Of a stretch of 34,339 bases of DNA, positions 1 through 34,339 are shown one piece after another. How positions within the stretch are numbered: position 1 is the first letter of the stretch; the number at the start of each line of letters is the position of its first letter. This DNA is from a virus. The stretch is from IMG/VR virus record IMGVR_UViG_3300025869_000045, positions 1 through 34,339 of that record. One strand, 5' to 3'. The notes under the pieces were generated by a model. The model made no database searches. It saw only the letters and a program-made list of their open reading frames with translations, and had not been told where the DNA came from. A program made the translations under genes and the position numbers.

Positions 1-3000
1 TTTTGTGATGAACCTGATAAATTAAAGTTTTGGTCTGTTGGGAACAATGTTCCATCTCCATCATATACTACTGCATATTTCGTTGATGATAGTGATACAA
101 TTTTAGCATTAGAACCACTTGCTCCATTTGCCCCATCAGCACCTCTTTCACCAACTAAACCTTCTTTGGATAGTGTAAATGAATATTGTTTATCAAATGT
201 TTGACCTGTATTGTTATCTGTTACTGTAATTGTTGCACTACCACTATCTGCACTTATTGAAGTTGGTGTAAATAATTTTTGATTACTGTTTGTAGATTGT
301 GTTAATTCTATACTTGATGAAGTTGCAGATATACTATATGTTTTACCTGTTGTACCAAGGTTGTATTGGTCAGCTCCTCTAAAGAATCGTGTTTCAAATG
401 AACCATCTGAAAGATTACTTGTTACTACCGATTCAGATGTTGCAGAGAATACATGAGCCTCGTTTGTTAAGAATACTGTAAATGCATCTGAACCTGATTG
501 TACTCCGAATATATCGATATTATCAAGTACATTAAAATCATCCCAACTTCCTCCTGTTTCTCTAACCCTTACTTCATATAAATTTGTTCCACCAGCAGTT
601 GGTAATGAACCTGTCGTTGTTGGTATTATCAATTCTGATACTGAACCAAATCCATCTGATATATCACTTCCATTTTGTAAAAATTGAAATTGTGGATTTG
701 AAAAGTTTTGTGCAGAACCACTTAATGTAAATGGCTGTGATGTTGGAAATAAAACTCCATCACCATCATATACTACTGCATATTTTGTTGAAGATAAAGA
801 TACTGCTCTTGCATTAGAACCACTTGCACCATTTACACCATCAACACCAATTTTAGATACTGCTAAGTCAAATCTTACTTTTTTACCAGTTACATATGTT
901 CCTTCCGAATCTACATAATCTAATGATGCAGAACCTATTATACTATTAAAAGATGAGGTTAGTGAACCAAATGTTAAAATGTTATCCGAATTACTAATTG
1001 AACCAGAATCTACAAATAAACTATTAATATTAAACTTTTGTGCAAGTGCATCACCACCACCACTTAGATTACTACTATCAAATGTATATTCATTTCCACC
1101 TTCTTGTACTATCACTTCCATTGTTTGTGGACTATCATATCCTAATGAACTTGAATTAATTGTTTGTGTTGATGGAGATATTTTAGTTAAAACAGTTGGT
1201 ACTGCCTTTTTAGATTTTGTATATGATACAATTTTTTGAAATGATTGTGATGTTACATTATCACCAGCTAAATATTTTATATCTAATGTTAATGAACCAC
1301 TATCTTTGTTTGAATCAAAACCACTAATAGAATAAAATTCATCTGTTGGTGGGTTTACTGAAGCAGTAACATTACTTTCTGCAATTCCTGTTATATCAAA
1401 TCTATTTCTTACACTTAACCCATCATCATGTTGAATTTGAGTTCCACCAATAAACATTTGAACCGAACCACTTGATGGTGTTAAATCTCCTAAAACTTCA
1501 CCAGTTGATTTTGCTGGAAAAGATGTTGATTCATTTGAAAGTACAAGTGAAACTGCATCAAAGTTAATTACTTTAGAAAGAGTTATTTCATCTGATTGTT
1601 CATTTCCAAAAACATCTGAACCTGTAAACTCATAAGTTACTGAATCAAAATCACTTGATGCAAATGATGATGAAAATTCTGTTGCAGAGATAGTATAAGT
1701 ATCTATTCCATTTACTGTATCTACAAATGTTAACGCTGGTTTATTACTACCACTATTAACAGTTACAGGAGTTACTAAAGATGCTAAGTTTTTTCTTTGT
1801 GCTTTTACAGTTAAACTCTGTCCACTTGGTTTTGGTGAAAGAGTTGTTGGTTCATATATAAATTGATTTGCATTAGAAGTTACTATAAGTTGAGGTGCAT
1901 TATCACCATCTTCTAATCTAAATACAGTTTCAAATTCTTCTACTCCATCTAAAGAAGCAGTATAAACAATTGAACCAACTGTAATAGTATCATCACTACC
2001 ACTAAAGTTTTCTATTGTAATAATAGCTCCTGCATTACTTGGGTTTGTTAATGTACCAGGATAAGTACCTGTATATGAACTTGGGTCGATAAATACACCT
2101 GATGCATCAAACGCAGAAGATGCAAATGTTAAACTACCTACAAGATTTGAAGTTGATGTTTTAAGTTGTATTTGTTGAAATGGTGGATTTCCAATTGAAC
2201 CACTTGAAAATCTAAATGCATTTCTATCAGCTTCAAATGTTAATAATTTATCACTAGATGGAAAATCATTACCACCATCAAATTCTTTTGTACTAACTAC
2301 ATTTACAGGTATAAAGTTATTGTTTACATCATAAAACTCAAATCTGAAATCAAATGTTTCACTTGCAGTTTTTCTAGGAATATCTTGTATTAATGTAAAC
2401 TCATCTGGTGAGAATGATGTTTCTTGTGCATTTCTTAAAGATATATTTGAAATAAACCAATCATCTCCTTTTACATCAAATTTAAGATGTGTATCTGAAA
2501 CAGTTTGACTGGCTAATATATTTTGTGATATATTTTGTCTTGTTTTATAAATAGCAGAACCACTTGCTGTTAAAAGTTCTTGTTCATAATCTGAACCACT
2601 AAGGTATGCTCGTACATAAGAATCTTCAAAAGAAGTTACAAATGAACCACTTAATAGTGTTTTAAAGTTAATAGCATATTCTACTCCTTCTGTAATTGAT
2701 AATGTTTGTTCTGTTGAAATTGTATCAACTCCACTACCGATGTAATCAATATGTAATGAATTTTTAAGAACTGAATTATCAAGAGTTATAGGTGAGTTAG
2801 AACCTGTATTCCAATAGTTGGTTAAATTATATAAATCAAATTCACCATAGGATAATTCTGTATCGGCTACTGTTGCTATATCTCTTAGTAATTCTATTGA
2901 TTCTAATTTAGATTCTTGTACAAATTGGAAATCACCAATTGCATTTTTTGATTTTCTAAATACTTTAACTCTGGCAACATCACCAACAAATGTTTTAAGT

Positions 3001-3899
3001 TGTGATATATCTATTTTAGCAAAAGAACCAGTTAATGCTGATTCTGTAATTACTTGTGCTTCGGTATGTGCAAATGAGGCAGTATATGATGTACTATTAA
3101 AATCAGAAACAAGATTGTTACTTCCTGTAAATGGTATATCAACCAATACTTCTTTATCATTTAAAACTTCAATTATTTTTGGTACATATTCAGTAGTTGA
3201 TACATCGGTTGGAACTCGTACTGTTATGTTGTTTTCATCAATTGATGATGTCCAAGAACCACTATCGGTTATTTTTAATTTGTAATTAGTAGGAGTAGAG
3301 AATATTGATAAATCAGTACCAGCAGTTGGTGTTAATGATATACCTTCTAAACTACCTGTTTGTGTAACTTCTGGTATTGATTTGTTAAATATAGTTTTTA
3401 CAATTTCAGTAATCGTAACCTTTGGTCTTTTTACAAACCTAACTATATTTTCATTGGCCAAGTTTTTATTAACTTGAATTGTTCTTTCCCACTTTACATT
3501 ATAAACATCTTTCCATTCATTTGGAATATCTACCTTATTACCATCATCATCAAAATAAGATTTTAATTCACCAAGTATTGTAATTTTAGCAGTTCCAATT
3601 GGAGTATCTTCATATACATAAACTCCAACTAATTTAGATGTACCCTCGTAATAATCAGGTATACCTTTACCAGGTTCAAAATATATAGGATTTCCCTCAA
3701 CATCAAGTATTTCTATTTTTACTTCACTTGTTTCTTTTAAACATTCCGAACCATCAATTAGAAAACCATTTTTACCACCAGTAAAGGTATCACTAAATTC
3801 TGTTATTTTAAAATACTCAGAATTAGGTTTATCATCATTGATAAAAACTTGAAAATTAGATAAGTTTTGTTTTGGTGAGAAAGATTTTATTATAGCCAT
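1..3899 (-). CDS. Very large tail-fibre/baseplate-like virion protein, 3' end outside the window
   Basis: An open frame runs without a stop from the ATG at 3899-3897 to the left edge, giving 1299 codons with the C-terminus missing. The N-terminal region (about residues 1-190) begins MAIIKSFSPK and holds a compact domain (FKITEFSDTFTGGKNGFLI, later WKDVYNVKWERTI) that I associate with large structural proteins of marine phages. The rest is rich in Ser, Gly, Thr and Asn, with many short TGS/SGS turns, as in strings of beta-sandwich or Ig-like domains. Two short collagen-like stretches (GVDGVNGASGSN and GERGADGANGASGSN) each precede a near-identical module (VSLSSTKYAVVYDGDG). The start is supported by AGGA about 10 bases upstream and by an AT-rich promoter-like site. 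Its role is probably host binding at the tail tip. The structural class is fairly sure; the exact position in the virion is inference. Confidence 0.75.
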   Translation of the reverse strand, partial: MAIIKSFSPKQNLSNFQVFINDDKPNSEYFKITEFSDTFTGGKNGFLIDGSECLKETSEVKIEILDVEGNPIYFEPGKGIPDYYEGTSKLVGVYVYEDTPIGTAKITILGELKSYFDDDGNKVDIPNEWKDVYNVKWERTIQVNKNLANENIVRFVKRPKVTITEIVKTIFNKSIPEVTQTGSLEGISLTPTAGTDLSIFSTPTNYKLKITDSGSWTSSIDENNITVRVPTDVSTTEYVPKIIEVLNDKEVLVDIPFTGSNNLVSDFNSTSYTASFAHTEAQVITESALTGSFAKIDISQLKTFVGDVARVKVFRKSKNAIGDFQFVQESKLESIELLRDIATVADTELSYGEFDLYNLTNYWNTGSNSPITLDNSVLKNSLHIDYIGSGVDTISTEQTLSITEGVEYAINFKTLLSGSFVTSFEDSYVRAYLSGSDYEQELLTASGSAIYKTRQNISQNILASQTVSDTHLKFDVKGDDWFISNISLRNAQETSFSPDEFTLIQDIPRKTASETFDFRFEFYDVNNNFIPVNVVSTKEFDGGNDFPSSDKLLTFEADRNAFRFSSGSIGNPPFQQIQLKTSTSNLVGSLTFASSAFDASGVFIDPSSYTGTYPGTLTNPSNAGAIITIENFSGSDDTITVGSIVYTASLDGVEEFETVFRLEDGDNAPQLIVTSNANQFIYEPTTLSPKPSGQSLTVKAQRKNLASLVTPVTVNSGSNKPALTFVDTVNGIDTYTISATEFSSSFASSDFDSVTYEFTGSDVFGNEQSDEITLSKVINFDAVSLVLSNESTSFPAKSTGEVLGDLTPSSGSVQMFIGGTQIQHDDGLSVRNRFDITGIAESNVTASVNPPTDEFYSISGFDSNKDSGSLTLDIKYLAGDNVTSQSFQKIVSYTKSKKAVPTVLTKISPSTQTINSSSLGYDSPQTMEVIVQEGGNEYTFDSSNLSGGGDALAQKFNINSLFVDSGSISNSDNILTFGSLTSSFNSIIGSASLDYVDSEGTYVTGKKVRFDLAVSKIGVDGVNGASGSNARAVSLSSTKYAVVYDGDGVLFPTSQPFTLSGSAQNFSNPQFQFLQNGSDISDGFGSVSELIIPTTTGSLPTAGGTNLYEVRVRETGGSWDDFNVLDNIDIFGVQSGSDAFTVFLTNEAHVFSATSESVVTSNLSDGSFETRFFRGADQYNLGTTGKTYSISATSSSIELTQSTNSNQKLFTPTSISADSGSATITVTDNNTGQTFDKQYSFTLSKEGLVGERGADGANGASGSNAKIVSLSSTKYAVVYDGDGTLFPTDQNFNLSGSSQ
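54..849 (-). repeat. Direct repeat inside the fibre gene, 705-base spacing
   Basis: Bases 54-144 and 759-849 are near-identical. They encode the same module twice: a Gly-X-Y stretch, then SNA(K/R)xVSLSSTKYAVVYDGDG. The second copy follows the first by exactly 705 bases (235 codons), so the frame is kept. A tandem array of fibre domains would explain this. Further copies may lie beyond the window edge. Confidence 0.75.
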
Positions 3900-3922
3900 T
3901 TATATTTTTCCTATTATTACTA

Positions 3923-3934
3923 CTATAAATATTT
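3923..3934 (-). promoter_or_regulatory. Candidate promoter core for the fibre gene
   Basis: On the minus strand the site reads AAATATTTATAG, ending about 24 bases before the ATG at 3899. It is a near match to the TATATTTATAT core found before six other minus-strand transcription units here. It faces away from the plus-strand copy at 3941-3950. Confidence 0.45.
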
Positions 3935-3940
3935 GATAAT

Positions 3941-3950
3941 TATATTTATA
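3941..3950 (+). promoter_or_regulatory. Candidate promoter core for the plus-strand RHH gene
   Basis: The plus strand reads TATATTTATA here, 29 bases before the ATG at 3980. This is the same core and spacing seen before minus-strand units, now in the other orientation, so 3900-3979 looks like a divergent promoter. The surrounding DNA is almost all A and T, so chance matches are easy. Confidence 0.35.
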
Positions 3951-3979
3951 AATATATATTATATAGAATTATATAGATT

Positions 3980-4138
3980 ATGGGAAAATACACTACAATA
4001 CAAGTTAAAAGGGAGTTATATAGGGAATTACACAATTACTGTTGTGAGAATGGGTATTCTAAGGCAGGGTTAATTGAAAGATTAATAAGACAAAGATTAA
4101 GTAAACCTAAACCAACAAATGTACTAAGAGTAAAATAA
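3980..4138 (+). CDS. Small ribbon-helix-helix (Arc/MetJ-type) DNA-binding protein
   Basis: This 52-residue ORF begins MGKYTTIQVKRELYRELHNY and is the only plus-strand gene in the window. The pattern fits a ribbon-helix-helix fold: a short strand (YTTIQVK, residues 4-10), helix A (about 11-23), a turn at ENGY, and helix B (SKAGLIERLIRQRL, about 27-40), then a basic tail. Such proteins usually dimerise and bind operators, often as phage repressors or autoregulators. It faces the giant fibre gene across an 80-base AT-rich gap and ends directly against the convergent epimerase gene: its TAA occupies 4136-4138, and that gene's stop starts at 4139. No clear Shine-Dalgarno sequence is visible. The fold call is from sequence pattern; the target is unknown. 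Confidence 0.7.
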   Translation: MGKYTTIQVKRELYRELHNYCCENGYSKAGLIERLIRQRLSKPKPTNVLRVK

Positions 4139-4585
4139 TTACTTTCCTTCGTTATCTTTTTCAGATATAACAAGTTCGGATTCTTTACAATTACTTAGGA
4201 TTATTGTTTTTAAGTGAGGTATATCTTTCCATACAATAGAATGTTCTTGTTTAGGATTATATTTTCCTTTTACTAGATAAGTAACTATTGTATTATCTTC
4301 TAAGGTTAAAAATCCATGTGCTGAATGTTTATTTACAAAAACACTTTCTCCCTCAGATAAATGATATGCTTCTAAGGTTTCTGTTTTAAGATTATAAATA
4401 AAATCTATTATACTTCCTTTGGTAACTATAATTTGTTTTGATTGTCTTGGGGAGTTTTGAAAATGCATTCCTCTAAAAGTAAATTTTTTTAAATTTTTAC
4501 TTATGTTTACTTGTTCCCATTTTTTTGTATCTATACAAGTTAAAGAACCTCTATCATCATCAAATTTATTTAAATCAACTATCAT
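4139..4585 (-). CDS. rmlC: dTDP-4-dehydrorhamnose 3,5-epimerase family (RmlC-type cupin)
   Basis: This 148-residue protein has the RmlC landmarks in order: DDRGSL (residues 10-15), FRGMHFQ (37-43) with the likely catalytic His41, KQIIVTKGSIIDFIYNL (50-66), AHGFL (89-93) with His90, Tyr103, and EHSIVWKDIP near the end. RmlC enzymes epimerise C3 and C5 of dTDP-4-keto-6-deoxyglucose on the way to dTDP-L-rhamnose. The protein is shorter than the usual 180 or so residues, so it could be a related mono-epimerase or 3,4-ketoisomerase making another dTDP-deoxysugar. Its ATG overlaps the stop of the upstream dehydratase gene (ATGA at 4582-4585), so the two are probably translated together. It is the last gene of the minus-strand unit starting at 10256. 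No RmlA or RmlD is in the window. Confidence 0.8.
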   Translation of the reverse strand: MIVDLNKFDDDRGSLTCIDTKKWEQVNISKNLKKFTFRGMHFQNSPRQSKQIIVTKGSIIDFIYNLKTETLEAYHLSEGESVFVNKHSAHGFLTLEDNTIVTYLVKGKYNPKQEHSIVWKDIPHLKTIILSNCKESELVISEKDNEGK

Positions 4586-5469
4586 ATTTTTTCTTTTAAA
4601 TATTCAAATAAATGTTTAGTTATTTTATTATTAGATTGTAACGAATACATTCTATCATGTCCTAATCTATCAGTAACAAATTCATATCGTGGTGTTTTAT
4701 TTAATATAGTACCAACCATATTGATTATATCCATATTAGTTAATACATCACCACTTCCAATATGATAATGTGTTTGATATGAAGTTTCACTAAACTTAAT
4801 TATTTTCATAATTGCATTTACATTATCCTCAACCCATATCCATTCTCTCTTTTGTAAACCATCTCCATAAACAGGTATAGGTTTATCTTGTTTTATTGAA
4901 CGTATTATCGTTGGTATGAACTTTTCATCATATTGTCTAAAACCGAAGTTATTACAAGTTCTAGTTATTATATAAGGTAATCCATAAGTTTTACCACAAC
5001 TCTCTACTAATAAATCTGCCGATGCTTTTGTTGCTGAATAATAAGATGATGGAATCAGTTTATCATTAATTTTTGATTTGGTTACATCGTAAGGTAATTC
5101 ATCCAAATCTCCATAAACTTCATCAGTAGATATTTGTATGAATTTTTTTAATTTATCATTTTTTCTAGCAAGTTCTAATAAATTAAATGTTCCTTCGATA
5201 TTTGTTCTAACAAATGGTTTACCATCTTTGATTGAATTATCTACATGAGATTCTGCAGCAAAATTAACTAAATAATCATATTCACCTAAATCTTCTGCAG
5301 TTACATCACAAATATCTTCTACCAATACAGGAAGTCCAACTGGTATGTTTTCTATATTACCGGCATAAGTAAGTTTATCAACTACCAATACATCGTATCC
5401 ATTTTCTACACATAGATGTACAAAAGAAGAACCGATAAATCCACAACCACCTGTAACTACTATTCGCAT
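4582..5469 (-). CDS. rmlB: dTDP-glucose 4,6-dehydratase (RmlB/RfbB-type SDR)
   Basis: This 295-residue extended short-chain dehydrogenase/reductase carries the NAD-binding GxxGxxG (Gly7, Gly10, Gly13), NFAAESHVDNSI (69-80), the dehydratase signature STDEVYG with Asp116 and Glu117, the YxxxK pair Tyr144/Lys148, and RTCNNFG followed by VYGDGLQKREWIWVEDN, all typical of RmlB. The reaction turns dTDP-glucose into dTDP-4-keto-6-deoxyglucose, the substrate of the RmlC-type enzyme encoded next. It is about 50 residues shorter than many bacterial RmlB proteins, but all key motifs are present. It sits 1 base after the Mre11-Rad50 gene and overlaps the epimerase gene by 4 bases. The phage would still need host dTDP-glucose and a glycosyltransferase; neither is encoded in view. 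Confidence 0.9.
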   Translation of the reverse strand: MRIVVTGGCGFIGSSFVHLCVENGYDVLVVDKLTYAGNIENIPVGLPVLVEDICDVTAEDLGEYDYLVNFAAESHVDNSIKDGKPFVRTNIEGTFNLLELARKNDKLKKFIQISTDEVYGDLDELPYDVTKSKINDKLIPSSYYSATKASADLLVESCGKTYGLPYIITRTCNNFGFRQYDEKFIPTIIRSIKQDKPIPVYGDGLQKREWIWVEDNVNAIMKIIKFSETSYQTHYHIGSGDVLTNMDIINMVGTILNKTPRYEFVTDRLGHDRMYSLQSNNKITKHLFEYLKEKI

Positions 5470-5470
5470 T

Positions 5471-8400
5471 CTAAAACTTTACGTTACTAAATCCTTTTTC
5501 TTTTTTAATCTCAATCAAACCATCTACAACATCTCTCATTGAATCAATGTGTGAGATTACCATAACGAAATCAAACTGAGTTTTAAGGTATGTAAACAGC
5601 ATAAATAAAGATTGTAAGTTCTCACTATCTAAAGTACCAAATCCTTCATCTATCACAAGGAAATTAGGTCTTGGTAGGTTACATACATTTATAAGTGCAA
5701 CTCGAATTGCTAATCCACTAATGAATCTTTCCATTCCACTACACATTTCCAAACTCCATCTCTGGTCTCCATACACTAAGTAAGCATTAATATTCTTACC
5801 ATCAATTTCTAACTGCATTCCAAATTCAACGATTTGAGCCAAGATATTGTTTACCTCACCTTCAATCATTGGTAATGCCTTTTCAATCAATTCATACGAT
5901 ACACCATCTTTAGAAAGAGCATTTAAGTAGAAATCAAATAATCTACTCTGAGATTCTAAATCCTTAACCTCATTGATTCTATCTTCAATAGTTTCCTTTT
6001 GGTTCTGTAATGCTGATACTTTACCATTTAATTTAAGAACATCTGTATTTACTTTTCTTAAATCATCTTTGGTAACATTCAGTTTTTCTCTTACCGATTG
6101 TATATCAGTTCGTATATCTTTATTCTTTATAATTTGTTTCTCATTCTTATAATATTCCTTTATAAGTTGTTCCTGTTGAGCAATTTGTTGTTTATTTCGT
6201 AATTCCTCAGTTTCAATTGTTGATAACTTGTTGATAAGTTGTGATATCTCTCTATCAATTTTATCTTCTTTATTCTTTGCTTCAATATAGTTATTCCATT
6301 CATCTTCATATCCTTTCAAAGAATCAATCACCAACATCAGTTGTAATCTTGTCTTATCATTATCTGAAAATAACTCTTGGTAATGAGATATATCAGCTTC
6401 TACCTTTTCTTTTTGTTGTAGAATCGTTTCTGAATTTTCCATACAAATATCACACTCTTCATTATATTTGTGTTTATCTAAGTGGTCTTTTCTTTCATAT
6501 AAAGATTCTTTTTTAATATTGATTTTATCAATTGTAGATTCAATATCTCTTAGTTTATCCTTTGAATCTTTTAATTTACCAATACCATCTTCCAATTCTT
6601 CTTCATCAAATTTATCAACAATTTCATCTAAAGTGATTTGTAATTCTTCTCTATGGGTAATTCTATCTTGTGTAGATTTTTTATTTGTTTGGATTGTATC
6701 TCGTTTGGTTTCGAGTAATTTTAATCGTTTTTCAAGTTCTTCAATTGAAACTCCACTATCTGCATTTAACTTTACAATCTTTTCATTTAGAGATATAATC
6801 TTTTTATTTAAAACTTCTTCTTCATCTCGAAGAGCTTTTTGGTTCATCTCATAAAGTTTGTACTCGTTTTTGTTTGATTTTAAATCAGTGTCGATTTCCG
6901 CCAATTTTGTTGTAAAATCATCACTCTTAAATTTTCTGATAAGTGTTGCATTATCTCTGTTCTCATCTGCTGCCTTCTGATATAATTTATCAAAGATGTT
7001 TACACCTATGAATTGTGAAAGTATTTCTTTTCTTTCACTTTGTGATTTATCTATGAACAATGCGTTGTTTCCTTGTAAAGATAGTGCAGTTAGAACGAAA
7101 TCCTCGAACTTACCTAAATACTTCTCTATCTCTTTATTAGTATCTTTTCTTTGTTCACCATTAAGTGATTCAATAACTCCATTGTTATCTCTCCAAAAGT
7201 TTACATCTACCTTTACCGATGTTGCTTTTCTAACATAACGAGCCTTTCTTTCAATAAAGTAATCTATCCCATCTATTTCAAAGTTAAACTTACAATGGAA
7301 AGTTGTCTTACGATTGTTTATAATATTTTTAGAAACGTTTGTACGAGATGTTTTATCATAGATACAAAAAGATAGTGCATCCCACATAGAAGATTTACCA
7401 CTTGCATTAGGAGCAAAGATACCCATGATACCTTGTGCCTTATCAAATCTAATTAAATTATCTTCACCATAAGAAAACATATTAGAAAACTGAAACTCTT
7501 TGGGTGTCCATAAAATGTTACCCATCATATCTGATTCATCTATATGTGAATTTAATTCTGAGTTTATTTCTGCTATCTTATCTAACTCTTCATCTTCTAA
7601 CAAATACTGTCTTTCTAAGTAATCTCTGATGAGTTGGTTTTGGAAGGTTTCATCTTTAACATTACCAACAATGTTTTTGTTTACCTTTTGATTTGTTTTT
7701 AGTTGTCCGATTGTATCGGTTCTAGTTACAGTAACTTCAGCAACTTTGAATAACTTCTTAAGTTCAGTTATTCTTCTTTTCATATCAGATGCCTCTGTTC
7801 TTGTAAATCTCAATCTTAATCTTGGATACTTTGGAAGTTTTGTGTCTATTTCATCATACACCCATTGAGGTATCTTACCATCAACTACATCAACTGTAAG
7901 AAATCCATAATCATTATGTAGATGGTGTTCTGTAAAAGTTCTTGTAGGAATATCCCAAAGTAAATAACCATGATTCTCTAATAGTTCTCCATGATTCTGT
8001 TGAACCATAGAACCTGCATAAGCAATGTGTTCATATCCATCTCCGAAAGTTTGTCGTTTATGGATATCACCCAACATAGCCATATCGAATCCATCGAACA
8101 TATCCACTTGGAATGAGTTAGAGGAAACGGTATAGCCAATATCTGTTTGAGCTTTGTTTACTGGTCCATGAAAAAGACAGATTGTATTTTCTCCATCAAC
8201 GGTATCTCCCTTAGGCCAATTTTCCTTGTTATCCAATATAGAATAGACAACAAAAGTAAGATTGTGGATAGGGTAAACACCAGTATCACGAAGATAATGA
8301 ATTCTATCATTTCCAAGATTTTCGATAATAGGTGTGAGTACATCAAGTCTGTGGGAATTATTTAAATTACAATCGTGGTTACCTGTGATTAACACAGTTT

Positions 8401-8629
8401 CTCTTAACTTTGCACACTCGGTGAGAAACCAACTTATTTCGTGTACAAGTTCGGGTGACATCTCAGTTTTAGCATGAGCAATATCACCGGCAATATAAAT
8501 GAGGGAATCCTCAATTTTATCTTCTTTAACTTTTTTTAGGAATTTTTTGAATACTATTCTGTATTCCTTATGTCTTTGTAGATTTCTAATGTGTAAATCT
8601 GCAAGATGGTAAACTTTATTTATAACCAT
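5471..8629 (-). CDS. Single-chain Mre11-Rad50 (SbcD-SbcC / T4 gp47-gp46) fusion
   Basis: One uninterrupted 1052-codon frame holds both subunits of the recombination nuclease. Residues 1-330 are an Mre11/SbcD phosphoesterase: DLH (Asp11, His13), GD (Asp49), GNHD (Asn84, His85), His154 and GDIH (His190), the expected metal-binding set. Residues 395 on are the Rad50/SbcC ATPase: P-loop APNASGKSS (406-414), a long charged coiled coil (about 570-890) with a central zinc-hook CDIC (Cys726, Cys729), an ABC signature around Ser964-Gly965, Walker B FLVIDE (990-995) and the H-loop His1027. In T4 these are two adjacent genes, 47 then 46; here they are joined in that order. The complex processes DNA ends for recombination-dependent replication. 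The gene overlaps the SGNH gene by 10 bases. Confidence 0.93.
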   Translation of the reverse strand: MVINKVYHLADLHIRNLQRHKEYRIVFKKFLKKVKEDKIEDSLIYIAGDIAHAKTEMSPELVHEISWFLTECAKLRETVLITGNHDCNLNNSHRLDVLTPIIENLGNDRIHYLRDTGVYPIHNLTFVVYSILDNKENWPKGDTVDGENTICLFHGPVNKAQTDIGYTVSSNSFQVDMFDGFDMAMLGDIHKRQTFGDGYEHIAYAGSMVQQNHGELLENHGYLLWDIPTRTFTEHHLHNDYGFLTVDVVDGKIPQWVYDEIDTKLPKYPRLRLRFTRTEASDMKRRITELKKLFKVAEVTVTRTDTIGQLKTNQKVNKNIVGNVKDETFQNQLIRDYLERQYLLEDEELDKIAEINSELNSHIDESDMMGNILWTPKEFQFSNMFSYGEDNLIRFDKAQGIMGIFAPNASGKSSMWDALSFCIYDKTSRTNVSKNIINNRKTTFHCKFNFEIDGIDYFIERKARYVRKATSVKVDVNFWRDNNGVIESLNGEQRKDTNKEIEKYLGKFEDFVLTALSLQGNNALFIDKSQSERKEILSQFIGVNIFDKLYQKAADENRDNATLIRKFKSDDFTTKLAEIDTDLKSNKNEYKLYEMNQKALRDEEEVLNKKIISLNEKIVKLNADSGVSIEELEKRLKLLETKRDTIQTNKKSTQDRITHREELQITLDEIVDKFDEEELEDGIGKLKDSKDKLRDIESTIDKINIKKESLYERKDHLDKHKYNEECDICMENSETILQQKEKVEADISHYQELFSDNDKTRLQLMLVIDSLKGYEDEWNNYIEAKNKEDKIDREISQLINKLSTIETEELRNKQQIAQQEQLIKEYYKNEKQIIKNKDIRTDIQSVREKLNVTKDDLRKVNTDVLKLNGKVSALQNQKETIEDRINEVKDLESQSRLFDFYLNALSKDGVSYELIEKALPMIEGEVNNILAQIVEFGMQLEIDGKNINAYLVYGDQRWSLEMCSGMERFISGLAIRVALINVCNLPRPNFLVIDEGFGTLDSENLQSLFMLFTYLKTQFDFVMVISHIDSMRDVVDGLIEIKKEKGFSNVKF

Positions 8630-9315
8630 TTATCTATAATATAATTTCCCCACATTTTGTGAGATTCTTTTGTTGGATGTTTTCTTTCATGAAATGTACC
8701 ATTATTATTATTTAAATAATAGTACATATCATCCATATCTATCTTTAAGTAATCTAATCCTAATTGTTCAGTATCTCTACCAAATTTATCAATTTTTGTT
8801 TTAGGTTCAGTTACGTTTTCGTATTTATAAAAAGCATTAAAAAAATAATAATCAATGCCATTAAGTTCACATATTGAAATCAATGATTGAATATAATTAA
8901 ATGTTCTAATATATGATGGTATTAATTCATTCTGATGTAATACAAATATGTCCTCAGTTGTTTTATCTTTATCATTATCTCCCCACTTATCATAACCAAC
9001 CCACAATCTTTCTTGTTGATACTCACTTCCTGTCCACCATTCAAATCTTGTTGGTGATGTCCAACCAATTATAAGTTTAAATTCATCAGACTCAACCCAA
9101 CCACTTTCTTCACTCCAAGTTTTATGAGTTGAAATCCATTGATTTATATCTCTCATAGTATTTCTAAAAATATAATCATTAGAAACACCAGCTGATGCAT
9201 TATTACAATCAATAAAACCTATTTCATCTGCAATTATTTTTGAAAACCTTTCGTTTTCTTTATTTTCTAATTCTGCTCCCCAAGTTACAGAATCTCCAAT
9301 AGAATATAATATCAT
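8620..9315 (-). CDS. SGNH/GDSL hydrolase-like protein
   Basis: This 231-residue protein starts MILYSIGDSVTWGAELE. GDSVTWG (7-13) matches block I of the SGNH family, with nucleophile Ser9. SAGVSNDYI (41-49) supplies the block II Gly43, and HPTKESHKMWG near the C-terminus resembles block V with His219. The middle segment IIGWTSPTRFEWW (82-94) is a form I associate with phage members of this group. The block III Asn is not obvious. SGNH enzymes remove or move acyl groups on sugars and lipids. It has no signal peptide, so an intracellular or virion-associated role is likely. It sits between the primase (4-base ATGA overlap) and the Mre11-Rad50 gene (10-base overlap). Its substrate cannot be read from the sequence. 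Confidence 0.7.
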   Translation of the reverse strand: MILYSIGDSVTWGAELENKENERFSKIIADEIGFIDCNNASAGVSNDYIFRNTMRDINQWISTHKTWSEESGWVESDEFKLIIGWTSPTRFEWWTGSEYQQERLWVGYDKWGDNDKDKTTEDIFVLHQNELIPSYIRTFNYIQSLISICELNGIDYYFFNAFYKYENVTEPKTKIDKFGRDTEQLGLDYLKIDMDDMYYYLNNNNGTFHERKHPTKESHKMWGNYIIDKWL

Positions 9316-10256
9316 AAACCTTTTAATTTTTGTGATATAATATCACCAAATCCTGTCTTTTTAGATTCTTTTAATTTATTATTTACTTCTGTGAATCCCA
9401 TATCAGATGCATCTTTATCTGTGGGTTTAATATTTTTTGTAGAAATACCTTGATTACTAAATTGCATAGTATAATGTAACGCTTGTTGTTGAGCATCTTC
9501 ATCTAATAAGATGTTAATGTTTTTTACTCTATTTTTAAATATAGCCTCGTTTAATTTAGTAGGAATAAATTTACCCAAAATAGGAATAGAATTTCTTTTA
9601 ACTGCCATTGCATCAAATACACCTTCTACTAAAGTTATTGGTTCGCTCCAATTTATTTGGTTTTCGAACATAATAACATTTTTCGAAACTGGTGGATTCT
9701 TGTATTTAAACTTTTCTTCAGAGTGTATAGAACGTGCAATGAAGTAATTAAGTCTATTATCCAAATCATAGGAAGGAATAATAATACGATTGGAATACAT
9801 ACCAGTATCACAATAACCGATATTATATCTTGTAATATCTTCTTTAGTAATACCCCTTTCCTCTGCATACTTGAGAGCCTTTTTATAAACAGGTTTTATT
9901 TTACCTGTTGGTACTTTTAAAAGTGATTTAAATTCACTTGGTAATCGTAACTCTACTCTCTCATCAACAGTATCTTTATTGTAAACTACATAATCATCAC
10001 CATAGATTTCAAATAACTTTTTCTGTTTACGAGAATCTACATGAAGTCTTTTTAATAATCTCTGTATCTTTCTACCTTTTGCATCACAAACCCAACAATG
10101 CCAATATTGTGTTTTAATATTAACTTGTAGTTTTTTCTTATGATGATGACAAAAAGGACAGAAATGTGCCTGTTCATCATTTTTCATAGATGTTCCAGGC
10201 CCTAGAACATCGTTTAATATATTAATAACTTCTTGTTTCTCGTGATGTGAGAGCAT
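9312..10256 (-). CDS. DNA primase, DnaG-like with zinc ribbon and TOPRIM domain
   Basis: This 314-residue protein has a CHC2-type zinc ribbon at the N-terminus (Cys33-Pro-Phe-Cys36 and Cys54-Trp-Val-Cys57) preceded by a short helix. A DnaG-like core follows (ITRYNIGYCDTG, 141-152; NRIIIPSYD, 156-164), then a TOPRIM module with Glu211 in TLVEGVFDAM and the acidic pair Asp252/Asp254 in LLDEDAQ. It would synthesise RNA primers at the phage fork. No helicase domain is attached and no partner helicase is in the window. It heads the unit primase, SGNH, Mre11-Rad50, RmlB, RmlC. A TAnnTTTG-type promoter element lies 20 bases before its ATG. Confidence 0.9.
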   Translation of the reverse strand: MLSHHEKQEVINILNDVLGPGTSMKNDEQAHFCPFCHHHKKKLQVNIKTQYWHCWVCDAKGRKIQRLLKRLHVDSRKQKKLFEIYGDDYVVYNKDTVDERVELRLPSEFKSLLKVPTGKIKPVYKKALKYAEERGITKEDITRYNIGYCDTGMYSNRIIIPSYDLDNRLNYFIARSIHSEEKFKYKNPPVSKNVIMFENQINWSEPITLVEGVFDAMAVKRNSIPILGKFIPTKLNEAIFKNRVKNINILLDEDAQQQALHYTMQFSNQGISTKNIKPTDKDASDMGFTEVNNKLKESKKTGFGDIISQKLKGL

Positions 10257-10275
10257 AATTACACTTTTAACAATA

Positions 10276-10290
10276 CAAATATACGAAAAA
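10276..10290 (-). promoter_or_regulatory. Candidate host-type promoter for the primase operon
   Basis: The minus strand reads TTTTTCGTATATTTG, ending 20 bases before the primase ATG. TATATTTG fits the TAnnTTTG -7 element known for Bacteroidetes promoters. The same TTTTTCGTATATTT string precedes the lysozyme-like gene at 33221. Confidence 0.5.
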
Positions 10291-10294
10291 TATT

Positions 10295-10789
10295 TTAATT
10301 ATCCAAGTCTTTTCTAAAAAACTTTCCTAATAAATTATCATTTAGGGATAAATCATCTCCTAATACATCGTGTGCAAATTGTTCTTGTAGTTCATAATAG
10401 GTTAAAGCCTTCTTTCCTTTACAGAATCTAAGTATTTCTAACTTTAGTGTATCATTGATATCACTTCTTCTATCTTCTTCTAAAGCCAGTGCATTAGAAT
10501 GAAACCACAACTGTACTGTTGCATTTGATGAACGATAATCTAACCAATTAGATTCTTTTTCAACCATTTCATATTTCTTCATTCTCTTATCTGTAAGAGC
10601 AGCTGTTTCTTTTTTACCAAACTTTCGTTTCCTAATAGAAACTACTTGTTTTTTACCAATGTAAAATTCACCTGTAATTCCATTAGTTATTTTGTATATA
10701 AAACCAAATGTACCATCTGGCATATCTGATAGTTCTGTTATACTTTTTGAATTATATGTCCAACCCATAGTTAAAAATCTTGAAATCAT
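10295..10789 (-). CDS. GIY-YIG-type endonuclease domain protein
   Basis: GFIYKITN (31-38) and EFYIGKK (43-49), counted from the longest frame start at 10795, match the two strands of the GIY-YIG nuclease core. ESNWLDYRSSN follows at 81-91, as in many short phage members of this group. The C-terminal half is helical and charged, without a recognised DNA-binding domain. I chose the third-codon ATG at 10789 because AAAGG lies 7 bases before it; the frame's first ATG (10795) is only 1 base from that site. The gene overlaps the end of the sulfotransferase gene by about 38 bases. It could be a free-standing homing endonuclease of the Seg type or a repair/processing nuclease. The family is fairly sure; activity is not shown. 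Confidence 0.7.
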   Translation of the reverse strand: MISRFLTMGWTYNSKSITELSDMPDGTFGFIYKITNGITGEFYIGKKQVVSIRKRKFGKKETAALTDKRMKKYEMVEKESNWLDYRSSNATVQLWFHSNALALEEDRRSDINDTLKLEILRFCKGKKALTYYELQEQFAHDVLGDDLSLNDNLLGKFFRKDLDN

Positions 10790-11324
10790 TTTCATACCTT
10801 TCTTTTATGATATTCTTCATCCAATCTTCAGTATAAAATGCATTGTAATACATTTCTTGTTTTAAAGTTGGATGTTTATCATAAATTGGATTTTTGTTTA
10901 AATGTGGTATTTTTGAATTATGATTTAGTTTATTTAATAATTTTTTTATTTCATCTTCATAGTTTTCATATCTTGCTATATATGATACCTGTTTATCTTC
11001 AGTTCTACCAGCATTTATATAATAACTTTGAGGAAGTATATCTAAGTGATTTTCATTATAAGTTTTTAAAAAAGTTTGAAAATCATACTTAAACTCATTT
11101 TTTCGTAATCTATGTAAATAAGCAGAAACCATTCTTGTATATGGATTTCGTACTATTGTAAATATAAAAAACTTTGAAACATCATTTAATGCTCTAATAG
11201 AATCGTGTACAGCAATAGTTTCTGTTCCATCTATCTTATTAAGAATATTTGTTAGGGATGTTCCACCAGTTTTTGGTATATGAATGTAAGCCCACTTCTG
11301 AGCTCTGTTTAAAAGTAAACCCAA
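10752..11324 (-). CDS. Sulfotransferase (carbohydrate type, PAPS-dependent)
   Basis: This 190-residue protein has the two PAPS-binding signatures of the Sulfotransfer_2 group: IHIPKTGGTSL (14-24; 5'-phosphosulfate loop) and IVRNPYTRMVSAYLH (57-71; 3'-phosphate site with Arg59 and Ser67). The C-terminal ERYENDFKIFNYGL is also characteristic. Such enzymes transfer sulfate from PAPS to hydroxyls, usually of sugars; the acceptor here is unknown. The frame opens with TTG at 11324-11322. There is no ATG before the PAPS loop and no clear Shine-Dalgarno sequence, so translation may depend on the 60-residue gene that ends 10 bases upstream. Bacterial Sulfotransfer_2 proteins are often longer, so this is a compact version. 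Confidence 0.85.
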   Translation of the reverse strand: MGLLLNRAQKWAYIHIPKTGGTSLTNILNKIDGTETIAVHDSIRALNDVSKFFIFTIVRNPYTRMVSAYLHRLRKNEFKYDFQTFLKTYNENHLDILPQSYYINAGRTEDKQVSYIARYENYEDEIKKLLNKLNHNSKIPHLNKNPIYDKHPTLKQEMYYNAFYTEDWMKNIIKERYENDFKIFNYGLDI

Positions 11325-11334
11325 GATAGGAAAT

Positions 11335-11517
11335 TTATCGTGATACTGAATCAGAGTATTTTTTCTGATTTAACTTTCCGCCTCTTGCTTGTCCAAGTGC
11401 TTTATCATCTTTGTGAAGTTTGTTTACTTCATCTGCAGATAAAGGTGTTTTATCTTTTCCTGTATTCGCTAATTTAGCGAATTCTGATTTTTCGTATAAT
11501 TCTTCTATTGATGCCAT
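11335..11517 (-). CDS. Small hydrophilic protein of unknown function (60 residues)
   Basis: I do not recognise this gene. The product begins MASIEELYEKSEFAKLANTG, is highly charged and helical in character, and ends with a basic, Gly/Lys/Gln-rich tail (GQARGGKLNQKKYSDSVSR). It has no membrane segment, signal or Cys. Expression looks strong: a perfect AAAGGAG lies about 8 bases before the ATG, and a TATATTTATAT promoter core sits about 24 bases upstream. It falls between a virion gene and the sulfotransferase gene and may be a minor virion or DNA-associated protein, which is only a guess. Confidence 0.7.
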   Translation of the reverse strand: MASIEELYEKSEFAKLANTGKDKTPLSADEVNKLHKDDKALGQARGGKLNQKKYSDSVSR

Positions 11518-11537
11518 ATTAGTATCTCCTTTGTATT

Positions 11538-11549
11538 ATATAAATATAG
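11538..11549 (-). promoter_or_regulatory. Candidate late promoter core
   Basis: The minus strand reads CTATATTTATAT, ending 20 bases before the ATG at 11517, with an AAAGGAG ribosome-binding site in between. It is one of six copies of this core in front of virion-region units. Confidence 0.5.
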
Positions 11550-11550
11550 A

Positions 11551-12702
11551 TTAAGTATCAAAACGAATAATGATGCTCATATCATAATCTGGTAAATTTT
11601 TAATTGGAGTAGGTAATTTAGCAACGGCTACCATCTCGTTGTTATCATTATATAATCCTACTGTTGTTATGTATGGTGTTAAATAAGAACCTGTTGGGTC
11701 AGTTTGTCTATGAGTATCATAATCATTCCAACTACCTGTTGTACTTCCATCATAAGATGAAGTATATGCTGATTTTTTATCTATATCAATTACTTCTGTA
11801 ATCTTTTTTGTACCACCTGGTATTACGTTATTTATTTTTGTAATTTCAAAATCATAAGAACCACTTATATTTACACTAACCGCTGATGGATTTTGCGATG
11901 TATTAAACTCTCCAGCATTTGCAGTAACTAAAACTTCTGTTTCGTAAATTGTTTTTGTTGATTTAAAATCAAGTGTATAATTAATGAAAGAGGTTGCGTT
12001 GGTAAGTACAATTAATCCCTCGGAATAAAAAATATTTCCATACTTTACCTCATCTATATTCAATCCATCGAAATCAAGTGGAACAGATGTTTGTAATGTA
12101 CCCGAAATTAAATCAATTAATACTATTGTAACTATATCAGTATCTCCACCAAATGTTAATGTAGCTAATCCTGTTTCTACATCAAATGAACTAATTGTTC
12201 CTGTAAACTCTTCATTATCAGCATCTTTAATTGTTATTATTTCTTGTTCAAAATCTAATAACACTAAGGTGTAAAGAGGGTTAGATGATGTTAAACCACC
12301 AGTTGAATTATCTGAAAATGTTATTTCATTATCGTTATCTATTAGTGTTACAGAACCTGCTTTTATTTTTTCACCAAATACTGATTGAGGTATTTTTACT
12401 ATTTGAGCAGATGAACCTAAATTTCTTTCTTCAGATATATTACCAATATTTTTTACTTTACCAATTAATGTAAAAGTATTTCCTATATTAGAATAATATT
12501 TTGATTTAAGACTTGTATATAAAGGTGATGTATAAATAGTAGAACCATTTACAGTTACATTATTAGCAGAACCACTATCAAAAGAACCACGAGATTCTTC
12601 TTCAGCCGTAATTACTGCGTAATCATCTTGAGTAACTGTCCAAGATTTATGAACTTGGAAAGCTCTTTTACTTACATTTGATTTTGGAATTGTTTTTAAC
12701 AT
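11551..12702 (-). CDS. Virion structural protein, paralogue of the gene at 12782-13993
   Basis: This 383-residue protein begins MLKTIPKSNVSKRAFQVHKS and has a Ser/Thr/Asn-rich beta-type composition. It contains FGEKIKAGSVTLIDN, KYGNIFYSEGLIVLTN and the C-terminal TTVGLYNDNNEMVAVAK. Each has a counterpart in the upstream gene's product (KEKMDAGNW..., GYGKFYPDQGIIVLN, TTVGLLNDANETIAVAK), so the two arose by duplication. I associate this pattern with abundant structural proteins of marine myoviruses, but the exact role (baseplate rim, fibre connector or similar) is not known to me. It stands as its own unit between a terminator with a promoter core upstream and the next promoter downstream. GAGGAG precedes its ATG. 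Confidence 0.7.
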   Translation of the reverse strand: MLKTIPKSNVSKRAFQVHKSWTVTQDDYAVITAEEESRGSFDSGSANNVTVNGSTIYTSPLYTSLKSKYYSNIGNTFTLIGKVKNIGNISEERNLGSSAQIVKIPQSVFGEKIKAGSVTLIDNDNEITFSDNSTGGLTSSNPLYTLVLLDFEQEIITIKDADNEEFTGTISSFDVETGLATLTFGGDTDIVTIVLIDLISGTLQTSVPLDFDGLNIDEVKYGNIFYSEGLIVLTNATSFINYTLDFKSTKTIYETEVLVTANAGEFNTSQNPSAVSVNISGSYDFEITKINNVIPGGTKKITEVIDIDKKSAYTSSYDGSTTGSWNDYDTHRQTDPTGSYLTPYITTVGLYNDNNEMVAVAKLPTPIKNLPDYDMSIIIRFDT

Positions 12703-12719
12703 ACCGGTATTACTCCTCT

Positions 12720-12731
12720 ATATAAATATAT
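12720..12731 (-). promoter_or_regulatory. Candidate late promoter core
   Basis: The minus strand reads ATATATTTATAT, ending 17 bases before the ATG at 12702, with GAGGAG in the leader. It lies just past the terminator of the upstream unit, which supports a true transcription start here. Confidence 0.55.
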
Positions 12732-12736
12732 GGAAA

Positions 12737-12763
12737 CAAAAAACCCCACTCGTGGTGGGGTTT
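12737..12763 (-). terminator. Rho-independent terminator after the 12782-13993 gene
   Basis: On the minus strand AAACCCCAC, a 5-base loop and GTGGGGTTT form a perfect 9-base-pair stem (arms 12755-12763 and 12741-12749), followed by more T residues. It begins 19 bases after the stop of the gene ending at 12782. Confidence 0.9.
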
Positions 12764-12781
12764 CTTAAACGTTAAGTTCTT

Positions 12782-13993
12782 TTAGAAATCAAGTTTAACT
12801 TTTATTAATACTTCTTTATCAAATGATTTAGGAATTGGTTGTGATGTTTTAGCCACCGCAATCGTTTCGTTTGCATCATTTAGTAATCCAACAGTTGTAA
12901 TAAATGTTCTTGGGTCTTTTTCAAAAGTTGATTCTGCAAATGAACCATCTGAACCTGTTACGAATGTTGGGTTATTAGAGAAGTTATATTCTCTGTTTGT
13001 TGCTCTTACAAAGTAATGTGAAGTAGAAACATTTTCTGTTCTTCTTGCTTGGAAATCTCCACCACCTCTAATTGCCTCATGTAATAAGAAATGATTTTGT
13101 CCTTCTCTTGTAATTCCTTCATATATACTAGCACCACTATTAGAACCACTATCTACTGATGTTCCAATTGTTTGATGAATTGCCGTTGGGTTAAGAACTA
13201 TGATTCCTTGGTCTGGATAGAATTTACCATATCCTCTACCATTTGAATCAATTAAAGAATTTATAGTAGCTTCTGATTCAGTACCTAAGTTTAATGAACC
13301 ACTACCTACATTAAATATTCTTCCAGCCTTACCAACTGAATCTGAAAATTTCTTTCCACTATTATCAATGAAGTTAAATGTTTGATTAGAACCACTTAAT
13401 ATTACTGACCAGTTTCCTGCATCCATTTTCTCTTTGTAACGGGCACGAGCTACATTGATTATATAGATATCATCCGATTCGTGTCCATCTTCTGTTGAAC
13501 CTGAATAGAATTTAAATTTATCATCTCCTTGGTCTAAAAGTAATTGTTTGTATTGAGCATAAGTTGCTTTACTTGCCAATGTTGAACTATCATCGTTAGT
13601 TAGGGATACTGAACCACTTCCGAATTTATGTCCATAAGCAACTGCATATTGAACATCTCCTGCAGATTCGTTATATACATTTACATAGTAGTTTAAACTT
13701 GCGGCTGATTGTGAAGAAGAAGTTACGAAAGTAGATAAACTACCAGTATTACCTGTCCAAAGACCAGTTGTTACAACTTCTACTTTACCATTTACTTGGT
13801 CAAACTCTCCAAATCTTTTATAGATACCATTTGTGATTTGTCCACCACTTGCACCTAACTTATCTCCACCAGTTAAATACTGATTTATAATTGTTGTTAA
13901 TTGTTCTGATGTAAGATTTCCTTGATTAGCATCTAAATAGTTTGCCAATTCTTGTGATAAATTTACTCCAGCTTGTCCTTGTATTGTTGCCAT
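12782..13993 (-). CDS. Virion structural protein, paralogue of the gene at 11551-12702
   Basis: This 403-residue protein starts MATIQGQAGVNLSQELANYL, with a short helical N-terminus (about 1-45) before a long beta-type, Ser/Gly-rich body. Landmarks are RARYKEKMDAGNWSVILSGS, GYGKFYPDQGIIVLN, an aromatic segment SHYFVRATNREYNFSNNP and the C-terminal TTVGLLNDANETIAVAK. The last two-thirds correspond to the downstream paralogue; the N-terminal part does not. AAAGGA precedes the ATG at good spacing. It lies 16 bases after the 14010-14639 gene and is followed by a strong terminator. I take it for a tail or baseplate component; its precise place is unknown. Confidence 0.7.
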   Translation of the reverse strand: MATIQGQAGVNLSQELANYLDANQGNLTSEQLTTIINQYLTGGDKLGASGGQITNGIYKRFGEFDQVNGKVEVVTTGLWTGNTGSLSTFVTSSSQSAASLNYYVNVYNESAGDVQYAVAYGHKFGSGSVSLTNDDSSTLASKATYAQYKQLLLDQGDDKFKFYSGSTEDGHESDDIYIINVARARYKEKMDAGNWSVILSGSNQTFNFIDNSGKKFSDSVGKAGRIFNVGSGSLNLGTESEATINSLIDSNGRGYGKFYPDQGIIVLNPTAIHQTIGTSVDSGSNSGASIYEGITREGQNHFLLHEAIRGGGDFQARRTENVSTSHYFVRATNREYNFSNNPTFVTGSDGSFAESTFEKDPRTFITTVGLLNDANETIAVAKTSQPIPKSFDKEVLIKVKLDF

Positions 13994-14009
13994 ATCTCTT
14001 TATCCTTTA

Positions 14010-14639
14010 TTAACTTGGTTGTACATATGTAACTGTTACAGGAATAGTTTGAGAACCACCTGTTTCATTACCATATACTGTTATAGTTGTTTGTGTTGTT
14101 TGTGTTATATTTGGATTCGGAATAAATGTAAATTGTAATCCCGTCTCTATTGCTGCAGTTGCAGTTATTTCATCTCCTAAGAATGTTGGTGTTGAACTAG
14201 CTCCTGCCGATAATCCACTTCCTACAATCGAACCTGCATTCTTATTAGAAAGAATAACAGTATATCCACTTTGTGTATTACCACTTGGTGAAGTAGTTGG
14301 GGAAAGTTGAACTTGGCCTGAGTTCTGATTTACAGTTATAGAAGGTACACCAAATTCTACTTTTGGAATTTTTGTTGTTCCTTTTGGTAAAGTCACCAAT
14401 TTATATTTTAAGATTTGAGTTTCATCTGGTGAAGCCTCAGTAATCGGAATCGCTTTGATTGCCGCATCATAATATGCACTTCCTTTTGGATGTGCTGGTT
14501 CGTAAAGTGTGTAATCTACCTCATCATCACCTAGTGCGAATTTTGAGATATTTAAACCTTCACCAGATGCTAATTTCTCTCTACCCTTTTTGGTAAGAAT
14601 TGCATCTACTGTTATTTCTGTGTTATTTAAATAAGCCAT
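14010..14639 (-). CDS. Virion structural protein with conserved N-terminal domain and Ig-like C-terminus
   Basis: This 209-residue protein has an N-terminal domain (about 1-95) with ILTKKGREKLASGEGLNIS and KFALGDDEVDYTLYEPAHP, a pattern I recall from many marine and giant-phage structural proteins without a fixed function. From about residue 100 it is Thr/Ser/Gly/Pro-rich with alternating hydrophobics ending TITVYGNETGGSQTIPVTVT, as in an Ig-like sandwich. There are no Cys residues and no signal. AGAGGAAA and a TATATTTATAT core precede the ATG, so this gene heads the unit 14639-12782. The likely role is in the tail or its decorations, by context only. Confidence 0.65.
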   Translation of the reverse strand: MAYLNNTEITVDAILTKKGREKLASGEGLNISKFALGDDEVDYTLYEPAHPKGSAYYDAAIKAIPITEASPDETQILKYKLVTLPKGTTKIPKVEFGVPSITVNQNSGQVQLSPTTSPSGNTQSGYTVILSNKNAGSIVGSGLSAGASSTPTFLGDEITATAAIETGLQFTFIPNPNITQTTQTTITVYGNETGGSQTIPVTVTYVQPS

Positions 14640-14666
14640 AATTAAATTTTCCTCTTGTTATTCAAT

Positions 14667-14677
14667 ATATAAATATA
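14667..14677 (-). promoter_or_regulatory. Candidate late promoter core
   Basis: The minus strand reads TATATTTATAT, ending 27 bases before the ATG at 14639. It lies in the 78-base gap after the giant baseplate gene. A second AT-rich string upstream (TATAAAATACT, near 14680-14690) resembles the T4 late promoter TATAAATA, but the match is imperfect. Confidence 0.5.
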
Positions 14678-14717
14678 AGTATTTTATAAAAATATATTAT
14701 TTCTAATCTTTTATTCG

Positions 14718-17700
14718 TTAATCAACTTCTAAAATTGGTTCTCCACTACCTCTTCCACTATCAGAAACTCTCAATGTATTAGGATTCGTAGTAAATGTTA
14801 CAATAGGCGAACCACCATCTAAAGTTGTTTTACTTGTTTGTGATGAACCTTTAAAAAATGAATTTTCTAATCCACTTGTTAAATCACCAACGTTACTATA
14901 ATGTGTTTCAAAATTACCATCTAATGGAGTAACTTGTACTATATTTCCTGCTACGACTGGGTCGGTTGTTTCAAGTCCATCTGAACCTGTGAATGGTAAT
15001 ATATTTACAATTTGTTTGAATTTAGTTATAGAAACAAATTCTCTTCCCAATGATTCATCACTTGAATTTATATTCTGTGGTACATCTTCTAAATAAGATT
15101 CTTTTAATAAAAATACTTTTACTCTATCTTTTACAAAATTATTATTTTTATCTAATCGTGTTCTAATAGAATGAGAACCACTTCCATATAATCCAAATCC
15201 TAATCTTGATAATGACTCAGCACCCATTCCTATTTGTTGATATGCAGTTGAATCATACGCACCTTGTACTGAACCGGTGAATTGTGCATCTATACTAATA
15301 CTAATACCACCCATATCAGAACCGCTATTTACTGTGATAAATCCTGACTGATTTATATCATCAGAAGCTGATATCTCTGATTCATATACATCATATGAAC
15401 TTGTAACAATTACATCATCTGATGCTGTTACTTCTGCATTAAATGTATTTGTATTACCAACAAGAGAAACTTCTTGTGATGAAGTTACACTTGCTAATAT
15501 CATATGATTATCAGAAGTAATAGATATATCTTCTTGAGTATTTACTTCACTACTATATTGATTGTTTTCTGCAGTAGTTGGTTTTAATTCTAATTTACTT
15601 CTTTCAAGTATATGTGGTTCAATTAATAATCCACTTATTGTTTTTGCTCTACTTGGTATAAGTGATTCTAAAGTAGTAAATAATGATTTATCAATATATC
15701 TAACCAACTGTATGTACTCTTGGAAATTTAAATTATATCTATCAAAATAATAATTTCTAAGATTTTTTAGTTTAGTATATGAATCTTTATAATCATCACT
15801 TGGGTCTCCAATGTAATCATCTATACTAAATGAACCAAGAGATTTCATTATATCCATATTGATTTCTTTTATAGGAGAAAAGAATAATCCTAATTTATTA
15901 GAATCAATAGGAGATTGGTCGTATGATTTTTTAGTTGCTCTACTTCTATAATTTAAATTAGATTCTAATGTTTGTGTTTCAAATCTAACTTTATTTCCAA
16001 AACTAAAACCTGTTTGTGGAACTTTAGCAGTTACTGTTCTTTCGTATGGTTGGTATTGATAAGGATAATCAGATACACTTAAAAAATTAGATGCAGTTAC
16101 AAACGGCTCGTAAGTGTTTATAACCGAAACATTTTTTATTTCAGTATCAGCGTTTCTATCTTTTGGATATTCAAAATCCAATCTTAAAATTAAATCATCT
16201 GTTGATGAAGAAACATGGTTACCATCAATTGCATCAGGTAGTAATGTGTGATTAGTAACTACCGATTCACTCAATGGAGATGTCCATAATCTAAACTCAT
16301 CTAATGAACCAGTTAATGTGTTTCCACCAATATATAATTCACTTCCACTATCCCATGCCTTTGTTGTGGTTGTAAGTATCGTACTTACTTCATTTCTGAT
16401 TCTTCCTTGAAATCCTTCTTTAACATATAAGTTAAAATTATCAGATGTACTTCCACTTTCTCTTGAAACTACTATTTGAGTATATTCTTCATTAAATAAA
16501 GGAGTTACTGCTGTACTTGCAGATTCTTCACCTACTGTTAACTTTACACTTGCAAGTGAACCTGTATTTTTTATAATATCTAAAGACCAATTTGATGCAC
16601 TTATTATTTGTTGGTCTTGTTGTTGATTCGTATTTACTCTAACCTCAACTGCGTTTGGAAAAGTTGATGAGTATTCTTTCCAAGGTACTATAATAGAAGA
16701 ACTACCACTAATATTAATTGAACTAGTTCTATCTTCAAATGTAAAATCACTTGTTGCACTTTCACTAGATACATCTTGTGGTCCACCAAATTCCATTATA
16801 GTTAATAATGATGCAGGTACACCATAACAACTCATTGCAGCGTGTATTGCTCTTTTTGTACCTTTTGTTTTTAATAAGTAAGGTAAGTTATTTAATATTC
16901 TTCTCCATATTTCTTGTTGTCTATCTTTACCACTCATTTCAGATGCCTGTGTACCATCCGAGTTCTTTCCAAATGCATATTCCCAAAGTAGTTGTGATTT
17001 AACTCCCATATCAGCATCGAATCCTAAAGATTCTAACATATGATAAATTAATTCTGAATTTATACCTCGTTCAAATTTATGTTCTGATTTCTTAGATTGA
17101 GAACTTGCCTTTATATGTGAATAGATAACATCAAAATGTTGGCCAATCATATCAAAGAATAAAATAAAATCACTACTATTATTATCATCTTGAAGATGTT
17201 GTGGTAAATTATTTACAAATCTTGAAGAGTTTGTTGTATCATAAGTTGATGCATTTTCATAAAGTGAGTTATACCAAGAACTTACATCAGAACTAGATGA
17301 TAATTCATTACCACCTGCACCAGGATATGTTATTCCATCAATTGATGATGAGGTATATAAGAATTTTTCAAACGAATCAAATCCTTTTTTAAGATTGTTT
17401 ATTTTTCCAAGAGTTCTTTTTGATTCATTTTGAATTGCAATTGAACTTGTTACCGAACCTGTAATTTGTGTTGATGTTCCACTACCGAAATCAATTAAAC
17501 TACCTGATACTAAACCATTATATTTTGTTTCGTATGATTCTATAAGTTGTACTTTGTAGAAGAAGTTAGCCACTCTTTCTTTTGCTGAGGAGTATTTTAC
17601 AAATCCTTTCCAGTCTATCTCGTAGTTTTCATTACTTTCTACATATGTACCAGATTCATCTTCATTAAGTTGAGTTGAAGAAGTAACAAAGTTTATATCT

Positions 17701-19943
17701 AAATTATCTAATGAAAATTCAGATGATGAAATAAATTGACCTACTACTTCATTAGAGGTAACAGAGCCACTCGCTACTAAATCATCTAGTATCTGATAAC
17801 CAATATCATCTCCAACATCTAAAGTGAAGTTAGGAGTTAAAGGCTTACATTCTTTTGTTATATCATCTACAATTGTTATTTGGTCAATTATAGGAATGGA
17901 TTGTATTTTAGAAATCCATAATTTATCATTTCTACTTATTTGACTTGGAAGTGGTTCATAAAGTTTAAGAACCAATGCCTTTTCTTCATTTATCTTTACG
18001 TTTTTATTTCGTTCTTCATCAAATTTAAATTCAGATAAGGTTTCTGTATCAACTGCATATGTTGCAATTAATTCATTTTTACCATCACCCAAGTGTAAGT
18101 AATGAGATAAAAAAGGATTTGTTGGTTCATCAAATATAGTGTTATCTAATACAGAAACAAATGAGTTTCTTAAATCAGATATTACATTATCTCTCCTAAG
18201 TGTTAAATCTCCTTTATCAAATATTATATTTATTTTCTCATGTCTACCAAGTGTAACAGAATCTCCTTCTAAGTTATATGGTAAAAGTGAAAGTTGTATT
18301 TCTTCAATATCTCTATAACCTTTTGATTTAGTAGAAGATGCGTACATTTTCTTAAGAACATCTTCTACAATAAAGTTTGCTTTAGTAGTTGGTCCAAACT
18401 TTCCTAAATATTGATTTTTTTCTATCTTTCCACCAGCATATATTTCAATGTAATTTGTATTTACGGATTGCCAACTAATTTCAAATGGAACATTATATCC
18501 TTGAAAATCAGCTCCCTTAATTGTATTTGGGAAATTTATAATAGTAATATCAGGACCAGGTAAATATTCTTTATTAATAACATTAACATTTATTCTTATC
18601 GAATCACCACTACCATTTGATTTTGAAACTGGTTGTAAGTATATTGTATAATTACCTACTCCATTATAAAAATCAGATTTTGTTAATAATAAACTACCAC
18701 TTTTTGATAAACTTCTTGTTGTTTTACCTAAAGTATAAATTACTTCATCTGCATTACTACTTCTGTATGGTATCTTTACATCCTCTTTTGATGATATGTT
18801 AATTTCTACATTTGTTAAATCAACAACTAGTGATGGTTTAGATGGAGCACTTATTACAGTTATTTTAGAAGTTTTAATAGAAACAGATGTTTCTCCGAGC
18901 TGAAGTTCAACTCTCTTATCTAAACATTTGTTTGTCTTAGGTGAACGATTAGTTGGTTCTATTACAGAGTAAGTTATATCATGTGTTGTTTGAGATATAC
19001 CATTACTAAAAAAATCTACATATGGAATTTCTCCCTTAACACTCGGTTGATATTTAAGTAGTAAATCATCTTCCTCTAATAGTTCTCCTTTAGCACCCCA
19101 AGAAGTTGTATAGATTATATCATTATCGTTAGCTAACTCAGTACTAATTTTAATTGAGTATAATTCTTCTGCAGGAGTTTCAATTATTTCTTCACCAGCT
19201 TCAAATGTAAATGGTAAATCAACAATGAACGCAAGTCCAAAATTATTTATACTTTCTATATTTAGTAACTTACCATTTTTTTCTACATAAAAGGTATAGT
19301 TAACATAAACCACTTCTCCGAGTATAGGATTTGCTTTTACTAGTTCTTCTTCTATTTTATCAAATCCTAGTGGAATGCCATTACCAATTTTTATTTGTTC
19401 ATCTAATCCAATGACTTCAAAATCATCAAATACAAGTGGTTTTATATCTGAAGCTGTTGTTCCTTTTGTTGAATAAACTTTGTAAGTATCTTTAGATGTT
19501 TTGTTATTTGTCTTTACAGTATATACTCTAGGTGTTAGTAATTGTGGTCCTGAAAGTATTTCGTAAGTTGGAGTGTTACCTGCTGAATTTGGATTTCCTT
19601 CCATACCAGAGGATTCTATACCATTTATACAAATCTTTGCATTTTTTTCAGTAGAAGAAATATTTACTCTTAATGCCTGATAGTTTGCACCATAGGCCGT
19701 TTTTAGAAAATCATATGATTCTAATCCTGGTGTAGATATTACACCTGATGTAGAAACTTTAGTTCCATCTTTAGTTGTAGTAACAGGACCTTGAGCTTTT
19801 CCCGAACTTATTAGTGCTCTATCAGATGTGCCTCCACCAGATACAATTGGAATACCTTTGTTTTCAACAACTTCATCGGTAAATCCCTTATCAGTAGAAA
19901 TTCCCCTAACACGCTTTCTTCCATATGTGTTTTTCTCTGCCAT
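14718..19943 (-). CDS. Giant baseplate-like protein (gp7-like region plus LamG-like domain)
   Basis: This is the longest complete gene (1741 residues). The first 850 or so residues are mostly beta-type repeats separated by Ser-rich linkers. A helical block at about 900-1050 (SSDFILFFDMIGQHFDVIYSH, then NNLPYLLKTKGTKRAIHAAM and CYGVP) resembles large baseplate wedge proteins of T4-like marine phages. Residues about 1065-1240 form a concanavalin/LamG-like sandwich, ending with YIGGNTLTGSLDEFRLW, a typical LamG finish. A second helical block (about 1360-1450) and a Ser/Asp-rich tail follow. The TAATG overlap at 19943 couples it to the previous gene. It ends the baseplate operon, after gp25 and gp6, as T4 gene 7 follows gene 6. 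The gp7 equivalence is inference from position, size and the helical block; the LamG call is stronger. Confidence 0.75.
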   Translation of the reverse strand: MAEKNTYGRKRVRGISTDKGFTDEVVENKGIPIVSGGGTSDRALISSGKAQGPVTTTKDGTKVSTSGVISTPGLESYDFLKTAYGANYQALRVNISSTEKNAKICINGIESSGMEGNPNSAGNTPTYEILSGPQLLTPRVYTVKTNNKTSKDTYKVYSTKGTTASDIKPLVFDDFEVIGLDEQIKIGNGIPLGFDKIEEELVKANPILGEVVYVNYTFYVEKNGKLLNIESINNFGLAFIVDLPFTFEAGEEIIETPAEELYSIKISTELANDNDIIYTTSWGAKGELLEEDDLLLKYQPSVKGEIPYVDFFSNGISQTTHDITYSVIEPTNRSPKTNKCLDKRVELQLGETSVSIKTSKITVISAPSKPSLVVDLTNVEINISSKEDVKIPYRSSNADEVIYTLGKTTRSLSKSGSLLLTKSDFYNGVGNYTIYLQPVSKSNGSGDSIRINVNVINKEYLPGPDITIINFPNTIKGADFQGYNVPFEISWQSVNTNYIEIYAGGKIEKNQYLGKFGPTTKANFIVEDVLKKMYASSTKSKGYRDIEEIQLSLLPYNLEGDSVTLGRHEKINIIFDKGDLTLRRDNVISDLRNSFVSVLDNTIFDEPTNPFLSHYLHLGDGKNELIATYAVDTETLSEFKFDEERNKNVKINEEKALVLKLYEPLPSQISRNDKLWISKIQSIPIIDQITIVDDITKECKPLTPNFTLDVGDDIGYQILDDLVASGSVTSNEVVGQFISSSEFSLDNLDINFVTSSTQLNEDESGTYVESNENYEIDWKGFVKYSSAKERVANFFYKVQLIESYETKYNGLVSGSLIDFGSGTSTQITGSVTSSIAIQNESKRTLGKINNLKKGFDSFEKFLYTSSSIDGITYPGAGGNELSSSSDVSSWYNSLYENASTYDTTNSSRFVNNLPQHLQDDNNSSDFILFFDMIGQHFDVIYSHIKASSQSKKSEHKFERGINSELIYHMLESLGFDADMGVKSQLLWEYAFGKNSDGTQASEMSGKDRQQEIWRRILNNLPYLLKTKGTKRAIHAAMSCYGVPASLLTIMEFGGPQDVSSESATSDFTFEDRTSSINISGSSSIIVPWKEYSSTFPNAVEVRVNTNQQQDQQIISASNWSLDIIKNTGSLASVKLTVGEESASTAVTPLFNEEYTQIVVSRESGSTSDNFNLYVKEGFQGRIRNEVSTILTTTTKAWDSGSELYIGGNTLTGSLDEFRLWTSPLSESVVTNHTLLPDAIDGNHVSSSTDDLILRLDFEYPKDRNADTEIKNVSVINTYEPFVTASNFLSVSDYPYQYQPYERTVTAKVPQTGFSFGNKVRFETQTLESNLNYRSRATKKSYDQSPIDSNKLGLFFSPIKEINMDIMKSLGSFSIDDYIGDPSDDYKDSYTKLKNLRNYYFDRYNLNFQEYIQLVRYIDKSLFTTLESLIPSRAKTISGLLIEPHILERSKLELKPTTAENNQYSSEVNTQEDISITSDNHMILASVTSSQEVSLVGNTNTFNAEVTASDDVIVTSSYDVYESEISASDDINQSGFITVNSGSDMGGISISIDAQFTGSVQGAYDSTAYQQIGMGAESLSRLGFGLYGSGSHSIRTRLDKNNNFVKDRVKVFLLKESYLEDVPQNINSSDESLGREFVSITKFKQIVNILPFTGSDGLETTDPVVAGNIVQVTPLDGNFETHYSNVGDLTSGLENSFFKGSSQTSKTTLDGGSPIVTFTTNPNTLRVSDSGRGSGEPILEVD

Positions 19944-21679
19944 TATCTAAAAATCCTTGTATCTATTAGTATTTCTTCTGATGTAACTTCTCCATTTGGT
20001 CCTGTACCATATACAGTTGTAAGTTCTTGTCCACCCTCAACTGAATCATATTTTATATCAAGATTAGAACCTCCACCACCAATCGGAATATCGGATGCAC
20101 CACAATCTCCTAGTTCAACTATTTTTATATTTTTACCAAGGAATCCTAGCGGTGGTACAACCGAATCTTTCTGTGCACAAAATTGAATTGAATCACCTGG
20201 TCCCATTTCCTCACTTATCTCTAATCTATCACTATCGTTCATGTATGATACCTGTACACGATTCACTTGACCTAGTCCTTTATAATCATCTTGTATAAAT
20301 AAATTTGTTACTATATATTGTTTATAAATATTTTCAATTGGTCTTACTTTTGCATATTCTCGAATATCTCCATCAAATGTTATACTATCTTTTTGAGCTC
20401 TTATTTTTATTGAGTCATATTCTACTCCAACTTTAGATTGAGATACTCCATTTTCATCTATATAATTAATAGTACCTTCAAATGACCAAACATAATATAT
20501 TTTATTAACACTTGATATATCTTCATATTTACAAGAACCATCATCTATTGTAGCCAATGGATTGTAGTTTAAAGAAGTTGGGTCTGTACATCCTGATATT
20601 GATTCGTATCTACATGAACCATCATTTATATTTGCATTTGGATTGTAGTTTAAAGAAGTTGGGTCTGTACATCCATACACATCTCCTATTATTTCATCAG
20701 GTTCAGTTGTATCATATATTGATTCTGATGTTGTTGTTTTTAAAATAGTTTTAAGTTTATCAATTGTTATTTGTTGTTCCTTTGTTAGAATATTATTTTG
20801 TTGAACATCTCTTTTAGGTAAATAAAAATCAATACAAGAAATTATACTCTGCTCAATATCTCTTTGTAATTCTGATATTGATAAAGTAATACAACTTGTT
20901 TCATCTTTAATTGGTTTACCATAATTTATATCTGATATTTTCCAATTTCTGTTTTGTGAATAGTAAGTCATTGATTCAATAACTTTACTTCTAACTCTAT
21001 TGATGAATACTTCAAAATTTTCTATTTTAAATTCTTTTTGAATTAACTTAATATAGTTTTCACCATCAGTAATTTTTCCTTTTATACTTTTAAAATTAGA
21101 AAATATTTTTTCAAAATCTAAATTATTAACATAATCGGTAATATAATAAATTACATCATCTCTAAATGATTGATTATCTACAAAGTTTGAATATCTTTTT
21201 TCTAAATCTGTATTTAATTTAGTTGAACGATTTGGTAATATTCTTATTTCTGTTCGTGATGGTGATATTTCATGTATCCATAAATTGTTTCCATCTAAAG
21301 AATCTACTCCAGCTCTCCTATTTAATAAGGTTACTTGAGTTTTAAAAATACCATTAGAATATCCCGCCTCTCTTACAAGTTTTTCTATATCAACTATAAA
21401 TTCAGAAGTTCCATTCTTTTTGGTAGTTTCTAAACTTTCTGTTAGAATAAAGTAATCTTTTATATTTACATCATCTATACTAATGTATCTTGATAATTTT
21501 CCATCATCTCCTTGAGGTAGTTGGTTATCATTTGAATCATATAATATAAATTCAATCATATCAGAACACCCTAGTCCAAAGTTAGATTTAGATATTTCCT
21601 TTTCAAATATCTTTCTATCCTCAGTTTCTACCAAGTATCCTTTTCTATCAATTATATTTTTAAAATCCTGTATTGCCAT
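19943..21679 (-). CDS. Baseplate-operon virion protein with two GCTDP/DDGSC repeats
   Basis: This 578-residue protein begins MAIQDFKNIIDRKGYLVETE. Its N-terminal 200 residues read as a beta-rich structural domain, and residues about 200-300 are helical and charged. At about 335-385 two 21-residue units run GCTDPTSLNYNP, a short spacer and DDGSC or NDGSC, with a 27-residue period. This Cys-framed repeat is very common in secreted or surface proteins of marine Bacteroidetes and is probably disulfide-linked. The rest (about 390-578) is beta-type, with TVYGTGPNGEVTSEEILIDT near the end. TAATG overlaps link it to the genes on both sides (21679 and 19943), which argues for near-equal synthesis. Structural role likely; function unknown. 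Confidence 0.7.
   Translation of the reverse strand: MAIQDFKNIIDRKGYLVETEDRKIFEKEISKSNFGLGCSDMIEFILYDSNDNQLPQGDDGKLSRYISIDDVNIKDYFILTESLETTKKNGTSEFIVDIEKLVREAGYSNGIFKTQVTLLNRRAGVDSLDGNNLWIHEISPSRTEIRILPNRSTKLNTDLEKRYSNFVDNQSFRDDVIYYITDYVNNLDFEKIFSNFKSIKGKITDGENYIKLIQKEFKIENFEVFINRVRSKVIESMTYYSQNRNWKISDINYGKPIKDETSCITLSISELQRDIEQSIISCIDFYLPKRDVQQNNILTKEQQITIDKLKTILKTTTSESIYDTTEPDEIIGDVYGCTDPTSLNYNPNANINDGSCRYESISGCTDPTSLNYNPLATIDDGSCKYEDISSVNKIYYVWSFEGTINYIDENGVSQSKVGVEYDSIKIRAQKDSITFDGDIREYAKVRPIENIYKQYIVTNLFIQDDYKGLGQVNRVQVSYMNDSDRLEISEEMGPGDSIQFCAQKDSVVPPLGFLGKNIKIVELGDCGASDIPIGGGGSNLDIKYDSVEGGQELTTVYGTGPNGEVTSEEILIDTRIFR
20531..20674 (-). repeat. Two-copy Cys-framed repeat, 81-base period
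   Basis: Copies at 20612-20674 and 20531-20593 each encode 21 residues from Gly-Cys-Thr-Asp-Pro to Asp-Gly-Ser-Cys. The middle of each copy (the TDPTSLNYNP part) is identical in DNA, while the DDG/NDG parts differ, suggesting recent duplication or local gene conversion. Confidence 0.85.
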
Positions 21680-22869
21680 TAGTTACCTTTACCGCCGTTT
21701 TTAACTTTTCTATAAAATCCAATTGGAATATCAAATACATCTTCACCAATTGTAAGTTTTAAATTATCAGTAAACCATTTTTTTCTACCACCAAATGAAC
21801 CACCTCTAAGATTTCTTATTTTTGATGCACTCAATGTTGCAACACCAGGAGTTTCTCCACTTCTTGCAGCGATTGTTCCTGTTGCTTGAGAAAAAGCAAA
21901 TACAGGATTTCCACTATATCCTGTTTTTGGTGCTACTGTTAATGACCAATTTAAAGGTTCTTCTGTTAAATTATAGATATTCATTGTTTGACCATTTGGC
22001 CAACCACTACTTTTTCTTTGTGATTTAAATATTATTGCACCATTGCTTGCCATTTCAGATGGTGAGTTTACTGCATCTTCAGGTACTTTCCATCCAGAAT
22101 TACGAGTTTGTCCGAATCCTCCTGGTAAACCTGTTATAGATAATGCAGCAATTGTAGCTTGTGATTCTTCTTCAGCTTCTTCTATCTGGTCTTTTAATTT
22201 AAGTTGTTCTTGTAAACTTAATTTCTGTGCCTGTAAACCTCTTACTTGAGCTTCAAGAGATACTCTTTCAATTCCCTCTTTAGTTCCTTTTATAATTGAG
22301 TTCTGAAAATCTGAAAGAAGTGATACATAACGAGTGTTTATTGCAGTTGAATTATTTTCTGCTGCAGCTCTCTGTATTTCAACTGAATCTAATAGTTCTA
22401 ATAATGCTTCTAGTTCTGCAGTAAGTTTTGTAGTTACTCCTACTTCTTCTTCGTATAATTTTCTCCACTTAGCTACTTGTTTTCTTAAATCTTCTATTTC
22501 AAGTAATTTTGCATCATATTTTGATTTAAGAATATAAGGTCCTTTGTTTGGTTTTTTCTTTTTTATAAGTTCATCAACCTTTACATCAAGTGCCTTTTTT
22601 AATTCATCTTCATTATATTTTGGTTTTTCAACATAACCACTTGTTTCTCCTGCAAAATCAGTTTGGTTTTCATTGGGATTAACTAATTGTGGATTTGCTA
22701 AATCTTCTTTTGTTTTATCAAATTTTCTTTTAACTGATGAGGATAGTTTAGGCTTTTTTTGTTTTCCATCTTTTTTAGACACAAGAATATTACCATTAGA
22801 ATCTTTTCTAATAGCAGTTGAACCTTTCTTAACAAGTTCATCTATTCTAAATCTATCCTGTAATCCCAT
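21679..22869 (-). CDS. Coiled-coil virion protein with C-terminal beta domain
   Basis: I do not recognise a named family. The 396-residue product has a basic, flexible N-terminus (about 1-90, many Lys), a long heptad-rich coiled coil (about 95-245, e.g. KLLEIEDLRKQVAKWRKLYE and LEAQVRGLQAQKLSLQEQL), a short Gly linker, and a C-terminal beta domain (about 265-390; NIYNLTEEPLNWSLTVAP, then SGETPGVATLSASKIRNLRG) like an Ig or BACON-type sandwich. It lies between the DNRLRE-like gene (4-base gap) and the GCTDP-repeat gene (TAATG overlap). A trimeric stalk carrying a small head domain is a reasonable guess for such an arrangement in a baseplate operon. Confidence 0.65.
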   Translation of the reverse strand: MGLQDRFRIDELVKKGSTAIRKDSNGNILVSKKDGKQKKPKLSSSVKRKFDKTKEDLANPQLVNPNENQTDFAGETSGYVEKPKYNEDELKKALDVKVDELIKKKKPNKGPYILKSKYDAKLLEIEDLRKQVAKWRKLYEEEVGVTTKLTAELEALLELLDSVEIQRAAAENNSTAINTRYVSLLSDFQNSIIKGTKEGIERVSLEAQVRGLQAQKLSLQEQLKLKDQIEEAEEESQATIAALSITGLPGGFGQTRNSGWKVPEDAVNSPSEMASNGAIIFKSQRKSSGWPNGQTMNIYNLTEEPLNWSLTVAPKTGYSGNPVFAFSQATGTIAARSGETPGVATLSASKIRNLRGGSFGGRKKWFTDNLKLTIGEDVFDIPIGFYRKVKNGGKGN

Positions 22870-22873
22870 TTAT

Positions 22874-23932
22874 TTATTCTTCAACAATGAAAGTCAATTC
22901 TTTATCAATAAAGTATTCAATTACACCATCTCTATTTGTTTTTATTTCAATATAATAGTTTCTATTAATTTCCCAACTATCTAAATTTAATTTAAAGTAA
23001 TTACCATTTGAATCACAACTAACTTTTGTATAATCACTAAATGGAACTACAACTTCGTGTGTAATTGCATCTTTTATTTGATAATATGTTGTAGATGGTA
23101 AATAATATACATCTGTGTAAGCATATTCGTTGGTGTAAGTTTTAAGAGGATATTTTTCTCTACCAAAAACTCTAATTGTAGGTTTACTTCCTCGCTTATA
23201 TATACTTTTTAATCTTTTAAAAGTTACATTAATATCATCAGATGTAAGTTCTGTTAATGAACCAGTAGAGAATGAAGAATCATCCCAACCAATTCTTAGT
23301 TTAGGTTGGTATATTGTATTTGTTTCTTTTGAGAAGAATTTTAATTGTCCATAATCAGTTGTATTGTTTTCTAATGATGAATCGTGTTTTAATATAAATC
23401 CATTATTTGGTAATGAACCACTAATCCAAGCAGTTAATGGAGTAATAACGTTCATATTAATATCACTTGATTCGTAGTTAAATGATTGTGTAGCATAAGA
23501 ACCGGTATACCACATACCACCTTTACCATTATATGAACCAGAACTATCCAAAGATGCAGAACCAGGTAACCAAGATGAACTGGTGTTTCTTTTATTCCAA
23601 GTTACACCCTCTGTTGATATTTCGTCAAAACGTGTCCCAATTCCCATATCCCAAGATTGTGATACTGCATAAGCATATATTGAATAATTTGTAGGTATCT
23701 CCATTGATTCACATTCATGAATAATTAATTCAGCAGAACTCATTGTTACATCTCCACTTACAATAGAAGAAGATAATTCTGTTGTGTTAAAGTGAATAAG
23801 TGACCTTGATACATCTTTTAAGTTACCGTAATAAACTTTGGATACTTCAAGTATTTCATCGAATCCTGTGTTTTGTTTTGGTTGTTGTAAATAAATTGTT
23901 GCATCTTTAGATGCTGTTACGAAATGATACAT
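22874..23932 (-). CDS. Baseplate-associated protein with DNRLRE-like N-terminal domain
   Basis: This 352-residue protein begins MYHFVTASKDATIYLQQPKQ. The N-terminal 210 residues follow the DNRLRE pattern: DATIY...NTGFDEILEV...RSLIHFN at the start, a middle QSWDMGIGTRFDEISTEGVTW, and FILKHDSS with QPKLRIGW at the end. This domain is known from secreted and surface proteins and is thought to act in binding or adhesion. The C-terminal part (about 225-352) looks like one or two further small beta domains (NRNYYIEIKTNRDGVIEYFI). The TAATG overlap at 23932 couples it to gp6. In T4 the gene after 6 is 7, so this protein is an insertion relative to that order. The DNRLRE call is by pattern; I am moderately sure. 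Confidence 0.65.
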   Translation of the reverse strand: MYHFVTASKDATIYLQQPKQNTGFDEILEVSKVYYGNLKDVSRSLIHFNTTELSSSIVSGDVTMSSAELIIHECESMEIPTNYSIYAYAVSQSWDMGIGTRFDEISTEGVTWNKRNTSSSWLPGSASLDSSGSYNGKGGMWYTGSYATQSFNYESSDINMNVITPLTAWISGSLPNNGFILKHDSSLENNTTDYGQLKFFSKETNTIYQPKLRIGWDDSSFSTGSLTELTSDDINVTFKRLKSIYKRGSKPTIRVFGREKYPLKTYTNEYAYTDVYYLPSTTYYQIKDAITHEVVVPFSDYTKVSCDSNGNYFKLNLDSWEINRNYYIEIKTNRDGVIEYFIDKELTFIVEE

Positions 23933-25947
23933 TATACAACTCTCCCTCTTATATCTTTGTTTGGAAACTTCACTTCAAATACAGAAGGGTCTAAAGATGG
24001 ATAAACCATTTTACCTTTAGTTGCCTCTTGTATGTTATATGAGTTAGAAGAATAGTTTCCTAAACACTTGTTAGTAATTTCACATTTTGGTACAGATTGT
24101 ACTCCTTCAATTCCTGCAATTAATAATTCTATTTCAGAAATGTTTATTGGCATATTAAAAGTCCAATTATCAATATCAAAGTAATTTGATAATTCATTTT
24201 GAACTCTTGTTAATACTTCTCTTTTATTATATCCACCATAAACTCTTATTTCAAAATCTACTCCGATATTAATAATAAATCCATTTATAATATTAATACC
24301 ATCTGTTAATAATCTATATTCAGATAAATATGTTTTTAGGTTTTCTTTTATACCACGATTTAAACTACTTAATTGTTTGTCTTGATTATAACCAAGTAAA
24401 TATAAATTTATAGCAAATGGATTGTTTTTTTCGTTTACAGAGTTCTTTTTATTTTTAAGAAACTTTTGTAATTTTTCTTTAATATCAATTTCACTATCTG
24501 ATTCAGTTTCTTTTAATGATAAAACTAAATTAGTAAATTCTTCTAATGAATCAGGATTAGAAAGAATAGATGATGGTGAGTTATTATCTAATTCTCCATC
24601 AGGTGCACAATATGCTTTTGCAACCGCACCATATTTAGATGGCATTGATAATGCTCTTACTTGATAATCTTTTCTTGTTACCGCTCTATTTTGAGAACCG
24701 AAGTTTGCTAATGCATTTTCTCTAATTTCTTCTATCGTATCTGCACCTTTACCGCCAGTTGCAGCTTCTTCATTATCAACGGCTACTGAATTTATTGTTG
24801 TTCTATATAAACCTCTTTCTTCTGGTGTAAATGAATTTCTATCTTCATCAAAATCAATTGTTTCAATTTGTACTAATTCACCAACTCCAACATTTGATTC
24901 AATACCACCACCTACTAAATAAGACACTGTAAATTCACCAACTGGTGCCTGGCCATATGATTTTGTTTTTAAAAAATTAGAAGGGTCAAATGAATCCCCT
25001 AATCTATCAATTGAATTATTTAATCCCAATCCTACGTTTTTGAAATTTGGTATTAGAGTTTCATCACCTGATGTTGAGTTTCCTCCACCAAAAACAAGAG
25101 ATGTAGAATTATTTTCATTTACCTTTGTAGTAAATCTACGAGATGTTTTTATTACCTTTAATACATTTGAAGCTTGTTCTTTAAATTGTGCTAAATCTTT
25201 ATCAGTTATATCTGATGTTGGATAATCAACGTAAACCATTTCTTGTGCAAGATAAGGTACATTGTACCATTTGTTTCCATTAGAATCCCTTACATCGTAA
25301 ATATCAATTATATTATCATTTCCTAATTCTATCTTAGAAAACTGTTTAGGTGTACTACCAAAATCAAATGTTATTTTTTTCAGTTCGGCAGATATTGCCT
25401 TTACATATTTTTTTATAAGATATTGAGTAGGTGCTCCTTCATTTGAATTATATACACTAATCTCTCTATCTGTTGAATCTGCAAAATCTAAAATTTCAGT
25501 ACTTCTGAAAATAGTTCCTGTTTCACTTGCTCTTACAGACATTCCTTCTTTTATTCTAAGATAATATTTTGAATCTGGTTTAATTTCATCACCTGTTCCT
25601 GTTGATGGAACTACTTGGTAAACTGCCAAGTTAGTTATTGCTGGAGAACTTACCTTTGGTTTATATCCTAAGTATTCTGATAATGCTAATACATTCTTCT
25701 TATCTTCTGCATATAACATCATTGATTCTTTCAATGAATCATCTACATAATATGATAACACATCACCAACATAAGATGCCATTTCTATGAACATCATACC
25801 TGGTGAGGATTCATTAAAATCAGAATAAGTTTGTGGAAAATATGTTTTTGCGTAATCAATTAGGTTTTCTCTAAAACTTGAGAAATCCTTATTAAGATAT
25901 TTTATATCTCTTCCCTTATTACTTTTAAATGATGAATTTAATGCCAT
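23932..25947 (-). CDS. gp6: Baseplate wedge protein, T4 gp6 / baseplate J-like
   Basis: This 671-residue protein matches the gp6 pattern: an N-terminal segment with SSPGMMFIEMASYVGDVLSYY (48-68) followed by ESMMLYAEDKKNVLALSEYL and GYKP, a central beta region, then TIEEIRENALANFGSQNRAV with TRKDYQVRAL, which is the baseplate J core, and a C-terminal NISEIELLIAGIEGVQSVP. In contractile phages this protein forms the ring of wedge dimers that joins the baseplate hub to the tail fibres. The gene lies 5 bases after gp25 and overlaps the DNRLRE-like gene by one base. Length is close to T4 gp6 (660). Confidence 0.9.
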   Translation of the reverse strand: MALNSSFKSNKGRDIKYLNKDFSSFRENLIDYAKTYFPQTYSDFNESSPGMMFIEMASYVGDVLSYYVDDSLKESMMLYAEDKKNVLALSEYLGYKPKVSSPAITNLAVYQVVPSTGTGDEIKPDSKYYLRIKEGMSVRASETGTIFRSTEILDFADSTDREISVYNSNEGAPTQYLIKKYVKAISAELKKITFDFGSTPKQFSKIELGNDNIIDIYDVRDSNGNKWYNVPYLAQEMVYVDYPTSDITDKDLAQFKEQASNVLKVIKTSRRFTTKVNENNSTSLVFGGGNSTSGDETLIPNFKNVGLGLNNSIDRLGDSFDPSNFLKTKSYGQAPVGEFTVSYLVGGGIESNVGVGELVQIETIDFDEDRNSFTPEERGLYRTTINSVAVDNEEAATGGKGADTIEEIRENALANFGSQNRAVTRKDYQVRALSMPSKYGAVAKAYCAPDGELDNNSPSSILSNPDSLEEFTNLVLSLKETESDSEIDIKEKLQKFLKNKKNSVNEKNNPFAINLYLLGYNQDKQLSSLNRGIKENLKTYLSEYRLLTDGINIINGFIINIGVDFEIRVYGGYNKREVLTRVQNELSNYFDIDNWTFNMPINISEIELLIAGIEGVQSVPKCEITNKCLGNYSSNSYNIQEATKGKMVYPSLDPSVFEVKFPNKDIRGRVV

Positions 25948-25952
25948 TTATT

Positions 25953-26384
25953 TTATCCCTCTAATGTAAATGTTACTTCTTGTGATTCAAATTGACTACC
26001 GATAGTAAAAGATATACTCATTTCTGCTCTATGTTTATCTTTCATTTCATCAGTCATCTTAACATCAATAGAATCAATGTTTATATATGGTAACCAAGAA
26101 TTTACACTATTTGTTATTGTTTGTTCTAACTTAGTTGATAAATCATCAGTAAGTTGTTCAAATAATAATTCATGTAATCCTGTTCCAAAGTTTGGTTGAA
26201 ATATTCTTTCTCCCTTTCTTGTCATCAGTAAATTTTTTAAATTACTTTTTGCTTGTTCAAATGAATTAAATGCCTGAGAAAAATATCCTGTATTACCTCG
26301 TTGTACAGGCAAAGTAATACCATACGCAAAGTTATTAAACTCTTTGGTATCCTTTACTATTTTTTTATCAAGAATATAAGCCAC
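25953..26384 (-). CDS. gp25: Baseplate wedge protein, T4 gp25-like
   Basis: This 143-residue protein has the gp25 hallmarks: FAYGITLPVQRGNTGYF (18-34), a helix NSFEQAKSNLKNLLMT, and the conserved RKGERIFQPNFGTGLHELLF (57-76), followed by a helical and strand tail (SISFTIGSQFESQEVTFTL). It helps form the wedge that triggers sheath contraction and is among the most conserved baseplate parts. The start codon is GTG (26384-26382); no ATG is available upstream without entering the preceding gene. It is followed directly by gp6, the usual gp25-gp6 order in myovirus-type tails. Confidence 0.93.
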   Translation of the reverse strand: MAYILDKKIVKDTKEFNNFAYGITLPVQRGNTGYFSQAFNSFEQAKSNLKNLLMTRKGERIFQPNFGTGLHELLFEQLTDDLSTKLEQTITNSVNSWLPYINIDSIDVKMTDEMKDKHRAEMSISFTIGSQFESQEVTFTLEG

Positions 26385-26394
26385 TATTTACTCC

Positions 26395-26988
26395 CTATCT
26401 TTTAAACTTTTTTACAAGTTCTGAATTATCTCTATTTAATATTTTATCAAGACCAGGTAATCCTGTTCGTACACCAAGTCCTGTTTTATTTGGTTTTGTT
26501 GCAACATCACCATATCCCATTTTATGAGCCATCTGAGTTCTTAATCCTCCAACTCCAGCTCCAGCTCCTTGAGAAGTAAACTCAATAGTTTTATCCATAC
26601 TCTCTTGGATTGGTTGTTGTTGTGGTAGATTATCTAGTACTGATTTACCACCACCTGGTGTTCCACCACCTGCTCTTTGTGCTTTTGTAAATGGCTGTGT
26701 TTGGTTTAAAACCTCATTCAATATTGGATTTTTTGAAAGTTGTTTTGTTGGTGCCTGTCTTTGTTCCTCAAGTGCAAGTTCTGCTTGTTCAAATGGGTCT
26801 ACCACATCCTCTACAACTACTTGCGGAGAGGGAACGCTGACTACACCTCCCTTCACCTCTGCTAATCTTTTATTTACTTCCTCTGCCAATATCTTTGGAA
26901 AAGTTTTCGATAAAAAACGTTCTTGTTGTTTGGCAGTTTCTACCTCAACAAGAGTCTTTATTACTTTTATTAATTGTTTGTTATTCAT
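26395..26988 (-). CDS. Virion-operon protein of unknown function, Gly/Gln/Pro-rich
   Basis: I recognise no family. Using the ATG at 26988, the product has 197 residues. (The frame also opens with a TTG two codons earlier, but the ATG sits at the usual distance from the promoter core.) The N-terminal 50 residues are a charged helix (NKQLIKVIKTLVEVETAKQQ). A disordered middle follows, with many Gln, Pro and Gly (QRAGGGTPGGGKS), then a Gly-rich C-terminus ending GLPGLDKILNRDNSELVKKF. It heads the baseplate operon before gp25, with a TATATTTATAT core 25 bases upstream. A scaffold, chaperone or tail-tube-related role is possible. The GTPGGGKS string is not a real P-loop in my view. Confidence 0.6.
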   Translation of the reverse strand: MNNKQLIKVIKTLVEVETAKQQERFLSKTFPKILAEEVNKRLAEVKGGVVSVPSPQVVVEDVVDPFEQAELALEEQRQAPTKQLSKNPILNEVLNQTQPFTKAQRAGGGTPGGGKSVLDNLPQQQPIQESMDKTIEFTSQGAGAGVGGLRTQMAHKMGYGDVATKPNKTGLGVRTGLPGLDKILNRDNSELVKKFKR

Positions 26989-27008
26989 TTTCAATTGTGT
27001 TTATCTTA

Positions 27009-27019
27009 ATATAAATATA
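27009..27019 (-). promoter_or_regulatory. Candidate late promoter core for the baseplate operon
   Basis: The minus strand reads TATATTTATAT, ending 20 bases before the ATG at 26988. It would drive the 12-kb unit ending at 14718. Confidence 0.5.
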
Positions 27020-27031
27020 TGTACTTTAATT

Positions 27032-27628
27032 TTATGGTATTGTCCAACCCTTCCATTCTACTATACCTGGCAAAGATACTAAAGCAATACCAGCTGGGTA
27101 AAGAGATGTTGTTTGATATATACCCTCTATTGTTGTAAGATGTATTTTTAGTTTACTAATTAATCTATCTATAAAAACTTCACTATTATCTACCGGAAAT
27201 ATTTCTCCTATCTTTTTCCATTCACCAGGATTGGTACATATTGATTTTGTTGATTCAATATTTTGTACAGCTCCTTTTGGTATTTGAATTGGTGGAATTG
27301 GAGTCATTAATTCTGCTGCTGTCCAATAGGCTAATACACCATTACCTATATCATCTATAAAATTATGATTACCATCTTGTACACCCAATGCCGTTCTACA
27401 AGCTAATTTAATCTGCATTTCCATATCATCTATTTTGGGTTTATCAATTGGTATTTCATTTAGTGTTTGTTTACCAGTTGAAACAACTTGATTATATTGT
27501 TGTGTAAAGAATTCTGAAAAATCATCATAGGATTCTACTTCATTAGATACATTTACAGATTCACCATTAACAATAGTTTGTCTTTGCATATATCTTAACA
27601 TATTGTTTTTAAACTTATCCCAAGACAT
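27032..27628 (-). CDS. Virion-region protein of unknown function next to gp5
   Basis: This 198-residue protein begins MSWDKFKNNMLRYMQRQTIV. A helical N-terminal half (FFTQQYNQVVSTGKQTLNEI) leads into a central GNGVLAYWTAAELMTPIPPI, and the C-terminal half has two more predicted helices and ends in PGIVEWKGWTIP. The segment with YW and a Pro-rich turn recalls small tail proteins that accompany the spike gene in marine myoviruses, but I cannot name a family. It follows the gp5-like gene by 5 bases and is the last gene before the promoter of the baseplate operon. A hub- or tube-associated role is inferred from position only. Confidence 0.6.
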   Translation of the reverse strand: MSWDKFKNNMLRYMQRQTIVNGESVNVSNEVESYDDFSEFFTQQYNQVVSTGKQTLNEIPIDKPKIDDMEMQIKLACRTALGVQDGNHNFIDDIGNGVLAYWTAAELMTPIPPIQIPKGAVQNIESTKSICTNPGEWKKIGEIFPVDNSEVFIDRLISKLKIHLTTIEGIYQTTSLYPAGIALVSLPGIVEWKGWTIP

Positions 27629-27633
27629 AATAT

Positions 27634-28872
27634 TTACTCCGTATAATTAAGTGTGGAAAGAAAATCATTTAATTTTGATTTTATAGAATTAAAATCAGAA
27701 CGATTATTTGGGCCCATTGCAGTTGGTCCAGCTGGAGTTGAGAATATTTGTGCATTAATTGTATCGATGAGTTCTTCCATTAATTCAACCAATACTTGTC
27801 CTCTTACCAAAGGTTGTTCTGTTTCTTCTGTATTAAGGTATATTTCTCCAGTACCCCCTAATATTGTTACATTGTTATCATTTGTAGTAATTAATACATC
27901 TCCATTGAAGTCCATATCAGCTCCATCCAATCCATTATCTATTGTAAGTTTACCATCTGATATAAAAGAGTAATTTCCCTTTGAGTAAAATAACATTTCA
28001 GAATCTTTTGATGATAATATAATTCTACCACTATTGATTAAGGTTTGGTCTGTTCCCTTTAGTTCGGGTTCTTCTGCATATATTGGTTCTGTTTCTAATG
28101 GTGTATCAACCGTACCAGGAGTAAATTCTAATAAATGTTCTCCACTTGATAATACAATAATTGAACCATCATCAACAATATCTTCAAAAGTAGGTTCTCC
28201 TATTTTTAAATCTTTTAATGATTTATCTCCTTGTCTATTTCTTATAATAATTGTTGGGGCTAAAACATTATCTACATTATTGTAACCACTAAAACGAATT
28301 GATTGACCAAATCTTGATTGAATTAGTTTATCACCCTCATAAAATTGAAGAGGATTTATTTTAGTTTGTTCAAAATATTCGTTTTCAATAGAAGATTCTT
28401 CCGCTGATGAATTTGGTGTTCCTGTTTCTGATGTTTCTTTATAATCTGAAGTAGTATTACTATCTTCAGTTTCAGGAAATAAAGTTTTGTTTACATCTTC
28501 AATAGCATTTCCTATATTAATTTGTGGACTTGATACTCTCCTATATACTTGTTGATTTGATGCAAGGGTTAAAACTTCAACAGTTTCTCCTATTATGGGT
28601 AAATCTAAATTTAAATAATCTAATGGAGGAGTAAATGTTAAGTCCTGTATATTAGATGTTATATCGGTTAGTAATTTTATTTTACAAGAACCAATTATTG
28701 ATGTATTTCTTGTATCAATTTTATCTTTATTTTCAATATCAAAATCGAAATCAAATATAGAATCAGAATCTACATTAGTAACTACATCTAAAACAATTCC
28801 AAATTCAGGTTTTTTTAATGCAGTATTAGAACTTTGTCGTGAAAATCTGCTTGAACTTCCTAACCTACTCAT
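27634..28872 (-). CDS. gp5: Baseplate hub/spike protein, T4 gp5-like without lysozyme domain
   Basis: This 412-residue protein has an N-terminal beta domain (about 20-115; FGIVLDVVTNV ... LPIIGETVEVLTL) consistent with the OB fold of gp5/VgrG-type hubs. A low-complexity Thr/Ser/Glu linker (about 130-165) follows, then RFGQSIRFSGYNN with PTIIIRNRQGD, the entry to the spike. The last part is a repetitive beta structure (SGRIILSSKDSEMLFYSKG, DGKLTIDNG, GDVLITTNDNNVTILGG), as in the trimeric beta-helix of the membrane-piercing spike, then a helical tail. The T4 lysozyme insert is absent, so local wall digestion would come from elsewhere. It overlaps the 138-residue gene by 8 bases. Confidence 0.8.
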   Translation of the reverse strand: MSRLGSSSRFSRQSSNTALKKPEFGIVLDVVTNVDSDSIFDFDFDIENKDKIDTRNTSIIGSCKIKLLTDITSNIQDLTFTPPLDYLNLDLPIIGETVEVLTLASNQQVYRRVSSPQINIGNAIEDVNKTLFPETEDSNTTSDYKETSETGTPNSSAEESSIENEYFEQTKINPLQFYEGDKLIQSRFGQSIRFSGYNNVDNVLAPTIIIRNRQGDKSLKDLKIGEPTFEDIVDDGSIIVLSSGEHLLEFTPGTVDTPLETEPIYAEEPELKGTDQTLINSGRIILSSKDSEMLFYSKGNYSFISDGKLTIDNGLDGADMDFNGDVLITTNDNNVTILGGTGEIYLNTEETEQPLVRGQVLVELMEELIDTINAQIFSTPAGPTAMGPNNRSDFNSIKSKLNDFLSTLNYTE

Positions 28873-29281
28873 CTACACCTACCCTTTGTTTGAGTTCCTC
28901 TACCTCATTGGTAAGTTCATCAACTTTTATATCCTGTTCATCTGCAACTTGTGTAATGGTCTCATCGAGTTGTTTTAATAATTGTTCTTTTTCATCATCA
29001 GAAAGAAATCCACTATCTCCTTCTGCTTTTTGTGATGCTCCAATAATTCTTTGTGCAATTGCTGCCATCTTGATTAGTGAATCATCGTTCTTAACTGATG
29101 TATCTACTAAATCTTTTATGATTGGCCCAATTACTGCCATATCCCCTGCATGTCTAATTACTTTTTTCATTTCAGCAATTAGCTCAGAGATTCTTTGTTT
29201 CTTGTTTTGTTGATTCTCATAGATATCTTTAAACAATCCACTAAGGTTCTTACCAGGAAATAATTCAAAATCTGTACTCAT
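28865..29281 (-). CDS. Helical protein of unknown function heading the gp5 unit
   Basis: This 138-residue protein begins MSTDFELFPGKNLSGLFKDI and is predicted almost entirely helical. It has hydrophobic-charged repeats through the middle (ELIAEMKKVIRHAGDMAVIG, then PIIKDLVDTSVKNDDSLIKM) and a C-terminal acidic coiled coil (EQLLKQLDETITQVADEQ). It has no Cys, no signal and no membrane segment. A TATATTTATAT core lies just upstream and the gene overlaps the gp5-like gene by 8 bases, so it is co-expressed with the hub. It could be a small structural part or an assembly chaperone. I recognise no named family. Confidence 0.65.
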   Translation of the reverse strand: MSTDFELFPGKNLSGLFKDIYENQQNKKQRISELIAEMKKVIRHAGDMAVIGPIIKDLVDTSVKNDDSLIKMAAIAQRIIGASQKAEGDSGFLSDDEKEQLLKQLDETITQVADEQDIKVDELTNEVEELKQRVGVDE

Positions 29282-29301
29282 GATTATACCATATTAGTTG
29301 T

Positions 29302-29313
29302 ATATAAATATAG
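29302..29313 (-). promoter_or_regulatory. Candidate late promoter core
   Basis: The minus strand reads CTATATTTATAT, ending 20 bases before the ATG at 29281. It sits immediately after the terminator of the holin-like gene. Confidence 0.55.
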
Positions 29314-29319
29314 TAAATG

Positions 29320-29348
29320 AAAAAACCTCACTTTTTAGGGTGAGGTTT
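29320..29348 (-). terminator. Rho-independent terminator after the small membrane protein gene
   Basis: On the minus strand AAACCTCAC (29340-29348) pairs perfectly with GTGAGGTTT (29323-29331) across an 8-base loop, followed by further T residues. It starts 36 bases after the stop at 29384. Confidence 0.9.
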
Positions 29349-29383
29349 AATCTTGAACGCGTTAGTAGAATTATTTCTAATTC

Positions 29384-29614
29384 TTACTTTTTAATAATGT
29401 GATACAGTACAAAAGCACCTACAAGTCCTAACAGACCTTCAGCACTCAAACTTCCTAGAATAGCCATAATGTTATCAACTACTGATACTTCTGGCCAGAA
29501 AGGGATGTCTGCACCTTTGAATAGTACTTCAAATACTACTCCTAAGGCGATTATGCTAATACCAATCTTTGTTAATTCGTCAGCCCAAGAGCCTATTTTT
29601 TTCAAAAATTCCAT
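29384..29614 (-). CDS. Small two-helix membrane protein, holin candidate
   Basis: This 76-residue protein has an amphipathic N-terminus (MEFLKKIGSWADELTKI), a hydrophobic segment at about 17-32 (GISIIALGVVFEVLF), a polar loop with Pro-Phe-Trp-Pro (about 38-41), a mildly hydrophobic stretch at about 47-55 (DNIMAILGS), a second hydrophobic segment at about 59-73 (EGLLGLVGAFVLYHI) and a Lys-Lys end. Size and topology fit a class II holin. It forms its own unit, with AAAGGAAA before the ATG and a strong terminator after, as expected for a gene timed separately. No endolysin is directly adjacent; the lysozyme-like gene is 3 kb away at 32637-33221. Another small membrane function is possible. Confidence 0.55.
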   Translation of the reverse strand: MEFLKKIGSWADELTKIGISIIALGVVFEVLFKGADIPFWPEVSVVDNIMAILGSLSAEGLLGLVGAFVLYHIIKK

Positions 29615-29774
29615 ATTGTTTTTCCTTTTGTTTTAATTAAATGTGAATAACTTTTCCATCTTGCAAAACTAAGGGATATCCACTCAATAACTATGGTATA
29701 TATGATAGAAAAAATTACAATATATATTCTATACCCATTTTAAGAAGTATAATAGGTGTTTATATATTTATGTA

Positions 29775-29805
29775 CAAAAAAACCCAACCGAAATTCGTTG
29801 GGTTT
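29775..29805 (-). terminator. Rho-independent terminator after the carbamoyltransferase gene
   Basis: On the minus strand AAACCCAAC (29797-29805) pairs perfectly with GTTGGGTTT (29780-29788) across an 8-base loop, followed by a run of T. It lies about 60 bases after the stop at 29867. The remaining non-coding DNA to 29615 is AT-rich and shows no ORF or further clear hairpin. Confidence 0.9.
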
Positions 29806-29866
29806 CTATTCCTAGCCTCTTTATTATACGACAAGGGTTCTTTAAGATAAATAGAGAAAAAATTAA

Positions 29867-31585
29867 TTAAACTATCTTTTTTTTAATTACAAGGTTATGA
29901 AGTATAAGAGTATCCATTTCACAATTTAAGAAAGTTTTAATTGCATCCTCTGGTGTAAGAACCATTGTTTGGTCTTTTAAATTAAATGAAGTATTAATAA
30001 CAATAGGATATTCGTTTATTGTTTCTAATTTTTCTAACAAAGAAAACATATATCTATGTTGATTTTTATTTAGAGTTTGTATTCTAGCCGAATTATCGAT
30101 ATGTGTTATTGCTGGTAAGTTTTTTGCATGGTCTTGTTTTACCTTTACTACCTGATTCATATAAGGTACAGTATCTTGGTAATTAAAATAACTAGTTGAA
30201 GAAGATTCTTTTACGATTGGAGCAAAAGGTCTAAACCCTTCTCTTTTTTTAATCATCTTGTTTAAACGAGATTTCATTTGAGGGTCTCTTGGATTTGCTA
30301 ATATAGAACGATTACCTAATGCACGTGCACCAAACTCCATCCTACCTTGAAACCATCCTATAACATTACCGTCTTTAATTTCTTCAGCAACAATATCAAT
30401 AATTTGCTCATAAAGTTTTGTTTCTATCCAAATTTTATCTTTATATTTTTCTGTTGCTTCAAAAATTTCATTTTTTGAATACATTGGACCAAGATATGGG
30501 TTTGAATTTTTTATTCTTACAGTATCGTTTGATTTATAATAATAATCAAGTCCACATCCAATAGCAGAACCAGCATCCGATGGAGCTGGTGGGATGTATA
30601 GATTTTTGAAGTTTGTTCTTTTTAATATCTTACCATTTGCAGTTCCATTATATGCACAACCCCCACTTAAACATAAGTTATCAGATTTTGTTTTATTGTG
30701 TAATTCGTTTAATAATCTAAAAAACAGTTTTTCGTAATTGTATTGTAATGATGCTGCTAAATCCTTGTGATGTTGTTCTAATGGTTCATCTGGTAATCTG
30801 TTTGGAAATTCAAATAATTTTCCTAACTTTTCATTGAACATATGTGTATTAGAATACTCATATGTAAAGTACTCCATTTTTAATTCAAAAGTACCATCTT
30901 CTTTTTCTGTATATAATTCTTTAAATAATTTATTATATTTTTTACAATCTCCATATGGTGCTAAACCCATTATTTTATACTCACCCTCATTTGGTTTAAA
31001 CCCAAGAAAGGCAGTAAATGTTGAATATAACATTCCAAGGGAATGTGGAAAATTTACACTATTTAATTTTTTTATTTTATTTTCAGTTCCTATTCCTAAA
31101 ACAGTTGTTTCCCATTCACCTACACCATCAACTGAGAGGATTGCAGATTCGTTAAAGTTTGAAGTGTAATATGAATATGCTAAATGTGATTGGTGGTGGT
31201 CAGTATAATGTATTTTTGTATTTTTACCACAAAGATTTTTTAATTGTGTTTGAAGAGTTTTATAAGCCTCTTGATTTTTAATTAAAATATTATTTTTTTT
31301 ATTTAAAAACTCATACCATTTTTTAGGTTTTTTTTCAGTACTTACTTTTATTCTATCTAATTTATTTTGTGGGTTTTCGTAAAAACAAATAGCGTTTAAA
31401 GTATCTGGTGTTACTTTGTATGTGTTCATTAACCACTTTATAGTATTAATTGGAAATCTAGAATCATGTTTGATACCAGTGAATCTTTCTTCTTCACATG
31501 CACCCAAAACATTTCCATCTTTAATTAATGCAGCTGCACTATCATGATAACCACAACTTATTCCTAAAATATAACCGTTACTCAT
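29867..31585 (-). CDS. Carbamoyltransferase, NodU/CmcH/TobZ family
   Basis: This 572-residue protein has the full O-carbamoyltransferase layout. The N-terminal Kae1-like domain shows GYHDSAAAL (12-20, His14), EEERFTGIKHD (31-41), the metal-site DHHQSHLA (129-136) and SVDGVGEWET (151-160), then NEGEYKIMGLAPYGD. The central part has LSGGCAYNG and PPAPSDAGSAIGCG. The C-terminal YrdC-like part has GWFQGRMEFGARALGNRSI, then FRPFAPIV. The family makes carbamoyl-adenylate from carbamoyl phosphate and ATP and moves the carbamoyl group to a hydroxyl on a sugar, an antibiotic or, in some phages, 5-hydroxymethylcytosine in DNA. Length is normal. It follows the sigma-factor gene by 2 bases and ends the unit 33221-29867. 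The acceptor cannot be told from sequence. Confidence 0.9.
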   Translation of the reverse strand: MSNGYILGISCGYHDSAAALIKDGNVLGACEEERFTGIKHDSRFPINTIKWLMNTYKVTPDTLNAICFYENPQNKLDRIKVSTEKKPKKWYEFLNKKNNILIKNQEAYKTLQTQLKNLCGKNTKIHYTDHHQSHLAYSYYTSNFNESAILSVDGVGEWETTVLGIGTENKIKKLNSVNFPHSLGMLYSTFTAFLGFKPNEGEYKIMGLAPYGDCKKYNKLFKELYTEKEDGTFELKMEYFTYEYSNTHMFNEKLGKLFEFPNRLPDEPLEQHHKDLAASLQYNYEKLFFRLLNELHNKTKSDNLCLSGGCAYNGTANGKILKRTNFKNLYIPPAPSDAGSAIGCGLDYYYKSNDTVRIKNSNPYLGPMYSKNEIFEATEKYKDKIWIETKLYEQIIDIVAEEIKDGNVIGWFQGRMEFGARALGNRSILANPRDPQMKSRLNKMIKKREGFRPFAPIVKESSSTSYFNYQDTVPYMNQVVKVKQDHAKNLPAITHIDNSARIQTLNKNQHRYMFSLLEKLETINEYPIVINTSFNLKDQTMVLTPEDAIKTFLNCEMDTLILHNLVIKKKIV

Positions 31586-31587
31586 TT

Positions 31588-32358
31588 TTACAAATATTCA
31601 TTATCTATATATGGATTTGTATCATCCTTTTTATCTTCTTCTTCCCAAAATCTAGGCTTTGGTTTGTTGATAATTTCACCATGTTCTAAAAAATCATTTA
31701 ATAATTTCTTTTGATGTTTTTTCATCACATTTACAACCTTAGTAATATAATGAGTTTTACAATCTGTCATTTCTCTGATAAGTAAATATAAATGTTTTTT
31801 ATTAAAGTTTTCTATGTGTTCACTTCTACGAAATAATTCAAGTATAGAATCTGCAATTTGTAAATCTCGTTTTTTAGTAAAAACAAAGTTTAAGTTTTCA
31901 TCCCAATACTTTAACATTATATTTTTAAACTCATAAAACTCATTATCTCGTTCTTCTTTAACAAAATCGTTTTCTGGGTTCCATGTTTGTGGCATTTGTG
32001 ATAGAAGATTGTTTTGTTTCCATCGTTTAAAGTTACCATTGTTTTTTAAAATCAAATGATTTTTTGCAATAATAGTAAAATAAGAAAAAGCTCTACCCTT
32101 ACCTTCTTGAAACATATGCATCTTTTGTACCATAATAGATACTACTTCCGTTTGTACGTCTATTTTTGGTACATCAAAATAAGTAAACTTAAATGTATTC
32201 ATTACATTTTCTGCTAATTTTTCAAAAGGATATTTAATTCTTTCCTCATAAATTTTAGACCGGATAACCGAATCATCGCAGTTATTATACTCTATGATTG
32301 CTTCTTGTGCAGGTGTTCCAAAATATATCTTGGATTTTTTTCTTCTAGGTTTTGGCAT
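31588..32358 (-). CDS. gp55: T4 gp55-like late-transcription sigma factor
   Basis: This 256-residue protein begins MPKPRRKKSKIYFGTPAQEA and carries the pattern seen in late sigma factors of T4-like marine phages: IYEERIKYPFEKLAENVMNT (36-55), FKFTYFD, TEVVSIMVQKMHMFQEGKG (about 69-87), and RAFSYFTIIAKNHLILKNNG (about 88-107). These correspond to the core-binding and -10-reading parts of sigma region 2. The C-terminal half (about 160-225) is helical, and the last 30 residues are polar and acidic. In T4, gp55 with gp33 and the sliding clamp directs RNA polymerase to late promoters. The gene lies between the small TM protein (1-base gap) and the carbamoyltransferase (2-base gap). The repeated TATATTTATAT sites before virion units are its natural candidate targets. 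Confidence 0.8.
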   Translation of the reverse strand: MPKPRRKKSKIYFGTPAQEAIIEYNNCDDSVIRSKIYEERIKYPFEKLAENVMNTFKFTYFDVPKIDVQTEVVSIMVQKMHMFQEGKGRAFSYFTIIAKNHLILKNNGNFKRWKQNNLLSQMPQTWNPENDFVKEERDNEFYEFKNIMLKYWDENLNFVFTKKRDLQIADSILELFRRSEHIENFNKKHLYLLIREMTDCKTHYITKVVNVMKKHQKKLLNDFLEHGEIINKPKPRFWEEEDKKDDTNPYIDNEYL

Positions 32359-32359
32359 A

Positions 32360-32635
32360 TTATATTTCGTTATTGAGGGTTTTTACTATTTTTTTGATTT
32401 CATCAAAAGTTACTCCAACTTCATCATCTTTTTCAAAAGCCTCTCGTTTATCTAATTTTCTCATATTATCTAGAGCATCTGATACTTTATTTCTTGTAGA
32501 GTTGATTGTATTAATTAATCTATCTTCAAGTTGTTCATTTTGTTTTAATAAGTTTCTAACACCTATTAACAAAATAATATTGAGTATTACAGAAACTCCT
32601 ATAATAATATTATAGGTAGTAAGTAGTTCTATCAT
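32360..32635 (-). CDS. Small membrane-anchored coiled-coil protein
   Basis: This 91-residue protein begins MIELLTTYNIIIGVSVILNI: one N-terminal membrane helix (about 7-27), then a charged helix (RNLLKQNEQLEDRLINTINS) with heptad spacing and an acidic end that includes DDEVGVTFDEIKKIV. The DDEVGV.F motif is one I recall in small proteins of marine T4-like phages, with no assigned function. The topology (short N-terminus, single helix, coiled coil outside) would fit an inner-membrane spanin subunit. It also lies 1 base after the lysozyme-like gene, but no outer-membrane partner with a lipobox is in view. Unknown function; the lysis link is inference. Confidence 0.6.
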   Translation of the reverse strand: MIELLTTYNIIIGVSVILNIILLIGVRNLLKQNEQLEDRLINTINSTRNKVSDALDNMRKLDKREAFEKDDEVGVTFDEIKKIVKTLNNEI

Positions 32636-32636
32636 G

Positions 32637-33221
32637 TTATTTTAAATTTAATGCATATCCACTAAAGTTGGTTAAGTACGAAGTAAGTTTTGTACCATTA
32701 CCATCTTTAAATTGTTTTCCTTTTTTAAAGTATCGTTTTACATTACCAGGTCCACCAAGATGTGCAGCTGCTAATATACCACTTTCTGTTATTTCTATTC
32801 CATCAACTATAACACCTGAGTATTGGTTAATATAAGATTGTAAAATCTTTTTATTGTGTGAAAGTAAATCTAACATTGCCATTTCTTGTATATGTGGTGA
32901 GTTTAAGAATTCTTTTTTTGATATATCGTAACCAAGATTCTTTAAAGTTCTTTTACCGAATTGGTATTTTCCCATATAACCCCAACCATTTACAACATCG
33001 TATCTGTTTGAGGATTCTCTCATTCCTATTGCATTTAGAAACATTTCAGTTTCATTAATTTCAATAGATACAGGTTCTAGTTTTATTTCAATAGGTTGAA
33101 TTGGTCTACTTTCTAATTCAGTAACCATTTTTATTTTAGGTTTTATATAATGTGTTGTGAATCCAACTAAACTAATTGTTGCAATCATTGATATGATTAC
33201 TGTTAATATTTGTTTTTTCAT
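32637..33221 (-). CDS. Lysozyme-like endolysin with N-terminal signal anchor
   Basis: This 194-residue protein has a membrane helix at about 4-24 (QILTVIISMIATISLVGF) preceded by two Lys, a 30-residue spacer, and a lysozyme-superfamily domain (about 57-194). This domain shows AIGMRESSNRYDVVNGWGY (64-82) with probable catalytic Glu69, then MGKYQFGKRTLKNLGY, AMLDLLSHN, and AAAHLGGPGNVKRYF (151-165). This arrangement of a short Glu motif, GKYQFG and the AxHxGG loop is typical of lysozyme-like and lytic transglycosylase folds. It would cut peptidoglycan glycan strands after export; the uncleaved anchor recalls signal-arrest-release endolysins. AAGGAGAGG gives a strong ribosome site, and a TTTTTCGTATATTT promoter element lies upstream. 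It heads the unit with the small TM protein, sigma factor and carbamoyltransferase. Confidence 0.75.
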   Translation of the reverse strand: MKKQILTVIISMIATISLVGFTTHYIKPKIKMVTELESRPIQPIEIKLEPVSIEINETEMFLNAIGMRESSNRYDVVNGWGYMGKYQFGKRTLKNLGYDISKKEFLNSPHIQEMAMLDLLSHNKKILQSYINQYSGVIVDGIEITESGILAAAHLGGPGNVKRYFKKGKQFKDGNGTKLTSYLTNFSGYALNLK

Positions 33222-33245
33222 AGATACCTCTCCTTGATTTACTAT

Positions 33246-33263
33246 GTAAATATACGAAAAAAA
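33246..33263 (-). promoter_or_regulatory. Candidate host-type promoter for the lysozyme-sigma unit
   Basis: The minus strand reads TTTTTTTCGTATATTTAC, ending 24 bases before the ATG at 33221. It shares TTTTTCGTATATTT with the primase promoter site at 10276-10290 and fits the TAnnTTT part of the Bacteroidetes -7 element. Confidence 0.5.
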
Positions 33264-33294
33264 TTCGATATATCCTAATTTTTAAAGAGTTTTT

Positions 33295-33600
33295 TTAACA
33301 ATCTCCTATTGGTCCGTAATATAACCCACTAAAAACATCTTCTCCAAGCTCAGATTCTTCTAATACATCTGTTTCTAATATTTCATTTAATGCATCGACA
33401 TCAGCATCAGTAATTCTTTCTTTATTTTCTGCAACTACTTCTTCCCATAGGTCCATATTAAAATCAATTTTATCTAATATTTCTTTTCTAGTAAAAATCT
33501 TTTTTTCTATTAGTAAATCCATTAAACTCTGAGTCACTAAACTTTGAGTAAGTAATTTACTTTTTAGTTTTTTTATTGTTATCTTTGATATTGAGTTCAT
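33295..33600 (-). CDS. Small acidic protein of unknown function (101 residues)
   Basis: The product begins MNSISKITIKKLKSKLLTQS. The basic N-terminal third (to about 45) predicts two or three helices (TQSLMDLLIEKKIFTRKEIL). The rest is acidic (VDALNEILETDVLEESELGE) and ends FSGLYYGPIGDC. The first part has the look of small phage proteins with a helix-turn-helix-like shape, but I cannot name a family. AAAGGA lies 9 bases before the ATG at 33600, which supports this start although it makes a 44-base overlap with the end of the upstream gene. It is the last gene of its unit; no hairpin terminator is visible before the next promoter. Confidence 0.6.
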   Translation of the reverse strand: MNSISKITIKKLKSKLLTQSLVTQSLMDLLIEKKIFTRKEILDKIDFNMDLWEEVVAENKERITDADVDALNEILETDVLEESELGEDVFSGLYYGPIGDC

Positions 33601-33826
33601 TTAGTAATTCCTTTAATTCGTTTTTATCATCTTCCCCATAAACTAAATCACCAAATGATTTTTTTATAGTGGTACTACTATAACCCATTGCTGTAGCCAA
33701 TCGAATACAAACAATTTTATATTCGTTAATATCCATATCATCTGGCACATCTAATTCAATTTTACTTGCTTCTCTATTAAGTTCTATAAAGTCCTTGTCT
33801 GTATATGTAAATATAAGTTTACCCAT
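33557..33826 (-). CDS. Small protein of unknown function (89 residues)
   Basis: The product begins MGKLIFTYTDKDFIELNREA. It has a strand-like start, an acidic turn (DVPDDMDINEYKI) and two helices around CIRLATAMGYSSTTIKKSFG, then a charged tail ending in Lys repeats (NIKDNNKKTKK). ATAMGYSSTTIKKSFG could be a small helix-turn-helix, but no recognised domain is complete. It follows the peptide deformylase gene by 12 bases and overlaps the next gene by 44 bases. Function unknown. Confidence 0.6.
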   Translation of the reverse strand: MGKLIFTYTDKDFIELNREASKIELDVPDDMDINEYKIVCIRLATAMGYSSTTIKKSFGDLVYGEDDKNELKELLNELNIKDNNKKTKK

Positions 33827-33838
33827 TTTTAAATTAAA

Positions 33839-34339
33839 TTATAAGATTTCACAACCAACTGAAAGTAGTGGTTGTGCCTTTTTGTATTTCATAAATTCAG
33901 TAGAACCATCTTGTAATTTTACCATTACTCTTTCGTTTCTACCATACTTTTTTTCTCTTCGTACTGTTGTTGTATATCTTCTTGAAGAATCTGTTATAAG
34001 AATTCCATTAAGATGGTCTATCTCGTGCTGAGCACATACACATTCTAATAACCCCTCATCGGCGTAAAATTCTTCTGAATCTTTCCAAGTTTCTCCATCT
34101 TTTTTATCGGATGAAAATATAACAGTTCCTAAATTATCACATTCTACTGTAAATGATTTATGTCTTAAAGTTTGAACAGGTTTTTTCATTGTTTTATCCA
34201 AGGATAAACATTGTTCTACATATACAACTGTTTCTTTTGAAGTTTCTGTAACTCTTGGATTAACTAATATCAATGGTTCTTTTACATTTACTATACATAC
34301 TCTATCCGTTAAACCTATTTGGTTTGCAGATAATCCTAA
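33839..34339 (-). CDS. def: Peptide deformylase, N-terminus beyond the window edge
   Basis: The frame is open to the right edge, giving 166 residues without the true start. Reading from base 34339 it begins LGLSANQIGLTDRVCIVNVK, which contains deformylase motif 1 (GLSANQIG). Motif 2 is EQCLSLDK with the metal-ligand Cys at visible residue 44, and motif 3 is QHEIDHLNG with His105, Glu106 and His109. All three catalytic motifs are therefore present; motif 2 has Gln in place of the usual Gly of EGCLS. The enzyme removes the formyl group from new proteins. Phage copies are known from marine T4-like phages. A shorter start (TTG at 34273) would cut off motif 1 and is rejected. It begins the leftward unit that continues with two small unknown genes. 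Confidence 0.9.
   Translation of the reverse strand, partial: LGLSANQIGLTDRVCIVNVKEPLILVNPRVTETSKETVVYVEQCLSLDKTMKKPVQTLRHKSFTVECDNLGTVIFSSDKKDGETWKDSEEFYADEGLLECVCAQHEIDHLNGILITDSSRRYTTTVRREKKYGRNERVMVKLQDGSTEFMKYKKAQPLLSVGCEIL

What the first reader, a model, noticed from the sequence alone, without database searches (positions are those of the whole stretch)
29867..31585. Phage carbamoyltransferase as possible DNA hypermodification enzyme
All family motifs are intact. Some phage carbamoyltransferases are known to convert 5-hydroxymethylcytosine in DNA to 5-carbamoyloxymethylcytosine, while others act on sugars. The gene is co-transcribed with lysis and late sigma genes rather than with nucleotide metabolism, which leaves either acceptor open.
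Basis: partly seen in the sequence, partly recalled or inferred. Interest (0 to 1): 0.5.

Follow-up and report, generated by a model that had tools for sequence, protein, structure and literature searches.

The report
Phage carbamoyltransferase, probably not DNA-modifying
A virus, probably of aquatic bacteria, carries an intact gene for an enzyme that attaches carbamoyl groups to hydroxyls; its family tree and key residues look more like the versions that decorate sugars and small molecules than like the one version known to decorate DNA, although related viruses carry a candidate enzyme that could make the DNA base such a modifier would need.

Summary
The gene is real: window 29867-31585, MINUS strand, 572 aa, both Pfam carbamoyltransferase halves (2e-75, 1e-64), a model matching NovN, GdmN, VtdB and TobZ over nearly its whole length (Z 33-35), dN/dS 0.16-0.19, 80 viral loci retrieved. 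The DNA-hypermodification reading is weakened, not excluded. The validated 5hmC carbamoyltransferase and four relatives form a separate clade (100/100) with TobZ R423 replaced by T (5 of 5) and G421 by C (4 of 5); in the 3 annotated phage relatives a dCMP-type hydroxymethylase-like gene lies within 1.5 kb. The window enzyme is 23% identical to the validated one, keeps W/G/R, and groups (99/94) with cellular enzymes often linked to SxtJ-family genes; but an AU test does not reject a sister relation to the DNA clade (p 0.444, 0.219). That paralogue lies 135-153 kb away, next to an asparagine-synthase/PLP-enzyme cluster, and persists in three relatives whose carbamoyltransferase slot is empty. 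Best guess for the acceptor: a sugar hydroxyl (0.55); 5-hydroxymethylated cytosine about 0.2.

The parts
29867..31585 (-). O-carbamoyltransferase gene, 572 aa (P0001)
   Evidence: Frame; Pfam N and C domains; PHROG 1601; PDB relatives NovN, GdmN, 7xb6, TobZ; fold match Z 33-35; dN/dS 0.16-0.19
30308..30355 (-). Codons of W411, G424 and R426, the equivalents of TobZ W408, G421 and R423
   Evidence: Positions named in PMC8670742; W/G/R in the window enzyme, T at 426 in 5 of 5 rows of the DNA clade
29778..29807 (-). Possible intrinsic terminator hairpin after the gene
   Evidence: 11-pair stem, 8-nt loop, U-rich side; weak against shuffles (z -1.60)
31588..32358 (-). Sigma-like gene (identity unproven), directly upstream
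   Evidence: Found upstream in 68 of 68 loci with more than 1.2 kb upstream of the carbamoyltransferase; no family or PDB match
32360..32635 (-). Small membrane-type protein of the same gene run
   Evidence: Frame; homologue in 75 of 80 loci; membrane nature read from the sequence
32637..33221 (-). Transglycosylase-like (possible lysis or tail lysozyme) gene
   Evidence: Weak Pfam matches, PHROG tail lysozyme 6.4e-11; homologue in 62 of 80 loci
28865..29281 (-). 138-aa protein that borders the slot on the downstream side
   Evidence: Homologue in 80 of 80 loci; directly follows the sigma-like gene in relatives without the carbamoyltransferase

Best explanation
The gene encodes a working O-carbamoyltransferase that, by analogy with TobZ and GdmN, makes carbamoyl-adenylate from carbamoyl phosphate and ATP and passes the carbamoyl group to an acceptor hydroxyl (this class: about 0.97). 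The acceptor is most likely a sugar hydroxyl, on a nucleotide sugar or on a host-surface or virion glycan, rather than 5-hydroxymethylcytosine (acceptor: about 0.55, the figure given as confidence). It is cargo: carried in one slot of one branch of these large phages and missing from the slot in others. Shown: family, fold, intact conserved residues, purifying selection, clade, gene order, empty slots. Inferred: activity, acceptor, timing and benefit (for example changing a surface that competing phages bind).
For: Clade: outside the validated 5hmC clade (100/100), with cellular enzymes at 99/94. Residues: W/G/R in 12 of 12 clade rows of the first alignment and, of 53 rows, W/G/R in 50 and L/G/R in 3; DNA clade T at R423 in 5 of 5. 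Cellular relatives (80 loci kept): SxtJ-family neighbour in up to 55 of 80, DUF5989-size proteins in 23 and SGNH-like ones in 15 of 80, glycosyltransferase-like in 10 and epimerase-like in 9 of 80. Relative G001 has sugar genes: NAD-dependent epimerases, dTDP-sugar 3,5-epimerase, DegT aminotransferase, UDP-glucose/GDP-mannose dehydrogenase, glycosyltransferases, and an rfaE-II-like nucleotidyltransferase (below cut-off) about 3.5 kb upstream of the gene, seen in 19 of 19 loci with more than 6.2 kb upstream. Precedent: WapO-type carbamoylation of LPS heptose (PMC8005017, passages). The dCMP-type paralogue persists where the slot is empty.
Against: AU tests do not reject a sister relation to the DNA clade. 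Relatives do have a candidate hydroxymethylase. Sugar genes are common in large phages and those in G001 are not in the same operon; the nucleotidyltransferase is not near the gene in G009; no SIS_2 (GmhA-type) gene in 6 of 6 relatives, so no full heptose pathway. No characterised sugar-acting enzyme groups tightly with the clade; NovN, GdmN and VtdB act on antibiotics (sugar or macrocycle hydroxyls; recalled).
Confidence: 0.55

Rival explanations
1. It carbamoylates 5-hydroxymethylcytosine, as nucleotide or in DNA, made by the dCMP-type thymidylate-synthase paralogue, giving 5-carbamoyloxymethylcytosine by a lineage other than the validated one and protecting the phage from restriction.
For: Candidate hydroxymethylase in all three relatives of at least 275 kb that have the gene: Cys-Met-Asp in 46 of 46, best PDB match CMP 5-hydroxymethylase 4e-6, set between gp41- and gp43-like genes. 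No T4 beta-glucosyltransferase match in G001 (weak, since T4 gp42 also found nothing in that search). A validated enzyme of the same family does this reaction (PMC8670742, sections read). Sister relation to that clade not rejected.
Against: Different clade; W/G/R instead of x/C/T; K446 where L027 of the DNA clade has N. The gene is 135-153 kb from the paralogue, while in 3 of 3 annotated phages of the DNA clade the two are within 1.5 kb. The paralogue is kept in G004, G012 and G014 with the slot empty and no carbamoyltransferase elsewhere on those contigs. Its direct neighbours are an asparagine-synthase-like and a PLP-fold enzyme, a rival decoration route.
Confidence: 0.2
2. It carbamoylates a hydroxyl of another small molecule or of a protein, for example a host metabolite or a signal.
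For: Best structural matches act on antibiotics (NovN, GdmN, VtdB, TobZ); the tree leaves the nearest characterised enzyme open.
Against: No polyketide, peptide or aminoglycoside pathway was noticed among the G001 genes read, though not all were searched.
Confidence: 0.15
3. The gene is a decaying or inactive passenger.
For: The slot is empty in G004, G012, G014 and in Flavobacterium phage immuto; one locus, L096, has a stop inside the matched frame.
Against: dN/dS 0.16-0.19 in 4 of 4 pairs; conserved residues invariant in 53 of 53 rows.
Confidence: 0.03

Closest known systems
Cellular carbamoyltransferases linked to SxtJ-family genes (for example Planctomyces sp. SH-PL62 WP_068422843, Pantoea sp. 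At-9b WP_013512652)
   Same: Sister group in the tree (99/94); 37-43% identity in the 80 cellular loci kept; same W/G/R (71 of 76, G/R in 76 of 76)
   Different: No SxtJ relative in the window or G001; function of these cellular enzymes unknown to me; phage operon instead of a surface-polysaccharide-like context
Validated 5-hydroxymethylcytosine carbamoyltransferase (PMC8670742) with Xp15, Acinetobacter phage and Bacteroides phage relatives
   Same: Same enzyme family and two-domain layout; phage genes; a dCMP-type synthase paralogue exists in the wider genome
   Different: 23% identity; separate 100/100 clade; R423T and mostly G421C there, W/G/R here; hydroxymethylase adjacent there, 135-153 kb away here
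NovN, GdmN, VtdB (7xb6) and TobZ, antibiotic O-carbamoyltransferases
   Same: Full-length fold, Z 33-35, 28-32% identity; E 4e-84 to NovN by sequence
   Different: Not a tight clade with them
'Nol-like' carbamoyltransferases of cyanophages and pelagiphages
   Same: Same family (PHROG 1601), also in T4-like aquatic phages; acceptor not stated in what I saw (PMC3037559, two passages)
   Different: 24.6-36% identity in the 60 of 142 records listed; other branches of the tree

Membership tests
Carbam_trans (NodU/TobZ-type) O-carbamoyltransferases | N- and C-terminal carbamoyltransferase domains, full length | tested here: met
   Pfam 254.9 and 217.7 bits against cut-offs 24 and 27
Carbam_trans (NodU/TobZ-type) O-carbamoyltransferases | Two-domain fold of TobZ/GdmN/NovN | tested here: met
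   Model pLDDT 83.6; Z 33.0-34.6 over 525-554 residues
Carbam_trans (NodU/TobZ-type) O-carbamoyltransferases | Carbamoyl transfer activity | not testable with these tools
   No assay
5hmC carbamoyltransferase (PMC8670742) | Place in the clade of the validated enzyme | tested here: not met
   Separated by a 100/100 branch; a sister relation is not rejected (AU p 0.444 and 0.219)
5hmC carbamoyltransferase (PMC8670742) | Changed residues at TobZ W408/G421/R423 as seen in that clade (my reading of the paper's association) | tested here: not met
   W/G/R here
5hmC carbamoyltransferase (PMC8670742) | dCMP-hydroxymethylase gene in the same genome | tested here: inconclusive
   None in the 34-kb window; candidate in three near-complete relatives with the gene; window genome incomplete
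5hmC carbamoyltransferase (PMC8670742) | Activity on 5hmC or 5hm-dCTP | not testable with these tools
   No assay
NodU (NCBIfam NF041651) | Curated equivalog score | tested here: not met
   159.4 bits against cut-off 1000
SxtJ-linked cellular carbamoyltransferases | Grouping in the tree | tested here: met
   Sister at 99/94; not nested inside
SxtJ-linked cellular carbamoyltransferases | SxtJ-family gene beside it | tested here: not met
   Profile from 55 loci plus the reference finds nothing at E 1 in the window or the G001 frames

The most novel reading that the evidence does not exclude
A second, independent lineage of carbamoyltransferase decorates 5-hydroxymethylated cytosine in large phages of aquatic bacteria, working with a MilA-like deoxycytidylate hydroxymethylase, as an alternative to or on top of a hypermodification made by the asparagine-synthase-like and PLP-fold enzymes encoded next to that hydroxymethylase.
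Probability: 0.15. Interest if true: 0.65.

Novelty: new member of a known kind. Interest (0 to 1): 0.3.

Why it matters
Carbamoyltransferases are common in aquatic phages and are filed as 'Nol-like' without a known acceptor; one validated enzyme modifies DNA. Separating its clade by tree and residues from the rest argues against labelling every phage carbamoyltransferase a DNA modifier, and the empty-slot comparison names phages with and without the gene in which its effect can be measured. If the DNA reading nevertheless held, the residue association drawn from the validated clade would not be a general rule.

Tried and rejected
Led nowhere or rejected: (1) 'No hydroxymethylase' as a quick refutation: a dCMP-type paralogue turned up in relatives. 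(2) Co-occurrence over all contigs: the two genes lie 135-153 kb apart in the three genomes that have both, so shorter contigs cannot be expected to show both; the tallies 3 of 20 and 1 of 26 are mostly uninformative, and PF00303 misses the paralogue in G009 although tblastn finds it. (3) A heptose-carbamoylation model: no SIS_2 gene in 6 of 6, nucleotidyltransferase absent near the gene in G009, rfaE-type scores below cut-offs. (4) dCTPase-type PF08761: 0 of 6, but the control rang in only 1 of 14 genomes and over the cut-off in none, so this says little; T4 gp56, beta-glucosyltransferase and gp42 found nothing in G001 by phmmer. (5) First AlphaFold run with 7 similar rows failed, pLDDT 44. 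(6) First genome-contig scan gave no relative because its patterns were clade-specific; the broader second one worked. (7) Sigma identity: no support. (8) Octamer TATAAATA: 16 in the window, 10.3 expected, 6 of 100 shuffles reach 16, none inside 29867-33221; sigma-70-like sites 28 against 35.4 expected. (9) A neighbour cluster first taken as DUF5989 was mixed with SGNH-like proteins and is given split. (10) A regular expression for the Asp177 count failed (0 of 46) and was replaced by an alignment count. (11) Papers: searches showed no paper in the listings that names this clade; subscription papers are not held.

Full report
What is there. Window 29867-31585 holds one open frame of 572 codons on the minus strand. 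It matches both halves of the Pfam carbamoyltransferase family and PHROG 1601. By sequence the nearest solved structures are NovN (4e-84), GdmN, 7xb6 (VtdB) and TobZ. A model from 54 aligned proteins has mean pLDDT 83.6 and aligns with these enzymes over 525-554 residues at Z 33-35, well above TsaD/Kae1-type proteins at 21.5 and less. The window is a whole viral record of 34,339 bases, a probable fragment.

Relatives. The first scan of viral contigs gave 6 loci; the second confirmed 99 and kept 80, 60-100% identical (loci not dereplicated). The longest contig is G001, 275,970 bases, 95% identical in DNA over window 28880-34339 and 77-89% in other matching blocks. dN/dS between the window gene and four relatives is 0.16-0.19 (proportion of changed synonymous sites 0.44-0.55 in three of the pairs).

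Neighbourhood. A homologue of the sigma-like gene lies upstream in 68 of 68 loci with more than 1.2 kb of upstream sequence; homologues of the 138-aa protein and of the next (baseplate-type) protein follow in 80 of 80. A hairpin follows the stop codon. In G004, G012 and G014 the sigma-like gene is followed directly by the 138-aa homologue, and those contigs (169, 177 and 221 kb) have no match to the carbamoyltransferase at all. The same order without the gene is seen in the cultured Flavobacterium phage immuto, and no Flavobacterium phage is among the 142 records that match the enzyme (141 counted under the names shown; the remaining one is Acinetobacter, H49).

Test 1, tree. With 37 rows, the validated 5hmC carbamoyltransferase (sequence from PMC8670742), Xp15, Acinetobacter phage MD-2021a, Bacteroides phage BF503P4 and L027 form one side of a 100/100 branch of length 2.67; the window clade (12 rows, 100/100) is on the other side with antibiotic and cellular enzymes, the deeper order unresolved. 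With 55 rows, 30 of them newly fetched cellular relatives, the window clade groups with the cellular ones at 99/94. Against my reading: holding the DNA clade and the window clade together is not rejected (AU p 0.444; 0.219), as the DNA branch is very long.

Test 2, residues. The paper names TobZ W408, G421 and R423 as the three positions with the highest differential conservation. They map to window W411, G424 and R426 (offset +3, inferred from the motif spacing and from TobZ K443, M473 and S530; no TobZ alignment was printed). Window clade: W/G/R in 12 of 12 rows; among 53 rows W/G/R in 50, L/G/R in 3. DNA clade: no W in 5 of 5, C at 421 in 4 of 5, T at 423 in 5 of 5. The 20 other rows of that alignment all keep G and R, and W in 14, so R to T is the sharper mark. 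Cellular relatives: G and R in 76 of 76, W in 71. The paper shows association, not that these residues set the acceptor.

Test 3, hydroxymethylase. In Xp15, the Acinetobacter phage and the Bacteroides phage a thymidylate-synthase-type gene lies within 1.5 kb of the carbamoyltransferase and has Cys146-Thr147-Asp177. In the window group the synthase near the gene is a ThyA homologue (16 of 19 loci with more than 6.2 kb upstream), canonical Cys-His-Asn in G001. But G001 also has a 232-aa paralogue at 186572-187270; all 46 loci found for it have Cys-Met-Asp. Its best solved relative is CMP 5-hydroxymethylase (4e-6); an archaeal synthase model also matches, below its cut-off. Around it lie ribonucleotide reductase and thioredoxin genes, and among 35 loci with more than 3.5 kb downstream an asparagine-synthase-like protein in 31, a PLP-fold enzyme in 35, a methylase-like protein in 33 and DNA polymerase in 32. 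It is 144, 135 and 153 kb from the carbamoyltransferase in G001, G007 and G009. Of 20 paralogue-bearing contigs searched, 3 match the carbamoyltransferase, and these are the 3 of at least 275 kb. In the six contigs where the slot can be seen (all chosen because they have the paralogue) the carbamoyltransferase is present in three and missing in three. So the paralogue does not need it. In T4-like phages the decorating enzyme also varies while the hydroxymethylase stays (recalled), so this is not decisive.

Acceptor. Up to 55 of the 80 loci have an SxtJ-family neighbour, 23 a DUF5989-size one, 15 an SGNH-like one; 10 have a glycosyltransferase-like and 9 an epimerase-like neighbour (these two names come from reading the sequences). 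G001 encodes epimerases, a dTDP-sugar 3,5-epimerase, a DegT aminotransferase, a UDP-glucose/GDP-mannose dehydrogenase and glycosyltransferases. WapO-type carbamoylation of LPS heptose is described in PMC8005017 (passages read), and a carbamoyltransferase is listed among mutated genes 'potentially involved in phage infection' for phage KIL3b in PMC7216180 (one table passage read). I put a sugar hydroxyl first at 0.55, 5-hydroxymethylcytosine at 0.2, another small molecule or protein at 0.15.

Host. Unknown. Pointers to Bacteroidota: sigma-gene relatives in Flavobacterium phages (4 of the 6 records matched; the others are a Microcystis phage and an unnamed phage) and a SusC/TonB-type protein in G001.

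Verdict. An intact, selected member of a known enzyme family, carried as cargo in one branch of large phages. DNA hypermodification stays testable but is not the favoured reading. Papers: of PMC8670742 I read sections 11, 12, 13, 31 and part 1 of section 10; of PMC3037559, PMC8005017 and PMC7216180 only the passages found; the rest only as search listings.

Noticed in passing
G001 (IMGVR_UViG_3300047157_000197) 186572-195828; homologues in L106-L151: Candidate cytosine hypermodification cluster: MilA-like synthase paralogue with dCMP-type Asp, asparagine-synthase-like protein, PLP-fold enzyme and two methylase-like proteins around DNA polymerase, widely kept in 46 related loci. Function untested.
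   Followed up: partly
G001 196051-198759 (L021:16051-18756): 902-aa SusC/TonB-dependent-receptor-like protein in a phage contig: CarboxypepD_reg-like, plug and barrel domains all over their Pfam cut-offs.
   Followed up: no
window 8620-9315 (-) and G001 5188, 23206, 245736, 263384-273580: Several proteins with an SGNH/GDSL-like G-D/C-S motif, about ten by a motif search of which one is a large structural-type protein; Pfam support weak or absent.
   Followed up: partly
G001 254616-256232 and 32267-33214: Phage-borne chaperonin (Cpn60, 4.6e-73) and UV-endonuclease UvdE (6.8e-66).
   Followed up: no
L180 (Synechococcus phage S-SSM7) 2938-5505: A carbamoyltransferase of another branch also lies two genes from the late sigma gene gp55; coincidence or shared slot not resolved.
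   Followed up: no
window 19943-21679 (-): Protein with two near-identical GCTDPTSLNYNP...DGSC repeats, a type I associate from memory with Bacteroidota surface proteins.
   Followed up: no
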